From positions 1-64,000 of the forward strand of contig DAHUZE010000102.1 of assembly GCA_027306755.1 (NCBI GenBank): DNA of 64,000 nucleotides, written 5' to 3'. Source of the stretch: Acidimicrobiaceae bacterium (GTDB lineage Bacteria > Actinomycetota > Acidimicrobiia > Acidimicrobiales > RAAP-2). The notes beneath the pieces are model-generated. The model worked only from the letters and a program-made list of their open reading frames with translations. It had not been told where the DNA came from and made no database searches. A program made the position numbers and the translations under genes. Positions 1-64,000 of the stretch are shown here, piece by piece (position 1 is the first letter of the stretch; every line of letters begins with the position of its first letter).

Positions 1-190
1 GGCGGGCCAGCCCGTCGCGCATGGCGGCAGCGCGCGCCCTGAAGGTGGCCACGTCAACGACGTAGGCGGGCGTGCCGAACCGTTCGGCGATCTCCGCCCG
101 GGGCACGCCACCCACCGAGATCTCACCGTCCTCGCCGACGACGGCAGTGTCGGGGAGCAGCGCGGAAAGGGGGTTGCCGACGGCGGTCAC
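1..190 (-). CDS. lysA: Diaminopimelate decarboxylase-like protein, N-terminus only (runs off the left edge)
   Basis: Reverse complement from GTG at 190 reads VTAVGNPLSALLPDTAVVGEDGEISVGGVPRAEIAERFGTPAYVVDVATFRARAAAMRDGLAR; the RFGTPAYVVD motif is typical of LysA-type decarboxylases. GTGA overlap with the upstream TetR stop. Confidence 0.65.
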   Translation of the reverse strand, partial: MTAVGNPLSALLPDTAVVGEDGEISVGGVPRAEIAERFGTPAYVVDVATFRARAAAMRDGLAR

Positions 191-930
191 GGCGCTGAGC
201 TCGGAGGCGGCCCGCCGCCATCGCGTCCGAGCATCCGCTGCACGACCAGCATGCACTGCTCGAACACCTCATCAGGGATCGCCGTGCGCTGGTCCCACAC
301 GACGAAGCGCATCCCCACCAGCTGCCCCACGGCCACCAGCGCCCAGGCCAGCACCGTGGGGTCGCACCGCGCCACCTCGCCGGTGTCCATCGCCGCGCCC
401 AGGGCCCGCACGTACCCCTCGATGATCGACTCGTAGTGGCGGTGCATCGCGTCCGGGGCGACGAACTCGGCCTCACGGATCACGCGATAGAGGGCCGGGT
501 GCTCGGCGGTGAACCTGAAGAAGGCGCCGAACCCCCGCCGCTCGGCGTCGTACCGGTCGGACCCGGCGGCCGCAGCGACCGACATGGCCTCACGCAGCCG
601 CAGGTTGAGGTCCGTGACGAGCTCTTCGAAGATCTGCTGCTTGGAGCGGAAGTAGATGTAGAAGGTGCCTTGGGCCACCCCGGCCCGCTCCACGATGCGG
701 ACGATCGAGGCGTCGTGGTAGGAGAGCTCGGCAAAGACGGCTTCCGCCGCGTCCAGGAGGCGCCGGCGCGTCTGGCGGCCCCGGCTGGCTCGCCGGCGCG
801 GCGGGATCGGGTCGCCGGCCGGCTGGCTCGCCGGTTCGCCCGCCTCCCTCGTCCGCCCCGTGGCCATGGACGCCATGTTCCGGCTGCAGCCCCCCGGATC
901 GTCACCTACGACAGGTGATTCGTGTGTCAT
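187..930 (-). CDS. TetR/AcrR family transcriptional regulator (true start may be ATG at 876 or 867)
   Basis: N-terminal HTH: RRRLLDAAEAVFAELSYHDASIVRIVERAGVAQGTFYIYFRSKQQIFEEL. The annotated first codons overlap a palindromic operator-like sequence, favouring a start at 876. Confidence 0.88.
   Translation of the reverse strand: MTHESPVVGDDPGGCSRNMASMATGRTREAGEPASQPAGDPIPPRRRASRGRQTRRRLLDAAEAVFAELSYHDASIVRIVERAGVAQGTFYIYFRSKQQIFEELVTDLNLRLREAMSVAAAAGSDRYDAERRGFGAFFRFTAEHPALYRVIREAEFVAPDAMHRHYESIIEGYVRALGAAMDTGEVARCDPTVLAWALVAVGQLVGMRFVVWDQRTAIPDEVFEQCMLVVQRMLGRDGGGPPPSSAP
910..928. promoter_or_regulatory. Candidate TetR operator 1 (GACAGGTGA-T-TCGTGTGTC)
   Basis: 19-bp imperfect palindrome sharing the 12-mer GACAGGTGATTC, inverted, with 1037-1048. 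Confidence 0.5.
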
Positions 931-1000
931 TCAACCGGCACGGGTCCGGAATGTCAATCGTCCTCCCAGCGCTGGCGACCGCTGGAGGTGGGCGACACTC

Positions 1001-1029
1001 TTGACAACTATGTTGCAATCGTGTAGTCC
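1001..1029 (+). promoter_or_regulatory. Candidate promoter of the liv operon: TTGACA (1001-1006), 17 nt spacer, TAGTCC (1024-1029)
   Basis: Consensus -35 with correct spacing directly upstream of the operator-like palindrome at 1030-1048. Confidence 0.4.
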
Positions 1030-1048
1030 GTCAAGTGAATCACCTGTC
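1030..1048. promoter_or_regulatory. Candidate TetR operator 2 (GTCAAGTGA-A-TCACCTGTC)
   Basis: 19-bp near-palindrome (7 of 9 positions pair); contains the inverted copy of the 12-mer at 910-921. Confidence 0.55.
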
Positions 1049-1088
1049 ATCTTGCGCCGGGTAGTGGCACGTGGTCGGGGGGAGGACG

Positions 1089-1832
1089 ATGACCGAGGAG
1101 CCGGTGCTCGAGCTCCGCTCCGTGCGCGTCGTGTACGGCGGGGTGCTCGCTGTCGACGACATCTCCCTGGCCGTCGAGCCCGGTCACGCGGTCTGCCTCC
1201 TCGGCCCCAACGGCGCCGGCAAGACGACGATCCTGCGGGCGGTGTCCGGGCTGCTCGGGTTCCACGGCGGCCGCGTGGTTGCCGGCAACGTCCGGTACCG
1301 AGGACGGGACGTGACCGGGGCCGCGGCCGACCGGCTGGTGCGGCTGGGTATCTGCCAGGTGCTCGAGCGCCGCCACGTGTTCGCCGACCTGACGGTGGCC
1401 GACAATCTACGCGCCGGTGCGTTCGCTCGGCGGGACCGCCGGGCCGTCGCCGGCTCCCAGGACATGGTGCTCGACCTGTTCCCGGTCCTGCGTGAGCGGC
1501 TACGGCAGCAGGCAGGTCTCCTGTCCGGGGGCGAGCAGCAGATGGTGGCCATCGGCCGCGCCCTCATGGGCGGCCCCGAGCTCCTGTTGCTGGACGAGCC
1601 GTCCTTGGGGCTGGCCCCCCTCGTGGTGGCCGACATCGCCGAGGCGCTCCGAGAGGTGCGGACCCGCACCGGGCTGTCGGTCCTCCTGGTCGAGCAGTCC
1701 AGCGCCATGGCCGGGGCCGTCACCGAGCGCAGCTACCTCCTCGAGTCAGGCCGGATCCGGGCCGGCGGCCAGACGGCGGACCTGCTGGCCGACGATCAGG
1801 TGCGCTCGGTGTACCTGGGAGCGTCGGCATGA
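1089..1832 (+). CDS. livF: Branched-chain amino acid/carboxylate-type ABC transporter ATP-binding protein (LivF-like)
   Basis: Walker A GPNGAGKTT, signature LSGGEQQ, Walker B LLLLDEPSLGLAP; GGAGG just upstream of ATG 1089. Confidence 0.9.
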   Translation: MTEEPVLELRSVRVVYGGVLAVDDISLAVEPGHAVCLLGPNGAGKTTILRAVSGLLGFHGGRVVAGNVRYRGRDVTGAAADRLVRLGICQVLERRHVFADLTVADNLRAGAFARRDRRAVAGSQDMVLDLFPVLRERLRQQAGLLSGGEQQMVAIGRALMGGPELLLLDEPSLGLAPLVVADIAEALREVRTRTGLSVLLVEQSSAMAGAVTERSYLLESGRIRAGGQTADLLADDQVRSVYLGASA

Positions 1833-1891
1833 ACTCAGCGCCCCGCGGGCCGAGACCGGCACCGCCCGCGCAGGCAGGCTGGTGACGGCGG

Positions 1892-2959
1892 GTGGAGGAC
1901 GCTCGGCGCAGAGGACCGGTGGCTGACGGCGCCTCGCACGGCCGGCATGTGGCGCGCCAGCCGGCAGGGGAACCGCCACCGTTCGTGCCTGGCACCGGAG
2001 GGGGGGTGGGACTGGAACCGGGGGCGGGACTGGAACAGGGGGCGGGACTGGAACAGGGGGCGCGGGTTGGGGAGGGGCCGGCGCTGGACGTGGACGGCGT
2101 CGGGCTGCAGTTCGGGGCGCTGTGGGCCTTGTCGGAGGTGAGCTTCTCGGTCGGGCTCCGCGAGCTGTTCGCCGTGATCGGCCCCAACGGCGCCGGCAAG
2201 ACCTCGCTCTTCAACCTGCTGTCACGGGTGTACGAGCCGACGACGGGCCGGATCCGGTGCTTCGGGCGGGACATGGCCGGGCTGCGTCCCCACCACCTCG
2301 CCGGGGTGGGGGTGGGCCGGACCTTCCAGAACCTGGGGCTCTTCCCGCACAGCCCGGTCGTGGACAACGTCCTCGTCGGACGGGCCCACCTCATGAAGTC
2401 GGGAACGGTCCGGGCCGGGCTGCGCCTGCCCTCCGCCCGGCGCGAGGAGCGGCACCACCGCGATGCGGCGATGGAGGCCCTGGCCGCCGTGGGATTGGCG
2501 TCGGTCGCCCACCGGCCGGTGGGTGCGCTCCCCTACGGCATCCAGAAGCGCGTCGAGCTGGCCCGGGCGCTGGCCATGGAACCGAGGCTCCTGTTGCTGG
2601 ACGAGCCGGTGGCGGGGATGAGCCGGAGCGAGCGGAGCGAGATCGTGGACCTCGTCCGCTCCATCCACGCCACCAGGCCGCTGGCCATCGTGCTGGTGGA
2701 GCACGACATGGGGGTCGTCATGGGCCTGGCGCAGCGCGTGCTCGTCCTGGACTTCGGCCGCCCCATCGCTCTCGGCTCGCCCGCCGTCGTGCAGGCAGAT
2801 CCCGAGGTGGTCCGGGCCTACCTCGGCCAGCCGCTGGCCGCCGAACTGGCGGGCCGCGCGGCCGGCCGGACTCCCGCGGGGGGGCTGGCAGCCGGGAGCC
2901 CGCGCGGCCCGGTTCCCGCCGGACCAGCAGGGGAGCCCTCGGGGGGAGGGGCGGATTGA
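1892..2959 (+). CDS. livG: ABC transporter ATP-binding protein (LivG-like), repeat-bearing N-terminal extension
   Basis: GPNGAGKTSLFNLLSRVYEPTTGRI, LPYGIQKRVELARALAMEPRLLLLDEPVAGM. Start codon uncertain. Confidence 0.85.
   Translation: MEDARRRGPVADGASHGRHVARQPAGEPPPFVPGTGGGVGLEPGAGLEQGAGLEQGARVGEGPALDVDGVGLQFGALWALSEVSFSVGLRELFAVIGPNGAGKTSLFNLLSRVYEPTTGRIRCFGRDMAGLRPHHLAGVGVGRTFQNLGLFPHSPVVDNVLVGRAHLMKSGTVRAGLRLPSARREERHHRDAAMEALAAVGLASVAHRPVGALPYGIQKRVELARALAMEPRLLLLDEPVAGMSRSERSEIVDLVRSIHATRPLAIVLVEHDMGVVMGLAQRVLVLDFGRPIALGSPAVVQADPEVVRAYLGQPLAAELAGRAAGRTPAGGLAAGSPRGPVPAGPAGEPSGGGAD
2008..2061 (+). repeat. Three 18-bp tandem copies of gggactggaacagggggc (first copy has one mismatch)
   Basis: Direct reading; in frame as GLEPGA/GLEQGA/GLEQGA. 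Confidence 0.9.
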
Positions 2960-3852
2960 GCACCTTCGTACCGCTCCTCTTCGCCGGCGTGGCCCTGGGC
3001 GCCATCTACGCCTTGATCGCCCTCGGGTTCACCGTGGTCTACCGGGCCAGCCGGGTCATCAACTTCGCCCAGGGTGGACTTCTGGCCCTGGGCGCGTTCG
3101 TCACCTCGTGGATGGTGCTCGACGAGCACCTGCCGTTCTGGGCCGCGTTCGTGTGCGGGACGCTCCTCACGGGCCTGCTCGGACTGGCGTTCCAGCTGTG
3201 GGTGGTCCGCTTCGCCATCGGACGGCCCGAATTCACCATCGTGATGCTCACCCTGGGGCTGGCATCGGTGATCGGCGGGGTCCTGCCGACCCTGTTCGGC
3301 AACAACCCGCGCAGCAACGGGGACGTCTGGGGGGCCAGCTCCGTCCACGTGGGCTCCTACCAGTTCTTCTGGGTTCAGATCTGGACGATCATCGCCGCGA
3401 TCGTGGTGCTGCTGGTCTACGGCGCCTTCACCCGGTTCACCAAGTACGGGCTGGCCATGCGGGGCACCGCGCTGGATCCCGAGGCGGCCACGGCCGTCGG
3501 CATCCCCCTGCGGCGGGTGTACGCCACCACCTGGTTCATCGCCGCCGTCGTCGCCTGCATCGGCGGCGTGTTCCTGGGCGGCTACCCGAGCACCGTCAAC
3601 CCGACAATGGGCAACATCGCCCTGCTGGCCTTCCCCGCCATCATCCTCGGGGGTCTGGACTCGCCCACCGGCGCCATCGTGGGGGGCTTCTCCATCGGGG
3701 TCGTCCAGGAGATGGTCCAGGGGTACCAGCCCCAGCACGCCGCGTGGCTGGGGAACGACTTCTACCTCATCGCCCCCTACCTGGTGATGATCCTGGTGCT
3801 GCTGGTGCGCCCCTACGGGCTCTTCGGCTCCCGCCCGGCGGAGCGGCTGTGA
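2956..3852 (+). CDS. livH: ABC transporter permease (LivH-like), TTG start overlapping the livG stop
   Basis: LSTFVPLLFAGVALGAIYALIALGFTVVYRASRVINFAQGG, typical LivH; length is in frame to the stop at 3852. Confidence 0.88.
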   Translation: MSTFVPLLFAGVALGAIYALIALGFTVVYRASRVINFAQGGLLALGAFVTSWMVLDEHLPFWAAFVCGTLLTGLLGLAFQLWVVRFAIGRPEFTIVMLTLGLASVIGGVLPTLFGNNPRSNGDVWGASSVHVGSYQFFWVQIWTIIAAIVVLLVYGAFTRFTKYGLAMRGTALDPEAATAVGIPLRRVYATTWFIAAVVACIGGVFLGGYPSTVNPTMGNIALLAFPAIILGGLDSPTGAIVGGFSIGVVQEMVQGYQPQHAAWLGNDFYLIAPYLVMILVLLVRPYGLFGSRPAERL

Positions 3853-5048
3853 GCACGGGCCCGAGCATGGCCTCCCCCGCTGGCGCCACGACCGGCACCC
3901 CGCCTGACGCCCCGGCCGGCACCCCGTCTGGCGCGACTACCGGCGCCACACCCGGCGCCACGCCTGGCGCCCCGGGCCCTCCCGGCCGCATGCCGTGGGG
4001 AGCGCGCGCCGTGCTGGGCGTGGCGATCGCCGCGGTGGCTCTCGGCGTCCCGTTCTGGGTGGACGGGTACTGGCGCACCACGTTCGCCTTCGTGGTGATC
4101 GCGGCCATCGGGGCGCTCGGGCTCGACGTGCTCACCGGCTGGACGGGTCAGATCTCCCTGGGGCATGCCTTCTTCCTTGCCGTCGGGGCCTACGTGGGTG
4201 GGTACCTGGGAGCCCACCAGGGCCTCTCGGCGGCGCTGTGGATCCCCGCCGCCGGGGCCGCCGCGGGAGTGCTCGGCGCGGTCGCCGGCCCCGCAGCTCT
4301 GCGACTGCGGGGGCTGTACCTGGCCATCGTCACCATCGGGCTGGTCTACATCGGCTACTACGTCCTGCAGACGTGGACAGGCTTCTCCGGCGGCCCCGGG
4401 GGCGAGTCCCTGCCGCCGGTGACCTTCGGGTCCTGGAACTTCGCCCGCGGGGTGACGGTCGCCGGGCACGTCTTCACACGGGACCAGTGCTACTACTACC
4501 TAGCCCTCCTCCTCCTCGTGCTTGCCATGCTCTACGTGCGCAACGTCACCCGGTCGACGTTGGGGCGCAGCATGGTGGCGGTCAGGGACCGGGAGCTTGC
4601 AGCCGCGGTGCTGGGCGTGCACGTGGCCCGCACCAAGATGCGGGCTTTCGTGATCTCCTCGGTGCTGGCCGGCGTGGCCGGGGCCCTCTACGGATCGTTC
4701 CTCAGCTTTGCCGTGCCGGGCGACTGGGGACTCGTTCTCTCGATCGAGTACGTGGTGATGATCGTGGTCGGGGGGATGGCCTCGCTGTGGGGACCGGTCC
4801 TGGGCGCCCTGTTCGTGGTCGGCCTGCCGGCGCTGCTGCAGAACGTGTCCACAACGCTCACGTTCCTGTCCAACACCACCAGTGGCAACGGCCTGTCCCC
4901 GGCCGACGCGGCGGAGATCGTGTATGGCGTGCTGCTGGTGCTCTTCTTGCTGATCGAGCCGGGGGGGATCGTCGGGATCGGCCGGCGGATCGGGCGGCAA
5001 CTGGCCGGGCGGTTCGCCCGGGCCGGCGGTGGTGCGGGCGGGTCGTGA
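3849..5048 (+). CDS. livM: ABC transporter permease (LivM-like) with Thr/Pro/Ala/Gly repeat N-terminus
   Basis: GALGLDVLTGWTGQISLGHAFFLAVGAY typical of LivM; GTGA overlap with livH. Confidence 0.88.
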   Translation: MSTGPSMASPAGATTGTPPDAPAGTPSGATTGATPGATPGAPGPPGRMPWGARAVLGVAIAAVALGVPFWVDGYWRTTFAFVVIAAIGALGLDVLTGWTGQISLGHAFFLAVGAYVGGYLGAHQGLSAALWIPAAGAAAGVLGAVAGPAALRLRGLYLAIVTIGLVYIGYYVLQTWTGFSGGPGGESLPPVTFGSWNFARGVTVAGHVFTRDQCYYYLALLLLVLAMLYVRNVTRSTLGRSMVAVRDRELAAAVLGVHVARTKMRAFVISSVLAGVAGALYGSFLSFAVPGDWGLVLSIEYVVMIVVGGMASLWGPVLGALFVVGLPALLQNVSTTLTFLSNTTSGNGLSPADAAEIVYGVLLVLFLLIEPGGIVGIGRRIGRQLAGRFARAGGGAGGS

Positions 5049-5144
5049 GGAAGGAGGTGGCGAGAGGGGGCGCGTCCGGGCGGAAGCCCGCGGCGTGGGC
5101 ACGACGCCGTCCGGACGGGACGGCATGACAGACGGGACTACGAC

Positions 5145-6473
5145 GTGACCAAGAGCAAGAGCGAGATGAAGGGAAGAGGTGACCAGATGCAGAGACGGTT
5201 GACCAGGGTCGTCACCGCCGGGGCGCTGGCAGGGTGCGCGGCCATGGGCCTCACCGCCGTCGGGGGCGCTGCCGGGGCGTCGGGATCGTCCCCCGGGGTG
5301 ACACGGGCGCACAAGACCATCACGCTGGGTGTGATCACGCCGCTGTCGGGGGCGGCCGCGCTCATCGGAAAGCCCCTGACCGACGGCAACAAGGCGTACT
5401 TCGACTACCTCAACGCCCACGGCGGCGTGGACGGGTGGAAGATCAAGCTGGACGTCATGACAGACAACTACACAGCCACCAAGTCCGTCAGCGACTTCAG
5501 CAACGAGGTGACAAAGGTGCTCTTCGTGGCCCAGTCACTCGGAAGCCCCACCACCGCGGCCATCGAGTCCTCGGCCGCCCAGCAGAATGTCCTCCTCGGG
5601 ACGGCCGCCCAGGACTCCTCGTTCGTGAACCACAAGATCAACCTGGTCCAGGGCACGCCATACGCCGTCACAGTGGCGAACACGCTCTACTACGTCACCC
5701 AGACGCTCAAGAAGAAGGGCGCCACGTTCGCCATCACGTACAACAACACAGCGTACGGGAAGGACGGTCTGAAGGGCTACCAGGCTGCGCAGTCCGCCTA
5801 CCACTTCAAGACAGTGGCCAAGGAGACCGCGACAGCGACGGAGACGACATTCAACTCGCAGGCAAACGCCCTCAAGAGCTCGGGCGCCAAGTACGTGGTG
5901 CTCACCGTCCTCCCGCTCGAGGCGGCCACCCTCATCGGGACGGCGGCCCTGCTCGGGTACCACCCGCAGTGGATCCTGCAGGGCCCGGCGTGGTCCGAGT
6001 ACCTCATGACCAACAACGGCACCTTTTCGGGCACGCCCACCCCGGTCGAAGGGGCCATGCAGGGCGCGTGGGTCATGGGCTACATCGCCCCGTGGGGCAG
6101 CCACGGGCCGGGCATGACCCAGATGCTGTCGAGCACGTCCAAGTACATGCCGGCCCAGATCCCCGACGGCTACTACGAGTACGGCTACGCCCAGGCGTGG
6201 ATCGAGGGCCAGCTCCTGAAGAAGGTGGTGAGTAGCGGCCACATCACCCGCACAGCCGTGCTGAAGGCCAAGGAGCGCCTCGGGACGGTTTCCACGGGCG
6301 GCCTGTTGCCGGCGTCGGTCTACACGGCGAAGAACGGGCCGGCGGACCGGGAGACCGCGCTGTACAAGGTGACAAAGACAGCGGGGAAGTCCGGGTTCAC
6401 CAAGGAGATCAAAGGCTTCTTCACCTCCAAGCTGGGGCAGAAGATGACCTTCACATCGGCACCCACATCGTGA
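5145..6473 (+). CDS. ABC transporter substrate-binding protein (LivK/periplasmic-binding type 1)
   Basis: Signal-like N-terminus; ITLGVITPLSGAAALIGKPLTDGNKAYFDYLNAHGGVDGWKIKLDVMTDNY. Confidence 0.88.
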   Translation: MTKSKSEMKGRGDQMQRRLTRVVTAGALAGCAAMGLTAVGGAAGASGSSPGVTRAHKTITLGVITPLSGAAALIGKPLTDGNKAYFDYLNAHGGVDGWKIKLDVMTDNYTATKSVSDFSNEVTKVLFVAQSLGSPTTAAIESSAAQQNVLLGTAAQDSSFVNHKINLVQGTPYAVTVANTLYYVTQTLKKKGATFAITYNNTAYGKDGLKGYQAAQSAYHFKTVAKETATATETTFNSQANALKSSGAKYVVLTVLPLEAATLIGTAALLGYHPQWILQGPAWSEYLMTNNGTFSGTPTPVEGAMQGAWVMGYIAPWGSHGPGMTQMLSSTSKYMPAQIPDGYYEYGYAQAWIEGQLLKKVVSSGHITRTAVLKAKERLGTVSTGGLLPASVYTAKNGPADRETALYKVTKTAGKSGFTKEIKGFFTSKLGQKMTFTSAPTS

Positions 6474-6479
6474 GGGCTC

Positions 6480-6513
6480 ATGGGCCCCGCCGGAGCTGTC
6501 CGGCGGGGCCCAT
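6480..6513 (+). terminator. Perfect 14-bp GC hairpin (ATGGGCCCCGCCGG-agctgt-CCGGCGGGGCCCAT)
   Basis: Inverted repeat directly 3' of livK and 12 nt before the ligase start; no T tract. Confidence 0.7.
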
Positions 6514-6525
6514 GTCCCACCCCGC

Positions 6526-8070
6526 ATGACCGCGACGTGCGCCGTGGGGCGCTGGCTCTGCGACCGCGCCCGGGTTGCCCCGGACCGCCCGGCGCTGCGC
6601 TGCGACGGCGACGCGATCTCGTACTCGCGGCTGCATGCCGCCTCACACCAGGCGGCCGCCGCGATGGGCGGCCTTGTTCGGGGTGACCGGGTGGCGGTGC
6701 TCGCCGGGAACTGCCCCGAGTACGTCGCGCTCCTCTTTGCCGCCGCCCACCGGGGCGTCATGGTGGTTCCGCTCAACCCGCGCCAGTCGGCTCGCGAATT
6801 GGCGTACCAGGTGGTCCACTCGGGCGCTTCGCTGCTGGTGACCGACCGCCCCCGCGGCCCCCTTGCCGGCGAGACCCTCACCGGGCTGACCGGGGCCGGG
6901 CATACGCCCCCCGCGGTGGCCCAGATGGAGGACATCGTGCCGCTTGCCGCTGCGGGCGGCGCCGGACGGTGCAGGCCGCCGGGCTGTCCGGCCACCCCGG
7001 CTGTGCTCGACGACGACGCTCCCCTGCTGCTCGTGTACACCTCGGGCACCACGGGACGGCCCAAGGGAGCCGTCCTCACGCACGCCAACGTGTTCTGGAC
7101 GAACCTGGCCTTCGACCGCCTCGCCGACATCGGCCCCCACGACGTCGTGCTCCAGCTCCTGCCCCAGTTCCATGTGGGCGGCTGGAACTGCCAGCCGCTG
7201 CTGGCGTGGTGGAAGGGCGCGTCGGTGGTCCTCGAGCGATCCTTCGACCCGGACAGGGCGCTGCGGCTGGTCGCCCGGCACGGCGTCACCACCATGATGG
7301 GCGTGCCAGCGATGTACCAGGCGATGGCCGCGGCGGATACGTTCGCCACGGCCGATCTCTCCTCCCTCCGTTACGTGCTCGTGGGGGGCGCGCCGATGCC
7401 CGAGGCGCTGCTCGAGCGCTGGCACGGGCGGGGCGTGCCGATCCTCCAGGGCTACGGCCTCACGGAGGCGTCGCCCAACGTGCTGTGCGTGCCCGCTGCC
7501 GAGGCACACCGGCGCATTGGCTCTGCCGGCGTGGCCTATCCCCACGTGGACGTGGCCCTGGCCGACCCCGAGCACGGGAACGTGCTGGAGGGGCCAGCGG
7601 AGGGGGAGCTGCTCGTGCGGGGGCCGTCGGTCTTCGCCGGCTACTGGCGCGACCCGGAGGCGACGGCGTCGGCCGTGCGGGGTGGCTGGCTGCACACCGG
7701 CGACATCGCCGCCCGGGACGCCGAGGGCTTCTACCGGATCAAGGACCGGCTGAAGGACATGTACATCTCGGGCGGGGAGAACGTGTACCCGGCCGAGGTC
7801 GAGACAGTGCTGGCCGGGCACCCGGGCATCGCCGATGCTGCGGTCCTGGGTGTGCCCGACGAGCGCTGGGGGGAGGCCGGCCTGGCCGTGGTCGTGCTCG
7901 CCCCGGGCGCCGCGGCCACCGGCGACGAGGTCCGGGCCTGGTGCGCAGGGCGCCTGGCCCGCTACAAGGTCCCCCGCGAGGTGCAGTTCTTGGACGCTCT
8001 CCCCCGCTCCGCTGTGGGCAAGGTCGACAAGGTGGTCCTGCGGTCCCGGTTCGGCTCGGGCAGCCGGTGA
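6526..8070 (+). CDS. AMP-dependent acyl-CoA synthetase/ligase
   Basis: YTSGTTGRPKGAVLTH, GYGLTEASP, GWLHTGDIA, KDRLKDMYISGGENVYPAEVE. Confidence 0.92.
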   Translation: MTATCAVGRWLCDRARVAPDRPALRCDGDAISYSRLHAASHQAAAAMGGLVRGDRVAVLAGNCPEYVALLFAAAHRGVMVVPLNPRQSARELAYQVVHSGASLLVTDRPRGPLAGETLTGLTGAGHTPPAVAQMEDIVPLAAAGGAGRCRPPGCPATPAVLDDDAPLLLVYTSGTTGRPKGAVLTHANVFWTNLAFDRLADIGPHDVVLQLLPQFHVGGWNCQPLLAWWKGASVVLERSFDPDRALRLVARHGVTTMMGVPAMYQAMAAADTFATADLSSLRYVLVGGAPMPEALLERWHGRGVPILQGYGLTEASPNVLCVPAAEAHRRIGSAGVAYPHVDVALADPEHGNVLEGPAEGELLVRGPSVFAGYWRDPEATASAVRGGWLHTGDIAARDAEGFYRIKDRLKDMYISGGENVYPAEVETVLAGHPGIADAAVLGVPDERWGEAGLAVVVLAPGAAATGDEVRAWCAGRLARYKVPREVQFLDALPRSAVGKVDKVVLRSRFGSGSR

Positions 8071-9086
8071 GCGGCAGCGCCCCGGCGCCCGTGTCGCTGG
8101 CCGCCACCGCCCACCGGCTGCCCGAGCGGGTGATGGGGGCGCGGGAGATCGCCGCGTTGTCGGGCATCCCTGCCGAAATCGTGGCCGGACGGTTCGGGAT
8201 CACGAGCAAGCACGTTGCCGCCCCGGATCAGCACGTGAGCGACATGGCCGTCGAAGTGGGGTCCGCATTGCTGACCGAGCACGGGGCCGACCCGGCCGCA
8301 ATCGACGCCGTCTGCTACTTCGGCTCGACCTACAAGGACTTCCCGGTGTGGCACGTGGCCCCGCTCGTGGCCCACAGGCTCGGCGCCACCCGGGCCTTCG
8401 CGCTCGAGCTGGACTACGTCTCGTGCGGCGGACCGGTTGCGCTACGGGTGTGCCGGGACATGATGGTGGCCGAGCCGGACCTGCAGCGGATCCTCCTGGT
8501 GGGAGCAGCCCGGGAGTCCGCCCTGCTGGACTACGCCAACCAGCGGGCCCGGTTCACGATCAACTTCGGTGACGGAGCCGTGGCCGCCCTGCTGACCCGT
8601 GACCCCACCGGGCCCCAGGTGCTGGGATCCGCGGCCATCACGGACGGCTCGCTCGCCCTCCAGGTGAAGGTGCCCGTCGGGGGGAGCGCTCGGCCGTGGC
8701 GCGAAGGGGACTGCAGACCCCACCTGGACGTCGCCGACCCTGTGGCTATGAAGGAGCGGCTGGACGCGGTGAGCATGGACAACTTCACCGCCGTCGCCCG
8801 GCTGGCGCTGGAGCGCAGCGGGCTCGCCGCCGCTCCCATCGATCTGCTCTGCGCGCTCCACATGAAGCGGTCGATGCACGAGGCGCTGTGCGCGGCGCTG
8901 GAGGTTCCGGGGGACCGGGCCGTGTACCTGGAGGACACCGGCCACATGAGCGGCGTGGACACCCTCCTGGCGCTGGACCGGGCGACGCGGGCCGGGCGCC
9001 TGGCCCCGGGCGACGTCGCCCTCCTCCTGGCCGCCGGCACCGGGTACACCTGGGCGGCCACCGTGGTGCGCTGGCCTGACGCCTGA
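8067..9086 (+). CDS. 3-oxoacyl-ACP synthase III (FabH)-like thiolase-fold protein
   Basis: LELDYVSCGGPVAL (active-site Cys), INFGDGAVAALL, LLCALHMKRS (His), DTGHMSGVD in place of GN(T/V)SAAS; GTGA overlap with the ligase. Confidence 0.8.
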   Translation: MSGSAPAPVSLAATAHRLPERVMGAREIAALSGIPAEIVAGRFGITSKHVAAPDQHVSDMAVEVGSALLTEHGADPAAIDAVCYFGSTYKDFPVWHVAPLVAHRLGATRAFALELDYVSCGGPVALRVCRDMMVAEPDLQRILLVGAARESALLDYANQRARFTINFGDGAVAALLTRDPTGPQVLGSAAITDGSLALQVKVPVGGSARPWREGDCRPHLDVADPVAMKERLDAVSMDNFTAVARLALERSGLAAAPIDLLCALHMKRSMHEALCAALEVPGDRAVYLEDTGHMSGVDTLLALDRATRAGRLAPGDVALLLAAGTGYTWAATVVRWPDA

Positions 9087-9108
9087 CCCCCGGGCCGCCG
9101 CCGAGCCA

Positions 9109-9140
9109 CCCCCAGCCCCCAGCCCCCAGCCCCCAGCCCC
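9109..9140. repeat. Heptanucleotide tandem repeat (CCCCCAG)x4 plus CCCC
   Basis: Direct reading in the intergenic region 3' of the KAS III-like gene. Confidence 0.95.
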
Positions 9141-9238
9141 GGGCCTTGGGCCCCGGCGCCCGAAGGCCAACTAGCCTGCAGCTGTGGGCAGCTGACCTCC
9201 CGTCGAACCTCGCTGCTTCCCGACCTCCCGGAGATCGC

Positions 9239-10939
9239 ATGCCCGCCCAATCCGCACCCACCACGTCTGCCACTCTTTCGGGCCGCGACCTCACCCTCTT
9301 CCGCGGAGCCACACCGGTCCTGGTGGACGTGAGCGTGGCCGTCGGCCCGCGCGACCGTATCGGGGTCATCGGCCCCAACGGGGTGGGCAAGTCCACCCTG
9401 CTGCGGGTCCTGGCGGGCCAGGTCCGACCGGACTCCGGGGCCGTGTCCGCGATGCCCCCGACCGCAACCGTCGGCTACCTGCCCCAGGAGCTCGAGCCCT
9501 GTGCCGGCGAGCAGCTGGCCGAGCTCCTGGCCCGCCGTTCGGGCGTGGCCGGCGCCGACCAGGAGCTGGCGGACGCGGCCAGCAGCCTGGCCTCGGGCCT
9601 TCCCGAGGCGAGCGAGCGCTACACCGATGCCCTGGAGCGGTACCTGTCGCTGGGCGTGGCCGACTTCGATGCCCGGCGCGGCGAGGTCCTGGCAGAGGTG
9701 GGTCTGGAGCAGCGACTGCTCACCGTCCCGACGGCCGGCCTCTCGGGGGGGCAACGGGCCCGGGCCTCGCTGGCGGCGCTGCTGCTGTCCCGGTTCGACG
9801 TCCTGCTGCTGGACGAGCCCACCAACGATCTGGACTTCGACGGCTTGGAGCGGCTGGAGCGGTTCCTCCGGGGCCGCACCGGTGGTCTGGTGGTGGTGTC
9901 CCACGACCGCGCCTTCCTCGACGGTGTCGTGTCCGCGGTGGTTGAGATCGACGAGTCGACCCACCGCGCCACGGCGTACACCGGGGGCTTCGAGGCCTAC
10001 CGCTCGGCCCGGGCCACGGCGCGCCGCCATTCAGAGGAAGCCCACGCGGAGTACGTCCGGCAGCGCGACCGGCTCAGGGCCCGCGAGCGTGACCAGCGGC
10101 AGTGGGCGACCCAGGGGGCAGCCCGGGAGAGGAGCGGGCCCGGGGACAACGACAAGGCGCAGCGCGGCTTTCGGGTCAACCGCACGGAGAAGCAGGCCGC
10201 CAAGGTGCGCATCACCGAGCGGGCGCTGGAACGCCTTGCGGTGGTGGACAAGCCGTTCGACGGCTGGCAGCTCACGATGGACCTCAACGCGGCGGCCCGG
10301 TCCGGCGAGGTTGTCGCCCGGCTGGAGGGCGTCGTCGCCCGGCGCGACAGCTGGCAGCTCGGGCCGGTCGACCTCTCGCTGTCGTGGGGCGAGCGGGTGG
10401 CCGTCCTCGGCCCTAACGGCGCGGGCAAGTCCACGCTGCTCGCCGTCATCCTCGGGATGCGAGTCCCGACATCGGGCGTGCGGCTCCTCGGACCCTCGGT
10501 CACGGTGGGGCGCCTGGGCCAGGAGCGCGACCGCTTCTCTCCCATGAGCCCCGACCGCGGCACCGGCGATCGCGACCGCACGCTCCAGGCGGCGTTCCTG
10601 GCGGCAACCGGGCTCACGTTGTCCGAGGGGCGGTCGCTGCTGGCCAAGTTCGGGCTCGGCGCCGGGCACGTCGAGCGGGACGCCGCCACCCTCTCCCCCG
10701 GTGAGCGCACCCGGGCCGAGCTGGCCCTGCTCGTGGCCGCGGGGACGAACCTGCTGGTGCTGGACGAGCCGACCAACCACCTGGACCTCCCGGCGATCGA
10801 GCAGCTGGAGCTGGCCCTCGCGGCGTGGCCCGGAACGCTCCTGCTGGTCTCGCACGACCGCAGGTTCCTGGGCGGCGTGGCGGTCGGGCGGCAGCTGACC
10901 CTGGAGGCCGGCCGCCTGGTAGGAGACGTGGCCACCTGA
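9239..10939 (+). CDS. ABC-F family ATP-binding cassette protein
   Basis: Two ATPase domains (GPNGVGKST / GPNGAGKST; LSGGQRAR / LSPGERTR; DEPTNDLD / DEPTNHLD), no membrane domain. Confidence 0.92.
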   Translation: MPAQSAPTTSATLSGRDLTLFRGATPVLVDVSVAVGPRDRIGVIGPNGVGKSTLLRVLAGQVRPDSGAVSAMPPTATVGYLPQELEPCAGEQLAELLARRSGVAGADQELADAASSLASGLPEASERYTDALERYLSLGVADFDARRGEVLAEVGLEQRLLTVPTAGLSGGQRARASLAALLLSRFDVLLLDEPTNDLDFDGLERLERFLRGRTGGLVVVSHDRAFLDGVVSAVVEIDESTHRATAYTGGFEAYRSARATARRHSEEAHAEYVRQRDRLRARERDQRQWATQGAARERSGPGDNDKAQRGFRVNRTEKQAAKVRITERALERLAVVDKPFDGWQLTMDLNAAARSGEVVARLEGVVARRDSWQLGPVDLSLSWGERVAVLGPNGAGKSTLLAVILGMRVPTSGVRLLGPSVTVGRLGQERDRFSPMSPDRGTGDRDRTLQAAFLAATGLTLSEGRSLLAKFGLGAGHVERDAATLSPGERTRAELALLVAAGTNLLVLDEPTNHLDLPAIEQLELALAAWPGTLLLVSHDRRFLGGVAVGRQLTLEAGRLVGDVAT

Positions 10940-11004
10940 GGCCCGGCCGCATCGCCGGCGCCGGACCAGGGCCCGGGCGGCGCCCCGAGCAGCCAGGACC
11001 GCAG

Positions 11005-11805
11005 CTACGAGGAGGACACGGCGTCCAGGAAGTCCCGCAGGCCGCGCCCGGTCCGTTCCGTCTGGTCGGTGAGGAGGACATGGCTCGCCCCCTCGAGCAT
11101 CTCCAGGCGAGACCCGGGGATCCGTTCGGCCAGGATCCCGCCGTTGGCGGGCGGGATGAGCCGGTCTGTGACCCCGTGGACGATCAGCGTGGGAGCGGCA
11201 ATGGACGGGAGCCGGCTCCACGTGCCCCCGAACGCGACCGCGGCCTCGAGCTGGTTGGCGTACCCCCGGGGCTCGGTGGGCTGGCGCATGCGCACGGCCA
11301 CGTCCTCGTCGATCCGCAGGCGCGGCGTGGCCGGGGCGTACACGAACGGGAGCGCCGCCTCCGCCGCGTCAGCCGGTGTCATCGAGGACCGGTCGGTCAG
11401 CATCGCCAGGGCTTCGGGGGACGGCGGGACGGCTTCGGGCCCGGCGCAGTGGGTGCAGGCGAGCACCAGCGAGTGGACGCGGTCGGGGTGACGCAGGGCC
11501 AGCTCCTGAGCGATGACACCTCCGAGGGAGGCGCCCACCACATGGGCCGCGCCCTCGCCGGCCCCGTCCAGCACCGCCGCCGCGTCGTCGGCCATCTGCT
11601 CGACGCTGTATGGCCCGGGAGGCACGCCGGTGGAGCCGACGCCCCGGTTGTCGAAGCGGATCGTGCGGTAGCGGTCGGTGAGGTACGGCAGGATCCGGTA
11701 CCACATGGCCGCCGGGTACCCGAGGCCCATGATCAGCAGGACGGGCTCGCCCGACCCTTCCTCCTCCCAGAAGATGCGGGCACCCTGCGACGCGGCGTAC
11801 GGCAC
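11005..11805 (-). CDS. Alpha/beta hydrolase
   Basis: VLLIMGLGYPAAMWYRILPYL, RTIRFDNRGVG, VVGASLGGVIAQELALRHP; AAGGAGG upstream of GTG 11805. Confidence 0.88.
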   Translation of the reverse strand: MPYAASQGARIFWEEEGSGEPVLLIMGLGYPAAMWYRILPYLTDRYRTIRFDNRGVGSTGVPPGPYSVEQMADDAAAVLDGAGEGAAHVVGASLGGVIAQELALRHPDRVHSLVLACTHCAGPEAVPPSPEALAMLTDRSSMTPADAAEAALPFVYAPATPRLRIDEDVAVRMRQPTEPRGYANQLEAAVAFGGTWSRLPSIAAPTLIVHGVTDRLIPPANGGILAERIPGSRLEMLEGASHVLLTDQTERTGRGLRDFLDAVSSS

Positions 11806-11923
11806 GGCTGTCCTCCTTGGCGGCCCCCCGGTCGGCACGGGCCCGGGACGACGGTACCCGGCCCCGCGCCGTGATGTCCGAAACCCGCCAGATACCGGGG
11901 CGGAGCGGCGCGACGATGGGGTC

Positions 11924-13519
11924 GTGGTGGAGGACTTCGAGCGCTGCTACCGGGCCGTCCAGTCCCGCGATCCCCGCTTTGACGGCTGGTTCGTCACCGC
12001 GGTCACCTCCACTGGGATCTACTGCCGGCCCAGCTGCCCGGCGCGGACTCCCAAGCCGGCCCACGTGCGCTTCTTCGCTACCGCCGCCGCCGCCCAGACG
12101 CTCGGGTTCCGGGCCTGCCTGCGGTGCCGGCCCGACGCCGCGCCGGGATCGCCGGAGTGGAACGTCCGCCAGGACACGGTGGGCCGGGCCATGCGGCTCA
12201 TCGCGGACGGTGTGGTCGAGCGGGACGGCGTCGCCGGTCTGGCCCGGCGGCTGGGCTACGGGCCGCGCCAGCTCCACCGGCTGCTCGTGACCGGGGTGGG
12301 AGCCGGACCGCTCGCCCTGGCCCGCACCCAGCGGGCCAACGCCGCCCGGGTGCTCGTCGAGACCACGGCGCTGCCCATGGCCGACGTGGCCTTCGCCGCC
12401 GGGTTCGCCAGCGTCCGGCAGTTCAACGACACCGTCCGGGCGGTCTTCGGCCGGAACCCGTCATCCCTGCGGCGCCAGGGAGCCGGGGACCGCCCATCCT
12501 CGGGTGCATGCGCGGGCGGCCGCGGCGGCGTGCCCGGAGCCATCACCCTCCGGCTCCCCTACCGCCGGCCCATGGCGCTGGACGAGCTGCTCGGGTTCCT
12601 CGGGCGCCGCACCGTGCCGGGGGTGGAGGCGTCCGCCGCCGGCAGGGACACCTACCGGCGGACCCTCCGGCTCCCGCACGGTCACGGCACGGTGGCGTTG
12701 GAGGCGGGGGACGGCCACGCCGTGGCCCGGGTGAACCTCCAAGACCTGCGCGACCTGGGTGCAGCGGTGGGCCGGTGCCGGCGGCTCTTGGACCTCGACG
12801 CAGACCCCGAGGCGGTGGACGGCGCGCTGGGCGCCGACCCGCTGCTCGGCCCGCTCGTCCGCCGGACGCCCGGGCGGCGGGTGCCAGGGGCGGTCGACGG
12901 TTTCGAGCTGGCCGTGCGGGCCGTCGCCGGGCAGCAGGTGTCGGTGGCCGGGGCCCGCACCGTCGTGGCCCGGCTGGTGTCGGCGGCGGGGCCGTGCCTG
13001 GAGGTGGCGGGGGAGCCAGCGGCTCGCCCGCTCTCCCACGTCTTCCCGACCCCCGAGGAGCTGCTCGATGCGCCCGACGGCGCGTTCGCCATGCCGCACG
13101 CACGCCGGGAAGCCCTGCGCGGACTGGCGTCGGCGATGGCCGCCGGGACCCTGGTGCTCGACGTGGGCGCAGCGCCCGACGAGGCCCGCCGGGGACTGAT
13201 GGAGCTTCCCGGCATCGGCGAGTGGACGGCGTCCTACGTGTCCATGCGGGCTCTTGGCGACCCCGACGCCTTCATGGGGTCCGACCTGGGGATCCGGCGC
13301 GCCCTGTCGCGACTCGGCTTTCCGGGCGACCGGGCCTCGGTCGACGCCCGCACCGACTGCTGGCGGCCTTGGCGGGCGTATGCCGCCGCGCACTTGTGGG
13401 CCATGGACGCTGCGGCCGCTCCACGAGCCGGCAGGAGACGTGCCCGTCCAGGTGGTACGCCGGAGCGGGGCGCCGGCGCGACGAGCCGCACCCGACGAGC
13501 AAAGGAGGACGCGGCATGA
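11924..13519 (+). CDS. alkA: Ada-type metal-binding + AraC HTH + AlkA DNA-3-methyladenine glycosylase fusion
   Basis: GIYCRPSCPAR...FRACLRCRPD four-Cys module, AraC HTH (MADVAFAAGFASVRQFNDTVRAVFGRNP), HhH-GPD (LMELPGIGEWTASYVSMRALGDPDAFMGSDLGIRRAL). Confidence 0.92.
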   Translation: MVEDFERCYRAVQSRDPRFDGWFVTAVTSTGIYCRPSCPARTPKPAHVRFFATAAAAQTLGFRACLRCRPDAAPGSPEWNVRQDTVGRAMRLIADGVVERDGVAGLARRLGYGPRQLHRLLVTGVGAGPLALARTQRANAARVLVETTALPMADVAFAAGFASVRQFNDTVRAVFGRNPSSLRRQGAGDRPSSGACAGGRGGVPGAITLRLPYRRPMALDELLGFLGRRTVPGVEASAAGRDTYRRTLRLPHGHGTVALEAGDGHAVARVNLQDLRDLGAAVGRCRRLLDLDADPEAVDGALGADPLLGPLVRRTPGRRVPGAVDGFELAVRAVAGQQVSVAGARTVVARLVSAAGPCLEVAGEPAARPLSHVFPTPEELLDAPDGAFAMPHARREALRGLASAMAAGTLVLDVGAAPDEARRGLMELPGIGEWTASYVSMRALGDPDAFMGSDLGIRRALSRLGFPGDRASVDARTDCWRPWRAYAAAHLWAMDAAAAPRAGRRRARPGGTPERGAGATSRTRRAKEDAA

Positions 13520-14046
13520 ACCGCACCCAGCACACGGCGGAGCACGCGGCACGCCACACGGCAGCGGCCCGCCTGGTGGTCGAGACGCCCATCGGACCGC
13601 TGGTGGTGCGGGCCGACGGCGCGGCGGTGGCCGAGGTTCTGCTTCCCAACACCGGCGCGGCGGGCGGCGCCGTCCGGCCGGATCGGTGCCCCGCCGTCCT
13701 TCGGGAGGCCGCACGGCAGCTCGAGCAGTACTTCGGCGGGCGTCGCAGAGCCTTCGACGTACCGCTGCGGCCGGAGGGCACGCCGTTCCAGGTTGCGGTG
13801 TGGACGGCACTCAACGACATCCCCTACGGCGAGACCATCACCTACGGCGAGCTGGCGCTCCACGTCGGGCGGCCCGGCGCTTTCCGGGCGGTGGGCCAGG
13901 CCAACGGGGCAAACCCGCTGCCCATCTTCTATCCCTGCCACCGGGTGGTGGCCGCAGGCGGACGCCTCGGCGGCTACGGCGGGGGCCTGGAGGTCAAGCG
14001 CCAGCTGCTGGCCCTGGAAGGGTCGTCGCTCGCCACAGCGCCCTGA
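13516..14046 (+). CDS. ogt: Methylated-DNA--[protein]-cysteine S-methyltransferase
   Basis: FYPCHRVVAAGGRLGGYGGGLEVKRQLLALEG; ATGA overlap with alkA. Confidence 0.95.
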   Translation: MNRTQHTAEHAARHTAAARLVVETPIGPLVVRADGAAVAEVLLPNTGAAGGAVRPDRCPAVLREAARQLEQYFGGRRRAFDVPLRPEGTPFQVAVWTALNDIPYGETITYGELALHVGRPGAFRAVGQANGANPLPIFYPCHRVVAAGGRLGGYGGGLEVKRQLLALEGSSLATAP

Positions 14047-14058
14047 CGAGCCGGCGGC

Positions 14059-14589
14059 TCAGCTCCTGCTGCCTGCCGCCTGCGGGACCGGCGGGAGTGT
14101 CGGCGCCGCCGCCCACGCCCGGCCGTCCCACCACATCGGCCGCCTGCCGGGCGCAACCGGGTACCAGCCCGCAGGTGGTGAGAGCGCCGCCACCGGCACC
14201 GGGGCTTCCGCGGGCGCATGGGCGGCCGGTGGGCGCGCCGGCAGCACATCTGGGTGGCGTGCCCGGCCGCGCTGGAGCCACGAACGGCCCATCGCCCACA
14301 GCCCCCAGAGCAAGAGGACGGCACCACCGATGGCCACGGCCAGGCCGCCCACCAACGCCAGGCCCGGGTCCAGGCAGGCCGGCACGAAGGCGTGCGCCGC
14401 TCGCCCCGCGGCCGAGATCCCGACAGAGGCGCACCCCGTGGTCGCCCGAGCCGAGAAGTGGGCTGCCACCAGGCCGCCAACCGCGCCCATCGCCGCACCC
14501 GCAGCGACCACGACCGGCGGTCTCACCTCCTGCACCGTACTGCGGCCTTCTCCGGCCGGGGTGGACCGCGACCGGCCCGCTCCGCTCAA
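14059..14589 (-). CDS. Membrane protein with C-terminal DUF2510-like motif
   Basis: Two hydrophobic segments and PPAGWYPVAPGRRPMWWDGRAW near the C-terminus. Confidence 0.75.
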   Translation of the reverse strand: MSGAGRSRSTPAGEGRSTVQEVRPPVVVAAGAAMGAVGGLVAAHFSARATTGCASVGISAAGRAAHAFVPACLDPGLALVGGLAVAIGGAVLLLWGLWAMGRSWLQRGRARHPDVLPARPPAAHAPAEAPVPVAALSPPAGWYPVAPGRRPMWWDGRAWAAAPTLPPVPQAAGSRS

Positions 14590-15329
14590 CCAGGCGCGGT
14601 CACCGCTGCCGCCACGTCCCGTGCGCCCTTCACGAGCGCGTCGCTCCCGGCGGCGTCCAGCGTGGCGAAGGCTGGCGCAAGCAACTCATCGGTCAATGCG
14701 TCGGCTGCGTCCAGTTGGCCGCGCTCCCGGTCGCCCACTGTGGGGGCGTCCGATGCGCTCCATCCGAACAGCGCGAAATCGTCCGGCCGCCGCAAGAAGT
14801 GCGCCGTCCTCGGGGCCAGGCCGGACGCCCGGACTGCCAGGAGATGCGCGCTGCCGCGCAGCTCGCGGAGCTGGACCACCAGGTGCATGGCGCGCCCGGG
14901 GGCGTCCTCGGGGAGCGGCTCTGCAAGCATCCCGGCGAACAGCGCCAGCCCGGCCGGGTCGGCCGCGCCCACCACGCGCTCACCGGCATCGCAGAACGCC
15001 TCGAGCCCGGCGAGCCCGGCGAGGCGGGCACGCCCGAGAGCATGGGCACACGCCAGATGCTCACGACCGGCCTGGCGCGGAGCCAACACCGCCCGGGCCG
15101 AGTCCCACATCCGGGCCAGCAAGGAGGGCTCGAAGTAGCCGAAGGCACTGGCGACGACCGGTGCCTCCACGTCGCCCAGGACGCCGCCCCGCCCGAGGAA
15201 GTAGAAGCGGAAGCCGTCCAGGCCCAGCTCCCTGCCCCTGGCGACCGTCTCGGGCGTGAAGTAGAAGGCGGCGCCCGCCTTGGCGGCGTGCGGCGCGATC
15301 TCCGACATCGTGGTCTCGGCAACGGTCAC
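14586..15329 (-). CDS. SCO6745-family-like protein
   Basis: APHAAKAGAAFYFTPETVARGRELGLDGFRFYFLGRGGVLGDVEAPVVASAFGYFEP resembles SCO6745 family proteins. Confidence 0.6.
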   Translation of the reverse strand: MTVAETTMSEIAPHAAKAGAAFYFTPETVARGRELGLDGFRFYFLGRGGVLGDVEAPVVASAFGYFEPSLLARMWDSARAVLAPRQAGREHLACAHALGRARLAGLAGLEAFCDAGERVVGAADPAGLALFAGMLAEPLPEDAPGRAMHLVVQLRELRGSAHLLAVRASGLAPRTAHFLRRPDDFALFGWSASDAPTVGDRERGQLDAADALTDELLAPAFATLDAAGSDALVKGARDVAAAVTAPG

Positions 15330-16636
15330 CGGCGCAGGATATGCCGGCCCTGGCTCCCCGCCGTCCGCGTCTCTGCTCCCGGGAGCGACGATCCCCCGGC
15401 GGAGGACGCCCGGACGCCCGGCGCCAGGCGCCACGACACCTCCATGGACGCGCCGCCCAGCGGCGAGTCCCCCACCCGCCACCGCCCGCCGGTGGACCGG
15501 GCCACCGAGTCCGCGATGGCCAGGCCCAGTCCTGCGCCACCCGGCGTGTCGGTCGCCCGCCGGAAGCGGTCGAAGAGCGAGGCCCGCCGGCCCGCGGGGA
15601 TCCCCGGCCCGTTGTCCTCGACCCGGAGCACGGCTCGCCCCCCGGCAGCGGTGGCGACGACGTGCACCCGCCCGCCCGCCGGGACGTACCGGCATGCGTT
15701 GTCGAGCAGCGTGCCGGCCAGCCGGTCGATCCATTCCTCGGCCGCGTCCACCGGCACGGGCGAGGGGTCGATGGCCGCCGTCAAGGTCACGGCACGGCCG
15801 GTGGCGACCGGGCCGAACCGCTCCACCCCGGCCGCGGCTACGGCTGCCAGGTCGGCAGGCACCGGTTCGCGCTCGGGCGGCGCGGTGTCGAAGCGGGCCA
15901 GCCACAGCAGGTCCTCCACGATCGACTTCAGGCGACGGCTCTCGCGGGCCACGTGGTCGAGTGCCTCGCGGTCGGCGGCCGGATCCTGCGGCCCGGTCCG
16001 CGCCAGCTCGATCTCGGCCTCGATGACGGTGAGCGGCGTGCGCAGCTCGTGGGAAGCGTCCGCGGTCAGCTCCTGCAGCCGGCGACTCGCCGCCTCCATC
16101 GGCGCCGCGGACCGGATGCCGATCACCAGCACCCCGGCGAACACGGCAACGACCAGCACCGGGGCCAAGAGGAGCTCGGCCGCCAGGAGCACCCGTTCGA
16201 TGTGCAGGGGGCCGGCCAGGTCCTGGGCCGTCACCAACGTGCCCGAGCGGAAGGGCACGGCGTCGTAGCGGAAGGTGGCGTTGCCGGCGGTGATCGACAA
16301 GGGCGGCCCGACCGCGTGCCGTGCCGCCACGGGGAGCGGGGGCTCGCCCACGGTCAGGCTGGTGACCGCGCCGCCGGGCGCGACGAACCACGTGAAGACC
16401 GGGGCCCCGTCGGTGCCGACGTCGTTGGGGAGCGACCGACTGGCGAGCGGCTGGCGCAGGCTGCCCACGACGGCCAACCGGTCGCTCAACCGCTGGTCCA
16501 CCTCCCACAGCACGCGCCGGGCGGCGAAGGCGTCGATCCCGGCGGCAGCAAGCGCGTAGAGGCCGGCAATGACGACGGTTGCGGCCAGCGCCAAGCGGGA
16601 AGCGGCGACCAACGTCGGCCTGGACCACCCGAGCAC
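15326..16636 (-). CDS. Sensor histidine kinase (two TM, HAMP-less or short linker, HisKA/HATPase)
   Basis: LTADASHELRTPLTVIEAEIELARTG (H-box), DNACRYVPAGGRVHV (N-box), VEDNGPGIPAG (G1), GGAGLGLAIA (G2). Confidence 0.93.
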   Translation of the reverse strand: MLGWSRPTLVAASRLALAATVVIAGLYALAAAGIDAFAARRVLWEVDQRLSDRLAVVGSLRQPLASRSLPNDVGTDGAPVFTWFVAPGGAVTSLTVGEPPLPVAARHAVGPPLSITAGNATFRYDAVPFRSGTLVTAQDLAGPLHIERVLLAAELLLAPVLVVAVFAGVLVIGIRSAAPMEAASRRLQELTADASHELRTPLTVIEAEIELARTGPQDPAADREALDHVARESRRLKSIVEDLLWLARFDTAPPEREPVPADLAAVAAAGVERFGPVATGRAVTLTAAIDPSPVPVDAAEEWIDRLAGTLLDNACRYVPAGGRVHVVATAAGGRAVLRVEDNGPGIPAGRRASLFDRFRRATDTPGGAGLGLAIADSVARSTGGRWRVGDSPLGGASMEVSWRLAPGVRASSAGGSSLPGAETRTAGSQGRHILRR

Positions 16637-16637
16637 G

Positions 16638-17357
16638 TCAGGCCTCCCGCCGTGCCGGCCCGGCGGCCTTTGGCACGGGGGGGGCGGCGGCGGGGGCCAC
16701 CAGGCGGTAGCCGACCCCGCGCACGGTCTCGATGCGCGCCGTGCTGCCCGCGAGCTTGGCCCGCAGCCTCGTGAGGTGGACGTCGATCGTGTTCGACCCA
16801 ACCGCCTCGGCCTCGTCCTCCCACGCGTGCAGGGCGAGGGACCGCCGGTCCACCACCGCGGGCTGGCGGCGGCACAGCACCTCCAGGATGGCCAGCTCGC
16901 GCCCGGTGAGCGCCAGCGGCTCCCCGTTGCGCCGCGCCTCCCTCGTCGCCGGGTCGAGCAGCAGGTCGCCTGCCGTCAGCACCGGGTCCAGCGTGGTCAC
17001 GGGCCGACGCTGGAGGGCGCGCAGCCGGGCCAGCAGCTCGGCCAGCTCGAAGGGCTTGACGAGGTAGTCGTCGGCCCCAGCGTCCAGTCCCTCTACCCGG
17101 TCCGCGGTGGTGTCCCGGGCGGTGAGCATCAGGATGGGCACCCGCTCCCCACGCCGCCGGGCGTGCCGCACGATATCCACGCCTGGCGTGCCCGGCATGC
17201 GCCAATCCAGGACCAGCGCGTCGTAGTCGTAGCTCTGCAGGTATGCGAGGGCGCGGTCCCCGTCGGGCACGGCGTCCACCACATATCCGCTGCGCTTCAG
17301 CGCACGCTCGAGGACGGAACGCAGGCCGGGGTCGTCCTCGGCCACGAGCAGCCGCAC
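16638..17357 (-). CDS. OmpR/PhoB-family response regulator
   Basis: VRLLVAEDDPGLRSVLERAL, LVLDWRMPG, ADDYLVKPF; winged-helix ALTGRELAILEVLCRR...VDVHLTRLRAKL-type C-terminus. Confidence 0.93.
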   Translation of the reverse strand: MRLLVAEDDPGLRSVLERALKRSGYVVDAVPDGDRALAYLQSYDYDALVLDWRMPGTPGVDIVRHARRRGERVPILMLTARDTTADRVEGLDAGADDYLVKPFELAELLARLRALQRRPVTTLDPVLTAGDLLLDPATREARRNGEPLALTGRELAILEVLCRRQPAVVDRRSLALHAWEDEAEAVGSNTIDVHLTRLRAKLAGSTARIETVRGVGYRLVAPAAAPPVPKAAGPARREA

Positions 17358-17494
17358 GACCTGATCGTACCGGGTGCTCCTCCGGTCCCGCGGGGGCCGG
17401 GGGGCAGTGGGGTGTGGGCAGGGGTGGGCAGCGGGGCGAGGGCAGTGGCGGGCGGCGGGGAGAGCGGCGGAAGGCGGGGCTATGGTGCACGGCA

Positions 17495-18574
17495 ATGCGC
17501 GGCGCGCTGGCCGAGGTGAGCGGCAACGAGACCGTGGAGATCGTGGACGACCTCACGGTGGACGACCCCGGGCCAGGCGAGGTGTCGGTGGCCATCCGGA
17601 GCGCCGGAATCTGCCATTCGGACCTCTCGGGCATGAACGGCACGATCCTCCAGCGATTCCCCTTCGTCCCGGGCCACGAGGGGGCGGGCGAGGTCACCGG
17701 CGTCGGCCCCGATGTCGTCGGCGTTGCCGAGGGGGACCACGTCATCGTGGCCTGGAGCCCGCCGTGCGGCCGGTGCCACGCCTGCCTGCGGGGGCAGCCG
17801 AACCTTTGCATCGACATCTTCTTCGCCATGCAGGGCAATCCCCGGTTCCACCGGGGCGGCACGGCGATCTACGGCTTCGCCGGCTCCGGGACCTGGGTGG
17901 AGTCCCTTGTCCTGCCGGTCCAGGCGGTGGTCCCGATCCCCGACGACGTGCCCTACGAGGTGGCGGCCCTCATCGGCTGCGGCGTGACGACGGGGGTGGG
18001 TGCGGCGGTCAACACGGCCAAGGTGGCGGTGGGATCGTCGGTCGTGGTCATCGGGTGCGGGGGTGTCGGCATCTCGGCCATCCAGGGAGCGCGCCTCTGC
18101 GGCGCGGCCGAGATCGTGGCGATCGACACCGTGCCGGGCAAGCTCGACGACGCGCGCCGGTTCGGCGCGACGCACGGCGTCCATCCCGACGACGTGATGG
18201 CGGCCATCGTTGATATCACCGGCGGTGAAGGGTTCGATTACGCCTTCGAGTGCATCGGCACCGCGGCCACCTTCCGGTCCGCCTGGGACGCCACCCGCCG
18301 CGGCGGCACCACCGTCATCGTGGGCGCGGGGCGCGGGGACGCCCTGCTGTCGCTGAACGGCTTCGAGCTGTTCTTCTCCGAGAAGGCCCTTCTCGGCAGC
18401 TACTACGGGGGGGCGGATGTCCGCACCGAGTTCCACCGCCTGATCCGCCTGTGGAGGTCGGGGCGGCTGGATCTCGAGGGCATGATCTCCGGGCGCCTCA
18501 CCCTCGACGACGTCAACGACGGGTTGGCGGCGATGCAGCGCGGCGAGGTCATTCGCCAGGTCGTGACCATCTGA
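17495..18574 (+). CDS. Zn-dependent alcohol dehydrogenase (MDR family)
   Basis: GICHSDLSGMNG, GHEGAGEVTGVG, CGRCHACLRGQPNLC, GCGGVGISAIQGARL. Confidence 0.92.
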   Translation: MRGALAEVSGNETVEIVDDLTVDDPGPGEVSVAIRSAGICHSDLSGMNGTILQRFPFVPGHEGAGEVTGVGPDVVGVAEGDHVIVAWSPPCGRCHACLRGQPNLCIDIFFAMQGNPRFHRGGTAIYGFAGSGTWVESLVLPVQAVVPIPDDVPYEVAALIGCGVTTGVGAAVNTAKVAVGSSVVVIGCGGVGISAIQGARLCGAAEIVAIDTVPGKLDDARRFGATHGVHPDDVMAAIVDITGGEGFDYAFECIGTAATFRSAWDATRRGGTTVIVGAGRGDALLSLNGFELFFSEKALLGSYYGGADVRTEFHRLIRLWRSGRLDLEGMISGRLTLDDVNDGLAAMQRGEVIRQVVTI

Positions 18575-18653
18575 CGTCGGGGCTCCCCGCTGCCTGATCG
18601 CACGCGTCGCCACGCTCCCCGGTCGCCACGGGGTCACCGGATAGCCTTCGACC

Positions 18654-19775
18654 ATGGCCGCCGTGAGCGGTGCCGCACGCGGCGGCACGATCGAAGTGCG
18701 TGGCCTCACCAAGAGGTTCGGCCGGATCGCCGCCGTGAACGACCTCAGCTTCACCGTCCAGCCCGGCCGCATCACCGGCTTCCTCGGTCCCAACGGTGCA
18801 GGCAAGACGACCACGCTGCGCATCGTCTTGGACCTGGTGAACGCCACGTCCGGAACGGCAAGCATCGGCGGCCGGCGCTACCGGGACATCCCCGACCCGG
18901 CGCGGGCGGTAGGAGCGGTCCTCGAAGCCACCAACTTTCACCCGTCCCGGCGTGCCTACGCACACCTGCGGATGATGACCATCGCGGCGGGGATCCCGGC
19001 CGCCCGGATCGGTGAGGTCCTCGAGCTCGTCGGGCTCACCGCCGACGCCCGGCGCAAGGTGGGCGGGTACTCGCTCGGCATGCGCCAGCGGCTGCAACTG
19101 GCCGGTGCGCTTCTCGGCGATCCCGGCGTCCTGATCCTGGACGAGCCGTCCAACGGCCTCGATCCGCAGGGGATCGCCTGGCTCCGGGACTTCCTCCGCC
19201 ACCTGGCCCGCGAGGGCCGCACCATCCTCGTGTCCTCCCACCTCCTGGCCGAGATGGCCCAGACGGTGGACGACGTGGTGATCGTGTCCCAGGGCCAGCT
19301 TCGGGTGCAGGGCCCACTGTCGGCGCTCACCGCCCGGGCCCACTCCGCCATGCGGGTGCGCACTCCGGAGCCGGACCGGCTGGCAGCCCTGGCGCACCGG
19401 GCCGGGTTGGTGCCGCGACCGCTGGTCCCCGGCACCGTGCTGGTGGACGGAGCGACGCCCGAGATCCTCGGTCCGCTTCTGGCAGCCAACCAGGTGGTGG
19501 TGTACGAGGTGGTCCAGGTGAGCCAGGACCTCGAGAGCGTCTTCCTCTCGCTGACCACATCGATGAGCGACTCCCCCGCGGCCCGGCTCCAAGCCCAGGG
19601 CCCGGCGGTCCCCCCCGCACAAGGTCCCTGGGGCCCGACGACGCCGCCGCAGCCGCAACTGCCGCCGCAGCCGCAGTGGGCGCCACCTGCCGGGCCCCCG
19701 GCGCCACCACCCCCGCCCGCCGGGCCCCCTCCGGCCGGGCCCCCGGCTCAGTCCCCGGAGCAGCCCCAACGATGA
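18654..19775 (+). CDS. ABC transporter ATP-binding protein with Pro/Gln-rich C-terminal tail
   Basis: GPNGAGKTTTLRI, YSLGMRQRLQLAGALLGDPGVLILDEPSNGLDP; tail QPQLPPQPQWAPPAGPPAPPPPPAGPP. Confidence 0.9.
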   Translation: MAAVSGAARGGTIEVRGLTKRFGRIAAVNDLSFTVQPGRITGFLGPNGAGKTTTLRIVLDLVNATSGTASIGGRRYRDIPDPARAVGAVLEATNFHPSRRAYAHLRMMTIAAGIPAARIGEVLELVGLTADARRKVGGYSLGMRQRLQLAGALLGDPGVLILDEPSNGLDPQGIAWLRDFLRHLAREGRTILVSSHLLAEMAQTVDDVVIVSQGQLRVQGPLSALTARAHSAMRVRTPEPDRLAALAHRAGLVPRPLVPGTVLVDGATPEILGPLLAANQVVVYEVVQVSQDLESVFLSLTTSMSDSPAARLQAQGPAVPPAQGPWGPTTPPQPQLPPQPQWAPPAGPPAPPPPPAGPPPAGPPAQSPEQPQR

Positions 19776-20569
19776 CCCGGCTCGTCAAGGCCGAGCTGTA
19801 CAAGCTCCGCACCACGCCCGGGCCCTGGGTCTCCGTGCTGGTCACCATCCTGCTGACCGGCCTCGGCATCACCACGGCGTTCATCGTGGGGCACCACGGC
19901 GTGGTCCGGTTCACCGCACCAACGACAACGACCGGCCTGCGCAACCTGGTGGGCGCCGGCTACGAAGCGGGGGTGGTGATGGCCCCGGTGCTGGGGGTCA
20001 TCTCGATCACCACCGAGTACCGCCACCGCATCCTCACGGCCACCCTCCTCTTGGATCCGAGGCGGTCCCAGGTGATCGCGGCCAAGGTGGCCGCCTCGGT
20101 GGTGTGGGGTCTCTTCATGAGCCTTGCGTCCTTCGCCATGGTGGCGGCCATGGGCATCCCGCTCCTGGTGGCCGAGGGCGGCTCGGTCTCCGCGCTGGCT
20201 CACCAGGTGGCTCCGGTGGCGCCGGGGATCCTGGCCGCCTACGCGCTGCTGGCCGTGTACGGCATGGGCATCGGCACGCTGGTGCGCAACCAGATCGCCG
20301 GCGTGATCCTGGCCCTGGGGATCACCTTGGTCCTGGAGCCGATCATCGTGGCCATCTTCAGCTCGCTGGCCCACATGGACGTCAACTTCCTGCCCTCCCG
20401 GGCCACCGAGGCCGTGGCCGGCGGGCTGGTCCCCAAGGGGGCGGGCAACGCGGCGACAACAGGCAGCGTCCTTCTGAGCTGGTGGTTGGGTGCCATCGCA
20501 TTGGTCTGCTGGGGACTGGGTACGGCGGTCGTCGGGTATTTCCTGACCTTCCGGAGAGACGTCACCTGA
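19772..20569 (+). CDS. ABC-2 type transporter permease
   Basis: MTRLVKAELYKLRTTPGPWVSV... with about six hydrophobic segments; ATGA overlap with the ATPase. Confidence 0.85.
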   Translation: MTRLVKAELYKLRTTPGPWVSVLVTILLTGLGITTAFIVGHHGVVRFTAPTTTTGLRNLVGAGYEAGVVMAPVLGVISITTEYRHRILTATLLLDPRRSQVIAAKVAASVVWGLFMSLASFAMVAAMGIPLLVAEGGSVSALAHQVAPVAPGILAAYALLAVYGMGIGTLVRNQIAGVILALGITLVLEPIIVAIFSSLAHMDVNFLPSRATEAVAGGLVPKGAGNAATTGSVLLSWWLGAIALVCWGLGTAVVGYFLTFRRDVT

Positions 20570-20613
20570 TCTCGCGCCCGCTGCCCATCCCCCAGTTCCC
20601 CGAGCGGCCCCGG

Positions 20614-21570
20614 ATGGGCCGGCTCCGCCGGGCTCCCGGGGTGACGATGGTGCCGGCCTCGATCCGGGTTGGCGGACGCAACCTGCAGTTCGCGGTGTCC
20701 GACAACGTGGACGCCCACGGCCCGGACGGCCCGGGCACGCCCCCGCTGTGGGCGGTGAACGTGCACGGCTACTTTGCCGGCGGCCAGATGTACTGGCGGG
20801 AGAGCAGCTGGCTGGCCGACCGGTTCGGCTGGCGGGTGGTGAACCCGTGCCTCCCCGGATTCGGCGGGAGCGACCCGCTCGGGTGGCACGAGATCTCCAT
20901 CGGCACCCTGGCCGAGCAGGTGGCGCTCGTCGTCGACCACCTCGAGGCCGGCCCAGTGCTGCTGCTAGGCCACTCCATGGGCGCAGCGGTGGCGGTGCAC
21001 TACGCGCACCAGCGCGCCGAGGGCACCCTGGGCCTCGTCTACCGGGACGGGGTGGCCACGCCGGCGTGGCGGGACCGACGTGGCCCGGTCCAGACGGCGA
21101 TGGCCGCGGTCTCACCCAACATGGCGCCCTTCGCCGACATATTCGCCTCCTTCATCCTGGACACGCCCGATCTCCTCATCGGCCGGGCCCTTTCGACCGT
21201 GCGGGCGCTGGTCCCCGACGTCCGCCGGAATGTGCGAACCATGGGGTTGAGCTTCCCGATCGCCGCCATGCTGATGACCGTTGACCTCCGCGCCGAGGTG
21301 ACGGCGCTGGCCGAGGCCGGCCTCCCGATCCTGGCCGAGTGGGGCACCTTCGACCACATCGTGGGGGCGGCCGCGGCGGAGGAATTCGAGCGATGCGCCT
21401 CCACCACGGTGCAGTGGGTGCCGGGCGGCCACTCCTGGATGCTGGCCCGGCCCCAGGGTCAGGCCGACGTGCTGGCCCGCCTCGAGGTCGGCCAGCAGTT
21501 CTGCTCCAGGGTGGCGGACCGCCACCGCACCGGCACCTCCGGGGCGCGCCCGCTGCGTCAGGTTCGCTGA
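20614..21570 (+). CDS. Alpha/beta hydrolase
   Basis: NVHGYFAGGQMYWRESSWLADRFGWRVVNPCLPGFGGSDP, VLLLGHSMGAAVAVHYA; C-terminal GGHSWM. Confidence 0.85.
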   Translation: MGRLRRAPGVTMVPASIRVGGRNLQFAVSDNVDAHGPDGPGTPPLWAVNVHGYFAGGQMYWRESSWLADRFGWRVVNPCLPGFGGSDPLGWHEISIGTLAEQVALVVDHLEAGPVLLLGHSMGAAVAVHYAHQRAEGTLGLVYRDGVATPAWRDRRGPVQTAMAAVSPNMAPFADIFASFILDTPDLLIGRALSTVRALVPDVRRNVRTMGLSFPIAAMLMTVDLRAEVTALAEAGLPILAEWGTFDHIVGAAAAEEFERCASTTVQWVPGGHSWMLARPQGQADVLARLEVGQQFCSRVADRHRTGTSGARPLRQVR

Positions 21571-23054
21571 GGCGGCGCCAACCGGACACCGGAACGCACC
21601 TGGGCCACCAGCCGGCCGAAGGCCGCGCCCGACGCCGCGCCCGAGCTGTCGACCAGTTGCCACGCCACTCCCGCGCCGGGCTCCGGCGTCACGGCGAACA
21701 GCCCCGTCGCCGCTCCCGCCCTCCCCGGCTCCGCCGGGCCGCCCAGGTCGCGGTAGCAGAGCCCGGCCACCGGCGTCCCGGCCCGCGCAGCGTCCACCGT
21801 CGCGGCTACCAGGGCCCGGAGGTACGAGGGGCGGTCCCACCCGTCCGGCCGGGCGCCGCACCCCGGTGGCATGGGCAACGACGCCTGGATCCAGACAGGC
21901 ACGCCGCCCCCCGCCGAGGCCAGGGCTCGGCACCATTCGACCAGGCCGTCGATGTCCGCCGGCGCGTCCCAGGGGGCGGTGCGGGCGGTGCGGGCCGTGG
22001 AGGACGTGCGGGCCGTGGAGGACGTAGGGGACGTGCGGGCTGCGAGGTCCGGCCGGGCGGCCCGGGCGGACGATCCCGGGGACCACACGATGGCCAGCCC
22101 GTCCATCGGTGCCGTCGCCGGGCGGTCGTACACGACGTCGAGCAGGCGCCGAGGCGTGGCCCGCGCCTGGCGGCCCCGGAGCCGGCCGGCCGGCCCGGGC
22201 CCGGCGCGGCCGTACGGGGAGAGGGCGGCGGCCAGCCGCCGGGTCGCCAGGTCGGCCATGCTTGCGGGGACGAGCTCGGCGTCGTGCGCCCGCCGGAGGC
22301 TGTCCACCCAGGAGTCCACGTCGCGGCGAACGACGCCCCGCACCGGTGCGGCCATCAGGTCCGCTGGGAGCCGGTGCCAGTCATAGGGGCCGGGAGCGGA
22401 CAGGCCCATGGAGACGACGGCGTCGTCCTGCAGCCGGTGGATGGCGTCGTAGGCCAGGACGTGGGCCGTGCAGAGGTTGTCAAGCACCGCCCAGGCGTCG
22501 GACGCGGCCAGCACGCGGCCGGGCGGGACGTGCCCGCCGACCCAACCGGCCAGGGCGGCCAGGTTGGGCCGCAGGACCGTCACCCAGTCCCGGCAGGCTC
22601 CGCCCAGGGCCTGGGCCACCCGCGCCGCGTGACGGGCAAATCGGTCCGGGCTGCCCGGCGTCAGCCAGAACTCGGCCCCCAGCCACTCCGGGTGGGCCAG
22701 GTCGTGCAACGTAGCCACCGGCACCATGCCGCGCTCGGCGCACCCGGCCATGGTGCGGGCGTAGCGCGCCAGGGCATCGGTGTCGACCCCGTCCGGCGAG
22801 GGCTCGACGCGCGCCCATTCCAAGGGCAGCACCAGCACCTCGCAGCCGGCGCCCGCGGCCCTGTCGAGCGCCGCCTCGGGGTGCTCCCATACGTCGGCGC
22901 CGAGCCCGGCCGGCGGGACGCGGCCGGTGCGCTCCCACGACCACCACTGGTTCTCCGGCTGCCCGGGGCCGTTGAAGCCGCCTTCGGCTGTCGCCGTCAC
23001 GACCGCGCCGAAGAGGATCCCGGCGGGGACCAGGCCGCCCGCGTGGTCCGCCAT
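21558..23054 (-). CDS. Glycoside hydrolase family 1-like protein lacking both catalytic Glu residues
   Basis: GH1-like VVTATAEGGFNGPGQPENQWWSWE, LPLEWARVEPSPDGVDTDALARYARTMAGCAERGMVPVATLHDLAHPEWL; NEP replaced by LRPN, TENG replaced by QASL. Confidence 0.72.
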   Translation of the reverse strand: MADHAGGLVPAGILFGAVVTATAEGGFNGPGQPENQWWSWERTGRVPPAGLGADVWEHPEAALDRAAGAGCEVLVLPLEWARVEPSPDGVDTDALARYARTMAGCAERGMVPVATLHDLAHPEWLGAEFWLTPGSPDRFARHAARVAQALGGACRDWVTVLRPNLAALAGWVGGHVPPGRVLAASDAWAVLDNLCTAHVLAYDAIHRLQDDAVVSMGLSAPGPYDWHRLPADLMAAPVRGVVRRDVDSWVDSLRRAHDAELVPASMADLATRRLAAALSPYGRAGPGPAGRLRGRQARATPRRLLDVVYDRPATAPMDGLAIVWSPGSSARAARPDLAARTSPTSSTARTSSTARTARTAPWDAPADIDGLVEWCRALASAGGGVPVWIQASLPMPPGCGARPDGWDRPSYLRALVAATVDAARAGTPVAGLCYRDLGGPAEPGRAGAATGLFAVTPEPGAGVAWQLVDSSGAASGAAFGRLVAQVRSGVRLAPPQRT

Positions 23055-23159
23055 GGCGACAGCATGGCACGCCCGCCGACCGGGGCCCCGGCGACCGGGG
23101 GCCGGCGACCGGCGTCGGGCGGCCAGCTAGCGTGCCCAGGGAACGGGAGGAGCGAGCAC

Positions 23160-23933
23160 ATGGCTGACGAAGTGCTGCGGGAGCGCCGGGGCAACGTGGA
23201 GGTCATCACCATCAACCGCCCGGAAGCCCGAAACGCCATCAACGGCGCGGTCAGCACGGGCATCTCGACCGCCATGGACGAGCTGGCCGAGGACCCGGAC
23301 GTCTGGGTCGTCATCCTGACCGGCAGCGGTGACAAGGCCTTTTCCGCCGGCATGGACCTCAAGGCGTTCGCCGCCGGCGAGGGGGCGACGGTGATGGGCG
23401 TTCCCGGCGGCTTCGGCGGCATCGCCCGGCGGGAGTTCCCCAAGCCGCTCATCGCGGCGGTCAACGGGTCGGCCCTCGCCGGCGGCCTCGAAGTGGCCCT
23501 CTCGTGCGACCTGATCGTGGCGGCGGACCACGCCGTCTTCGGGATACCCGAGGCCTCGCGGGGCCTCATCGCCGGGGCGGGGGGCCTGTTCCGCCTGCCC
23601 CGCCGGCTCCCGCTGGCGGTCGCCCTCGAGATGGCTCTCACCGCCGATCCCATAAGCGCCGAGCGGGCCCGGGAGCTGGGCCTGGTGAACCGGGTGGTCC
23701 CCCGCCACCAGCTGATGGACGAGTCGCTCGTGCTGGCCGAGCGGATCGCCGAGAACGCGCCGCTGGCGGTGCGCTACTCCAAGTCGGTCATGCTGCGGTC
23801 CCTGGGGGCCGACGACGCCACGGGGTGGCGCCTCACCGACGACGCCGTCGGGGCCGTCTTCTCCTCCCCGGACGCGATGGAGGGATCCGTGGCCTTTGCC
23901 GAGAAGCGGCGCCCCAACTGGCAGGGCCACTGA
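23160..23933 (+). CDS. Enoyl-CoA hydratase/isomerase (crotonase) family protein
   Basis: TINRPEARNAINGAV, GDKAFSAGMDLKAF, AVNGSALAGGLEVALSCDLIVAADHAVFGIPEASRGLI; GGGAGGA upstream. Confidence 0.92.
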   Translation: MADEVLRERRGNVEVITINRPEARNAINGAVSTGISTAMDELAEDPDVWVVILTGSGDKAFSAGMDLKAFAAGEGATVMGVPGGFGGIARREFPKPLIAAVNGSALAGGLEVALSCDLIVAADHAVFGIPEASRGLIAGAGGLFRLPRRLPLAVALEMALTADPISAERARELGLVNRVVPRHQLMDESLVLAERIAENAPLAVRYSKSVMLRSLGADDATGWRLTDDAVGAVFSSPDAMEGSVAFAEKRRPNWQGH

Positions 23934-24027
23934 GCCCCGGGCCCCGAGCCGGCGACACGGTCCCGCCCACCCGCGGTTAGCCTTTGCCTTGGCGGGCCGC
24001 CGCGCCCGTCGGGCAAGGAGGCAACAA

Positions 24028-24225
24028 ATGCTGGCAGACATCTTCGGACCGGACCTGCTGATCGTTGTCATCGTGCTCGCCGTCGTGCTCTTCGGGGGCG
24101 CCGCCATCCCCAAGCTGGCCCGGAACCTCGGTTCGGCCAAGACCGAGTTCGAGAAGGGCATGAAGGAGGGCGGCGCCAAGAGCGAGGCGGCGGCGGCGCC
24201 GGGCGAAGACCGGGACAAGGTCTGA
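24028..24225 (+). CDS. tatA: Sec-independent protein translocase subunit TatA
   Basis: MLADIFGPDLLIVVIVLAVVLFGGAAIPKLARNLGSAKTEFEKGMKEG; AAGGAGG upstream. Confidence 0.9.
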   Translation: MLADIFGPDLLIVVIVLAVVLFGGAAIPKLARNLGSAKTEFEKGMKEGGAKSEAAAAPGEDRDKV

Positions 24226-24335
24226 GCGTCTCGGCCGCAACCCTGGGCCACCGCCGCCGCGGGGCAAGGCGACGGCGCCAAGCCTGAGACCAGCTACTTC
24301 GTCTTTTTTTGCGCCGTTCGATAGTGTCCCAGCCC

Positions 24336-25301
24336 GTGGACCAGTCGCCCGCCGGCACCCCCCTTTCCACAAACCGGGACGCGGCCGTAGCAGGGTCGCC
24401 GGCCGCTCCGGCGGCCGCCGGCGAGCCAGCCCCGGCACCACGGCCCCGCCGGTCCCGCTGGCTGGGCGCGGCCGTCCTCGCCGTGGGCGGCCTGCTGCTG
24501 GCCGGGTGCCAGATCCCGACCTTCTCGGCCACCAAGCCCACCACGACCCAGGGCCAGGACGCCATCAAGCTCTGGCAGGGCTTCTTCATCGCCGGGGCGA
24601 TCGTCTTCGTGATCGTCTTCTGCCTGATCGCCTGGGCGGTGTTCCGCTACCGCCGGCGCTCGGACGCCATCCCCCAGCAGACGCAGTACCACACGATCCT
24701 GGAGATCGTGTACACGGCCGTGCCCGTGGTCATCGTCCTCGTACTGTTCGCCTTCACCTTCGTGACGGAGAACAACGTGGACGCCCTGCCGGCGCCCAGG
24801 CTCACCGTGACCGTCACCGGGTTCCAGTGGGGATGGCGGTTCCACTACACAACAAAGAACGTCACAGTGATCGGCGTGGAACTGCAGGATCCCCAGATGG
24901 TGATCCCCGTCCACGAGGCGGTGCGCATCAACCTGCAGTCCCATGACGTGATCCACGGCTTCTACGTGCCGGCCTTCGACTTCAGCCGTTACGCCCAGCC
25001 CGGGATCATCAACAAGTTCACCATCACGCCCCAGAGCACGGGCACATACCACGGCCAGTGCACCCAGTACTGCGGGCTCTACCACTCGCTGATGCGGTTC
25101 CGGGTGAAAGTCGTCTCGGCCACCCAGTTCGCGGCCTGGGTCAGCACCCACCACTCGTCCGGCCCGCAGAAGTCCGTGCCGACAGTGGAGCGGCGGGCCC
25201 TCGGCAAGTCGACACCGAGCTCGACCGCCACACCCAACTCGAACGCGTCGACGCACACATCCACGGCCGCCACATACCAGACAGGGAGCACAGGCCTGTG
25301 A
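24336..25301 (+). CDS. ctaC: Cytochrome c oxidase subunit II (lipoprotein)
   Basis: Lipobox LLLAGC, COX2 TM pair, [12 protein letters not shown], CuA motif [15 protein letters not shown] track start 24309 is TTG; GTG 24336 preferred. Confidence 0.93.
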
Positions 25302-27151
25302 CCGACGTCATCGCCCCGCCTGCTGCCGGAGGCGGATCGCTCATCCCGGGCATGGGAACCGAGCACGTCGCTCATGCCCACGAGGACCACGGCCCCACGG
25401 GGCTCATGAAGTGGATCACCACCACCGACCACAAGGTGATCGGCCTCAGCTACATGATCACGGCGGTCGCCCTGTTCTACATCGCCGGCCTGCTGGCCCT
25501 GGGCATCCGGGTCCAGCTCACCACACCGGCCGGCACGTTCATCTCGTTCCAGCAGTTCAACCAGCTGTTCACGATGCACGGCAGCATCATGATGTACCTG
25601 TTTGCCGGCCCCTTCGCTTTCGGCGGCCTGGCGAACTACGTCGTCCCGCTCCAGATCGGCGCGCCGGACATGGCCTTCCCCCGACTCAACGCCCTCTCCT
25701 ACTGGCTGTTCCTGGGCGGCGCTACGACCATGCTGATGGGTTTCTTCGTGGGGGGCGGCGCCGCCGACTTCGGGTGGGTCGCCTACGCCCCGCTGTCCAC
25801 CACCACCTACACGCCGGGCCCCGGCGAGGACCTGTGGATCATGGCCCTGGTGCTCACCGGGTTCTCCGCCATCTTCACCGGCGTCAACCTGGTCGCCACC
25901 ATCTTCTACCTGCGGGCGCCCGGGATGACCATGTTCCGGATGCCGATCTTCACCTGGAACATGCTGGTGACGGGGATCCTGATCCTCATCGCCTTCCCGG
26001 TGCTCACCGCGGCCCTGGTCATGCTGTTTGCCGACCGCCACTTCGGGACCATGATCTATTCCGTCACGGGCTGTCATACGGTCACCGGCACGCCGGACGC
26101 CCATGCCTGCGGATCGGCGGTCCTCTGGCAGAACCTGTTCTGGTTCTTCGGCCATCCCGAGGTGTACATCCTCGCGCTGCCCTACTTCGGCATCGTGACC
26201 GAGATCTTCCCCGTCTTCTCCCGCAAGCCGGTGTTCGGCTACAAGGGAATGGTCTTCGCCACCATGAGCATCGCCGCCCTCTCCACGGGGGTGTGGGCCC
26301 ACCACATGTTCACGACCGGCACGGTGCTCCTGCCGTTCTTCTCGCTGATGAGCCTGCTCATCGCCGTGCCGACGGGCATCAAATTCTTCAACTGGATCGG
26401 AACCATGTGGCGGGGCCAGCTCGTCTACAAGACGCCGATGCTGATGGCCATCGGCTTCCTGTTCGCGTTCCTCATGGGCGGTGTCACCGGGGTGATGCTC
26501 GCCGCGCCGCCGATCGACTTCTTCGTCCACACAACGTACTTCGTGGTCGCCCACTTCCATCAGGTGCTCTTCGGGACGGCGGTGTTCGGCGGCTTTGCCG
26601 GCCTCTACTACTGGTATCCCAAGATGTTCGGCCGGATGTTGAACGACAGGCTGGGAAAGTGGCACTTCTGGCTGCTGTTCGTGGGCTTCTGGCTCACCTA
26701 TATGCCCCAGTACATCCTCGGCCTTCACGGCATGCCGCGGCGGGTGGCCAGCTACCCGTCGAACCTGGGCTGGCAGTCCTGGAACATCGCCTCCACGATC
26801 GGCGCCTTCATGATCGCTGCCTCGTTCATGTTCCTCCTGGCCAACTTCTGGATGTCCTGGCGCTACCCCGTGCCTGCTGGCGACAACCCGTGGGACGCCC
26901 ACACCCTGGAGTGGTTCACGACCTCCCCGCCCCCGCACCACAACTACACGCACCTGCCCACCATCCGCTCCGAGCGGCCGACGTGGGACTACAACCACCC
27001 GCAATCCCCGAACATCCGCCACGGCAGCGGGCGGACCCGGGCGGCTCCGGGGCACTCCAACGGCCACGGCCCGGGCGGCTCGGGGAACGGCGCGGCGCCG
27101 GGCCACGGCAACGGATCGGGAATGGAGCGGCGGGAAGGCCCGGTGTCATGA
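25298..27151 (+). CDS. ctaD: Cytochrome c oxidase subunit I
   Basis: [84 protein letters not shown] overlap with ctaC. Confidence 0.97.
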
Positions 27152-27585
27152 AGATCGAGTCCACCTTCCTCATCGGCGTCGGCATCTTCTTCGGCTGCGT
27201 CGCCCTGATCTACTGGTTCCTCAGCTACGAGGACGGCGGGTTCACCATGCTGCTCGGCACCTGCGCCCTGGGGTTCCTTCCCGGCTCGTACTACTTCTAC
27301 TGGCACCGCCGGTTCCGGGGTCACAAGTACTTCTTCTGGGGCAAGACCGAGCGGGTGGTAGGCACACGGCCCGAGGACCTGCCCGACGCCACCATTGCGG
27401 ACGGCGCCGGCGTCATCAGCTCGTTCCCCGGCTCCAGCGTGTGGCCCTTCACCCTGGGTATGGGTGCCTTCGTCCTGCTGCTGTCGTTCGTGTTCGGCGT
27501 GTGGCTGGCCATGATCGGCGGGGCGATCATCCTGAGCGCTCTCGTCGGGGTCACCGCCGAGAGCCGGCGCGGCGGCACGCACTGA
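27148..27585 (+). CDS. ctaF: Cytochrome c oxidase subunit IV (actinobacterial type)
   Basis: [36 protein letters not shown]...[10 protein letters not shown] typical of CtaF; ATGA overlap with ctaD. Confidence 0.9.
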
Positions 27586-27590
27586 GCGCC

Positions 27591-27626
27591 CCGCCGTTCT
27601 CCCGCCCACGGGCGGGAGAACGGCGG
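27591..27626 (+). terminator. Perfect 16-bp hairpin (CCGCCGTTCTCCCGCC-cacg-GGCGGGAGAACGGCGG)
   Basis: Exact inverted repeat starting 5 nt after the ctaF stop. Confidence 0.85.
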
Positions 27627-27648
27627 GAACGGCACGGCCGGTCGGACC

Positions 27649-28914
27649 GTGACTACGGCGTCCGCCGACCCCTCCGCCTCGGGCGCACCCACCGGGACAG
27701 CCACGGACGGCGCCCTTGTGCTATCCGGCCGCCTGGTGCTGCTCATGTCCGTGGCCACCGGGGCGATCGTGGCCAACCTCTACTACGCCCAGCCGCTGCT
27801 CAGGCAGATCGCCCGGCAATTCCATGCCAGCCCGGGAGCCACCAGCCTGGTGGTCACCTGCACCCAGGTCGGCTACGCGGCGGCCCTGCTCCTCGTGGTG
27901 CCGCTCGGGGACATCTCCCAGCGCCGGCGGCTGGTGGTGGCCGCGTACGCGCTGGCGGTTGCCACGCTCGCCGCCTGCGCGCTGGCCCCGTCGCTGTGGC
28001 TCTTCGAGCTGGCCTCGGTCCTGACCGGGCTCGTCTCGGTGGGGGCCCAGATCATGGTGCCCTTCGCCGCCGACCTGGCCGCCCCAGCGCGCCGCGGACG
28101 GGTGGTGGCCCGGCTCATGACCGGCCTCATCAGCGGCATCCTGCTGGCCCGCATCATCTCGGGCCTCGTGGCCCAGGTGGCAGGCTGGCGGGCCATCTTC
28201 TGGGTGTCCGCCGGGCTCATGGCCCTCCTGGCCGTGGTCCTGCGGGTCGCGCTGCCTCCCGACGGTCCACGCCCCCGCGTGCCGTACCGGGAGCTCGTCG
28301 CCTCCACCCTGCGCCTGCTGGCCGAGGAGCCGCGCCTGCGGCGCCGGGCCTGGTACGGAGCGTGCGCCTTCGGGTCCTTCAGCGTGCTGTGGACGTCGCT
28401 CTCCTTTCTTTTGTCCGCGCCCCCCTACGGCTACTCGAGCTCGGTCATCGGGCTGTTCGGGCTGGCCGGGCTGGCAGGCGTGGCGGCGGCCAACCTGGCC
28501 GGCAGGATGGCCGACGGCACAGGCGCGGCCGTGTCCAGTGCGGTCACCGCGGCGCTCATCGCCGGGTCCTTCGCCCTGCTGGTGGCGGGGCGGACGTCCG
28601 TCTGGGCGCTGGTGGCCGGGATCGTGGTGCTGGACATCGGCAGCCAGGGGCTCCACATCACCAACCAGGCAGTGATCTATGCGGTGGCGCCCGAGGCCCG
28701 GAGCCGGATCAACAGCGCCTACATGACCTGCTACTTCGTTGGCGGAGCCGCGGGGTCGGTGGCGGCCGGGACCATCATGGGCACGGTGGGCTGGGACGGG
28801 GTGTGCGGCCTCGGGGCCGGGTTCGGCGTGCTGGCCCTCGCCATCACGCTGGTGGACCGGTGGAGGCCGCCTGCGCCACGGCGGCCGCCACCTGGTCCAC
28901 GAAGCGATCGGTGA
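27649..28914 (+). CDS. MFS transporter
   Basis: Twelve-TM-like hydrophobic pattern; YYAQPLLRQIARQF, VVPLGDISQRRRLV. Confidence 0.9.
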   Translation: MTTASADPSASGAPTGTATDGALVLSGRLVLLMSVATGAIVANLYYAQPLLRQIARQFHASPGATSLVVTCTQVGYAAALLLVVPLGDISQRRRLVVAAYALAVATLAACALAPSLWLFELASVLTGLVSVGAQIMVPFAADLAAPARRGRVVARLMTGLISGILLARIISGLVAQVAGWRAIFWVSAGLMALLAVVLRVALPPDGPRPRVPYRELVASTLRLLAEEPRLRRRAWYGACAFGSFSVLWTSLSFLLSAPPYGYSSSVIGLFGLAGLAGVAAANLAGRMADGTGAAVSSAVTAALIAGSFALLVAGRTSVWALVAGIVVLDIGSQGLHITNQAVIYAVAPEARSRINSAYMTCYFVGGAAGSVAAGTIMGTVGWDGVCGLGAGFGVLALAITLVDRWRPPAPRRPPPGPRSDR

Positions 28915-29515
28915 GCGGGCGGTGCCCGTGGAGCAGACGGTGGTAGGCGGGGCCGTAGAGCAGGTCCAGGAGCACCTCGGCGTCCACATCGGGTGAGAGC
29001 TCGCCCCTGGCGTCGGCGCGCTCGAGGATCTGGTGGTGCCTGTGCCGCACCGGCTCGACGAACCGGTCTCGCCAGGCGCCGGCCAGCTCGGGGTCGCGCT
29101 GGACCTCGGCGATCAGGCCCCGGAGGGTCCGGGCGGTCGTGGGGCGGCGGACGGCGCGCACCCAGCCCCGCAGCGCCGCCCGCAGGTCCCCGGCCAGCGA
29201 CCCGGTGTCGACTTCGGGCTGGCGCCCGACGAAGTCGACCATGAACGCGTCGAAGGCCAGGGTGCCCTTGGAGGGCCACCGCCGGTAGACGGACGCTTTG
29301 GACACGTGGGCGCGGGCAGCCACGTCGTCCATGGTCATGTCGCCCAGCGACCCCTCCTCCAGCAGGGCCAGTGCGGCATCCAGGATGGCCTCGTCGGTGC
29401 GCTCGCTCATCGGCCGGCCGCGGGACGACGACCCGCGGGACGACGGGTCGGCCGACGACGAGCCGGCCCCGCCGGCGCGCCGGGGGCCACGGGACGGAAT
29501 ATCGGTGGCCGCCAT
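28844..29515 (-). CDS. TetR/AcrR family transcriptional regulator (start may be 29410)
   Basis: ILDAALALLEEGSLGDMTMDDVAARAHVSKASVYRRWPSKGTLAFDA. Confidence 0.92.
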   Translation of the reverse strand: MAATDIPSRGPRRAGGAGSSSADPSSRGSSSRGRPMSERTDEAILDAALALLEEGSLGDMTMDDVAARAHVSKASVYRRWPSKGTLAFDAFMVDFVGRQPEVDTGSLAGDLRAALRGWVRAVRRPTTARTLRGLIAEVQRDPELAGAWRDRFVEPVRHRHHQILERADARGELSPDVDAEVLLDLLYGPAYHRLLHGHRPLTDRFVDQVAAAVAQAASTGPPA

Positions 29516-29543
29516 CGGGTTGCACCCTAGTGCGCCGGACCAT

Positions 29544-29562
29544 ACGAAACTGAACGTTTCGT
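29544..29562. promoter_or_regulatory. TetR-type operator ACGAAAC-tgaac-GTTTCGT
   Basis: Perfect 7-bp inverted repeat with 5-nt spacer between the divergent TetR and MFS genes. Confidence 0.75.
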
Positions 29563-29623
29563 TTCGTTATGAGGCCTCTGATCGGAGACCCGCCCGGCGG
29601 TCGAGTGCGCAGGAGGCGTCACC

Positions 29624-31252
29624 ATGCGGCAGGCGAGGCTGGTAGGGGGCACGACGGGACCGGTGTCCCGGACCGTGTCGGGCACGTGGCGGCCCGCCGC
29701 GGACCGGGGGGATGAGCGCTCGGGCGAAAGGACGGCGGCTCTTGCGTCCTCCCGCCCCCACCTGCTTCCCGCGCCGCCGTTCCGGGCGCCCCACCCACCG
29801 GCGGCTCGGCCCGGTGCGCTGCCCCCCCGTGCGCTGCGCCCGGCGCTCGGTCTGGGCCTCCTGCTCGCTGCGGCCTTCATGGTCGTCTTGGACTTCAGCA
29901 TCGTGAACGTGGCCATGGCCTCGATCGAGCGGGAGCTCCACGTATCGGCCACCGGCGCCCAGTGGGTGATCACCGCCTATGCCATCACCTTCGGCGGCCT
30001 CCTGGTCCTCGGCGGGCGGATCGGCGACCTCTTCGGACGCCGGCGCATGTTCGTGGTCGGCTTGGTGCTCTTCTCCCTGGCGTCGTTGGCGGGCGGCCTG
30101 GCCAGCGACATCGGCGTGCTGGTGGCGGCCCGGGCCGTCCAGGGCGTCGGGGCGGCCGTCGTGGCCCCCGCCGCGCTCTCCCTCATCACCACCAGCGTGC
30201 CCGAGGGCCCGGCGCGCACCCGGGCGCTCGGCATGTATGGGGCCACGGCGTCCATCGGGTTCGTGGCCGGGCTGGTGCTTGGGGGCGCCCTGGTCCAGGC
30301 CGTCGACTGGCGAGCCGTGCTGTGGGTGAACGTGCCGATCGGCCTGGCTGCCGCGTTCCTTGCTCCGCTGTGGATCCCGGCCCCGCATGCCGAGGCGCGG
30401 CGGCGGCTGGACGTGGCGGGCGCCGTGCTCGTGACCGGGGGCATCGCCGCCGCCGTGTACACCGTGTCCGAGGGGCCGGCCCGGGGATGGCTCTCCACCC
30501 AGACCATGGCCGCGTCCGCCCTCACCGTGGTGTTGGTTGCCGGTTTCGTGGCCGTGGAGCGGCGCCACCCGATCCCGCTGGTCCGCCTGGGAATCCTGCG
30601 GGAACGCGGCATCGGGGCGGCCAACGTCTACATGGCCATGGTGGGCGCCTGGAGCGCCGGTGAGCTCCTGGTGGTGCCGCTCTACCTGCAGCAGACCCTG
30701 CACTACTCGCCGCTGCTGGCCGGGCTGGCCATGGCCCCCCAAGGCGTGGTCGGCTTCCTCGGCGCCAGCTCGGGCGCCGGCGTCGCTCGCCGGGCCGGTC
30801 TGCGCACCGTGCTGGTGGTGGCCGGGGTGTCTGCGGCCGCGGGCCTCTTCCTCCTGGGTGCCTTCTTGGAGACCCAGCGCTACCCGCTGCTGCTCCTGGG
30901 CTTCTTGGCCACCGGGTACGGCACGGCCACCGGCGCCTTCGGAGCCACCGTGGCGGCCACCCAGGGCGTCGCCGACGGGGAGCAGGGCCTGGCCGGCGGC
31001 CTCATCAACATGTCCCGCCAGATCGGCGCGGCCATCGGCGTGGCGGTGGCCGCTGCCGTCCTCGGCACGACCGCCTCAGGAGGCGCCGTCGGCCCGGACC
31101 GCACCGGCCTGGTCCTGACCGCGGCGGCTGCCGTTGTGGCGACGCTGGCAGCTGCCGGCGGAAGGGGACGCCGGCGAGCCACGGCGGAGGCGGCGCGCGG
31201 CGGGCGGCCGTGCGTCAGCGCGAGACGCGACGGATGCCCGGTTCCGGGGTGA
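29624..31252 (+). CDS. MFS transporter, DHA2/EmrB-like
   Basis: VVLDFSIVNVAMASIERELHVSATGAQWVITAYAITFGGLLVLGGRIGDLFGRRRMF. Confidence 0.92.
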   Translation: MRQARLVGGTTGPVSRTVSGTWRPAADRGDERSGERTAALASSRPHLLPAPPFRAPHPPAARPGALPPRALRPALGLGLLLAAAFMVVLDFSIVNVAMASIERELHVSATGAQWVITAYAITFGGLLVLGGRIGDLFGRRRMFVVGLVLFSLASLAGGLASDIGVLVAARAVQGVGAAVVAPAALSLITTSVPEGPARTRALGMYGATASIGFVAGLVLGGALVQAVDWRAVLWVNVPIGLAAAFLAPLWIPAPHAEARRRLDVAGAVLVTGGIAAAVYTVSEGPARGWLSTQTMAASALTVVLVAGFVAVERRHPIPLVRLGILRERGIGAANVYMAMVGAWSAGELLVVPLYLQQTLHYSPLLAGLAMAPQGVVGFLGASSGAGVARRAGLRTVLVVAGVSAAAGLFLLGAFLETQRYPLLLLGFLATGYGTATGAFGATVAATQGVADGEQGLAGGLINMSRQIGAAIGVAVAAAVLGTTASGGAVGPDRTGLVLTAAAAVVATLAAAGGRGRRRATAEAARGGRPCVSARRDGCPVPG

Positions 31253-32774
31253 CGACCGTGGCCGCCGGCTCGGGCTCCAGGTCGATGCGGACCGGCACCG
31301 GCTCGGGTGCCAGCTCCACGTGGACGTCGCCCGGCCGGGGCGCGGCCTGTACCGCTACGTACTCTCCGTCGGCCGTGCGGGACACCACCATGGCCCGCTT
31401 GCGCTGCACCGCACCGGGAAGGTGCTGGAGCTCGATGCAGATCCGCCAGGTGATCAGCCCCGTCACGATGGGCACGAGGATGACGGCGATGCGGAAGAAC
31501 CACAGCACCGAGTTCAGCGAGACGTTGAAGTAGCTGGCCAGGACATCGGTGGAGCTGGCGGCAAACACCGTGAAGAGCAGCGAGAGCATGGCCGCCCCGG
31601 CGGCGGTGCGCTTGGGCCGGTCCCGCGGGCGGTCCAGCAGGTTGTGGAGCGCGTAGTCCTTGGTGAACTTGCGCTCCAGGCCCGGCCACGCACCGCACAG
31701 GGTGAAGACCAGCCCGGGGAAGACCAACGCAGGGAGCACCACCTCCCAAGGGATGGTGTGCCCCCAGGCCGTCCACTCCCACGACGGCATGATGCGGAGC
31801 GCACCGTCCAGGAAGCCCATGTACCAGTCCGGCTGCACGGCGTAGGAGATCTTGGGCGGCTGGTAGGGGCCGAACTGCCAGATGGGGTTGATCTGGGCCC
31901 AGCCCCCCAACGCGCCGGTGATGCCGGTGACCATCAGCAGGAATCCGGTGGTCTTGGCCATGAAGGTGGGGTACATGGGCGACCCGACCACGTTGTCCTC
32001 GGTCCGCCCCCTGCCGGGGAACTGCGTGTGCTTCTGGCGGACCAAGAGGCCGAGATGCGCCCCGATCAGCCCCATGATGACGAGGGGGAGGATCAGCACG
32101 TGGATGATGTAGAACCGCTCGAGGATGACCGTCCCCGGGTAGGCGCCGCCGAAGAGGAAGGAGCCCAGGTAGCTCCCGACGAACGGGATGGACAGCAGGA
32201 TCGAGTAGGCGATCCGGATGCCGGTGCCCGAGATCAGGTCGTCGGGGAGGGAGTAGCCCAAGAAGCCGTTGAGGATGGCCAGGCTGAGCAGGGCGATCCC
32301 GATGGTCCAGTTGAGCTCCCGGGGCTTGCGGAAGGCGCCGGTGAAGAAGATCCGGGCCATGTGCACGACGATGGAGCCGATGAAGATGTCGGCCGCCCAG
32401 TGGTGCATCTGTCGCATGAGCAGGCCGGCCCGAACTGAGAACGACAGTGTGATCGACGAGCGGTACGCCTCGGACATCTTCTGCCCGTCCAGCGGCTTGT
32501 AGACGCCGTGGTACACGACGATGGTGGCCGAAGGCACGTAGTACAGGGTGAGGAAGACCCCCGTCGCCAGCAGCACCACGAAGGAGTAGAGGGCGATCTC
32601 GCCCAGCATGAACGACCAGTGGTCGGGGAAGATCTTGTCCAGGAAGACGCGCCCGCCCTTGGCGATGCCCACCCGGTCGTCGAGCTCGTCCACCAGCCGC
32701 TGGACGCGCCCGAACGGCCCCTGGGCCCGCTGGGCTTCCCGGCGCGTTCTCGGCCTGCGCTGCGTCATCGCCAT
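31215..32774 (-). CDS. qcrB: Cytochrome bc1 complex cytochrome b subunit
   Basis: LLMRQMHHWAADIFIGSIVVHMARIFFTGAFRKPRELNW, PDWYMGFLDG. Confidence 0.95.
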   Translation of the reverse strand: MAMTQRRPRTRREAQRAQGPFGRVQRLVDELDDRVGIAKGGRVFLDKIFPDHWSFMLGEIALYSFVVLLATGVFLTLYYVPSATIVVYHGVYKPLDGQKMSEAYRSSITLSFSVRAGLLMRQMHHWAADIFIGSIVVHMARIFFTGAFRKPRELNWTIGIALLSLAILNGFLGYSLPDDLISGTGIRIAYSILLSIPFVGSYLGSFLFGGAYPGTVILERFYIIHVLILPLVIMGLIGAHLGLLVRQKHTQFPGRGRTEDNVVGSPMYPTFMAKTTGFLLMVTGITGALGGWAQINPIWQFGPYQPPKISYAVQPDWYMGFLDGALRIMPSWEWTAWGHTIPWEVVLPALVFPGLVFTLCGAWPGLERKFTKDYALHNLLDRPRDRPKRTAAGAAMLSLLFTVFAASSTDVLASYFNVSLNSVLWFFRIAVILVPIVTGLITWRICIELQHLPGAVQRKRAMVVSRTADGEYVAVQAAPRPGDVHVELAPEPVPVRIDLEPEPAATVVTPEPGIRRVSR

Positions 32775-32814
32775 GACGTCGCAACCGTCCCCTCGTCCGC
32801 GGGGTAAGGCCGCC

Positions 32815-33870
32815 TCATGTGGCGCTCGCCTTCCCGTTGCCTTGTGTGGTCCGCTCCCAGAACCCCGGGCCGACGGGCTGGTCGTAGCCGGCGCGAGCCC
32901 GCAGGTACCCTGTGCCGTCGAAGTAGATGGGCAGCTGGGGAAGGGGGCGGGGAGCGGGGCCGAACTGGGGGAACGCCCCGTCGCGCACGTTGAACATGGA
33001 CTGGTGGCACGGGCACACCAGCAGCTCGAGCTCCTGCTCGTAGAGCCCGACCGGGCAGCCCAGGTGCGTGCACACCTTGGAATAGGCGACGTAGCCGTCC
33101 GGCGCCCAGTCTGTGCGTCCCTTCATCGTCACCAGCGGCGTGGACTGGACCCGGACGAGGACCGTCTGGTCCACCGCTTCCTTTGTCGCTGTCGTTTCGG
33201 TGCCCTTGGGGAACACCGTGAGCAGGCCGCCAACCTGCATGTCTGTGCGGTGGACGGGTTTGCCTGTGGCATCCACCAGCAGGGAGCCCTTCTTCCAGTT
33301 GGTCCGGAACAGGCTGGAGCCCGGCTTCGGGCCGAGTGAGCGCAGCAGGGGGAACACGGCAACGATGCCGAAGATCCCCATGCCCGTGGCCAGCAGGCCG
33401 CCCAGCATCTTGCGCCGCTTGACGACGACGCCGGTCCGCTCGACCAGGGCGGCCGCCATGGCCTCGCGGTCCCGCTTGCTCGAGGCAAGCGGGTGGCGTG
33501 CCTCCACGAAGGGTCCCTGGGGCATGAGGTACTTGCCCCAGGCGGTCAGCCCGAAGCCGAGGCAGAACAGGCCCACGGCGAGCGAGGCCGCCAGCACCTG
33601 CGTGTCGGCGTTCTCCACGTAGGCGGCGCCAAAGGCGCACACGCCCAGGATGCCCAGCACGAAGAACAGGGCGACGATGCCCTCGACCCGGCGCGGGTAC
33701 CGGGCGGCGTCCTGGAGGTGCGGGTCGTCCATCGAGGCCACGGGCAGCACGCCCGTGGGGCGCTCGCCGTCCCCGGCGGCGTGCCCGTCGGTGGCCAGGG
33801 CGCCGGGGTCCCCGGCGCCGAGCGAGTCCTCCGGCGTCATGCTGCCTGCCCCTCCCTCGTCGGCGCTCAC
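32815..33870 (-). CDS. qcrA: Cytochrome bc1 complex Rieske iron-sulfur subunit
   Basis: CTHLGCPVGLYEQELELLVCPCHQSMFNVRDG, N-terminal TM segments. Confidence 0.95.
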   Translation of the reverse strand: MSADEGGAGSMTPEDSLGAGDPGALATDGHAAGDGERPTGVLPVASMDDPHLQDAARYPRRVEGIVALFFVLGILGVCAFGAAYVENADTQVLAASLAVGLFCLGFGLTAWGKYLMPQGPFVEARHPLASSKRDREAMAAALVERTGVVVKRRKMLGGLLATGMGIFGIVAVFPLLRSLGPKPGSSLFRTNWKKGSLLVDATGKPVHRTDMQVGGLLTVFPKGTETTATKEAVDQTVLVRVQSTPLVTMKGRTDWAPDGYVAYSKVCTHLGCPVGLYEQELELLVCPCHQSMFNVRDGAFPQFGPAPRPLPQLPIYFDGTGYLRARAGYDQPVGPGFWERTTQGNGKASAT

Positions 33871-34952
33871 TTGGCGCGGTCCCCGATCCAGAAACTGATG
33901 AGCATCAGGCCCCCCACGCCGAGCAGCAGGGCCACGAAGCCCTCCGTCACGGGGCCCACGCCGCCCAGGCCGAAGCCTCCGGCGTTGGTCGGGTGCTGGA
34001 TCTTCTCGGTGACGTAGGCGACGATGTCGCGCACCTGGGCATCGTTGAGGTTCCCGGTGAAGCGGGGCATGTTGCCCGGGCCGGTGCGGATGGCCTCGGC
34101 CACCTGGCGGGCTGTGGCCACGTGCAGCGTGGGAGCATGCGTCCCGTAGGCAAGGGCGTCACCGGCGCCGGTGATGGTATGGCAGGCGGCGCAGCTGATC
34201 GCGAACAGGCTGGCGCCGGCGGTCAGGTTGGCCGACTTCACGTTGACCACCGGGATGTACGGAGCCGACGGTGTCAGCGAGTTGATCCACGCCGCGATCT
34301 GGTCTGCCTCCTTGACCGTCAGGCGCGGGGGCTTGATTGTGGCCTGCACCTGGAGCGGGGTCGCCGCGGGCATGCGGCCGGTGGTGACCCAGAAGTTGAC
34401 GGTGGCGGGTCCTACCCCCCGGAGCGACGGGCCGGCGGCGCTGCCCTGGGCTGTGGGCATGTGGCAGCTCGAGCAGTTCTCCTCGAAGAGCCGGTGCCCC
34501 CCGGCCACGTACGAGGGCGGCGGAGCCTTGTACACGATGGACTTGTCCCCGTACTGGGTGACCTTTCCGTTGGTGCACTTGAGGTATGCGGGTGTGCTGT
34601 TCTGCGGCGACCCGCTCTCCTTGGGCGACTTGTAGCCGATCTTCTGGGCGTTCCTTGTGCAGGCGGGGGCTGTCTGTGTGACGGTCGGCTTTGTGTTGAC
34701 GAAGTGGGTCCCCCCGGGTGTGGTCACCGCGTTGGAGCCGCCGGCCGCGGTTGATCGGGGCGGGGACTTGGGAGCCGTCCGGTGCGCGCTCCTGGCGGCG
34801 CGGGCGCTGCGGGCGGCATGCGCGCGGTGCGAGGCGGCCTGCCCGGCAGCGCCGGCGCCCGCCGACAGGGCCAGGAGGCTGGACAGCCCCACCGCCGCCA
34901 GCAGGGCGGCCGGCAGGACGAGCCGGTTGCGCAGGAGCCGGCGCACCGTCAC
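33867..34952 (-). CDS. qcrC: Cytochrome bc1 complex diheme cytochrome c subunit
   Basis: Two heme c motifs CSSCH and CAACH, C-terminal TM; ATGA-type overlap with qcrA. Confidence 0.93.
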   Translation of the reverse strand: MTVRRLLRNRLVLPAALLAAVGLSSLLALSAGAGAAGQAASHRAHAARSARAARSAHRTAPKSPPRSTAAGGSNAVTTPGGTHFVNTKPTVTQTAPACTRNAQKIGYKSPKESGSPQNSTPAYLKCTNGKVTQYGDKSIVYKAPPPSYVAGGHRLFEENCSSCHMPTAQGSAAGPSLRGVGPATVNFWVTTGRMPAATPLQVQATIKPPRLTVKEADQIAAWINSLTPSAPYIPVVNVKSANLTAGASLFAISCAACHTITGAGDALAYGTHAPTLHVATARQVAEAIRTGPGNMPRFTGNLNDAQVRDIVAYVTEKIQHPTNAGGFGLGGVGPVTEGFVALLLGVGGLMLISFWIGDRAK

Positions 34953-34974
34953 GGCGCCACGTGCGCGGAAGCGG

Positions 34975-35571
34975 TCACTTGAGCAGGAACAGGCAACTGT
35001 AGAGGCCGATCCACACGATGTCGACGAAGTGCCAGTAGTAGCTGACGCCCTGGAACACGGCCAGCTCGCCCGGGTCCCCCGCCGGACCCTTCATGCGTCC
35101 GAGCAGGAAGACCATGGCCACCAGGCCGAGGAAGACGTGGAGCCCGTGGAGCCCCGACATGATGTAGAAGAGCGATCCGAAGGCGTTCGTGTCCCATCTG
35201 GTGGTTTGGGTTACCCATTCGTAGAACTGGTTGCCCATGAACATGAACCCGAGCACCATGGTGGCCACGATCCAGCGCCGGGCGCCGGCCCGGTCGAACC
35301 GCTCCTCGCAGAAGACGGCGTACTGCATGGTGAAGCTGGAGGAGACCAGGACGGCAGTGAAGATCCCCGCCTGGACGACGTCCAGGTGGGTCCCCGCCGG
35401 AGGCCAGGGGTGGTCGTTGGCCCGGATGGTGAAGAAGGCGGCGAACAGGCCGCTGAAGAACATCAGCTCGGACCCGAGCCAGATCATGACCCCGACGGCG
35501 AGCATGGGCGGCCGGTCGTGCACCACCCGAGCGGGCTTGCCCGGCTGCTGCACCGAGATGGCCTGGCTCAC
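34975..35571 (-). CDS. ctaE: Cytochrome c oxidase subunit III
   Basis: SELMFFSGLFAAFFTIRAN, SGLHGLHVFLGLVAMVFLLGRM, YWHFVDIVWIGLY. Confidence 0.95.
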   Translation of the reverse strand: MSQAISVQQPGKPARVVHDRPPMLAVGVMIWLGSELMFFSGLFAAFFTIRANDHPWPPAGTHLDVVQAGIFTAVLVSSSFTMQYAVFCEERFDRAGARRWIVATMVLGFMFMGNQFYEWVTQTTRWDTNAFGSLFYIMSGLHGLHVFLGLVAMVFLLGRMKGPAGDPGELAVFQGVSYYWHFVDIVWIGLYSCLFLLK

Positions 35572-35738
35572 GGGCTATTTCCTAGTCGACCACGCTGGGG
35601 AAGCGCCAACTTCCTGGCCTGCGGGCCGGAACCTTTCCCGGCGCACGCAGTGGCCGCTGCGGTCCGGGGCGCAGGCGCTGGCCGCCTCCCGCCACCGGGG
35701 GCGAGGCCACGGCGCCCGGCGCCCGGGACCGGACGCGG

Positions 35739-38162
35739 TCAGGGGATCCGGAGCCCGTCGGGAAGCGGGGCCGAGTGGACGACGGCCAGGCGGCGGGTGG
35801 GCCTGGTGAGGGCCACATAGAGGGCCCGCATCCCCGCGGTGGTGGGGGCACGGGGCGCCGCAGCCGGCCCGGCGGTGGCGGCAGCCGGCGGCCCGGCGGC
35901 GATGGCGGCCGGCTCGACCACCACCACCCCGTCGAACTCGAGCCCGTGGGACTCCGCGGCCGGCAGCACGACCAGCGGCGCGGCCAGCCCCGGCCCGGCG
36001 GGATCCCGGGGGTCCACGGGCTCCAGCCCCCGGGACATCAGCGCGGCGACCACCACCGGCTCGAGTGGGCCGGGCGCCAGCACGGCCACCCGTCCGGCGC
36101 CCACGGCAGCCAACTCGGCGGCGGCCGCGGCGGCCACCCCTTCTGCCAGGGCTCCCGGCGCCACCTCGATCCGCGTGGGCCGGACACCCGAGCGGCGGAC
36201 CGGCCGTGGCGGCGTGAGCCCCGGGGCCGCCGCGGCGAGCACTCCGGCCGCAACTTCCATGACCTCGGCCGGCGTGCGGTAGCCCACCGTCAGCTCCACG
36301 ATGCGGGGGGGGCGTGCCGGGTTGAGGTGGGCGGCCACGTCGCTCCAACCGCTCGGGGACCATGGCCCCGTGGCCTGGGCGATGTCGCCGACCACCGTCA
36401 TGGAGCCCGAGATCGACCGGCGGCCCAGCATGCGGAGCTGCATGGGCGACAGATCCTGCGCCTCGTCCACCACGATGTGCCCGAACGAGCGGACGTCGTC
36501 GTCGGGCGAGGGCCCGTGGCCGTTGCTGGAGGGAGCCGGGCTCGTCGACAAGCCCACAGGCCAGAAGCCGATCTCCTCCCGGGCGTGGTTCGCCCCGTCA
36601 CGCACGTCAACACGGGGCCGGGACCGGCGCCGGGGTCCCAGGAGGGCGCGGGCCTCGTCCACCAGCGCGGCGTCAGCGGCCGTCCACGGCACCTGGTCGA
36701 GCGACGCGCTCCGGGGCCGGTGCAGGGACACGGACTCCTGGTCGGTCAGGACGCCCTTTGCCGCCGCCGCCAGGAGGGCGCGGGCGCCCAGCAGGTCGTG
36801 CACCAGCTCGTGCGGGGACAGCCGGGGCCACATGCGGTCCAGGCACTCGGCGACAGCCGGGACACGCCGCAGCTGGCGCTGCAGCTCCGCCACGCTGTCG
36901 CGCTCCGGCCGCTCGTCGGCCGATCCCGCCGGCGCCTCCAGCGGGGACCCCGGGCCTGCGCCGGTGCCGGACCTTCGCCTGGCCCGCTCGTACTGCTCGG
37001 CCAGCACGCGCAGGACCTGGTGCTCCACATAGCGGCGGCGGCCGTTGTGGGTCCCGTGCCGCCGGCGACCCGCAGCCACGATGTGCTCGGTGTCCGCCGC
37101 CCGCAGCCGCAGCGTGGCGGCCCCGAAGGGGATCTCCACGTCCCGGCGCAGGGATCGCTGCCGGGTGCGCACGGCACGCGCCACGACGGCGGCCATTCGG
37201 GCCTCCCCCTTCAGGCGGGCCAGGCTTGGCGCCTCGGTGGCCCGGACCCTGATCTCGGGGACCAGGCCCGAGACGGTGGACCGCGTCACCCCGGTCTCGC
37301 CCAGCGACGGCAGGACCCGCTCGATGTAGCGCAGGACGAGCGGGTTCGGCCCGACCACCAGGACGCCCTGGCGCTCGAGCGGGAACCGGTGCGTGTAGAG
37401 GAGGTAGGCGGCCCGGTGCAGGGCGACCGCCGTCTTGCCGGTCCCCGGGCCCCCCTGCACCATGAGCACGCCGGCCAGCGGCGAGCGGATGATCTCGTCC
37501 TGCTCGCGCTGGATGGTGGCCACGATGTCGGCCATGTGCCCCGTCCGGGCGTGTCCGAGGGCGGCCAGCAGGGCACCGGGGCCGCCGAGCTCGATCGCTG
37601 CGTCGCCGCCCGGGCCGGTGCCGGCGGCGCCCTTCGTGCCGGCGGCGCCCGTGGCGGAGCTCCCGGCCGCCATGGCCCCGTTCCCGTCCGGCGGGCCGGC
37701 CGCGGCCGGCAGGGCGAAGTGCTCGTCTTCGACCCCGGTCACGACGCGGCCGGCAACGGCCAGGTGCCTGCGAAGGGTCAGGCCCTGCGGCTCGAGCCCG
37801 GTGGCACGGTAGAAGGGCTCCGCCACCGGGGCCCGCCAGTCCACCACCAGGGGCTCGAGGTCCTCCCCCGACACGGCCAGCCGCCCGATGTGGAAGGACT
37901 CGCCGTTGGCCTGGCCGGGCTCCGGGACGCGGTCGATCCGCCCGAAGCACAGGGCCTGGTCGCCGATGTCCAGCTGGGCCAGCCGGGCCATGCTCGTACG
38001 CACCACGATGTCCCGCTCGGTGCGGGATTGGAACGTCCCGCCCCGGCCGACGTCCAGGACGGACTGCAGCATGCGCGCGGCATCGCTGCGCATCGACTCG
38101 AGGCCCTCGTAGGCCCGGTCCAGGAATTGTTGTTCCTCCTGGAGGTCCTGCTCTTGGGGCAC
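35739..38162 (-). CDS. HelD-like UvrD-family ATPase/helicase
   Basis: PLVVDWRAPVAEPFYRATGLEPQGLTLRRHL, Walker A VQGGPGTGKTAVALHRAAYLLYTHR, VDEAQDLSPMQLRMLGRR. Confidence 0.88.
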   Translation of the reverse strand: MPQEQDLQEEQQFLDRAYEGLESMRSDAARMLQSVLDVGRGGTFQSRTERDIVVRTSMARLAQLDIGDQALCFGRIDRVPEPGQANGESFHIGRLAVSGEDLEPLVVDWRAPVAEPFYRATGLEPQGLTLRRHLAVAGRVVTGVEDEHFALPAAAGPPDGNGAMAAGSSATGAAGTKGAAGTGPGGDAAIELGGPGALLAALGHARTGHMADIVATIQREQDEIIRSPLAGVLMVQGGPGTGKTAVALHRAAYLLYTHRFPLERQGVLVVGPNPLVLRYIERVLPSLGETGVTRSTVSGLVPEIRVRATEAPSLARLKGEARMAAVVARAVRTRQRSLRRDVEIPFGAATLRLRAADTEHIVAAGRRRHGTHNGRRRYVEHQVLRVLAEQYERARRRSGTGAGPGSPLEAPAGSADERPERDSVAELQRQLRRVPAVAECLDRMWPRLSPHELVHDLLGARALLAAAAKGVLTDQESVSLHRPRSASLDQVPWTAADAALVDEARALLGPRRRSRPRVDVRDGANHAREEIGFWPVGLSTSPAPSSNGHGPSPDDDVRSFGHIVVDEAQDLSPMQLRMLGRRSISGSMTVVGDIAQATGPWSPSGWSDVAAHLNPARPPRIVELTVGYRTPAEVMEVAAGVLAAAAPGLTPPRPVRRSGVRPTRIEVAPGALAEGVAAAAAAELAAVGAGRVAVLAPGPLEPVVVAALMSRGLEPVDPRDPAGPGLAAPLVVLPAAESHGLEFDGVVVVEPAAIAAGPPAAATAGPAAAPRAPTTAGMRALYVALTRPTRRLAVVHSAPLPDGLRIP

Positions 38163-38257
38163 GACATCCTCCCGCGCCGTGACAGCGAACGAGTCATGTT
38201 AGTGGGCGGCCGCGGGCCGCCTGGCCGCGCCCGCGCGGGGCTGCGAAGATCGCCGGC

Positions 38258-39343
38258 GTGACCGGACCCGCCAGCTCCCGCGCCGACTCCGGTGCCCCGG
38301 CAGAGGCACCCCTCGTGCGGGCGTGCCTCTGCCATCCCGTGCCCCATACCCCGGTGTGGTTCATGCGCCAGGCCGGCCGGTCTCTGCCCGAGTACCGGGC
38401 GGCCCGGGGGGCGGGAAGCATCCTGGAGGCCATCGCCGACCCCGCCCTCGCGGCCGAGCTGACGCTGCAGCCGGTCCGCCGGTACGGCGTGGACGGGGCG
38501 GTCCTCTTCTCCGACATCGTGGTGCCGCTCCACGCCGTGGGGTTCGGGGTGGACGTGGAGCCGGGCCGGGGCCCGGTGGTCGCCCAGCCGGTCCGTTCGA
38601 TGGCGGACATCCGGCGCCTGCGGCCGTTCGAACCCGACGACGACGCGCCCTATGTGGGCGAGGCAGCGCGGCTGGTGGTGCGCGAGCTGGGGGGTCGCGT
38701 CCCGCTGATCGGCTTCGCCGGCGCCCCGTTCACCGTGGCCAGCTACCTGGTGGAGGGCGGCCCGTCACGCACCTTCGCCAAGGTCAAGTCGCTCATGCAC
38801 GGCAACCGGGCGGCATGGGACGAACTGGTCGACCGGCTGGCCGGGATGGCCATCGCCTCGCTCGCCGCCCAGGTGCGCGCCGGTGCCACGGTGGTGCAGG
38901 TGTTCGACAGCTGGGCCGGCAGCCTCTCGCCGGACGAGTACGCGCGCTTCGCCCTGCCGGCGACCGCCCGGGTGCTGGCCGCGGTGGCCGAGCTGGGGGT
39001 CCCGTCGATCCTCTTTGGCGTCGGCACGGGCGAGCTGCTGGGGCTGATGGCGTCGGCCGGCCCGCAGATGGTGGGCATCGACTGGCGTGTCCCGCTGGAC
39101 GAGGCCCGGCGGCGGGTGGGGGTCGGGCGTGCCGTGCAGGGGAACCTGGACCCCGCCGTCTGCCTCGCCCCGTGGGAAGTGGTGGCCACCGAGGCCCGGA
39201 CCGTCCTGGCCCGGGCCGGCACCGCTCCCGGGCACGTGTTCAACCTCGGGCACGGGGTCCTGCCGGAGACGGATCCGGGGGTACTGTCCGCCCTCGTGGA
39301 GCTGGTGCACGCCGAGGGTCGCGCCGGGGTGGAGCTCCCGTGA
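38258..39343 (+). CDS. hemE: Uroporphyrinogen decarboxylase
   Basis: [70 protein letters not shown]. Confidence 0.96.
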
Positions 39344-40338
39344 CGAGCCGGACGCCCACCGGCGTGCTGGTCATGGCCCATGGGACCCCCGCCCGTGCCG
39401 AGGAGATCGAGGCCTTCTACACCCGCATCCGGCGGGGACGACCCCCCACCCCGGAGCTGCTGGCCGACCTCTGCCGGCGCTACGACGCCATCGGCGGCAC
39501 CTCGCCACTGGCCACCCGGACCGAGGCGCAGGTGGAGGGTATCGCCCGCCGGCTGGAGGACCTTGCGCCCGGCCGCTACGTCGTCCGGTTCGGCGCGAAG
39601 CACACCGCCCCATCCATCGAGGACGCGGCGGCGGGGCTGGCTGGGGGGGCGCCAGCGGGGGGGGCGGGCAGCGGCCTGGCGGCCGTGGTGGGCATCGTCC
39701 TCACGCCGCACCGCGCGTCGATGGGATCTGACGAGTACCTGGACCGCGCCGAGGCGGCCCTGGCTGGCGCGGGCGGGCCCCCGTTCGTCCGGGTCCCCCA
39801 GTGGTACGACGCGGTGGGGTTCGCCCCGCTGATGGCCGAGCGGCTCATGGCTGCCTTGGGCCGGGTCAAGGAGGCAGGCCAGCCCACCGTCCTGTTCACC
39901 GCCCATTCCCTCCCGCAGCGGGTGGTGGCCGCGGGCGACCCGTACCCCGCGCAGGTGGCGGACTCCGCGGCCCGGGTGGCCGACGCTGCAGGGCTGGCGC
40001 TGGCGGGCGTGCCCTGGGCCGTCGCCTGGCAGAGCGCGGGCCGCACCGCCGAGCCGTGGATCGGGCCGGATCTGCTGGCTGAGCTCCGGCGGCTGGCCGC
40101 CAATGGAGTGCCGGCCGTGGTTGTGTGCCCCATCGGGTTCGTTTCCGACCACCTGGAAGTGCTCTTCGATGTGGACGTGGAGGCCCGCCAGGTCGCGGAC
40201 GAGGTGGGGCTGGTGCTGACCCGCACCGCGTCGCTCAACGACGACCCCTCCTTCCTCTCCCTTCTGGCTTCGGTGATCCATGAGGCTGCCGAGGGCACGA
40301 GCGGTGTCGCAGGGAGTGCCGGTGTCGCCGGTGGCTGA
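39340..40338 (+). CDS. hemH: Ferrochelatase (coproporphyrin or protoporphyrin type unresolved)
   Basis: [77 protein letters not shown] overlap. Confidence 0.93.
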
Positions 40339-41968
40339 CCATCACCCGGCGCGGCCCGTCGTGGTGGTGGTCGGTGGTGGCATCGCCGGACTGGCCGCCG
40401 CCTGGGAGCTGACGGGGGGTGCCGAGAGACCGGAGCCGGGCACCGCACAGGGGTCGGATCCCGGCGCTGCGTGGACGGCCGGGTCGCCGAAGGTTGTCAT
40501 GGTGGAGGCAGCCGATCGGCTGGGCGGGAAGCTGCATACGGTGGCGGTGGGAGGCCGGCCGGTGGACGTGGGGCCCGACTCCATGCTGGGCAGGCGGCCC
40601 GAGGCGGCCGCTCTGTGCCGCGAGGTCGGCCTCGGCTCGACACTGCAGCCGATCGGGGCGTCCGGCGCTGCCGTGTGGGCCCGCGGCAAGCGTCGGCCGT
40701 TGCCGTCCGGACTGTTCCTCGGTGTGCCGACCCGGCTGCTCCCGGTCGCCCGGTCCGGGATCCTCTCGCCGCTCGGCACCGCCCGCCTGACCGTGGACCT
40801 CCTCTTCCCGCGCCCGGACCGCAGGGGACCGCTGGGCGACCGCGCCATCGGACCCCTCGTGACCCGCAAGCTGGGCCGCCAAGCGGTCGAGCGGCTGGTC
40901 GAGCCGCTCCTGGGCGGCATCTACGCCGGGGGAGTGTCCGACGCCAGCGCGGCTGCGGTGCTCCCGCCTCTGCTCGAGGTCTCTCAGGGCCGCGCCAGCT
41001 TCATGCGCTCGATGGGCCGCCTGGCCCGCTCCGGTACCGCCGTTCCCGGCCCGGCGCCCGGACCACCATCTGCCGAGAGCCCACAACCGGCGCCGGAGGC
41101 GGCGACTCCCCTCGCCGACGTGCCTGCGCCCGCGTTCTGGGCCCTCCATGACGGTTTTGCATCGCTGGTCGACCGGCTCGTTTCCGCCTTGACCGGGCGC
41201 GGCGTGCGCATCGAGACGGGGTGCGCCGCCTCTGCGCTCGCCAGGGACGGCCAGCGTTGGCGTGTGGAGACGACTCTCGGGACCATCGAGGCCGACGGGG
41301 TGGTGCTGGCGGTCCCGGCCGGTCCTGCCTCGTTGCTGCTGGCGCCGCTGGACGCGGACGCCGCTTCCCTGCTGCAGACCGTCACGTATGCCCCGGTGGC
41401 GGTCGTGACCCTCGCCTATCCGGTTGGCGCGCTGCCCAAGGACCTGCACGGCACCGGACTTCTCGTCCCCAAGGGCACGCCGCTGCCCGCCGTGTCGGCC
41501 GCATCGCTGGGCGCGCCGGACGGGGACCGGTGCATGGTCACGGCCTGCACCTACCTGTCGACGAAGTGGCCACACCTGGCCCGACCGGGCGAGCTCCTGG
41601 TGCGGGCGTCGGTGGGCCGGCACGGCGACGACCGCTTTGCCGCCCTGGACGACGACGCTCTGGCGAGCCGGGTGGCCGGTGAGCTGGCCGGCTTGCTGGG
41701 GACCGAAACCCGCCCGTCGTCCACGCTCGTGACCCGCTGGCCCGACGCGCTGCCCCAATACCGGGTGCACCACCTGCTGCGAGTGGGGGGCGTGGAGTCC
41801 GCAGTCCGCCGCCTGGGCGCCCTGGGGGTGGCGGGGGCGGCTTACCGGGGCGTGGGCATCCCGGCCTGCATCGCCTCGGGCCGTTCCGCAGCCCGTGCCG
41901 TCCTCGAGCACCTGCGCGGAGGCGTTGGCGACGCCGCGACCGCCGGGGTGACCCAGCCGGCCCCCTGA
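40322..41968 (+). CDS. hemG: Protoporphyrinogen/coproporphyrinogen oxidase
   Basis: VVVVVGGGIAGLAAAWELTGG, LGGKLHTVAVGGRPVDVGPDSML, C-terminal YRGVGIPACIASGRSAA. Confidence 0.92.
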   Translation: MSPVADHHPARPVVVVVGGGIAGLAAAWELTGGAERPEPGTAQGSDPGAAWTAGSPKVVMVEAADRLGGKLHTVAVGGRPVDVGPDSMLGRRPEAAALCREVGLGSTLQPIGASGAAVWARGKRRPLPSGLFLGVPTRLLPVARSGILSPLGTARLTVDLLFPRPDRRGPLGDRAIGPLVTRKLGRQAVERLVEPLLGGIYAGGVSDASAAAVLPPLLEVSQGRASFMRSMGRLARSGTAVPGPAPGPPSAESPQPAPEAATPLADVPAPAFWALHDGFASLVDRLVSALTGRGVRIETGCAASALARDGQRWRVETTLGTIEADGVVLAVPAGPASLLLAPLDADAASLLQTVTYAPVAVVTLAYPVGALPKDLHGTGLLVPKGTPLPAVSAASLGAPDGDRCMVTACTYLSTKWPHLARPGELLVRASVGRHGDDRFAALDDDALASRVAGELAGLLGTETRPSSTLVTRWPDALPQYRVHHLLRVGGVESAVRRLGALGVAGAAYRGVGIPACIASGRSAARAVLEHLRGGVGDAATAGVTQPAP

Positions 41969-42103
41969 GGACGCCGCCCCGAAGAGCCCCGGTGGGACCC
42001 GGTGAGCGTCGTGAGCCCAAGACCCCCGGTGGAACCGGACCAGGCGCGGCCCACCCGGCCCACCCGGCCCGGTCGACGAGCCGCTCCGTGGCACGATGAC
42101 CCC

Positions 42104-43681
42104 GTGATGCCGCGCCGGGGCCGCGTGCTCGTCCCCTCGCTTGCGGCCGGGCTCCTCCTCGCGTTCTCGCTGCCGCCCTGGGGATGGTGGCCGCTCGCGT
42201 TCGCCGGTGCCGCCGTGCTCTTCGTCCGGCTCCAGGGGCTCAGGCTGCGATCCCGGGCGCTGGCCGGCTGGGCAGCCGGGATGGGGTGCTTCGTACCCGG
42301 CCTGTGGTGGGCGGCGTCCTTCAACTGGTACGGCGCAGCCGTGCTGATGGCGGCCGAGTCGCTCTTCCTGGCCACCGCCGCGGTGCTGGTCCCGCCGCAG
42401 CGATGGCGCAGCCCGGCCTTTGCCGGGGCGTGCACCCTGCTGGAGGCGGCCCGCATGACCTGGCCGTTCGGGGGCCTTCCACTGGGCGGCATCTTCCTGG
42501 GCCAGGCCGGCGGCCCGCTACTGGGCGCAGCCCGACTGGGCGGCCCACTGCTGCTGACTGCGCTCGTATGGCTGGGGGGTGCCGGGATCGGCTCGCTGGC
42601 ACTTGCCGCCCTTGGCGCACTTGGCGCACGGAGCCGCGCCAGGGCCGGCACGAATCCCGGCACGAATCCCGGCACCAACGCCAACCCGGGCTCCACCCCC
42701 ACCAGGGCGATCTCAGGGGCGCTCTCCTTGGTGGCGGTGTTCGCTGCGGCAGCCGCCGGGGCGCTGGCGCCTGCGGGAGGCCCGCGGGTGCGCACGCTGA
42801 CCGTGGCGGCCGTCCAGGGCGGCGGGCGGCGGGGCACCACGGCGGCCCAGGTCGACCCGACTGCGGTGTTCAACGCCCAGGTGGCTGCGACCGGCCGTCT
42901 GAACGGCCGGTCGCAGCCGGCACCCCGGCTGGTGGTGTGGCCCGAGGACGTCATCGCCCTCGGGCCCCGGCTCGCCGGCACGCCCCAGGCCGCCCGGAGG
43001 GCGGCCATCGCCCGCCGGTTGGGAGCCACGGTGGTGGCAGGCGTCACCGAGGCCGTCTCCCCCACCGCCTTCCGCAACCAGGCGGTGGTGTGGGGACCGG
43101 GCGGCCAGGTGGCCGGCGTGTACGAGAAGGTGCACCGCGTGCCGTTCGGCGAGTACGTGCCCGACCGGTCGTTCTTCGCCCACTTCGCCAGCCTCTCGGC
43201 CGTGCCCCTGGACGCCATCCCCGGCCGGAGCACCGGCGAGCTGCGAACGGCCGCCGGCCGGATCGGCGTCATGCTCTCCTATGAAGTCTTCTTCGCCGGG
43301 CGGGGCCGTTCGGCCGTGCGTGCCGGGGCGGAGCTGCTGGTGGTGCCGACCAATACCGCGTCCTACGCCTCGAGCCAGGTGCCGGCTGCCGAGGTGGCTG
43401 CGGACCGCGTGCAGGCCGTGGAGGAGGGCCGCGATCTGGTGCAGGCGGCCCCCACCGGCTACTCCACGGTCGTCACCGCGACCGGCGCCGTGGAGCGCCA
43501 GAGCACCCTCGGCGCCCGACAGGTCCTGGTGGCCACGGTCGGCCTCCGCACCGGCGCCACCATGTACGAGCAGCTGGGCGATCCTCCGGTGCTGGCGCTG
43601 GCGGCGGTGGGCACCGCGCTCGGCGCGGCCACCCTGCTCGCCGACGGCCGGCGGCGGCGGCGGCGGCCCGCTCACTCGTAG
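42104..43681 (+). CDS. lnt: Apolipoprotein N-acyltransferase, catalytic Cys position is Ser
   Basis: Multi-TM N-terminus (FSLPPWGWWPLAFAGAAVLF) plus CN-hydrolase domain: VVWPEDV, YEKVHRVPFGEYVP, GVMLSYEVFFAGRGR, VVPTNTASY. Confidence 0.85.
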   Translation: MMPRRGRVLVPSLAAGLLLAFSLPPWGWWPLAFAGAAVLFVRLQGLRLRSRALAGWAAGMGCFVPGLWWAASFNWYGAAVLMAAESLFLATAAVLVPPQRWRSPAFAGACTLLEAARMTWPFGGLPLGGIFLGQAGGPLLGAARLGGPLLLTALVWLGGAGIGSLALAALGALGARSRARAGTNPGTNPGTNANPGSTPTRAISGALSLVAVFAAAAAGALAPAGGPRVRTLTVAAVQGGGRRGTTAAQVDPTAVFNAQVAATGRLNGRSQPAPRLVVWPEDVIALGPRLAGTPQAARRAAIARRLGATVVAGVTEAVSPTAFRNQAVVWGPGGQVAGVYEKVHRVPFGEYVPDRSFFAHFASLSAVPLDAIPGRSTGELRTAAGRIGVMLSYEVFFAGRGRSAVRAGAELLVVPTNTASYASSQVPAAEVAADRVQAVEEGRDLVQAAPTGYSTVVTATGAVERQSTLGARQVLVATVGLRTGATMYEQLGDPPVLALAAVGTALGAATLLADGRRRRRRPAHS

Positions 43682-44175
43682 TAGCCGCTGTGGATGTAGA
43701 CGCAGGGGACGCCCTCGTCCACGAACATGGCATGGTTTGCCGGGTCGTCCTCCAGCGTGAGGCGGAGCTCGAGCCCGTAGGCCCGCAACGCTGCCACCGC
43801 CCGGCGCTTGAAGTCCGAGACCTGCGCGTAGTCGCCCCCGTCCCGCATGACCAGGAGGTCCCAGCGCACGCCGTAGCGGCCCAACCAGGCGAGCGTCTGG
43901 GGCCGGACCCGCAGGGGGCGGCCGGTCAACAGGACCACCACAAGCGAGCCATCCATGAGCTCCAGAAGCCGTGCGACCTCTTCGATCACCGGGTCGTCCC
44001 CGCAGGCTTCGAAGAACGCGGTCCACCCGCGCCGGCCCCGCTCGATGAAGTGCTGCCGGCTGGTGGCGTCGGAGAGCACCCCGTCGATGTCGAACACCAC
44101 CGCCCGGCCCGGGGCACGGGGCGCTGCGCGCCATCGCCAGTTGCCCGGGGTGTCCGCCACCGCCGCGCCCGCCAC
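43672..44175 (-). CDS. HAD-superfamily phosphatase (polynucleotide kinase 3'-phosphatase-like)
   Basis: AVVFDIDGVLSDATSRQHFI, VVLLTGRPLRVRPQTLAWL, LTLEDDPANHAMFVDEGVPCVYIHSGYYE. Confidence 0.8.
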   Translation of the reverse strand: MAGAAVADTPGNWRWRAAPRAPGRAVVFDIDGVLSDATSRQHFIERGRRGWTAFFEACGDDPVIEEVARLLELMDGSLVVVLLTGRPLRVRPQTLAWLGRYGVRWDLLVMRDGGDYAQVSDFKRRAVAALRAYGLELRLTLEDDPANHAMFVDEGVPCVYIHSGYYE

Positions 44176-44183
44176 TGCCGCGG

Positions 44184-46043
44184 TCAGGGGAAGAAGAGCA
44201 GCGTGGCCTGGTGGGCGAAGGAGGTGAGCGGCGCGGGCCAGATCCCGAACACGACCGTCACCCCCACGCACAGCCCCACGGCGATGGCGGTGAGCAGGGG
44301 CACCGGAGCGGGCCCTGCGGACACGGCGCCGGTGGCATCCACCGCGTCGACGCCGGTCTCGCCACTTGGTCCGGTCCCAGCCGGGCTTGGGGGCGCGTCC
44401 CCCACCATGCGCTCCCTGCCCGGCTCCTCGTCCAGCAGCAGGGCGGCGTTGATTCGGGCGATGCCGGCCATGCTGCGCTCCAGCCCTGTCCAGAGCGTCC
44501 GGCTGGTTGCGCCGTCCCCGGACGCCGCACCGGCCGAGTCGAGCGCGCTGCCGGCCGTCGTGGTGGCACCGACGGCGCTGCCGGCCGTGGCGGCTGCAGG
44601 TGTGCCTTCCCCACCGGGGGCACCCGCGGAGAACAGGGCCTGCGGCTCGGCGGCCGGCGACTGCACGCCGGGCGTCTCGCCAGCAGTCGCCAGCGGCGAG
44701 TACATGAGGACGGCCACCCTCAGGTAGAAGAAAGCGGCGATGGCCGCCGACACCATGGCCACCACGGCCAATGGCACGGCGCCGTGGGCCGCCGCCAGGA
44801 CCACCTGCAGCTTGGCCCACAGCCCGGTGGTGAACGGGGCCCCGGCCTGGGCCAGGAGGAGGACGGCGAACATGATGGCCAGCAGCGGCTGGCGGCGCGC
44901 CAGCCCGCGGTAGGAGGAGATGTCGTGGGCGGCGTCACCCCGGCGCCCGACCACGGTCACCACGGCGAAGCTGCCGATGACCATGAAGGTGTAAGCGAAC
45001 AGGTAGTAGAGCGAGGCGCTCACGCCCCGGGTGGTTGCCGCCTCCAGACCGAGCAGGACGAAGCCGGCGTGGTTGATCGACGAGTAGGCCAGCATCCGCT
45101 TCACGTCACGCTGCACCACTGCCAACCCGGCCCCCACCAGCAGGGTGACGATGGCCAGTGCGTAGACCACCGGCTGCCAGTCGGTGCGCAGAAGGCCGAA
45201 CGAGGAGATGAGCACCCGGAGGAAGGCGGCGAAGGCGCCGGCCTTGGCCACGGCCGCCATGAAGCCGGTGATGGGCGACGGGGAGCCCTGGTAGACGTCG
45301 GGCGTCCACATGTGGAACGGCACCGCGGCCACCTTGAAGGCGAAGCCCACGATGAGCATCGCCATGCCGGCCAGCAGCAAGCCGTCGGAGGAGAGGACCG
45401 TCTTGGACAGGAAGCCAGCGATCTGGGCCAGGTTGGTCGAGCCCGTGGCCCCGTAGACGAGGGCGATGCCGTACACGAAGACGGCCGAGGAGAACGAGCC
45501 GAGGATGAAGTACTTGAGCGCCGCCTCGCCTGACGCGGCCCGGCGGTGGTTGAAGGCGGCCAGCACGTAGAGGGCGATGGAGAGGATCTCCAGTCCCAGG
45601 AAGACGACGATGAGGTCGTTGGCCGACGCCATCACCATGGCTCCGCTGGCCGACACCATGGCCAGCACGTGCAGCTCGGGCCCGTCGGCCCCCTCCCGGC
45701 GCAGGTACCCGTCCCCCACCAGGGCGGTCAGGGCCATCGCGCAGGCCACGAGCACGTTGACCAGAGCGCTGAACCCGTCCACCACCACGGCGTGGTCCAC
45801 CGCGGTGAAGGCGCCCTGGCCGGTCACGTCGGACCACTGCCACAGCGAGCAGCCGAGAGCGCCCAGCGAGACGGCCACGGTGGCGGCCGTGGCCACCCCC
45901 ACCCGGAGGCTGCGCCGCACCAGCGACGCCACGGCCAGCAGCATCACGGCGCCGCCAAGCATCACGATCTCGGGGAGGATGGCCAGGTACCGGATGTGCG
46001 GGGTGGCGAACCCGCCGGCGGCGGCAGCGGCAAGGTGGATCAT
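44184..46043 (-). CDS. nuoN: NADH-quinone oxidoreductase subunit N
   Basis: Proton_antipo_M-like: [38 protein letters not shown]-type motif ([22 protein letters not shown]). Confidence 0.95.
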   Translation of the reverse strand: [619 protein letters not shown]

Positions 46044-47620
46044 CGGTGCGCTGTCCCTCGGGCGGCGGCCACGGCCCCAGCCGTCCCACCCGTGGCCACC
46101 GCGGGCTGGTGGGTGTGGGTGGTGGCCTCTACGTGGGCGACCAACTGGTTGACGGTGGGGGCGATGCGGTCCAGCACGGGCTGGGGGTAGATGCCGAGGA
46201 ACACGATGACCACGATGAGCGGGGCGATCACGATCCGCTCGGTCCAGCTCAGGTCCCGGGTCTGGGCGTTGGCCAGGTCCACCTTGCCGTGGAAGACCTG
46301 CTGGTACGCCCACAGCAGGTAGAGGGCGGCCAGCACCACGCCCGCCGTGGCAACCACCGCCCACCAGCGGTGGGTGAGGAACGAGCCCGACAGGACGAGG
46401 AATTCGCTCACGAACCCGTTGAGGCCCGGAAGCCCGATGGAGGCCAGCATGGCGACCGTGAACGTCGCCGCCAGGACTGGCGCCGGCGCCTGCAGGCCGC
46501 GGAGCTCGTTGACCTGCCACGTCTGGCGCCGGTCGTAGATCCAGCCGATGAGCAGGAACAGGGCTGCGGTCACCACGCCGTGGTTGAACATGAGCAGGAC
46601 TCCGCCGGTCAACCCCTGGCTGGTGAAGGCGAAGATGCCCAGCGCCACGAAACCCATCTGGGCCAGCGAGGAGTAGGCCACCAGGCGCTTCATGTCGCGC
46701 TGGGCGCAGGCCACGATGGCTCCGTACAGGATGCCGATCACGGCCAGGGTGAGCATGAGCGGCGCCAGGTCCACCGACGCCTGGGGGAACAGGCGGAGGT
46801 CGAACTGGAGGATGCCGTAGGTCCCGAGCTTTGCCAGCACCGCCGAGAGGACCATCGACCCGCCGGTCGGCGCCTCGGCGTAGGCGTCCGGGGACCAGGT
46901 GTGCAGCGGGAACAGCGGCGCCTTGATGGCGAAGGCGGCGGTGAAGCCGAGGAACAGCAGGATCCCGGTTGCGCTGGAGACGTGGGTGTGCTCCAAGGCC
47001 GGGAGCGAGAAGGTGAGCACCCCGGTCTGGTGCTGGTGGAGGAGGGCGACCACCAGGATGCCGACGAGCAGGAACGCCGACCCGAAGAAGGTGTACACGA
47101 AGAACTTCACCGCTGCGTACGCCCGCCGCGCATAGCCCCAGCCGCTGATGATGAAGTACGACGGCACCAGGGTCAGTTCGAAGAAGAAGAAGAACAGGAT
47201 CAGGTCGATCGAGACGAAGCTTCCGATGCAGGCGCTCTCGAGCAGCAGCATCCAGGCCACGAAGCTGCGGGCGTCGGATCGGGTGCGGGCCCCGGCCAGG
47301 ACGATGGGGAACAACAGGGCGGCCAGGAGGACCAGGAACAGCGAGATCCCGTCGACTCCGAGGAACCACCTCACCCCCACGCCGGTGGCCCAGGGCTGGT
47401 CGGACACGAACTGGAAGCCCCCGGTCCCGGTGGAGAACTGCGCGGCCATGCCGATCGCCACGCCCAGGGTGGCCAGCACCACCGCGATGCCGATCCACTC
47501 CAGCGCCACCCGGCGGACGGACGGGACGGCCCCCAGCAGGGCCACGGCCAGCGCGCCGCCCGCGGGCAGGAGGATCAGAACCGTCAGGTACGGGAACCCG
47601 GCGTGGGTCACGACCACCAC
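46040..47620 (-). CDS. nuoM: NADH-quinone oxidoreductase subunit M
   Basis: AFAIKAPLFPLHTWSPDAYAEAPTGGSMVLSAVLAKLGTYG, FFFFFELTLVPSYFII. Confidence 0.95.
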   Translation of the reverse strand: MVVVTHAGFPYLTVLILLPAGGALAVALLGAVPSVRRVALEWIGIAVVLATLGVAIGMAAQFSTGTGGFQFVSDQPWATGVGVRWFLGVDGISLFLVLLAALLFPIVLAGARTRSDARSFVAWMLLLESACIGSFVSIDLILFFFFFELTLVPSYFIISGWGYARRAYAAVKFFVYTFFGSAFLLVGILVVALLHQHQTGVLTFSLPALEHTHVSSATGILLFLGFTAAFAIKAPLFPLHTWSPDAYAEAPTGGSMVLSAVLAKLGTYGILQFDLRLFPQASVDLAPLMLTLAVIGILYGAIVACAQRDMKRLVAYSSLAQMGFVALGIFAFTSQGLTGGVLLMFNHGVVTAALFLLIGWIYDRRQTWQVNELRGLQAPAPVLAATFTVAMLASIGLPGLNGFVSEFLVLSGSFLTHRWWAVVATAGVVLAALYLLWAYQQVFHGKVDLANAQTRDLSWTERIVIAPLIVVIVFLGIYPQPVLDRIAPTVNQLVAHVEATTHTHQPAVATGGTAGAVAAARGTAHR

Positions 47621-49539
47621 GTCCGGGAGATCATGAAGGCGATGACGGCAGCCAGCCCGAGGGCGATGCCCAGGAGGTAGTTGCGCACGAACCCGGTCTG
47701 GACCCGGCGCACCCCGTTGCCGGTGGCCCGCACCAGGTTGGCGGCGCCGTTGACCGCGCCGTCGATGATGCGGGCGTCCACCACGACGGCGTACATGCGG
47801 GCCAGGGCCTGGCCCGGGCGGCCGATGACGGCGTCGTAGACGTTGTCCCAGTACCAGACCCGCTGGAGGAACCTCGGCTCGAGCGCAGGGCGGTTGGCGG
47901 TCCGCCGCCACAGTCCCCAGGCGACCAGCGCGGCGGCCACCGCCACCACCCCGTCCACCACGGCCAGGGTGACCTGCTCACCCGCGCTCTGATGGGAGTC
48001 GAACAGCCGGTGGCCGAAGACCGGAGCCAGCCAGTCCGCGAGGGTGCCGACGTGGACCCATGGCAGGTTGGCGGCCCCGGCAAACACGGCGAAGAAGGCC
48101 AGGACCACGAGCGGGGCCCGCATCACCCAGGGCGCCTCGTGCGGCGGGTGGTGCGCCGGGCTCCCGTCAGGTGCCGGGTCCTTCCAGCGCTCCTTACCGG
48201 TGAAGGTGAGGAAGAAGATCCGGCTCATGTAGTAGGCGGTGAAGAACGCGGTGAGCAGCCCCAGGGCGTACAGGGGCAGCGACTTGGAATAGACGTTGGC
48301 CAGCAAGAGGCCCTTGGCCCAGAATCCGGAGAACGGGGGCACGGCGGCCAGGGCCAGCCAGGCGAACAGGAAGGTCGCGAACGTCCATGGCATGGTGCGG
48401 CGCAGGCCGCCCATGCGCTTCATGTCCTGCTCGTCCCCGAGGCCGTGGATGACGGAGCCCGACCCGAGGAACAGCAGCCCCTTGTAGAAGGCGTGGGCCA
48501 CCATGAGGAAGATGGCCGCCACGTAGGCGCCGCTCCCCACGGCGAGCACCATGTAGCCGATCTGCGACACGGTCGAGAACGCGAGGCCCTTCTTGATGTC
48601 CTGCTGCGCGCAGGCGATGGTGGCGGCCACGAAGGCGGTCAGACCGCCGACGACGGCGATCACCCACATGGCATCGGGCGTCATGGCGAGCAGCGGGTTT
48701 GCCCGGCACATGAGGTAGACGCCGGCGGTGACCATGGTGGCCGCGTGGATGAGCGCGGAAACAGGGGTCGGGCCCTCCATGGCGTCTGGAAGCCAGTTGA
48801 ACAGCGGTATCTGGGCCGACTTGCCGGTGGCCGCCAGGAACAGCAGCAGCACGGCTGCGGTGATCGACCCGCCGGACAGGAGGTGCCGGTGGGCGAAGAT
48901 CGAGACGTACGTGAGGGTGCCGGTCTTGGAGAAGATCAGGAAGACGGCCAGGAGGAAGCCGACGTCCCCGATGCGGTTGTAGATGAACGCCTTCTTGCCC
49001 GCCGACGCCGCCGAGTCCCGGAAGAACCAGAACGACACCAGCCAGTACGAGCAGACCCCCACCCCCTCCCAGCCCACGAAGGTCACGAGCAGGTTGCTGG
49101 CCATGACCAGCACCAGCATGGAGAACACGAAGGCGTTCAGGTACACGAAGAACTTCGTGAAATCCCGGTCGCCTCTCATGTAGCCGATCGAGTACAGGTG
49201 GATGAGCATGCTCACGCCGGTGATGAACATGCACATCGTCATGGACAGCGGGTCCAGCAGGATCGCCGCGCTGACGTGCAGGCCGCCTACGGCGATCCAG
49301 GTGAAGAACGAGTGGGCGTTGGCCCCGGTGCCACAGGCGTCCGAGCACGTGAGGGTCCGGGCGCCGGCGGGTTGGTTGGCCAGCCCGGCAAGGGTGACGA
49401 TGGCGGACACGAAGGCGCCCGTTACCGCCAGCGTGCCGATCCAGCCGGCCACCGGCTCGCCGATGCGGCGGCCGAAAGCCAGGAGCACCACGAAGCCCAC
49501 CAGCGGGAACAGCGGGACGAGGAAGGCGGCGTGGAGCAC
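47608..49539 (-). CDS. nuoL: NADH-quinone oxidoreductase subunit L
   Basis: TGKSAQIPLFNWLPDAMEGPTPVSALIHAATMVTAGVYLM. Confidence 0.97.
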   Translation of the reverse strand: MLHAAFLVPLFPLVGFVVLLAFGRRIGEPVAGWIGTLAVTGAFVSAIVTLAGLANQPAGARTLTCSDACGTGANAHSFFTWIAVGGLHVSAAILLDPLSMTMCMFITGVSMLIHLYSIGYMRGDRDFTKFFVYLNAFVFSMLVLVMASNLLVTFVGWEGVGVCSYWLVSFWFFRDSAASAGKKAFIYNRIGDVGFLLAVFLIFSKTGTLTYVSIFAHRHLLSGGSITAAVLLLFLAATGKSAQIPLFNWLPDAMEGPTPVSALIHAATMVTAGVYLMCRANPLLAMTPDAMWVIAVVGGLTAFVAATIACAQQDIKKGLAFSTVSQIGYMVLAVGSGAYVAAIFLMVAHAFYKGLLFLGSGSVIHGLGDEQDMKRMGGLRRTMPWTFATFLFAWLALAAVPPFSGFWAKGLLLANVYSKSLPLYALGLLTAFFTAYYMSRIFFLTFTGKERWKDPAPDGSPAHHPPHEAPWVMRAPLVVLAFFAVFAGAANLPWVHVGTLADWLAPVFGHRLFDSHQSAGEQVTLAVVDGVVAVAAALVAWGLWRRTANRPALEPRFLQRVWYWDNVYDAVIGRPGQALARMYAVVVDARIIDGAVNGAANLVRATGNGVRRVQTGFVRNYLLGIALGLAAVIAFMISRTWWS

Positions 49540-49542
49540 GGC

Positions 49543-49848
49543 TCAGCCCTTCATCCCGTGCAGGTCGTCGGCCGCCGTCGTCGACCGGCGGCGGAAGATG
49601 GCCACCACGATGCCGAGCCCGACGACCACCTCGGCCGCGGCAACCACCAGCACGAAGAAGACGAGCGACTGCCCGCCGATGTCGCCGAGGACACGGGAGA
49701 AGGTCACGAACGTGAGGTTCGCGGCGTTCAGCATCAGCTCGATGCACATGAACATCACCAGCACGTTGCGGCGTATCAGGACGCCGAGCGCCCCCAGGCT
49801 GAACAGCACGGCGGCCAGCGCCAGGTACCAGGCGGGTGCGATGCTCAC
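49543..49848 (-). CDS. nuoK: NADH-quinone oxidoreductase subunit K
   Basis: [47 protein letters not shown]. Confidence 0.95.
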
Positions 49849-50435
49849 CGGCGCTCCCCCTGGGTGCCGGGGTCCTCGCCCGCGTCGTGCACGCTCGGCG
49901 GTCTCCGGGCCAGGACCACCGCGCCGACGACGGCGATCACCAGGAGGGCGGCGGTGATCTCGAAGGCCCACAGGTAGGTGGTGAAGATCGACTTGCCCAG
50001 CAGGTAGGTGTCCGTGTGGCCACCGGCGGTCCTGCTGCCGGCCACCTTGCGGGCCCCGGTCACCCAGTTGGAGGCGGCGGCCAGGGCCAGGACGCCACCG
50101 AGGGAGACGGCCACGAACACCAGCGCCAGCGGGCGCTGGCCCTTGAGCGGCTCTCGCTCGACGTCCTCCCGGCGGTCCACGCCCAGGAACATGATGACGA
50201 AAAGGAACAGCACCACGATGGCCCCGGCGTAGACGACCACCTGCACGGCGGCCAGGAAGTAGGCGTGCTGCTCGATGAACAGGACGGCGATCCCGAACAG
50301 GGTGGCCACCAGGGAGAGGGCAGCGTGGACGGCGTTGCGCGACGTGACCACCCCGACGCCACCCGAGAGCACGACCGCCGCGCACAGGGCGAAGGTGACG
50401 ACATCGGGGATGGTGGCGGCAACCAAGGGGGTCAC
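49845..50435 (-). CDS. nuoJ: NADH-quinone oxidoreductase subunit J
   Basis: [47 protein letters not shown]. Confidence 0.95.
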
Positions 50436-51277
50436 GGGCGGGTCCCCGGGCCTTCCCGCTTGGCCCCGGCACGCGCCGACCGCAGCTCCCGCACGCGCTG
50501 GCGCGCGTGCTCCATCTTGCGCCGGTTCCGCTTGGCCGACAGCTGCGCCCGCCACAGGCGGCCGCGCATGCCCCGGTGCTCGAACGGGATGTCCTCGTCC
50601 AAGAGGTGGGCCTCGAGCACGCCGCGCAGCGCCAGCGTTCCCGTCGCCTCGTCGTCACGCCGCCCGGACTGGCCGCCCTCGGGAGCCCGCACGCCGTAGC
50701 CAAGCTCGCCCGACCACTGGACCTCGCCCTCGTAGGCGGCGCTCCCGCTCGGGGCGGTGGCGCGCATCCATCCCGAGGTGTGGAGGTCTGTGCCGTCGCG
50801 CCAGTCCTCCCAGGGCATCTTCTTGGGCCGGCCGTCGTCGTCCACCACCAGCTCGGCCTTGGTGTAGATGGCGTCGGCCCGGTTGGTGAAGGAGAACTCG
50901 AACAGCTTGGACTCGGTGATGGCCTCGGTGGGGCAGGCCTCCACGCACAGGTCGCAGTGGATGCACCGGAGGTAGTTGATCTCGTACACGTAGCCGTAGC
51001 GCTCGCCGGGGGACACCGGGTGGTCCGGCGGGTTGTCCAAGCCGCGCACGTAGATGCAGTCCGCCGGGCAGACGCCGGCGCACAACTCGCACCCGATGCA
51101 CTTCTCCAACCCGTCCTCGTAGCGGTTGAGGACGTGGCGGCCGTGCTGGCGCGGCTGCTTGGGCATCTTCTCCTCGGGGTACTGCCGGGTGACCCGGGGC
51201 CGGGTGAGGTGCTCGAAGGTGAGCTTGAACCCGCCGAAGAACTTGAGCTCGTCTCGCAGGTCGGACAAGACGCCCAT
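50432..51277 (-). CDS. nuoI: NADH-quinone oxidoreductase subunit I with long C-terminal extension
   Basis: [16 protein letters not shown] and [17 protein letters not shown] 4Fe-4S motifs. Confidence 0.96.
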
Positions 51278-52620
51278 CAGCCGCCCGCCTCCCCGCTGCC
51301 GGGGCCCTCCGGGAGCCCGGTCGCCAGGTCAGCGCCCGGGCCGGCTGCGCTCACGACGGTGAGCGCTCTCCGGTCGGCCCGCGCCCCAACGGGTTCCAGG
51401 AGCGGCTGGCGCTCGGTCCGCAGCCGACCGACCGAGAACGCCCGCACCAGCAGCCCCGTCACCACTAGGGCTCCCACGATGATGCCCGCGCCCCACCACC
51501 CGTCCACCAGGAAGCCGGCTACGGCCAGGAGCCAGCCCAGGCTCAGCGGGATGAGGTACTTCCACCCGAGGTTCATGAGCTGGTCGTAGCGGAGCCGTGG
51601 CAGGGCGGCGCGGAGCCAGACGTAGAGGAACAGGAAGACGAACACCTTGGCCAGGAACCACAGCGTGGGGAACCAGATGTCGAAGCTGGGCAGGTGCGGG
51701 ACCGGGCCGTCCGGGCCGCCGAAGAACAGCGTCACCACCACACCCGACATGGTGATCACGTTCATGAACTCGGCCAGGAAGAAGAGCGCGAAGCGAATGG
51801 ACGAGTACTCGGTGTGGAAGCCGCCCACCAGCTCCTGCTCGGCCTCGGTGAGGTCGAAGGGGGGCCGGGTCAGCTCGGCCGTGATGGCGGTGAGGAAGAG
51901 CACGAAGGGCACGATGCCGAGACGGAGCACGTTCCAGTCCCAGAACGCCGACGCCTGGGACTGGACGATGGCCCGAGTCGACAGCGATCCGGTCACCAGC
52001 ACGACGGTGACCGTGGTGATGCCCAGCGCCGCCTCATAGGAGATCATCTGGGCTGACGCCCGGACGGAGCCCAGCAGGGGGTACTTGGACCCCGACGACC
52101 ATCCGGCCAACATGACGCCGTAGACGGCGATGGACGACATCACCAGGACGACCAGGATGCCGATCGTGGGGTCCGCCACCTGGAGCTCGAACCGGTGGCC
52201 GCCGAGATCCACGGTGCCGCCGACGGGCACCACGGTGAAGATCAGCAGGGCCGGAACGAGCGAAAGGTAGGGCGCGAGCCTGAAGACGAACCGGTCGGCC
52301 TGCGCAGGGAGCAGGTCCTCTTTGAAGAAGAGCTTGGTCCCGTCGGCCAGGGTCTGCAGCAATCCCCACGGGCCCGCCCGGTTGGGTCCGATCCGGCTCT
52401 GCATGTCCGAGATCAGCTTGCGCTCGAACCAGATCATGAGCATGACGGCCACCAGCAGCACCCCGAAAGCGACCAGCACCTTGACGAGGACCACGACCCA
52501 CACGAACCAACCCACGCCGTGGGCGAAGAGCGGGTCCCCGTGGGTGGTGAGCGTGCGGACCATGTCCCGGGCGGCTGTACCGGCGGCTGCCGTCATGGTC
52601 CCGGAGGAAGCATGGGTCAT
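51277..52620 (-). CDS. nuoH: NADH-quinone oxidoreductase subunit H
   Basis: RIGPNRAGPWGLLQTLADGTKLFFKED, RPPFDLTEAEQELVGGFHTEYSS. Confidence 0.97.
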   Translation of the reverse strand: MTHASSGTMTAAAGTAARDMVRTLTTHGDPLFAHGVGWFVWVVVLVKVLVAFGVLLVAVMLMIWFERKLISDMQSRIGPNRAGPWGLLQTLADGTKLFFKEDLLPAQADRFVFRLAPYLSLVPALLIFTVVPVGGTVDLGGHRFELQVADPTIGILVVLVMSSIAVYGVMLAGWSSGSKYPLLGSVRASAQMISYEAALGITTVTVVLVTGSLSTRAIVQSQASAFWDWNVLRLGIVPFVLFLTAITAELTRPPFDLTEAEQELVGGFHTEYSSIRFALFFLAEFMNVITMSGVVVTLFFGGPDGPVPHLPSFDIWFPTLWFLAKVFVFLFLYVWLRAALPRLRYDQLMNLGWKYLIPLSLGWLLAVAGFLVDGWWGAGIIVGALVVTGLLVRAFSVGRLRTERQPLLEPVGARADRRALTVVSAAGPGADLATGLPEGPGSGEAGG

Positions 52621-55600
52621 CGCACGGACTCCAGCCGGACCTCGGTGACGGCGGGGCCGACCTCGATGAGCTCCGCGGCGACGGCGCCGGCGCCCTCGCC
52701 GCTCTCCCCGCCCGGGCCGCCCTCGCCGGCTGGAGTGCTGGCGGGCGGCACGTTGAAGTCCACGGCGGCCACGCCACGGGGAAGAGTTGCATCCGCGGTG
52801 CAGGGCAGCGTCCGGGAGCCCCGCGCCGAACGGAGCACGACGGCGCTCCCGTCGGCCGCGCCGATCCGGTCGAGGTCCGCCGGGTTGGCCCGCACCGCGG
52901 CTGCGGGGACCAGGGGGACCAGCGACGGCGAGTGGCGCACCGCCGCGCCCCCGTCGTAGAGGCGGCGCCCGGAAACGAGGCGAAGCGAGTACCGGTCGTA
53001 GGGGGGCAGGTGGGGCGCCTCGAGCGCGTCGGCCAGCGCCTGCATCCCGGCCCCGGCAGGAGGGCTCTCGACCGGCGGGCCCCCGCCGGGGCCGCGCAGC
53101 GGCGGGAGGGCCGGCACGGCCGGTTCCAGCGCACGCTCCGGTGGCGGCGCCGATTCGGCCAGGCCCACCCGCGCTGGAGCGCCCTGGTTCTCGACCGACT
53201 CCACGCCGGGCGTGGCCATGGGATCGATCGGCAGCACGGCCCGGTGCCCGGGCCGGAAGGGGGCGAGCAGCCCGTCACGGGCTCCCGGCCCGGCCAGCGC
53301 AGCGGCGGTGAACCCGGCGAACAGCGGCGCCACGCGCTCGATCTCGTTCCAGATCTCGCCAGCGGAGGCGACGCCCAGGTCACCCCCCAGCTCGCTCGCC
53401 AGCTCCGCGGCGATCATCCAATCGGCCCACGCCTGGCCCGGGGGCACCAGCTTCTGGGCGAGGCGGCTGACCCGGCTCTCGATGTTGGTCGTCGTCCCGG
53501 CCCGCTCGTGCTCCACCGCTGCCGGCAGCACGACGTCCGCCAGCTCCGTGGTGGGCGAGGAATGGCCGCAGGCGACGACCACGGTGTCGGCCCGCTCCAG
53601 CGCGCGCCGTGCCAGGGCTGCGTCGGGGAAGTCCGACAGCAGGTCCGCGCCCACGACGACGAGGGCCTTAACCGGGCCGGTGCCGTCGGCCAGGGACCGC
53701 AGGGCAGCGGCGGCGTCCAGGCCCCGCTGCCCGGGCACCGCTCCCCAGGCGGCGGTGAACCAGTCCCGTCCGGACTCCATCGCCACCCGCCCGGGCAGCA
53801 CGCCGGGGGCCATACCCAGCTCCAGCGCCCCCAGGACGTTGCCCCGGCGGAGGGCGGGCAGGAACCGGGCCCCCGGCAAAGTGGCCGCCAGGTGCCGGGC
53901 CGCGGCCGCGGTCACGGCGGCGTCCTCGGCCAGCGACGGGCGACCGAGGACCACCACCACGCCGTCGCCCGCGTTGCCGCCGGCGCCATCAGGTCCGAAG
54001 CCGCCCGTCGGGCCGGCGCTCGCATTGTCGCCTCCGTCCGGGCGAGCGGCATTGGACAGCAGCGCGCGGGCCCGCTCGAGATCCTCAACGGTCACCGACT
54101 CCCCGTCCGGGTGGCCGGGGGCCGCCGGCGCCCCCGACCCCACCAGCGCCTCCACCACGGCGGGCGCATCGCCCGGCCGGACCCGCAGGGAGACGGCGGC
54201 GAGGGCGGTCAGGGCCGGCGGGTGGGGAGCGATCTCGACGATGGACGTCGTGCCCGCCTTTACCGCGGCCCGCAGCCGGAGGAAGAGCACCGGCAGCTCC
54301 TCGCGGACATCGCCGGCCAGGACGAGGACCGTGCGGGCCGAGCAGGCTTCGTCGATGGTGGCGCGGGGAAGCGCCAGGACGAGCTCGGCCGGCAGGCCGT
54401 CGGCCAGCTGGGCGTCCACCGAGTCCGTGCCCAGCACCGACTTAGCCAGCTTGGTCCAGGCGTACGCCCCTTCGTTGGTGGTCCGGGCGCCCCCGATCAC
54501 GGCGACGGCGCCGGGCCCGTGCGCCCGGCGGACGGCGTCCAGGCGGCCGGCGGCCGTCGCCAGCGCCTCGCTCCACCCTGCGGGCACGAGCTCGCCGTCC
54601 TTGCGGACCATCGGCTCGCTCAGCCGTCCGGTCCGCGCCTCGCGGCGCTCGGCCACCTCCCCCATGAACTGCCCGCGCGACGCGGCCAGGGACTCGACCT
54701 GCGAGGCCGTCGCCGGCACGACGTCCACGGCCGGATCGGATGCGCCCCCGGGCAGCGGGGCGCGGGAGACTTCCTGTCCGTTGACCGACTCGAACACGAA
54801 GCGCCCCTTGTCACACAGCCATCCCTGGTTCACCGGGTCCGCGTCGATGCCGAGCACGCGGGTGAGGCGGTTGGTGGACGACTGCACCGCCACACGGCAT
54901 CCCACGGCGCAGGTCGTGCACGTGGACTCCACCTGGTCGAGGTCCCAGGGGCGGGCCGTGAACCGGTAGGGGGTGGCGGTCAGGGCGCCCACCGGGCAGA
55001 TCTGCACCGTGTTGCCGCTGAAGTACGAGTTGAAGGGCCGCTCCGGGAACGTCGCCACCTCGACCCGCTCACCCCGGCCCGCGAAGTCGATGAGGGCCTC
55101 GCCGGCGATCTCGTCGGCAAAGCGGGTGCAGCGGGCGCATTGGATGCATCGCTCGCGGTCGAGCAGCACGAGATCGGAGATGGCGACGGGCTTCTCGAAG
55201 TGCCGCTTCTCCTCCACGAACCGGGTCTCCCCCGGGCCGTAGGCCAGGGTCTGGTCCTGCAGCGGGCACTCGCCCCCCTTGTCGCAGACCGGGCAGTCCA
55301 GGGGGTGGTTGACGAGCAGGAACTCCAGGACGCCGTCCTGTGCCTTCTTGACCTTGGGCGAGTCGGTGACCACGTCCATGCCCTCCGCCACCGTGACGAA
55401 GCACGCCGGCTGGAGCGTGGCGCCGCGCGGCCCGCTGATCTCCACCAGGCACATCCGGCACATGCCGACGGGCTTCATCCGAGGGTGGTAGCAGAACCGC
55501 GGGATGTAGGTGCCGGCCCGCTCGGCCGCGCTGATGACGACCTCGCCCGGCCGGCCCGAAGCCGGGCGCCCGTCCAGGGTGAAGGGGACCGAGCCGGGGT

Positions 55601-55664
55601 CGACCGGGTCCACGGAGTCGCCGGTCTGGAGGCGGTGGTGCTCGCCCGGAGCCGTCTCAGGCAA
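52617..55664 (-). CDS. nuoG: NADH-quinone oxidoreductase subunit G
   Basis: CYHPRMKPVGMCRMCLVEI, CPVCDKGGECPLQ, CIQCARC, CTTCAVGC...WLCDKGRF. Confidence 0.96.
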   Translation of the reverse strand: MPETAPGEHHRLQTGDSVDPVDPGSVPFTLDGRPASGRPGEVVISAAERAGTYIPRFCYHPRMKPVGMCRMCLVEISGPRGATLQPACFVTVAEGMDVVTDSPKVKKAQDGVLEFLLVNHPLDCPVCDKGGECPLQDQTLAYGPGETRFVEEKRHFEKPVAISDLVLLDRERCIQCARCTRFADEIAGEALIDFAGRGERVEVATFPERPFNSYFSGNTVQICPVGALTATPYRFTARPWDLDQVESTCTTCAVGCRVAVQSSTNRLTRVLGIDADPVNQGWLCDKGRFVFESVNGQEVSRAPLPGGASDPAVDVVPATASQVESLAASRGQFMGEVAERREARTGRLSEPMVRKDGELVPAGWSEALATAAGRLDAVRRAHGPGAVAVIGGARTTNEGAYAWTKLAKSVLGTDSVDAQLADGLPAELVLALPRATIDEACSARTVLVLAGDVREELPVLFLRLRAAVKAGTTSIVEIAPHPPALTALAAVSLRVRPGDAPAVVEALVGSGAPAAPGHPDGESVTVEDLERARALLSNAARPDGGDNASAGPTGGFGPDGAGGNAGDGVVVVLGRPSLAEDAAVTAAAARHLAATLPGARFLPALRRGNVLGALELGMAPGVLPGRVAMESGRDWFTAAWGAVPGQRGLDAAAALRSLADGTGPVKALVVVGADLLSDFPDAALARRALERADTVVVACGHSSPTTELADVVLPAAVEHERAGTTTNIESRVSRLAQKLVPPGQAWADWMIAAELASELGGDLGVASAGEIWNEIERVAPLFAGFTAAALAGPGARDGLLAPFRPGHRAVLPIDPMATPGVESVENQGAPARVGLAESAPPPERALEPAVPALPPLRGPGGGPPVESPPAGAGMQALADALEAPHLPPYDRYSLRLVSGRRLYDGGAAVRHSPSLVPLVPAAAVRANPADLDRIGAADGSAVVLRSARGSRTLPCTADATLPRGVAAVDFNVPPASTPAGEGGPGGESGEGAGAVAAELIEVGPAVTEVRLESVR

Positions 55665-56961
55665 AGGGGCACCCCCCCTCTTTCACGTGCAGGAGGAACT
55701 CGTCGCGGAACATGTCGATGGCCGAGTGGATGGAGGACGGGATCGAGGGCCCGAGCACGCAGATGGTCGTCTGCTGGGGCGGCCACTGCAAGCCGGGCGA
55801 GATGTTGTCGCAGGCGTCGAGCAGCAGCTCGACGTCCTCCTCCCGGCCCCCGCCGTGCTCGATGCGCCGCATCACCCGCTCGAGCCATCCCGATCCCTCC
55901 CGGCACGGCGTGCACTGGCCGCACGACTCCCGGGCGAAGAACTTGGTGATGCGCCAGGCGGCACGCACCATGCACGTGGAGGAGTCCATGACCGTGATGG
56001 CGCCCGAGCCCAGCATGGAGCCGGCCTGGCCCACCTCGTCCTGGCCGAGGGGCAGGTCGAGGTGCTGGGGCCCGAACCACGGGGCCGAGACGCCACCGGG
56101 GACGAAGGCCTTGACCTCCCGGTCGCCGGTCACCCCCCCGCCGTAGACCGGCGCGTACACGAGATCCCGGAAGGTGGTCTTGACCATTTCCACCTCATAG
56201 GTCCCCGGGCGGCGCACGTGGCCCGACAGGGCGAAGAGGCGGGTCCCCGTCGACCGGCCGTCACCCAGGGCGGCGAAGGCCGACCCGCCGTTGAGGATGA
56301 TCCACGGCAGGTTGGACATGGTCTCCACGTTGTTGACCACGGTGGGCTGGCCGTACAGGCCGACGGCGGCGGGGAAGAACGGCGGCTTGATGCGGGGGAA
56401 CCCCCGCTTGCCCTCCAGGGACTCGAGCAGCGCCGTCTCCTCGCCGCAGATGTACGCCCCGGCGCCCGGGTGGACGACCAGGTCCACCGAGAAGCCGGAG
56501 CCGAAGATGTCGGCACCCGCCGCGCCGTGGTCGTACGCCTCGTTCAAGGCCTGGGTCAGCCGCTCCAGGCCGAGGGCGAACTCGCCCCGCAGGTAGATGA
56601 ACGCCTGGGTGACCTGCAGCGCGTAGGCGGCGATGAGCACGCCCTCCACCAGCTGGTGGGGGTCCCGCTCGATGAGGAGGTGGTCCTTGAAGGTGGCAGG
56701 CTCGCTCTCGTCGCCGTTCACCACCAGGTAGGTGACCGGGGCCTTGCGCAGCATCGACCACTTCCGGCCGGCAGGGAACCCGGCCCCGCCCCGGCCGAGC
56801 AGGCTGGCCGCGTCCACCTCGGCCGCCACCGCCTCCGGCGTCATGGCCAGGGCCTTGCGCAGGGCGTCGTACCCGCCGGTCGCCAGGTAGCGGTCCAGGG
56901 TGAACGAGTCATCGTGTCCCATGCGGGCGGTCACGATGCGCGGGGCGTCGGTCACGGCCAT
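55657..56961 (-). CDS. nuoF: NADH-quinone oxidoreductase subunit F
   Basis: GRGGAGFPAGRKW, YICGEETALLESLEGKRGFPR, ESCGQCTPCREG. Confidence 0.97.
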   Translation of the reverse strand: MAVTDAPRIVTARMGHDDSFTLDRYLATGGYDALRKALAMTPEAVAAEVDAASLLGRGGAGFPAGRKWSMLRKAPVTYLVVNGDESEPATFKDHLLIERDPHQLVEGVLIAAYALQVTQAFIYLRGEFALGLERLTQALNEAYDHGAAGADIFGSGFSVDLVVHPGAGAYICGEETALLESLEGKRGFPRIKPPFFPAAVGLYGQPTVVNNVETMSNLPWIILNGGSAFAALGDGRSTGTRLFALSGHVRRPGTYEVEMVKTTFRDLVYAPVYGGGVTGDREVKAFVPGGVSAPWFGPQHLDLPLGQDEVGQAGSMLGSGAITVMDSSTCMVRAAWRITKFFARESCGQCTPCREGSGWLERVMRRIEHGGGREEDVELLLDACDNISPGLQWPPQQTTICVLGPSIPSSIHSAIDMFRDEFLLHVKEGGCPFA

Positions 56962-57635
56962 CAGGACCCGCTCCCCGCGCCGGGGCCGCTCTGCAGTGCC
57001 GCCTCCCGCTCCGCCTGCTCCTTGGCCTCCCGGGCCCGCACCGCCTGTGCCTCGGCCATCGCCGCCCGCTCGGCGGCCACCCGTCCCCGGTCGGCCCGGA
57101 GCCCGCCGTTGCGGCGCACCCGCACGAGCGTCCCGTGCGGGGGGATGTCGTCCGCCCGCCGCCCGGCCCGCAGGTCGTCGACCAGCTGGTCGAACGCCTG
57201 GGGGGTGAGGCCGCCCACGTAGCGGTGGTTGACCGTGACGCACGGCGTCCGGTCACAGTCCGCCAGGCACTCGGCGTCCTCCAGGGTGACCATGCCGTCC
57301 GCGGTCGTGCCTCCGGGGCGGATGCCGAGCGTCGCCTGGGCGTGGGCCAGCAGCTCCTCGGCTCCACCCAGCAGGCAGGCGATGTTGGTGCAGATCGACA
57401 CCAGGTAGCGGCCCACCGGTCCGGTGTGCAGCATGTCGTAGAAGCTGGCGGTGCCCCGCACCTCGGCCGGCGTGACGCCTACCAGCTCGGCGATCTCCTC
57501 CATGGCGTCGGGCTGGAGCCAGCCATCCTGTTCCTGGGCCAGGTGGCACAGTGGGATCAGGGCCGAGCGGGGCTCGGGGTACAGCGCGACGAGGGCGCGG
57601 GCCCTCTCGGCCATGTCGGGCCGGAACCGGCTCAC
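56961..57635 (-). CDS. nuoE: NADH-quinone oxidoreductase subunit E
   Basis: GTASFYDMLHTGPVGRYLVSICTNIACLLGGAEELL, ECLADCDRTPCVTVNHRYVGGLTP. Confidence 0.95.
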   Translation of the reverse strand: MSRFRPDMAERARALVALYPEPRSALIPLCHLAQEQDGWLQPDAMEEIAELVGVTPAEVRGTASFYDMLHTGPVGRYLVSICTNIACLLGGAEELLAHAQATLGIRPGGTTADGMVTLEDAECLADCDRTPCVTVNHRYVGGLTPQAFDQLVDDLRAGRRADDIPPHGTLVRVRRNGGLRADRGRVAAERAAMAEAQAVRAREAKEQAEREAALQSGPGAGSGS

Positions 57636-58993
57636 CGGTCGACCTCGCCCATGACGGGGTCCACCGAGGAGATGATGGCGACGGCGTCCGCGAGGAGCCC
57701 GCCGCGCAGCAGCGCGGGCACGGCCTGCAGGTTGACGAAACTGGGTCCCCGGATGTGCATCCGGTACGGCTTGGACGTGCCGTCGGACACGAGGTAGCAG
57801 CCGATCTCCCCGCGCGGCGACTCGATCGCCACGTACACCTCGCCCTCGGGGACCCGGAAACCCTCGGTGAAGATCTTGAAGTGGTGGATCAGCGCTTCCA
57901 TGGACTCGTCGATGCGGGCACGGGGGGGCGGCGTGACCTTGCGGTCCTGGACCCGGTAGTCGCCCGGCGGCATGCGGCCGGCGATCTGGCGGACCAGCTT
58001 GACCGACTCCCGGATCTCGTTGAGGCGGATGGCGTAGCGGTCGAAGTTGTCCCCGTAGGTGCCCACGATCACGTCGAAGTCGAGCTGGTCGTACTCCAGG
58101 TAGGGCATGGTCCGGCGGAGGTCCCAGGCCACGCCGGTCGACCACAGGATCGGCCCGGTGACCGACAGGGCGATCGCCTCCTCCGCCGACATGGCGCCCA
58201 CACCCTCCATGCGGTCCCGGAAGATGGGCTGCCCGGTCAGGAGCTCGTCGTACTCGTACGTCCGGCGCAGGATCGTGTCGCAGATGACCTCCACATCGTC
58301 CTCCCAGCCGTCGGGGAGGTCGGCGGCCACGCCGCCGGGCCGGATGTAGTTGTGGTTCATCCGAAGGCCGGTGACCTTCTCCCAGAAGGCGAGGATCATC
58401 TCGCGCTCGCGGAAGCCGTAGATCATCATGGAGGTGGAGCCCAGGTCCATGCCGTTGGTGGCCATCCACATGAGGTGCGACGACATGCGCTGCAGCTCCG
58501 ACATGAGCATGCGGATCCACGTGGCGCGCGGCGGGATCTCCACGTCCAGCAAGGCCTCGGTGGCCAGCGCGAACACCAGCTCGTTGGTGAGCGGGGACAG
58601 GTAGTCCATGCGGGTGACGTTGGTGCCGCCCTGGACGTAGGTCAGCTCCTCGCCCGTCTTCTCCATGCCGGTGTGCAGGTACCCGATGACCGGCTTGGTC
58701 CGCAGCACCGTCTCGCCGTCGAGCTCCAGCATCAGGCGCAGCACCCCGTGGGTGGACGGGTGCTGGGGACCCATGTTGATGATCATGGTCTCGTCGGAGG
58801 ACCGCTCGACGTCGATGTCCCCGGCGTCCAGCACGCCTCCCTCGGGGATGCGCAGCACCGCCCCCACCTCGCGACCCAGCTCCGCCGCCGAGGTGGTGGC
58901 CCGGGGCGCCAGCTCCTGCGCGCCCTCGGACGTCTCGGCGGACGCGAAGCGCTGGGCACGGCGGATGCCGTCGGCGGGATGCCCTTCGCTCAT
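57632..58993 (-). CDS. nuoD: NADH-quinone oxidoreductase subunit D
   Basis: NMGPQHPSTHGVLRLMLELDGETV, GYLHTGMEKTGEELTY, C-terminal DPVMGEVDR. Confidence 0.97.
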   Translation of the reverse strand: MSEGHPADGIRRAQRFASAETSEGAQELAPRATTSAAELGREVGAVLRIPEGGVLDAGDIDVERSSDETMIINMGPQHPSTHGVLRLMLELDGETVLRTKPVIGYLHTGMEKTGEELTYVQGGTNVTRMDYLSPLTNELVFALATEALLDVEIPPRATWIRMLMSELQRMSSHLMWMATNGMDLGSTSMMIYGFREREMILAFWEKVTGLRMNHNYIRPGGVAADLPDGWEDDVEVICDTILRRTYEYDELLTGQPIFRDRMEGVGAMSAEEAIALSVTGPILWSTGVAWDLRRTMPYLEYDQLDFDVIVGTYGDNFDRYAIRLNEIRESVKLVRQIAGRMPPGDYRVQDRKVTPPPRARIDESMEALIHHFKIFTEGFRVPEGEVYVAIESPRGEIGCYLVSDGTSKPYRMHIRGPSFVNLQAVPALLRGGLLADAVAIISSVDPVMGEVDR

Positions 58994-59544
58994 CTAGGCC
59001 CCGGGGCTTCTTTGAACTGGACCGGCACCCGGCCGACGCCGTAGTCCTTGCGCAGCGGGTGGCCCTCCCAGTCCTCGGGCATGAGGATGCGGGTCAGGTC
59101 CGGATGGCCGGGGAAGCGGATGCCGAAGAGGTCGAACACCTCGCGCTCCATGGCCTCCACTCCGGGGTAGAGATCCCACAGGGTGTCCAGCTCCGGGAGC
59201 TCGGCCGGCACCTGCACCCGGACACGGACCCGGCGGCGGCGGGCAATCGAGAGCAGGTTGACCACGACCTCGAACCGCTCCGCCCCCACCCCCGGCGGCA
59301 GGGCGCGGCCGGGATGGCTGAGGTAGTCCACCGCGGTGAGATCGCTCAGCTGCTCGAAGCCGGAGGCCTTGTACTCCCCGCCCAGCTGGTGGTAGCTCGC
59401 CCGGGGGGGGAAAGCCACCTCCTCGGTCCACCGTCCCGGAGCCCTGGGCACCTCGGGCATGCCCGAGCCGCCCGGCGCACCGGCGGCCTGCTCCGATCCG
59501 GCGGCCCCGGAGGGTCCCGCCGGCGTCGGCTCGGTGGCGCTCAT
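58990..59544 (-). CDS. nuoC: NADH-quinone oxidoreductase subunit C
   Basis: [36 protein letters not shown]. Confidence 0.95.
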
Positions 59545-60104
59545 CGCGGCGTGGCGACGCGGACCGCGTCCGGCGCTTCGGGCACCCACCCGGCGAGCTG
59601 CTCGCCGCGGGACGTCCGGGCCAGGCGGTCGGGAGGGCGGGTGATCGCACCGGTGCGGATCTTCTCGTGCAGCGTGAGGATCGAGTGGAGCAGGGTCTCG
59701 GGGGAGGGGGGGCAGCCCGGGGCGTAGACGTCCACGGGCACGACCTGGTCCACACCCTGGACGATGGCGTAGTTGTTGAACATGCCGCCCGTCGAGGCGC
59801 ACACGCCCATCGAGATGACCCACTTGGGCTCCATCATCTGGTCGTAGACCTGCCGGAGCACCGGGGCCATCTTCTGCGAGACCCGTCCGGCCACGATCAT
59901 GAGGTCGGCCTGGCGGGGGGAGGCCCGGAACACCTCCATGCCGAGCCGGCTGATGTCGAAGTCCGCCGCGCCTACCGCCATCATCTCGATGGCGCAACAG
60001 GCGAGCCCGAAGGTGGCCGGCCAGACGCTGTTGCGCCGTGCCCACTTGACCAGGTCCTCGAGCCGTCCGGTCAGGAAATTGTGCTGGAGGTCCTCGAGAC
60101 CCAT
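59541..60104 (-). CDS. nuoB: NADH-quinone oxidoreductase subunit B
   Basis: [50 protein letters not shown]. Confidence 0.97.
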
Positions 60105-60128
60105 CGCTGCGACCCGCCTACACGTTCC

Positions 60129-60581
60129 CTAGGCCGCCCGATCGGGGGCGGGCGCGTCCGACGACACGCGGGCGATGGTGGAGTCGGTCGTCCGGGCGGG
60201 CACGCCGGGCTCCAGCCGGCGGCCGGGCCCCCACTGCAGCGCCCCGTTGCTCACCAGGTAGAGGAACGCGACGAGAACCACGGCGGCAAAGACGAGCACC
60301 TCCACGAGCCCGAAGACCCGTAGCTGCCGGAACACGACGGCCCACGGGTACAGGAAGACGACCTCGATGTCGAAGATGATGAAGATCATCGCCACGAGGT
60401 AGAAGCGGACGGGGAAGCGGGACGGTGGCTCCCGGTCCGGGACGATCCCGCACTCGTAGGGGGCCACCTTCTGCGCCGTCGGCCTCGCCCGGGGTGCCAG
60501 CAGCTTGGATGCGCCGAACGAGAGCGCTGCGAACAGCGCTCCGAGCACCATAAGAAGGAAGATCGGGAGGTACTGGTCCAC
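60129..60581 (-). CDS. nuoA: NADH-quinone oxidoreductase subunit A
   Basis: [41 protein letters not shown]. Confidence 0.96.
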
Positions 60582-60727
60582 GACGTCGACGTTCTAGCAC
60601 GGGCCACTTCGCGGGGGCACATCCGCCGCGGCGCCTGCAACGCCACCTGCGACGACGGTTGCAGCGGGGGTCGGGCACGGGCGGCGCCGGCGGCGGGCGC
60701 CCGACGGGGCGCGCCTACGATCCGGGG

Positions 60728-62164
60728 ATGACCCCCGCCGACGCTCCCTCCCCGCCGGGCACCGGGCGGCGACGCCGGAAGGCCCCGCGCGTCCACGACG
60801 TCCTGGTGGTGGGGGCCGGCCCGTCGGGGTCCTCCTGCGCCTTCTGGCTGGCCGACGCTGGGTGGGACGTGGCGGTGGTGGAGAAGAAGCAGTTCCCGCG
60901 CGAGAAGACGTGCGGGGACGGGCTCACCCCCCGGGCCGTACGGCAGCTGGCCGACATGGGACTCGAAGAACCGCTCCAGGGTGCCCACCGCTACGAGGGG
61001 CTGCGGTCCTGCGGATGGGGCCAGGTGCTGGAGATGAGCTGGCCCAGCCATCCGGTCTTCCCCTCCTACGGCTACACCATCACCCGGCACGACCTGGACG
61101 GCCTGGTCGCCGAGCGGGCGACCAAGGCCGGCGCGACCGTGCACCAGCACACCGAGGCCATGGCCCCGCTCCTGGACGGCGGTGCGGCCTCGGGCGGTGC
61201 GGCCTCGGGCGGCGCGGACGATGGAGCACCTGAAAGTGCCGAGCCGGGGAGGGGTGCCGAGCCGGGGAGGGGTGCCGGCCGCGCCCAGCTGCCCCGGTGC
61301 CACGGCGCAGTGGTGCGCGACATGGACAGCGGCGAGACCCGGGAGATCCGGGCCCGCTACGTGGTGGTGGCCGACGGCTCCAACTCGCGCTTCGGCCGCG
61401 CCCTGGGGACGATCCGGCAGAAGGGATACCCGCTGGGGATGGCCTTGCGCGGCTACTACCGCTCGCCCCGTCACGACGACACCTACATCGAGTCCCATCT
61501 GGACATCCGGGACGCGTCGGGCGATGCGGTGCCGGGCTACGGCTGGATCTTCCCGCTCGGCGACGGCCGGGTGAACGTGGGCGTCGGCCTCCTCTCGACC
61601 GATCAGCGCTGGAAAGGGGTCAACACCTCCAGCCTGATGGACGCCTTCGTGGCCGGCGCACCCAGGAGCTGGGGCCTGTCCGCCGATACCAGGCTCGGGC
61701 CGCCCACCGGCGGCAAGCTGCCCATGAGCATGGCCGTGGGACCGCACACCGGCGAGAACGTGCTGCTCGTCGGAGACGCCGGCGGGTCGATCAACCCGTT
61801 CAACGGCGAGGGGATCTCCTACGCCTACGAGACCGGCCGCCTGGCCGCGGCGTTCCTGGGCGCCGCCCTCTCCGGGGAGGGCCCGGGGGCCCTGCACCGC
61901 TACGACCGCCATCTGGCGGAGGCCTATGGCGACTACTACCGCCTGGGGCGTGCGTTCGTGCGGCTCATCTCCAACCCGGCCACCATGCACTGGTGCGTGT
62001 CACTCGGTATGCACTCGGCACCCGTGATGAAGGAGCTGCTCCGCCTCATGGCCAACCTGATGCGCCCCGACGCGCCGGGCGCGGCCGAGCTCGGCTACGA
62101 CGTCTTGCTGCGACTTGCCCGCTCCATGCCCCGCGAGCTGGCCGCCACCCTGCTCTCCTCCTGA
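60728..62164 (+). CDS. Geranylgeranyl reductase-family FAD-dependent oxidoreductase (possibly menaquinone isoprenoid reductase)
   Basis: HDVLVVGAGPSGSSCAFWLADAGWDVAVVEKKQFPREKTCGDGLTPRAVRQL, GDAGGSINPFNGEGISYAYETGRLAA. Confidence 0.88.
   Translation: MTPADAPSPPGTGRRRRKAPRVHDVLVVGAGPSGSSCAFWLADAGWDVAVVEKKQFPREKTCGDGLTPRAVRQLADMGLEEPLQGAHRYEGLRSCGWGQVLEMSWPSHPVFPSYGYTITRHDLDGLVAERATKAGATVHQHTEAMAPLLDGGAASGGAASGGADDGAPESAEPGRGAEPGRGAGRAQLPRCHGAVVRDMDSGETREIRARYVVVADGSNSRFGRALGTIRQKGYPLGMALRGYYRSPRHDDTYIESHLDIRDASGDAVPGYGWIFPLGDGRVNVGVGLLSTDQRWKGVNTSSLMDAFVAGAPRSWGLSADTRLGPPTGGKLPMSMAVGPHTGENVLLVGDAGGSINPFNGEGISYAYETGRLAAAFLGAALSGEGPGALHRYDRHLAEAYGDYYRLGRAFVRLISNPATMHWCVSLGMHSAPVMKELLRLMANLMRPDAPGAAELGYDVLLRLARSMPRELAATLLSS
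61189..61273 (+). repeat. Short in-frame tandem repeats: 15-bp ggcggtgcggcctcg unit, then an exact 18-bp pair gccgagccggggaggggt at 61238-61273
   Basis: Direct reading; encodes GGAASGGAASGGA...AEPGRGAEPGRGAG. Confidence 0.85.
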
Positions 62165-62210
62165 GGATCGGGGCTCCCTGCTGCCCTCCTGAGGATCCCG
62201 GGCCGGAGGA

Positions 62211-63560
62211 TCAGCGCGCCGCCGAGGCGGCCACCTCCTCTTCCAAGGTGGCTGCCAGTGCTCGGGTGACACTCTGGGGGAAACCGGTGGTGCTGAAGCT
62301 CACGAGGGTCGACTCCACCCGGAGCCCGGTAACGAAGACGAACCCGAGCTGGACGCTCGTCGCCTCCCCCCGCACGTCCAGCGGGAGCTCCAGCACCAGC
62401 CCGGTGGCCCGGATCCCCGCCCATCGGGGAAGCGGGACGGCGCGGATGCTGGCTTTTCCCGCGGTGACGCCCGAGGGCGCCTGCGACGCGGCCGACCGGG
62501 CCAGCTCGGCACCAACCGCGGACCCGAAGCACGCTGCGAACCCGGGGCGCTGGAGCTGGACGACGGCCCGGCGGACCGGGCCGGCTGTGGCATAGACGGT
62601 GGTTATCGAGGCCACCTGCATGGCGGCCCCGGTGGCGGGCCCGGCGAACGTTCCCGAGGAGGAGCTGGCCAGCGGCACGGGCCCGGCGGACACGAAGGGG
62701 ACCGAGGCGGTGCCGACCCCCAGGCACCGTGAGTAGCGGGCGGTGGTGGCGCCTGGCGCGGTCGTGGCAGCACCAGACGACGCACCGGAGGCATTCAGGA
62801 GCCCGCTCAAGGGCCCGGACGCTGTTGGGGCCGCCGTCCATCCCGCCGGCAGGTCGGCGCGGCGCAGCGCGACGGCGCGGGCCACCGTGCGGGCGGCGGT
62901 GACGGCGGCGGAGCGGTGCGACCCGCGCGTCCGCGTCCCCCCCGGTCCGGGGGGTACGTGGATGGACGATGCCATCAGGAGCGCGGCCCCTACCAGGACC
63001 AGGGTCAGGACGGCGAGCCACGCGACCGTGACCGCCAGCGAGCGATCGGCGCGGGCCCGGCGCCTTGCCGCCGCCCTCCCGGCCCGGGCCGGCAGTGGCG
63101 GCAATGCCGGGGAGTGCCCGGCCCGAGCGGGCGCGGGGGCCGAGGCGGGCGCGGGGGGGGCCTCCCTGGCGGGGGCGGGGGCGGGGGAAGTGGCGGCGCC
63201 GGCCACGGGACCCGGCACGCGGGTGGAGAGCAGGTGGTCGACGGCGACCGCCCGAACCGGCGGCATCTGCTCCCGTGGGACGAGCCAGCGGACCAGGTGA
63301 CCGGCAACCGAGGCCGAGACGGCAACCGCTGGCGCCCCGTCGTCCAGAAGTCCGCTCTCGCCGCAGCGGGCCCAGCCGACCGAGGGCCAGGGGACGAACG
63401 TCGGAGGACCCGATGGGGCGGTGACGGTGAGGCCCTCTGCTCCGACAGCCAGAGCCACGCCCGCCACCACGGTGGCCGGGCCCCGTGTGCCGGTCAGCTC
63501 CATCGTGACGCCCGTCAGGACCAGGCCGCCGGCACCGCCGCTCGAGGAGGGCGCGGTCAC
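62211..63560 (-). CDS. Hypothetical protein with one central TM segment and Pro/Ala-rich linker
   Basis: VTVAWLAVLTLVLVGAALLMASS TM; globular C-terminal half with no family I recognise. Confidence 0.7.
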   Translation of the reverse strand: MTAPSSSGGAGGLVLTGVTMELTGTRGPATVVAGVALAVGAEGLTVTAPSGPPTFVPWPSVGWARCGESGLLDDGAPAVAVSASVAGHLVRWLVPREQMPPVRAVAVDHLLSTRVPGPVAGAATSPAPAPAREAPPAPASAPAPARAGHSPALPPLPARAGRAAARRRARADRSLAVTVAWLAVLTLVLVGAALLMASSIHVPPGPGGTRTRGSHRSAAVTAARTVARAVALRRADLPAGWTAAPTASGPLSGLLNASGASSGAATTAPGATTARYSRCLGVGTASVPFVSAGPVPLASSSSGTFAGPATGAAMQVASITTVYATAGPVRRAVVQLQRPGFAACFGSAVGAELARSAASQAPSGVTAGKASIRAVPLPRWAGIRATGLVLELPLDVRGEATSVQLGFVFVTGLRVESTLVSFSTTGFPQSVTRALAATLEEEVAASAAR

Positions 63561-63622
63561 CGCACCATCGTACGGCGCGGCATCCCCCGTTCCGCAGATG
63601 GTTCGAACGGGACGGGACGGTC

Positions 63623-64000
63623 CTACCCGAGGCCGGAGGCGACCTCGGCCGCGGCGTCGGCCGCCACCTGGACGGCTCTCGCCAGCTCCCGGTCGCCATG
63701 GGCGAAGCCGGGGAAGAGCACCTCGTAGGGACCAGGCGCCAGGGCCACGCCTCGGCGGAGCATGGCGTGGAACAGACGGGCGTACACGCCGTTGGTGGCC
63801 AGCACGCGGGCGCCTTCGTAGTCCGACGGCAGCTCGACCGGAGGCCCCGGCGGCCCGACGAAGAGGCCGACCAGGGGGCCGACGGACCCGGTGGCCGCCT
63901 GCAGCCCACCGTCAGTCACCGCGGCGGCCAGCGAGACGGCGAACGACCCCGCACGCGCCTCCAGCTCTTCGTAGTGGCGGGCGGACACGAGCTCGAGCAC
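63623..64000 (-). CDS. hemL: Glutamate-1-semialdehyde 2,1-aminomutase, C-terminal part (runs off the right edge)
   Basis: NGVYARLFHAMLRRGVALAPGPYEVLFPGFAHGDRELARAVQVA matches the HemL C-terminus. Confidence 0.85.
   Translation of the reverse strand: MLELVSARHYEELEARAGSFAVSLAAAVTDGGLQAATGSVGPLVGLFVGPPGPPVELPSDYEGARVLATNGVYARLFHAMLRRGVALAPGPYEVLFPGFAHGDRELARAVQVAADAAAEVASGLG

Follow-up and report, generated by a model that had tools for sequence, protein, structure and literature searches.

Locus and GH1 membership

The window, that is the whole 64,000-nucleotide stretch of DNA analysed here, contains a gene for a protein related to the GH1 beta-glucosidases, placed between genes for an alpha/beta hydrolase and an enoyl-CoA hydratase/isomerase (Table 1). 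Within the genus (g1, 13 genomes) and in many members of the family, a TatA-like gene and cytochrome oxidase genes lie near the GH1 gene on the enoyl-CoA hydratase side, with the other side often holding an alpha/beta hydrolase gene and an ABC-2 transporter. As this locus is common to genus and family, the loss described below occurred in place, and a recent horizontal acquisition was not supported. Promoter and terminator scans found nothing, and the neighbour genes of the distant active-like relatives gave no clear functional lead. LmbE-like deacetylase genes (HAHPDDE, recognized by eye) were seen near active-like GH1 genes in two families (L054 of G132, 14165–14980; L076 of G147, 4625–5419), which may be coincidence.

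Table 1. Genes, motifs and pocket positions at the locus, with positions counted in the window
Feature	Position	Strand	Remarks
Alpha/beta hydrolase gene	20647..21570 (start approximate)	+	Convergent; many relatives also have it close to their GH1 gene
Candidate GH1-derived pseudoglycosidase gene	21558..23054	-	498 aa, ATG start, open frame without internal stop
P443 at the Trp409 position	21726..21728	-	Residue role from PMC4322223
R435 at the Trp401 position (sugar stacking)	21750..21752	-	Residue role from PMC4322223
Nucleophile motif position	21876..21887	-	E-N-G-M of active-like relatives reads Q390-A391-S392-L393
Low-complexity tandem repeat, units of 9/18/27 bases	21971..22040	-	Encoded loop is rich in T/S/A/R and lies between beta6 and beta7
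S325 at the Tyr295 position	22080..22082	-	
Residues 121–240 (~beta3/alpha3 to beta5)	22335..22694	-	Most conserved region among the genus sequences; its two halves average 0.76 and 0.69 identity
Acid/base motif position	22563..22574	-	N-E-P-N of active-like relatives reads L161-R162-P163-N164
D118 at the His121 position	22701..22703	-	Asp in 11/11 aligned genus sequences; His in 62/62 active-like
T22 at the Gln20 position (subsite −1 contact)	22989..22991	-	Main-clade sequences of the genus have Arg
Divergent intergenic region separating the GH1-derived gene from the enoyl-CoA hydratase gene	23055..23159	.	105 bases
Enoyl-CoA hydratase/isomerase gene	23160..23933	+	Head-to-head neighbour conserved across the genus and many family members

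The GH1 pattern noticed in an earlier sequence-only reading was confirmed by profile search, the Pfam family Glyco_hydro_1 (PF00232) matching residues 10–225 with an E-value of 1.1e-14 (54.2 bits vs a cut-off of 22.6). A phmmer search against the PDB gave 4e-15 to the beta-glucosidase 3cmj, with the WVTHNEPM of this enzyme lying opposite WVTVLRPN of the window protein in an ungapped stretch, and the barrel motifs EGG, EWAR-EP and WVT--PN occur in the order seen in GH1 beta-glucosidases. With TIGR03356, the GH1 beta-glucosidase equivalog, the protein scored 53.5 bits, which is under the curated cut-off of 478.5. Its C-terminal half fell below detection by the Pfam and PDB profiles and was placed via full-length relatives, to which the window protein is ~40–50% identical; one of these (L003, 45% identity) matches solved GH1 enzymes at NEPN and VENGM. 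A chance resemblance to GH1 was ruled out by the Pfam match, the PDB match and the full-length relatives. An AlphaFold model made from two sequences only (pLDDT 41, pTM 0.37) was too poor to show the pocket, and the placement of the motifs at the strand ends consequently rests on the alignment. A fold search with this model, which also uses the sequence, returned only GH1 proteins as top matches, with a TM of just ~0.35.

Catalytic motifs and sugar-binding pocket

Both catalytic glutamates had been reported as gone in the sequence-only reading, and no Glu was found at either position here; the coordinates it gave for LRPN (residues 161–164) and QASL (390–393) were exact. The acid/base Glu at the end of beta4 is replaced by Arg162 (NEP to LRP), with Leu161 in place of the preceding Asn, and the nucleophile Glu of (T/V)ENG at the end of beta7 is replaced by Gln390, no acidic residue being present in the motif. 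In the family alignment VENGM faces IQASL, an arrangement which includes a one-residue gap in strand beta7; without this gap the nucleophile column would be Ala, not Gln, and PVWIQASLPMPPG holds no Glu or Asp either way. The active-like relative G016 has a one-residue gap at the same place with ENG intact, and the gap in the window alignment is therefore reasonable. The sister gene (L002/L031, G003), which is 66% identical to the window gene and comes from another genome assembly, has Gln and His in place of both Glu. A sequencing error is therefore unlikely, and it was rejected along with a wrong frame, the complete copies being open. By the known mechanism of retaining GH1 enzymes, the window protein is not expected to act on glycosides.

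Ten pocket positions were read in each sequence of an alignment of 89, with the canonical set QHNEYENWEW present in 62 of them, some being second copies from the same genomes. Among these positions, Tyr295 is a pocket residue of GH1. The roles of Gln20, His121, Asn165, Glu166, Glu354, Trp401, Glu408 and Trp409 in subsite −1 are described from the structure of Halothermothrix orenii BglA (PMC4322223). The ten positions read T, D, L, R, S, Q, A, R, E, P in the window protein and T, D, L, Q, A, H, A, R, D, P in the sister, with R, D, R, Q, variable, E, D, variable, D or E, P or L in the nine other sequences of the genus. The subsite −1 contacts Q20, H121, N165, W401, E408 and W409 are thus T, D, L, R, E and P in the window protein, and of nine near-invariant sugar-subsite residues only the Glu aligned with E408 matches, this being an uncertain alignment and perhaps a match by chance. 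Same-locus relatives in other genera, with the enoyl-CoA hydratase gene adjoining, keep all nine. The pocket was erased selectively: at a conservation threshold of 95% of the active-like sequences there are 90 columns, and none of the 9 in the pocket was kept in both the window gene and its sister, vs 49 of the 81 others (Fisher p=0.0005).

The main clade has R22, D118, R161, Q162 and D391 fixed at pocket sites which are nearly invariant in the active-like relatives, a set that resembles a new pocket rather than random erosion. Most of the main-clade pocket residues are altered again in the window gene and its sister (Thr22, Leu161, Arg/Gln162, Gln/His390, Ala391). Because the sugar contacts have been lost too, the sequences do not favour a lectin-like role for the old subsite −1. 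The earlier suggestion of a protein with no retaining activity and perhaps another role is broadly supported by these sequences, with simple glycoside binding in the old pocket being less likely than it implied.

Distribution, order of loss and constraint

A protein search across 198 related genomes gave matches to the window protein in 160, and the gene was present in all 13 genomes of the genus, the complete copies having open frames. Among the 11 aligned genus sequences, the window gene and its sister alone lack both catalytic Glu; the main clade (9/9 sequences) has Gln for the acid/base Glu and keeps the nucleophile (VEDG). As to the conservation of LRPN and QASL, which the sequence-only reading had raised, these states are not conserved as such. 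A Pfam search found no second GH1 gene in the 13 genus genomes, some of them 58–93% complete, and gave one or more strong GH1 matches in most other genomes of the family. Modulation of an active GH1 paralogue by the window protein is unlikely, because none was found in the genus, several of whose genomes are incomplete.

The phylogenetic tree placed the genus in one clade (100/99) with G019, from another genus of the family, as its sister (100/99). In the G019 protein (L049, 8993–10174) the sugar contacts are lost, the acid/base Glu is kept (HEP) and the nucleophile position is Asp (DDG), and it is a possible intermediate in the loss series. The simplest reading, obtained by parsimony with few intermediates, would be that the sugar contacts were lost first, the acid/base next at the base of the genus, and the nucleophile last, on the branch that leads to the window gene and its sister in G003, with the Asp of G019 as a separate change. 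Over the tree, parsimony required at least five changes at the acid/base and at least four at the nucleophile. Two sequences from a different family of the order (G128 and G184), nested among active-like sequences, lost both Glu independently, with DQL as the acid/base motif and GVDG or VTGD as the nucleophile motif. These GH1-like proteins (L104 of G128, 1345–2475; L105 of G184) are of ~410 aa. Erosion of the pocket was partial in G019, G016 and G069, the last having HGAN as its acid/base motif, and similar to that of the window gene in G022. This G022 copy (L071, 6158–6997; L116, 3158–3997) lies at the same locus in another genus and keeps the acid/base, with SGAA at the nucleophile motif. 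It should also be noted that a second, more distant set of GH1-like paralogues in the family, on long branches (L108–L115; G030b, G064b, G039b, G066, G057b, G021b, G050b and G029) has degenerate catalytic motifs, mostly both of them (e.g., VDPVR, FID-G).

At codon positions 1, 2 and 3 the window gene differed from its sister at 111, 104 and 214 sites (p=1e-12 against one third), with the third-position excess found in every segment of the gene. This bias shows purifying selection along the length of the gene. The dN/dS (NG86) was 0.24–0.47 in genus pairs above 55% identity, values which are rough at ~75% GC. The earlier description of a long, intact ORF without the appearance of a decayed pseudogene held in view of the open frame, the presence in 13/13 genus genomes and this selection. 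Distance ratios were higher than in active-like relatives for both GH1/ECH (2.51 vs 1.74) and GH1/COX1 (4.53 vs 2.48), so that, scaled to two neighbouring genes, the gene evolves ~1.4–1.8 times faster; this fits constraint that has been relaxed in part. Conservation within the genus is lower in the C-terminal half (0.47–0.56), and lowest in residues 321–385 and at the C-terminus. The tandem repeat in the loop codes for a TARTSSTARTARTA-like stretch, and that form is absent from the sister gene.

Possible roles and comparison with known systems

It is fairly likely that the window gene encodes a non-hydrolytic, repurposed GH1 barrel, or pseudoglycosidase, kept by purifying selection for a different role. 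The ancestor would have been an ordinary GH1 enzyme, inherited vertically at an unchanged chromosomal place, from which a single-domain barrel incapable of retaining hydrolysis may have arisen, its acid/base, nucleophile and subsite −1 being gone as judged from the sequence. On the tree, the sugar-contact residues and the acid/base would have gone before the nucleophile, with the gene presumably retained afterwards for its other role. The constraint remaining on the barrel and on residues 121–240 suggests, as speculation, the binding of another ligand or partner; a different ligand or a protein partner might be bound via the rebuilt pocket together with the conserved beta3-alpha4 face formed by these residues.

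A rather unlikely alternative is that GH1 activity became useless in the lineage and the pocket eroded, with the gene now under weak leftover constraint and heading to loss. Such slow decay would agree with the faster scaled evolution, the weakly conserved C-terminal half, the repeat expansion in the loop and the similar same-locus erosion of G022, partial in G019, G016 and G069, but it sits poorly with a gene which is present in 13/13 genus genomes, is open in its complete copies and has a third-position excess in each segment. The new pocket-site residues fixed across nine sequences and the high conservation of residues 121–240 in the genus also argue against it. TIM barrels are commonly reused for new chemistry, and the barrel could be running a non-glycosidase reaction with other residues, such as the invariant Asp118 or the Arg/Gln at the old acid/base site. 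The charged or polar set fixed in the main clade (Arg22, Asp118, Arg161, Gln162 and Asp391, with Glu390 kept) speaks for this, but the window gene and its sister have since changed most of that set. No motif for a cofactor or metal was recognised in the protein, its structural model is of low confidence, and new catalysis is improbable. It is highly improbable that a special glycoside is still cut, with the part of the missing Glu taken by other carboxylates or by the substrate itself. Myrosinases do work without the acid/base Glu, and the main-clade proteins, which keep the nucleophile (VEDG), could retain some activity. The window protein, however, is also without the nucleophile and has lost the sugar-holding residues of subsite −1 (roles from PMC4322223). 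The reading of a repurposed, non-hydrolytic barrel is preferred.

The usual picture of a pseudoenzyme is that of a duplicate with an active copy next to it. In this genus no other GH1 gene was found, and the one that by its sequence has lost activity stands at the ancestral locus itself. Living intermediates show an intact pocket, contacts lost with the acid/base kept, the acid/base lost with the nucleophile kept, and both lost. This gives a natural series for testing the order of change from enzyme to non-enzyme and what keeps the gene alive afterwards. Tentatively, the genus may have turned its GH1 barrel, at the original locus and with no active copy remaining, into a protein with a new pocket and function (ligand binding or chemistry), a change of which living intermediates survive; similar conversions may have occurred independently in other lineages of the order. 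The pseudoglycosidase is in itself an already known kind of protein, seen here in a bacterium and with an unusually clear evolutionary series; a literature search for bacterial GH1 pseudoenzymes, with incomplete coverage of papers, found none.

The window protein shares common descent with the GH1 beta-glucosidases (PF00232; 3cmj, 4hz6, 6z1h and 1od0), and other genera of the family have a gene with intact motifs at this locus, but it differs from these enzymes in having neither catalytic Glu and almost none of the subsite −1 contacts. In plant myrosinase the acid/base Glu is Gln and the nucleophile is kept, a state shared by the nine other genus sequences and not by the window protein, which has also lost the nucleophile; the genus differs further from myrosinase in the loss of other sugar-contact residues. 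The GH1 domains of alpha- and beta-klotho have no catalytic glutamate and are described as pseudoglycosidases acting by binding, the GH1 pocket serving, without catalysis, to bind other proteins (PMC10628560, PMC7828330). A GH1-like domain without catalytic Glu is common to klotho and the window protein, their relation being only via shared GH1 ancestry. Klotho, however, has tandem GH1 domains in animal membrane receptors, whereas the window protein is a single bacterial GH1 stretch of 498 aa with no membrane segment evident by eye in its sequence and with its pocket contacts more thoroughly lost. YKL-39, a GH18 pseudoglycosidase, keeps its fold without catalysis and still binds glycans (PMC7828330); it resembles the window protein as a non-catalytic glycosidase fold but belongs to a different family, and only in the window protein are the sugar contacts gone.
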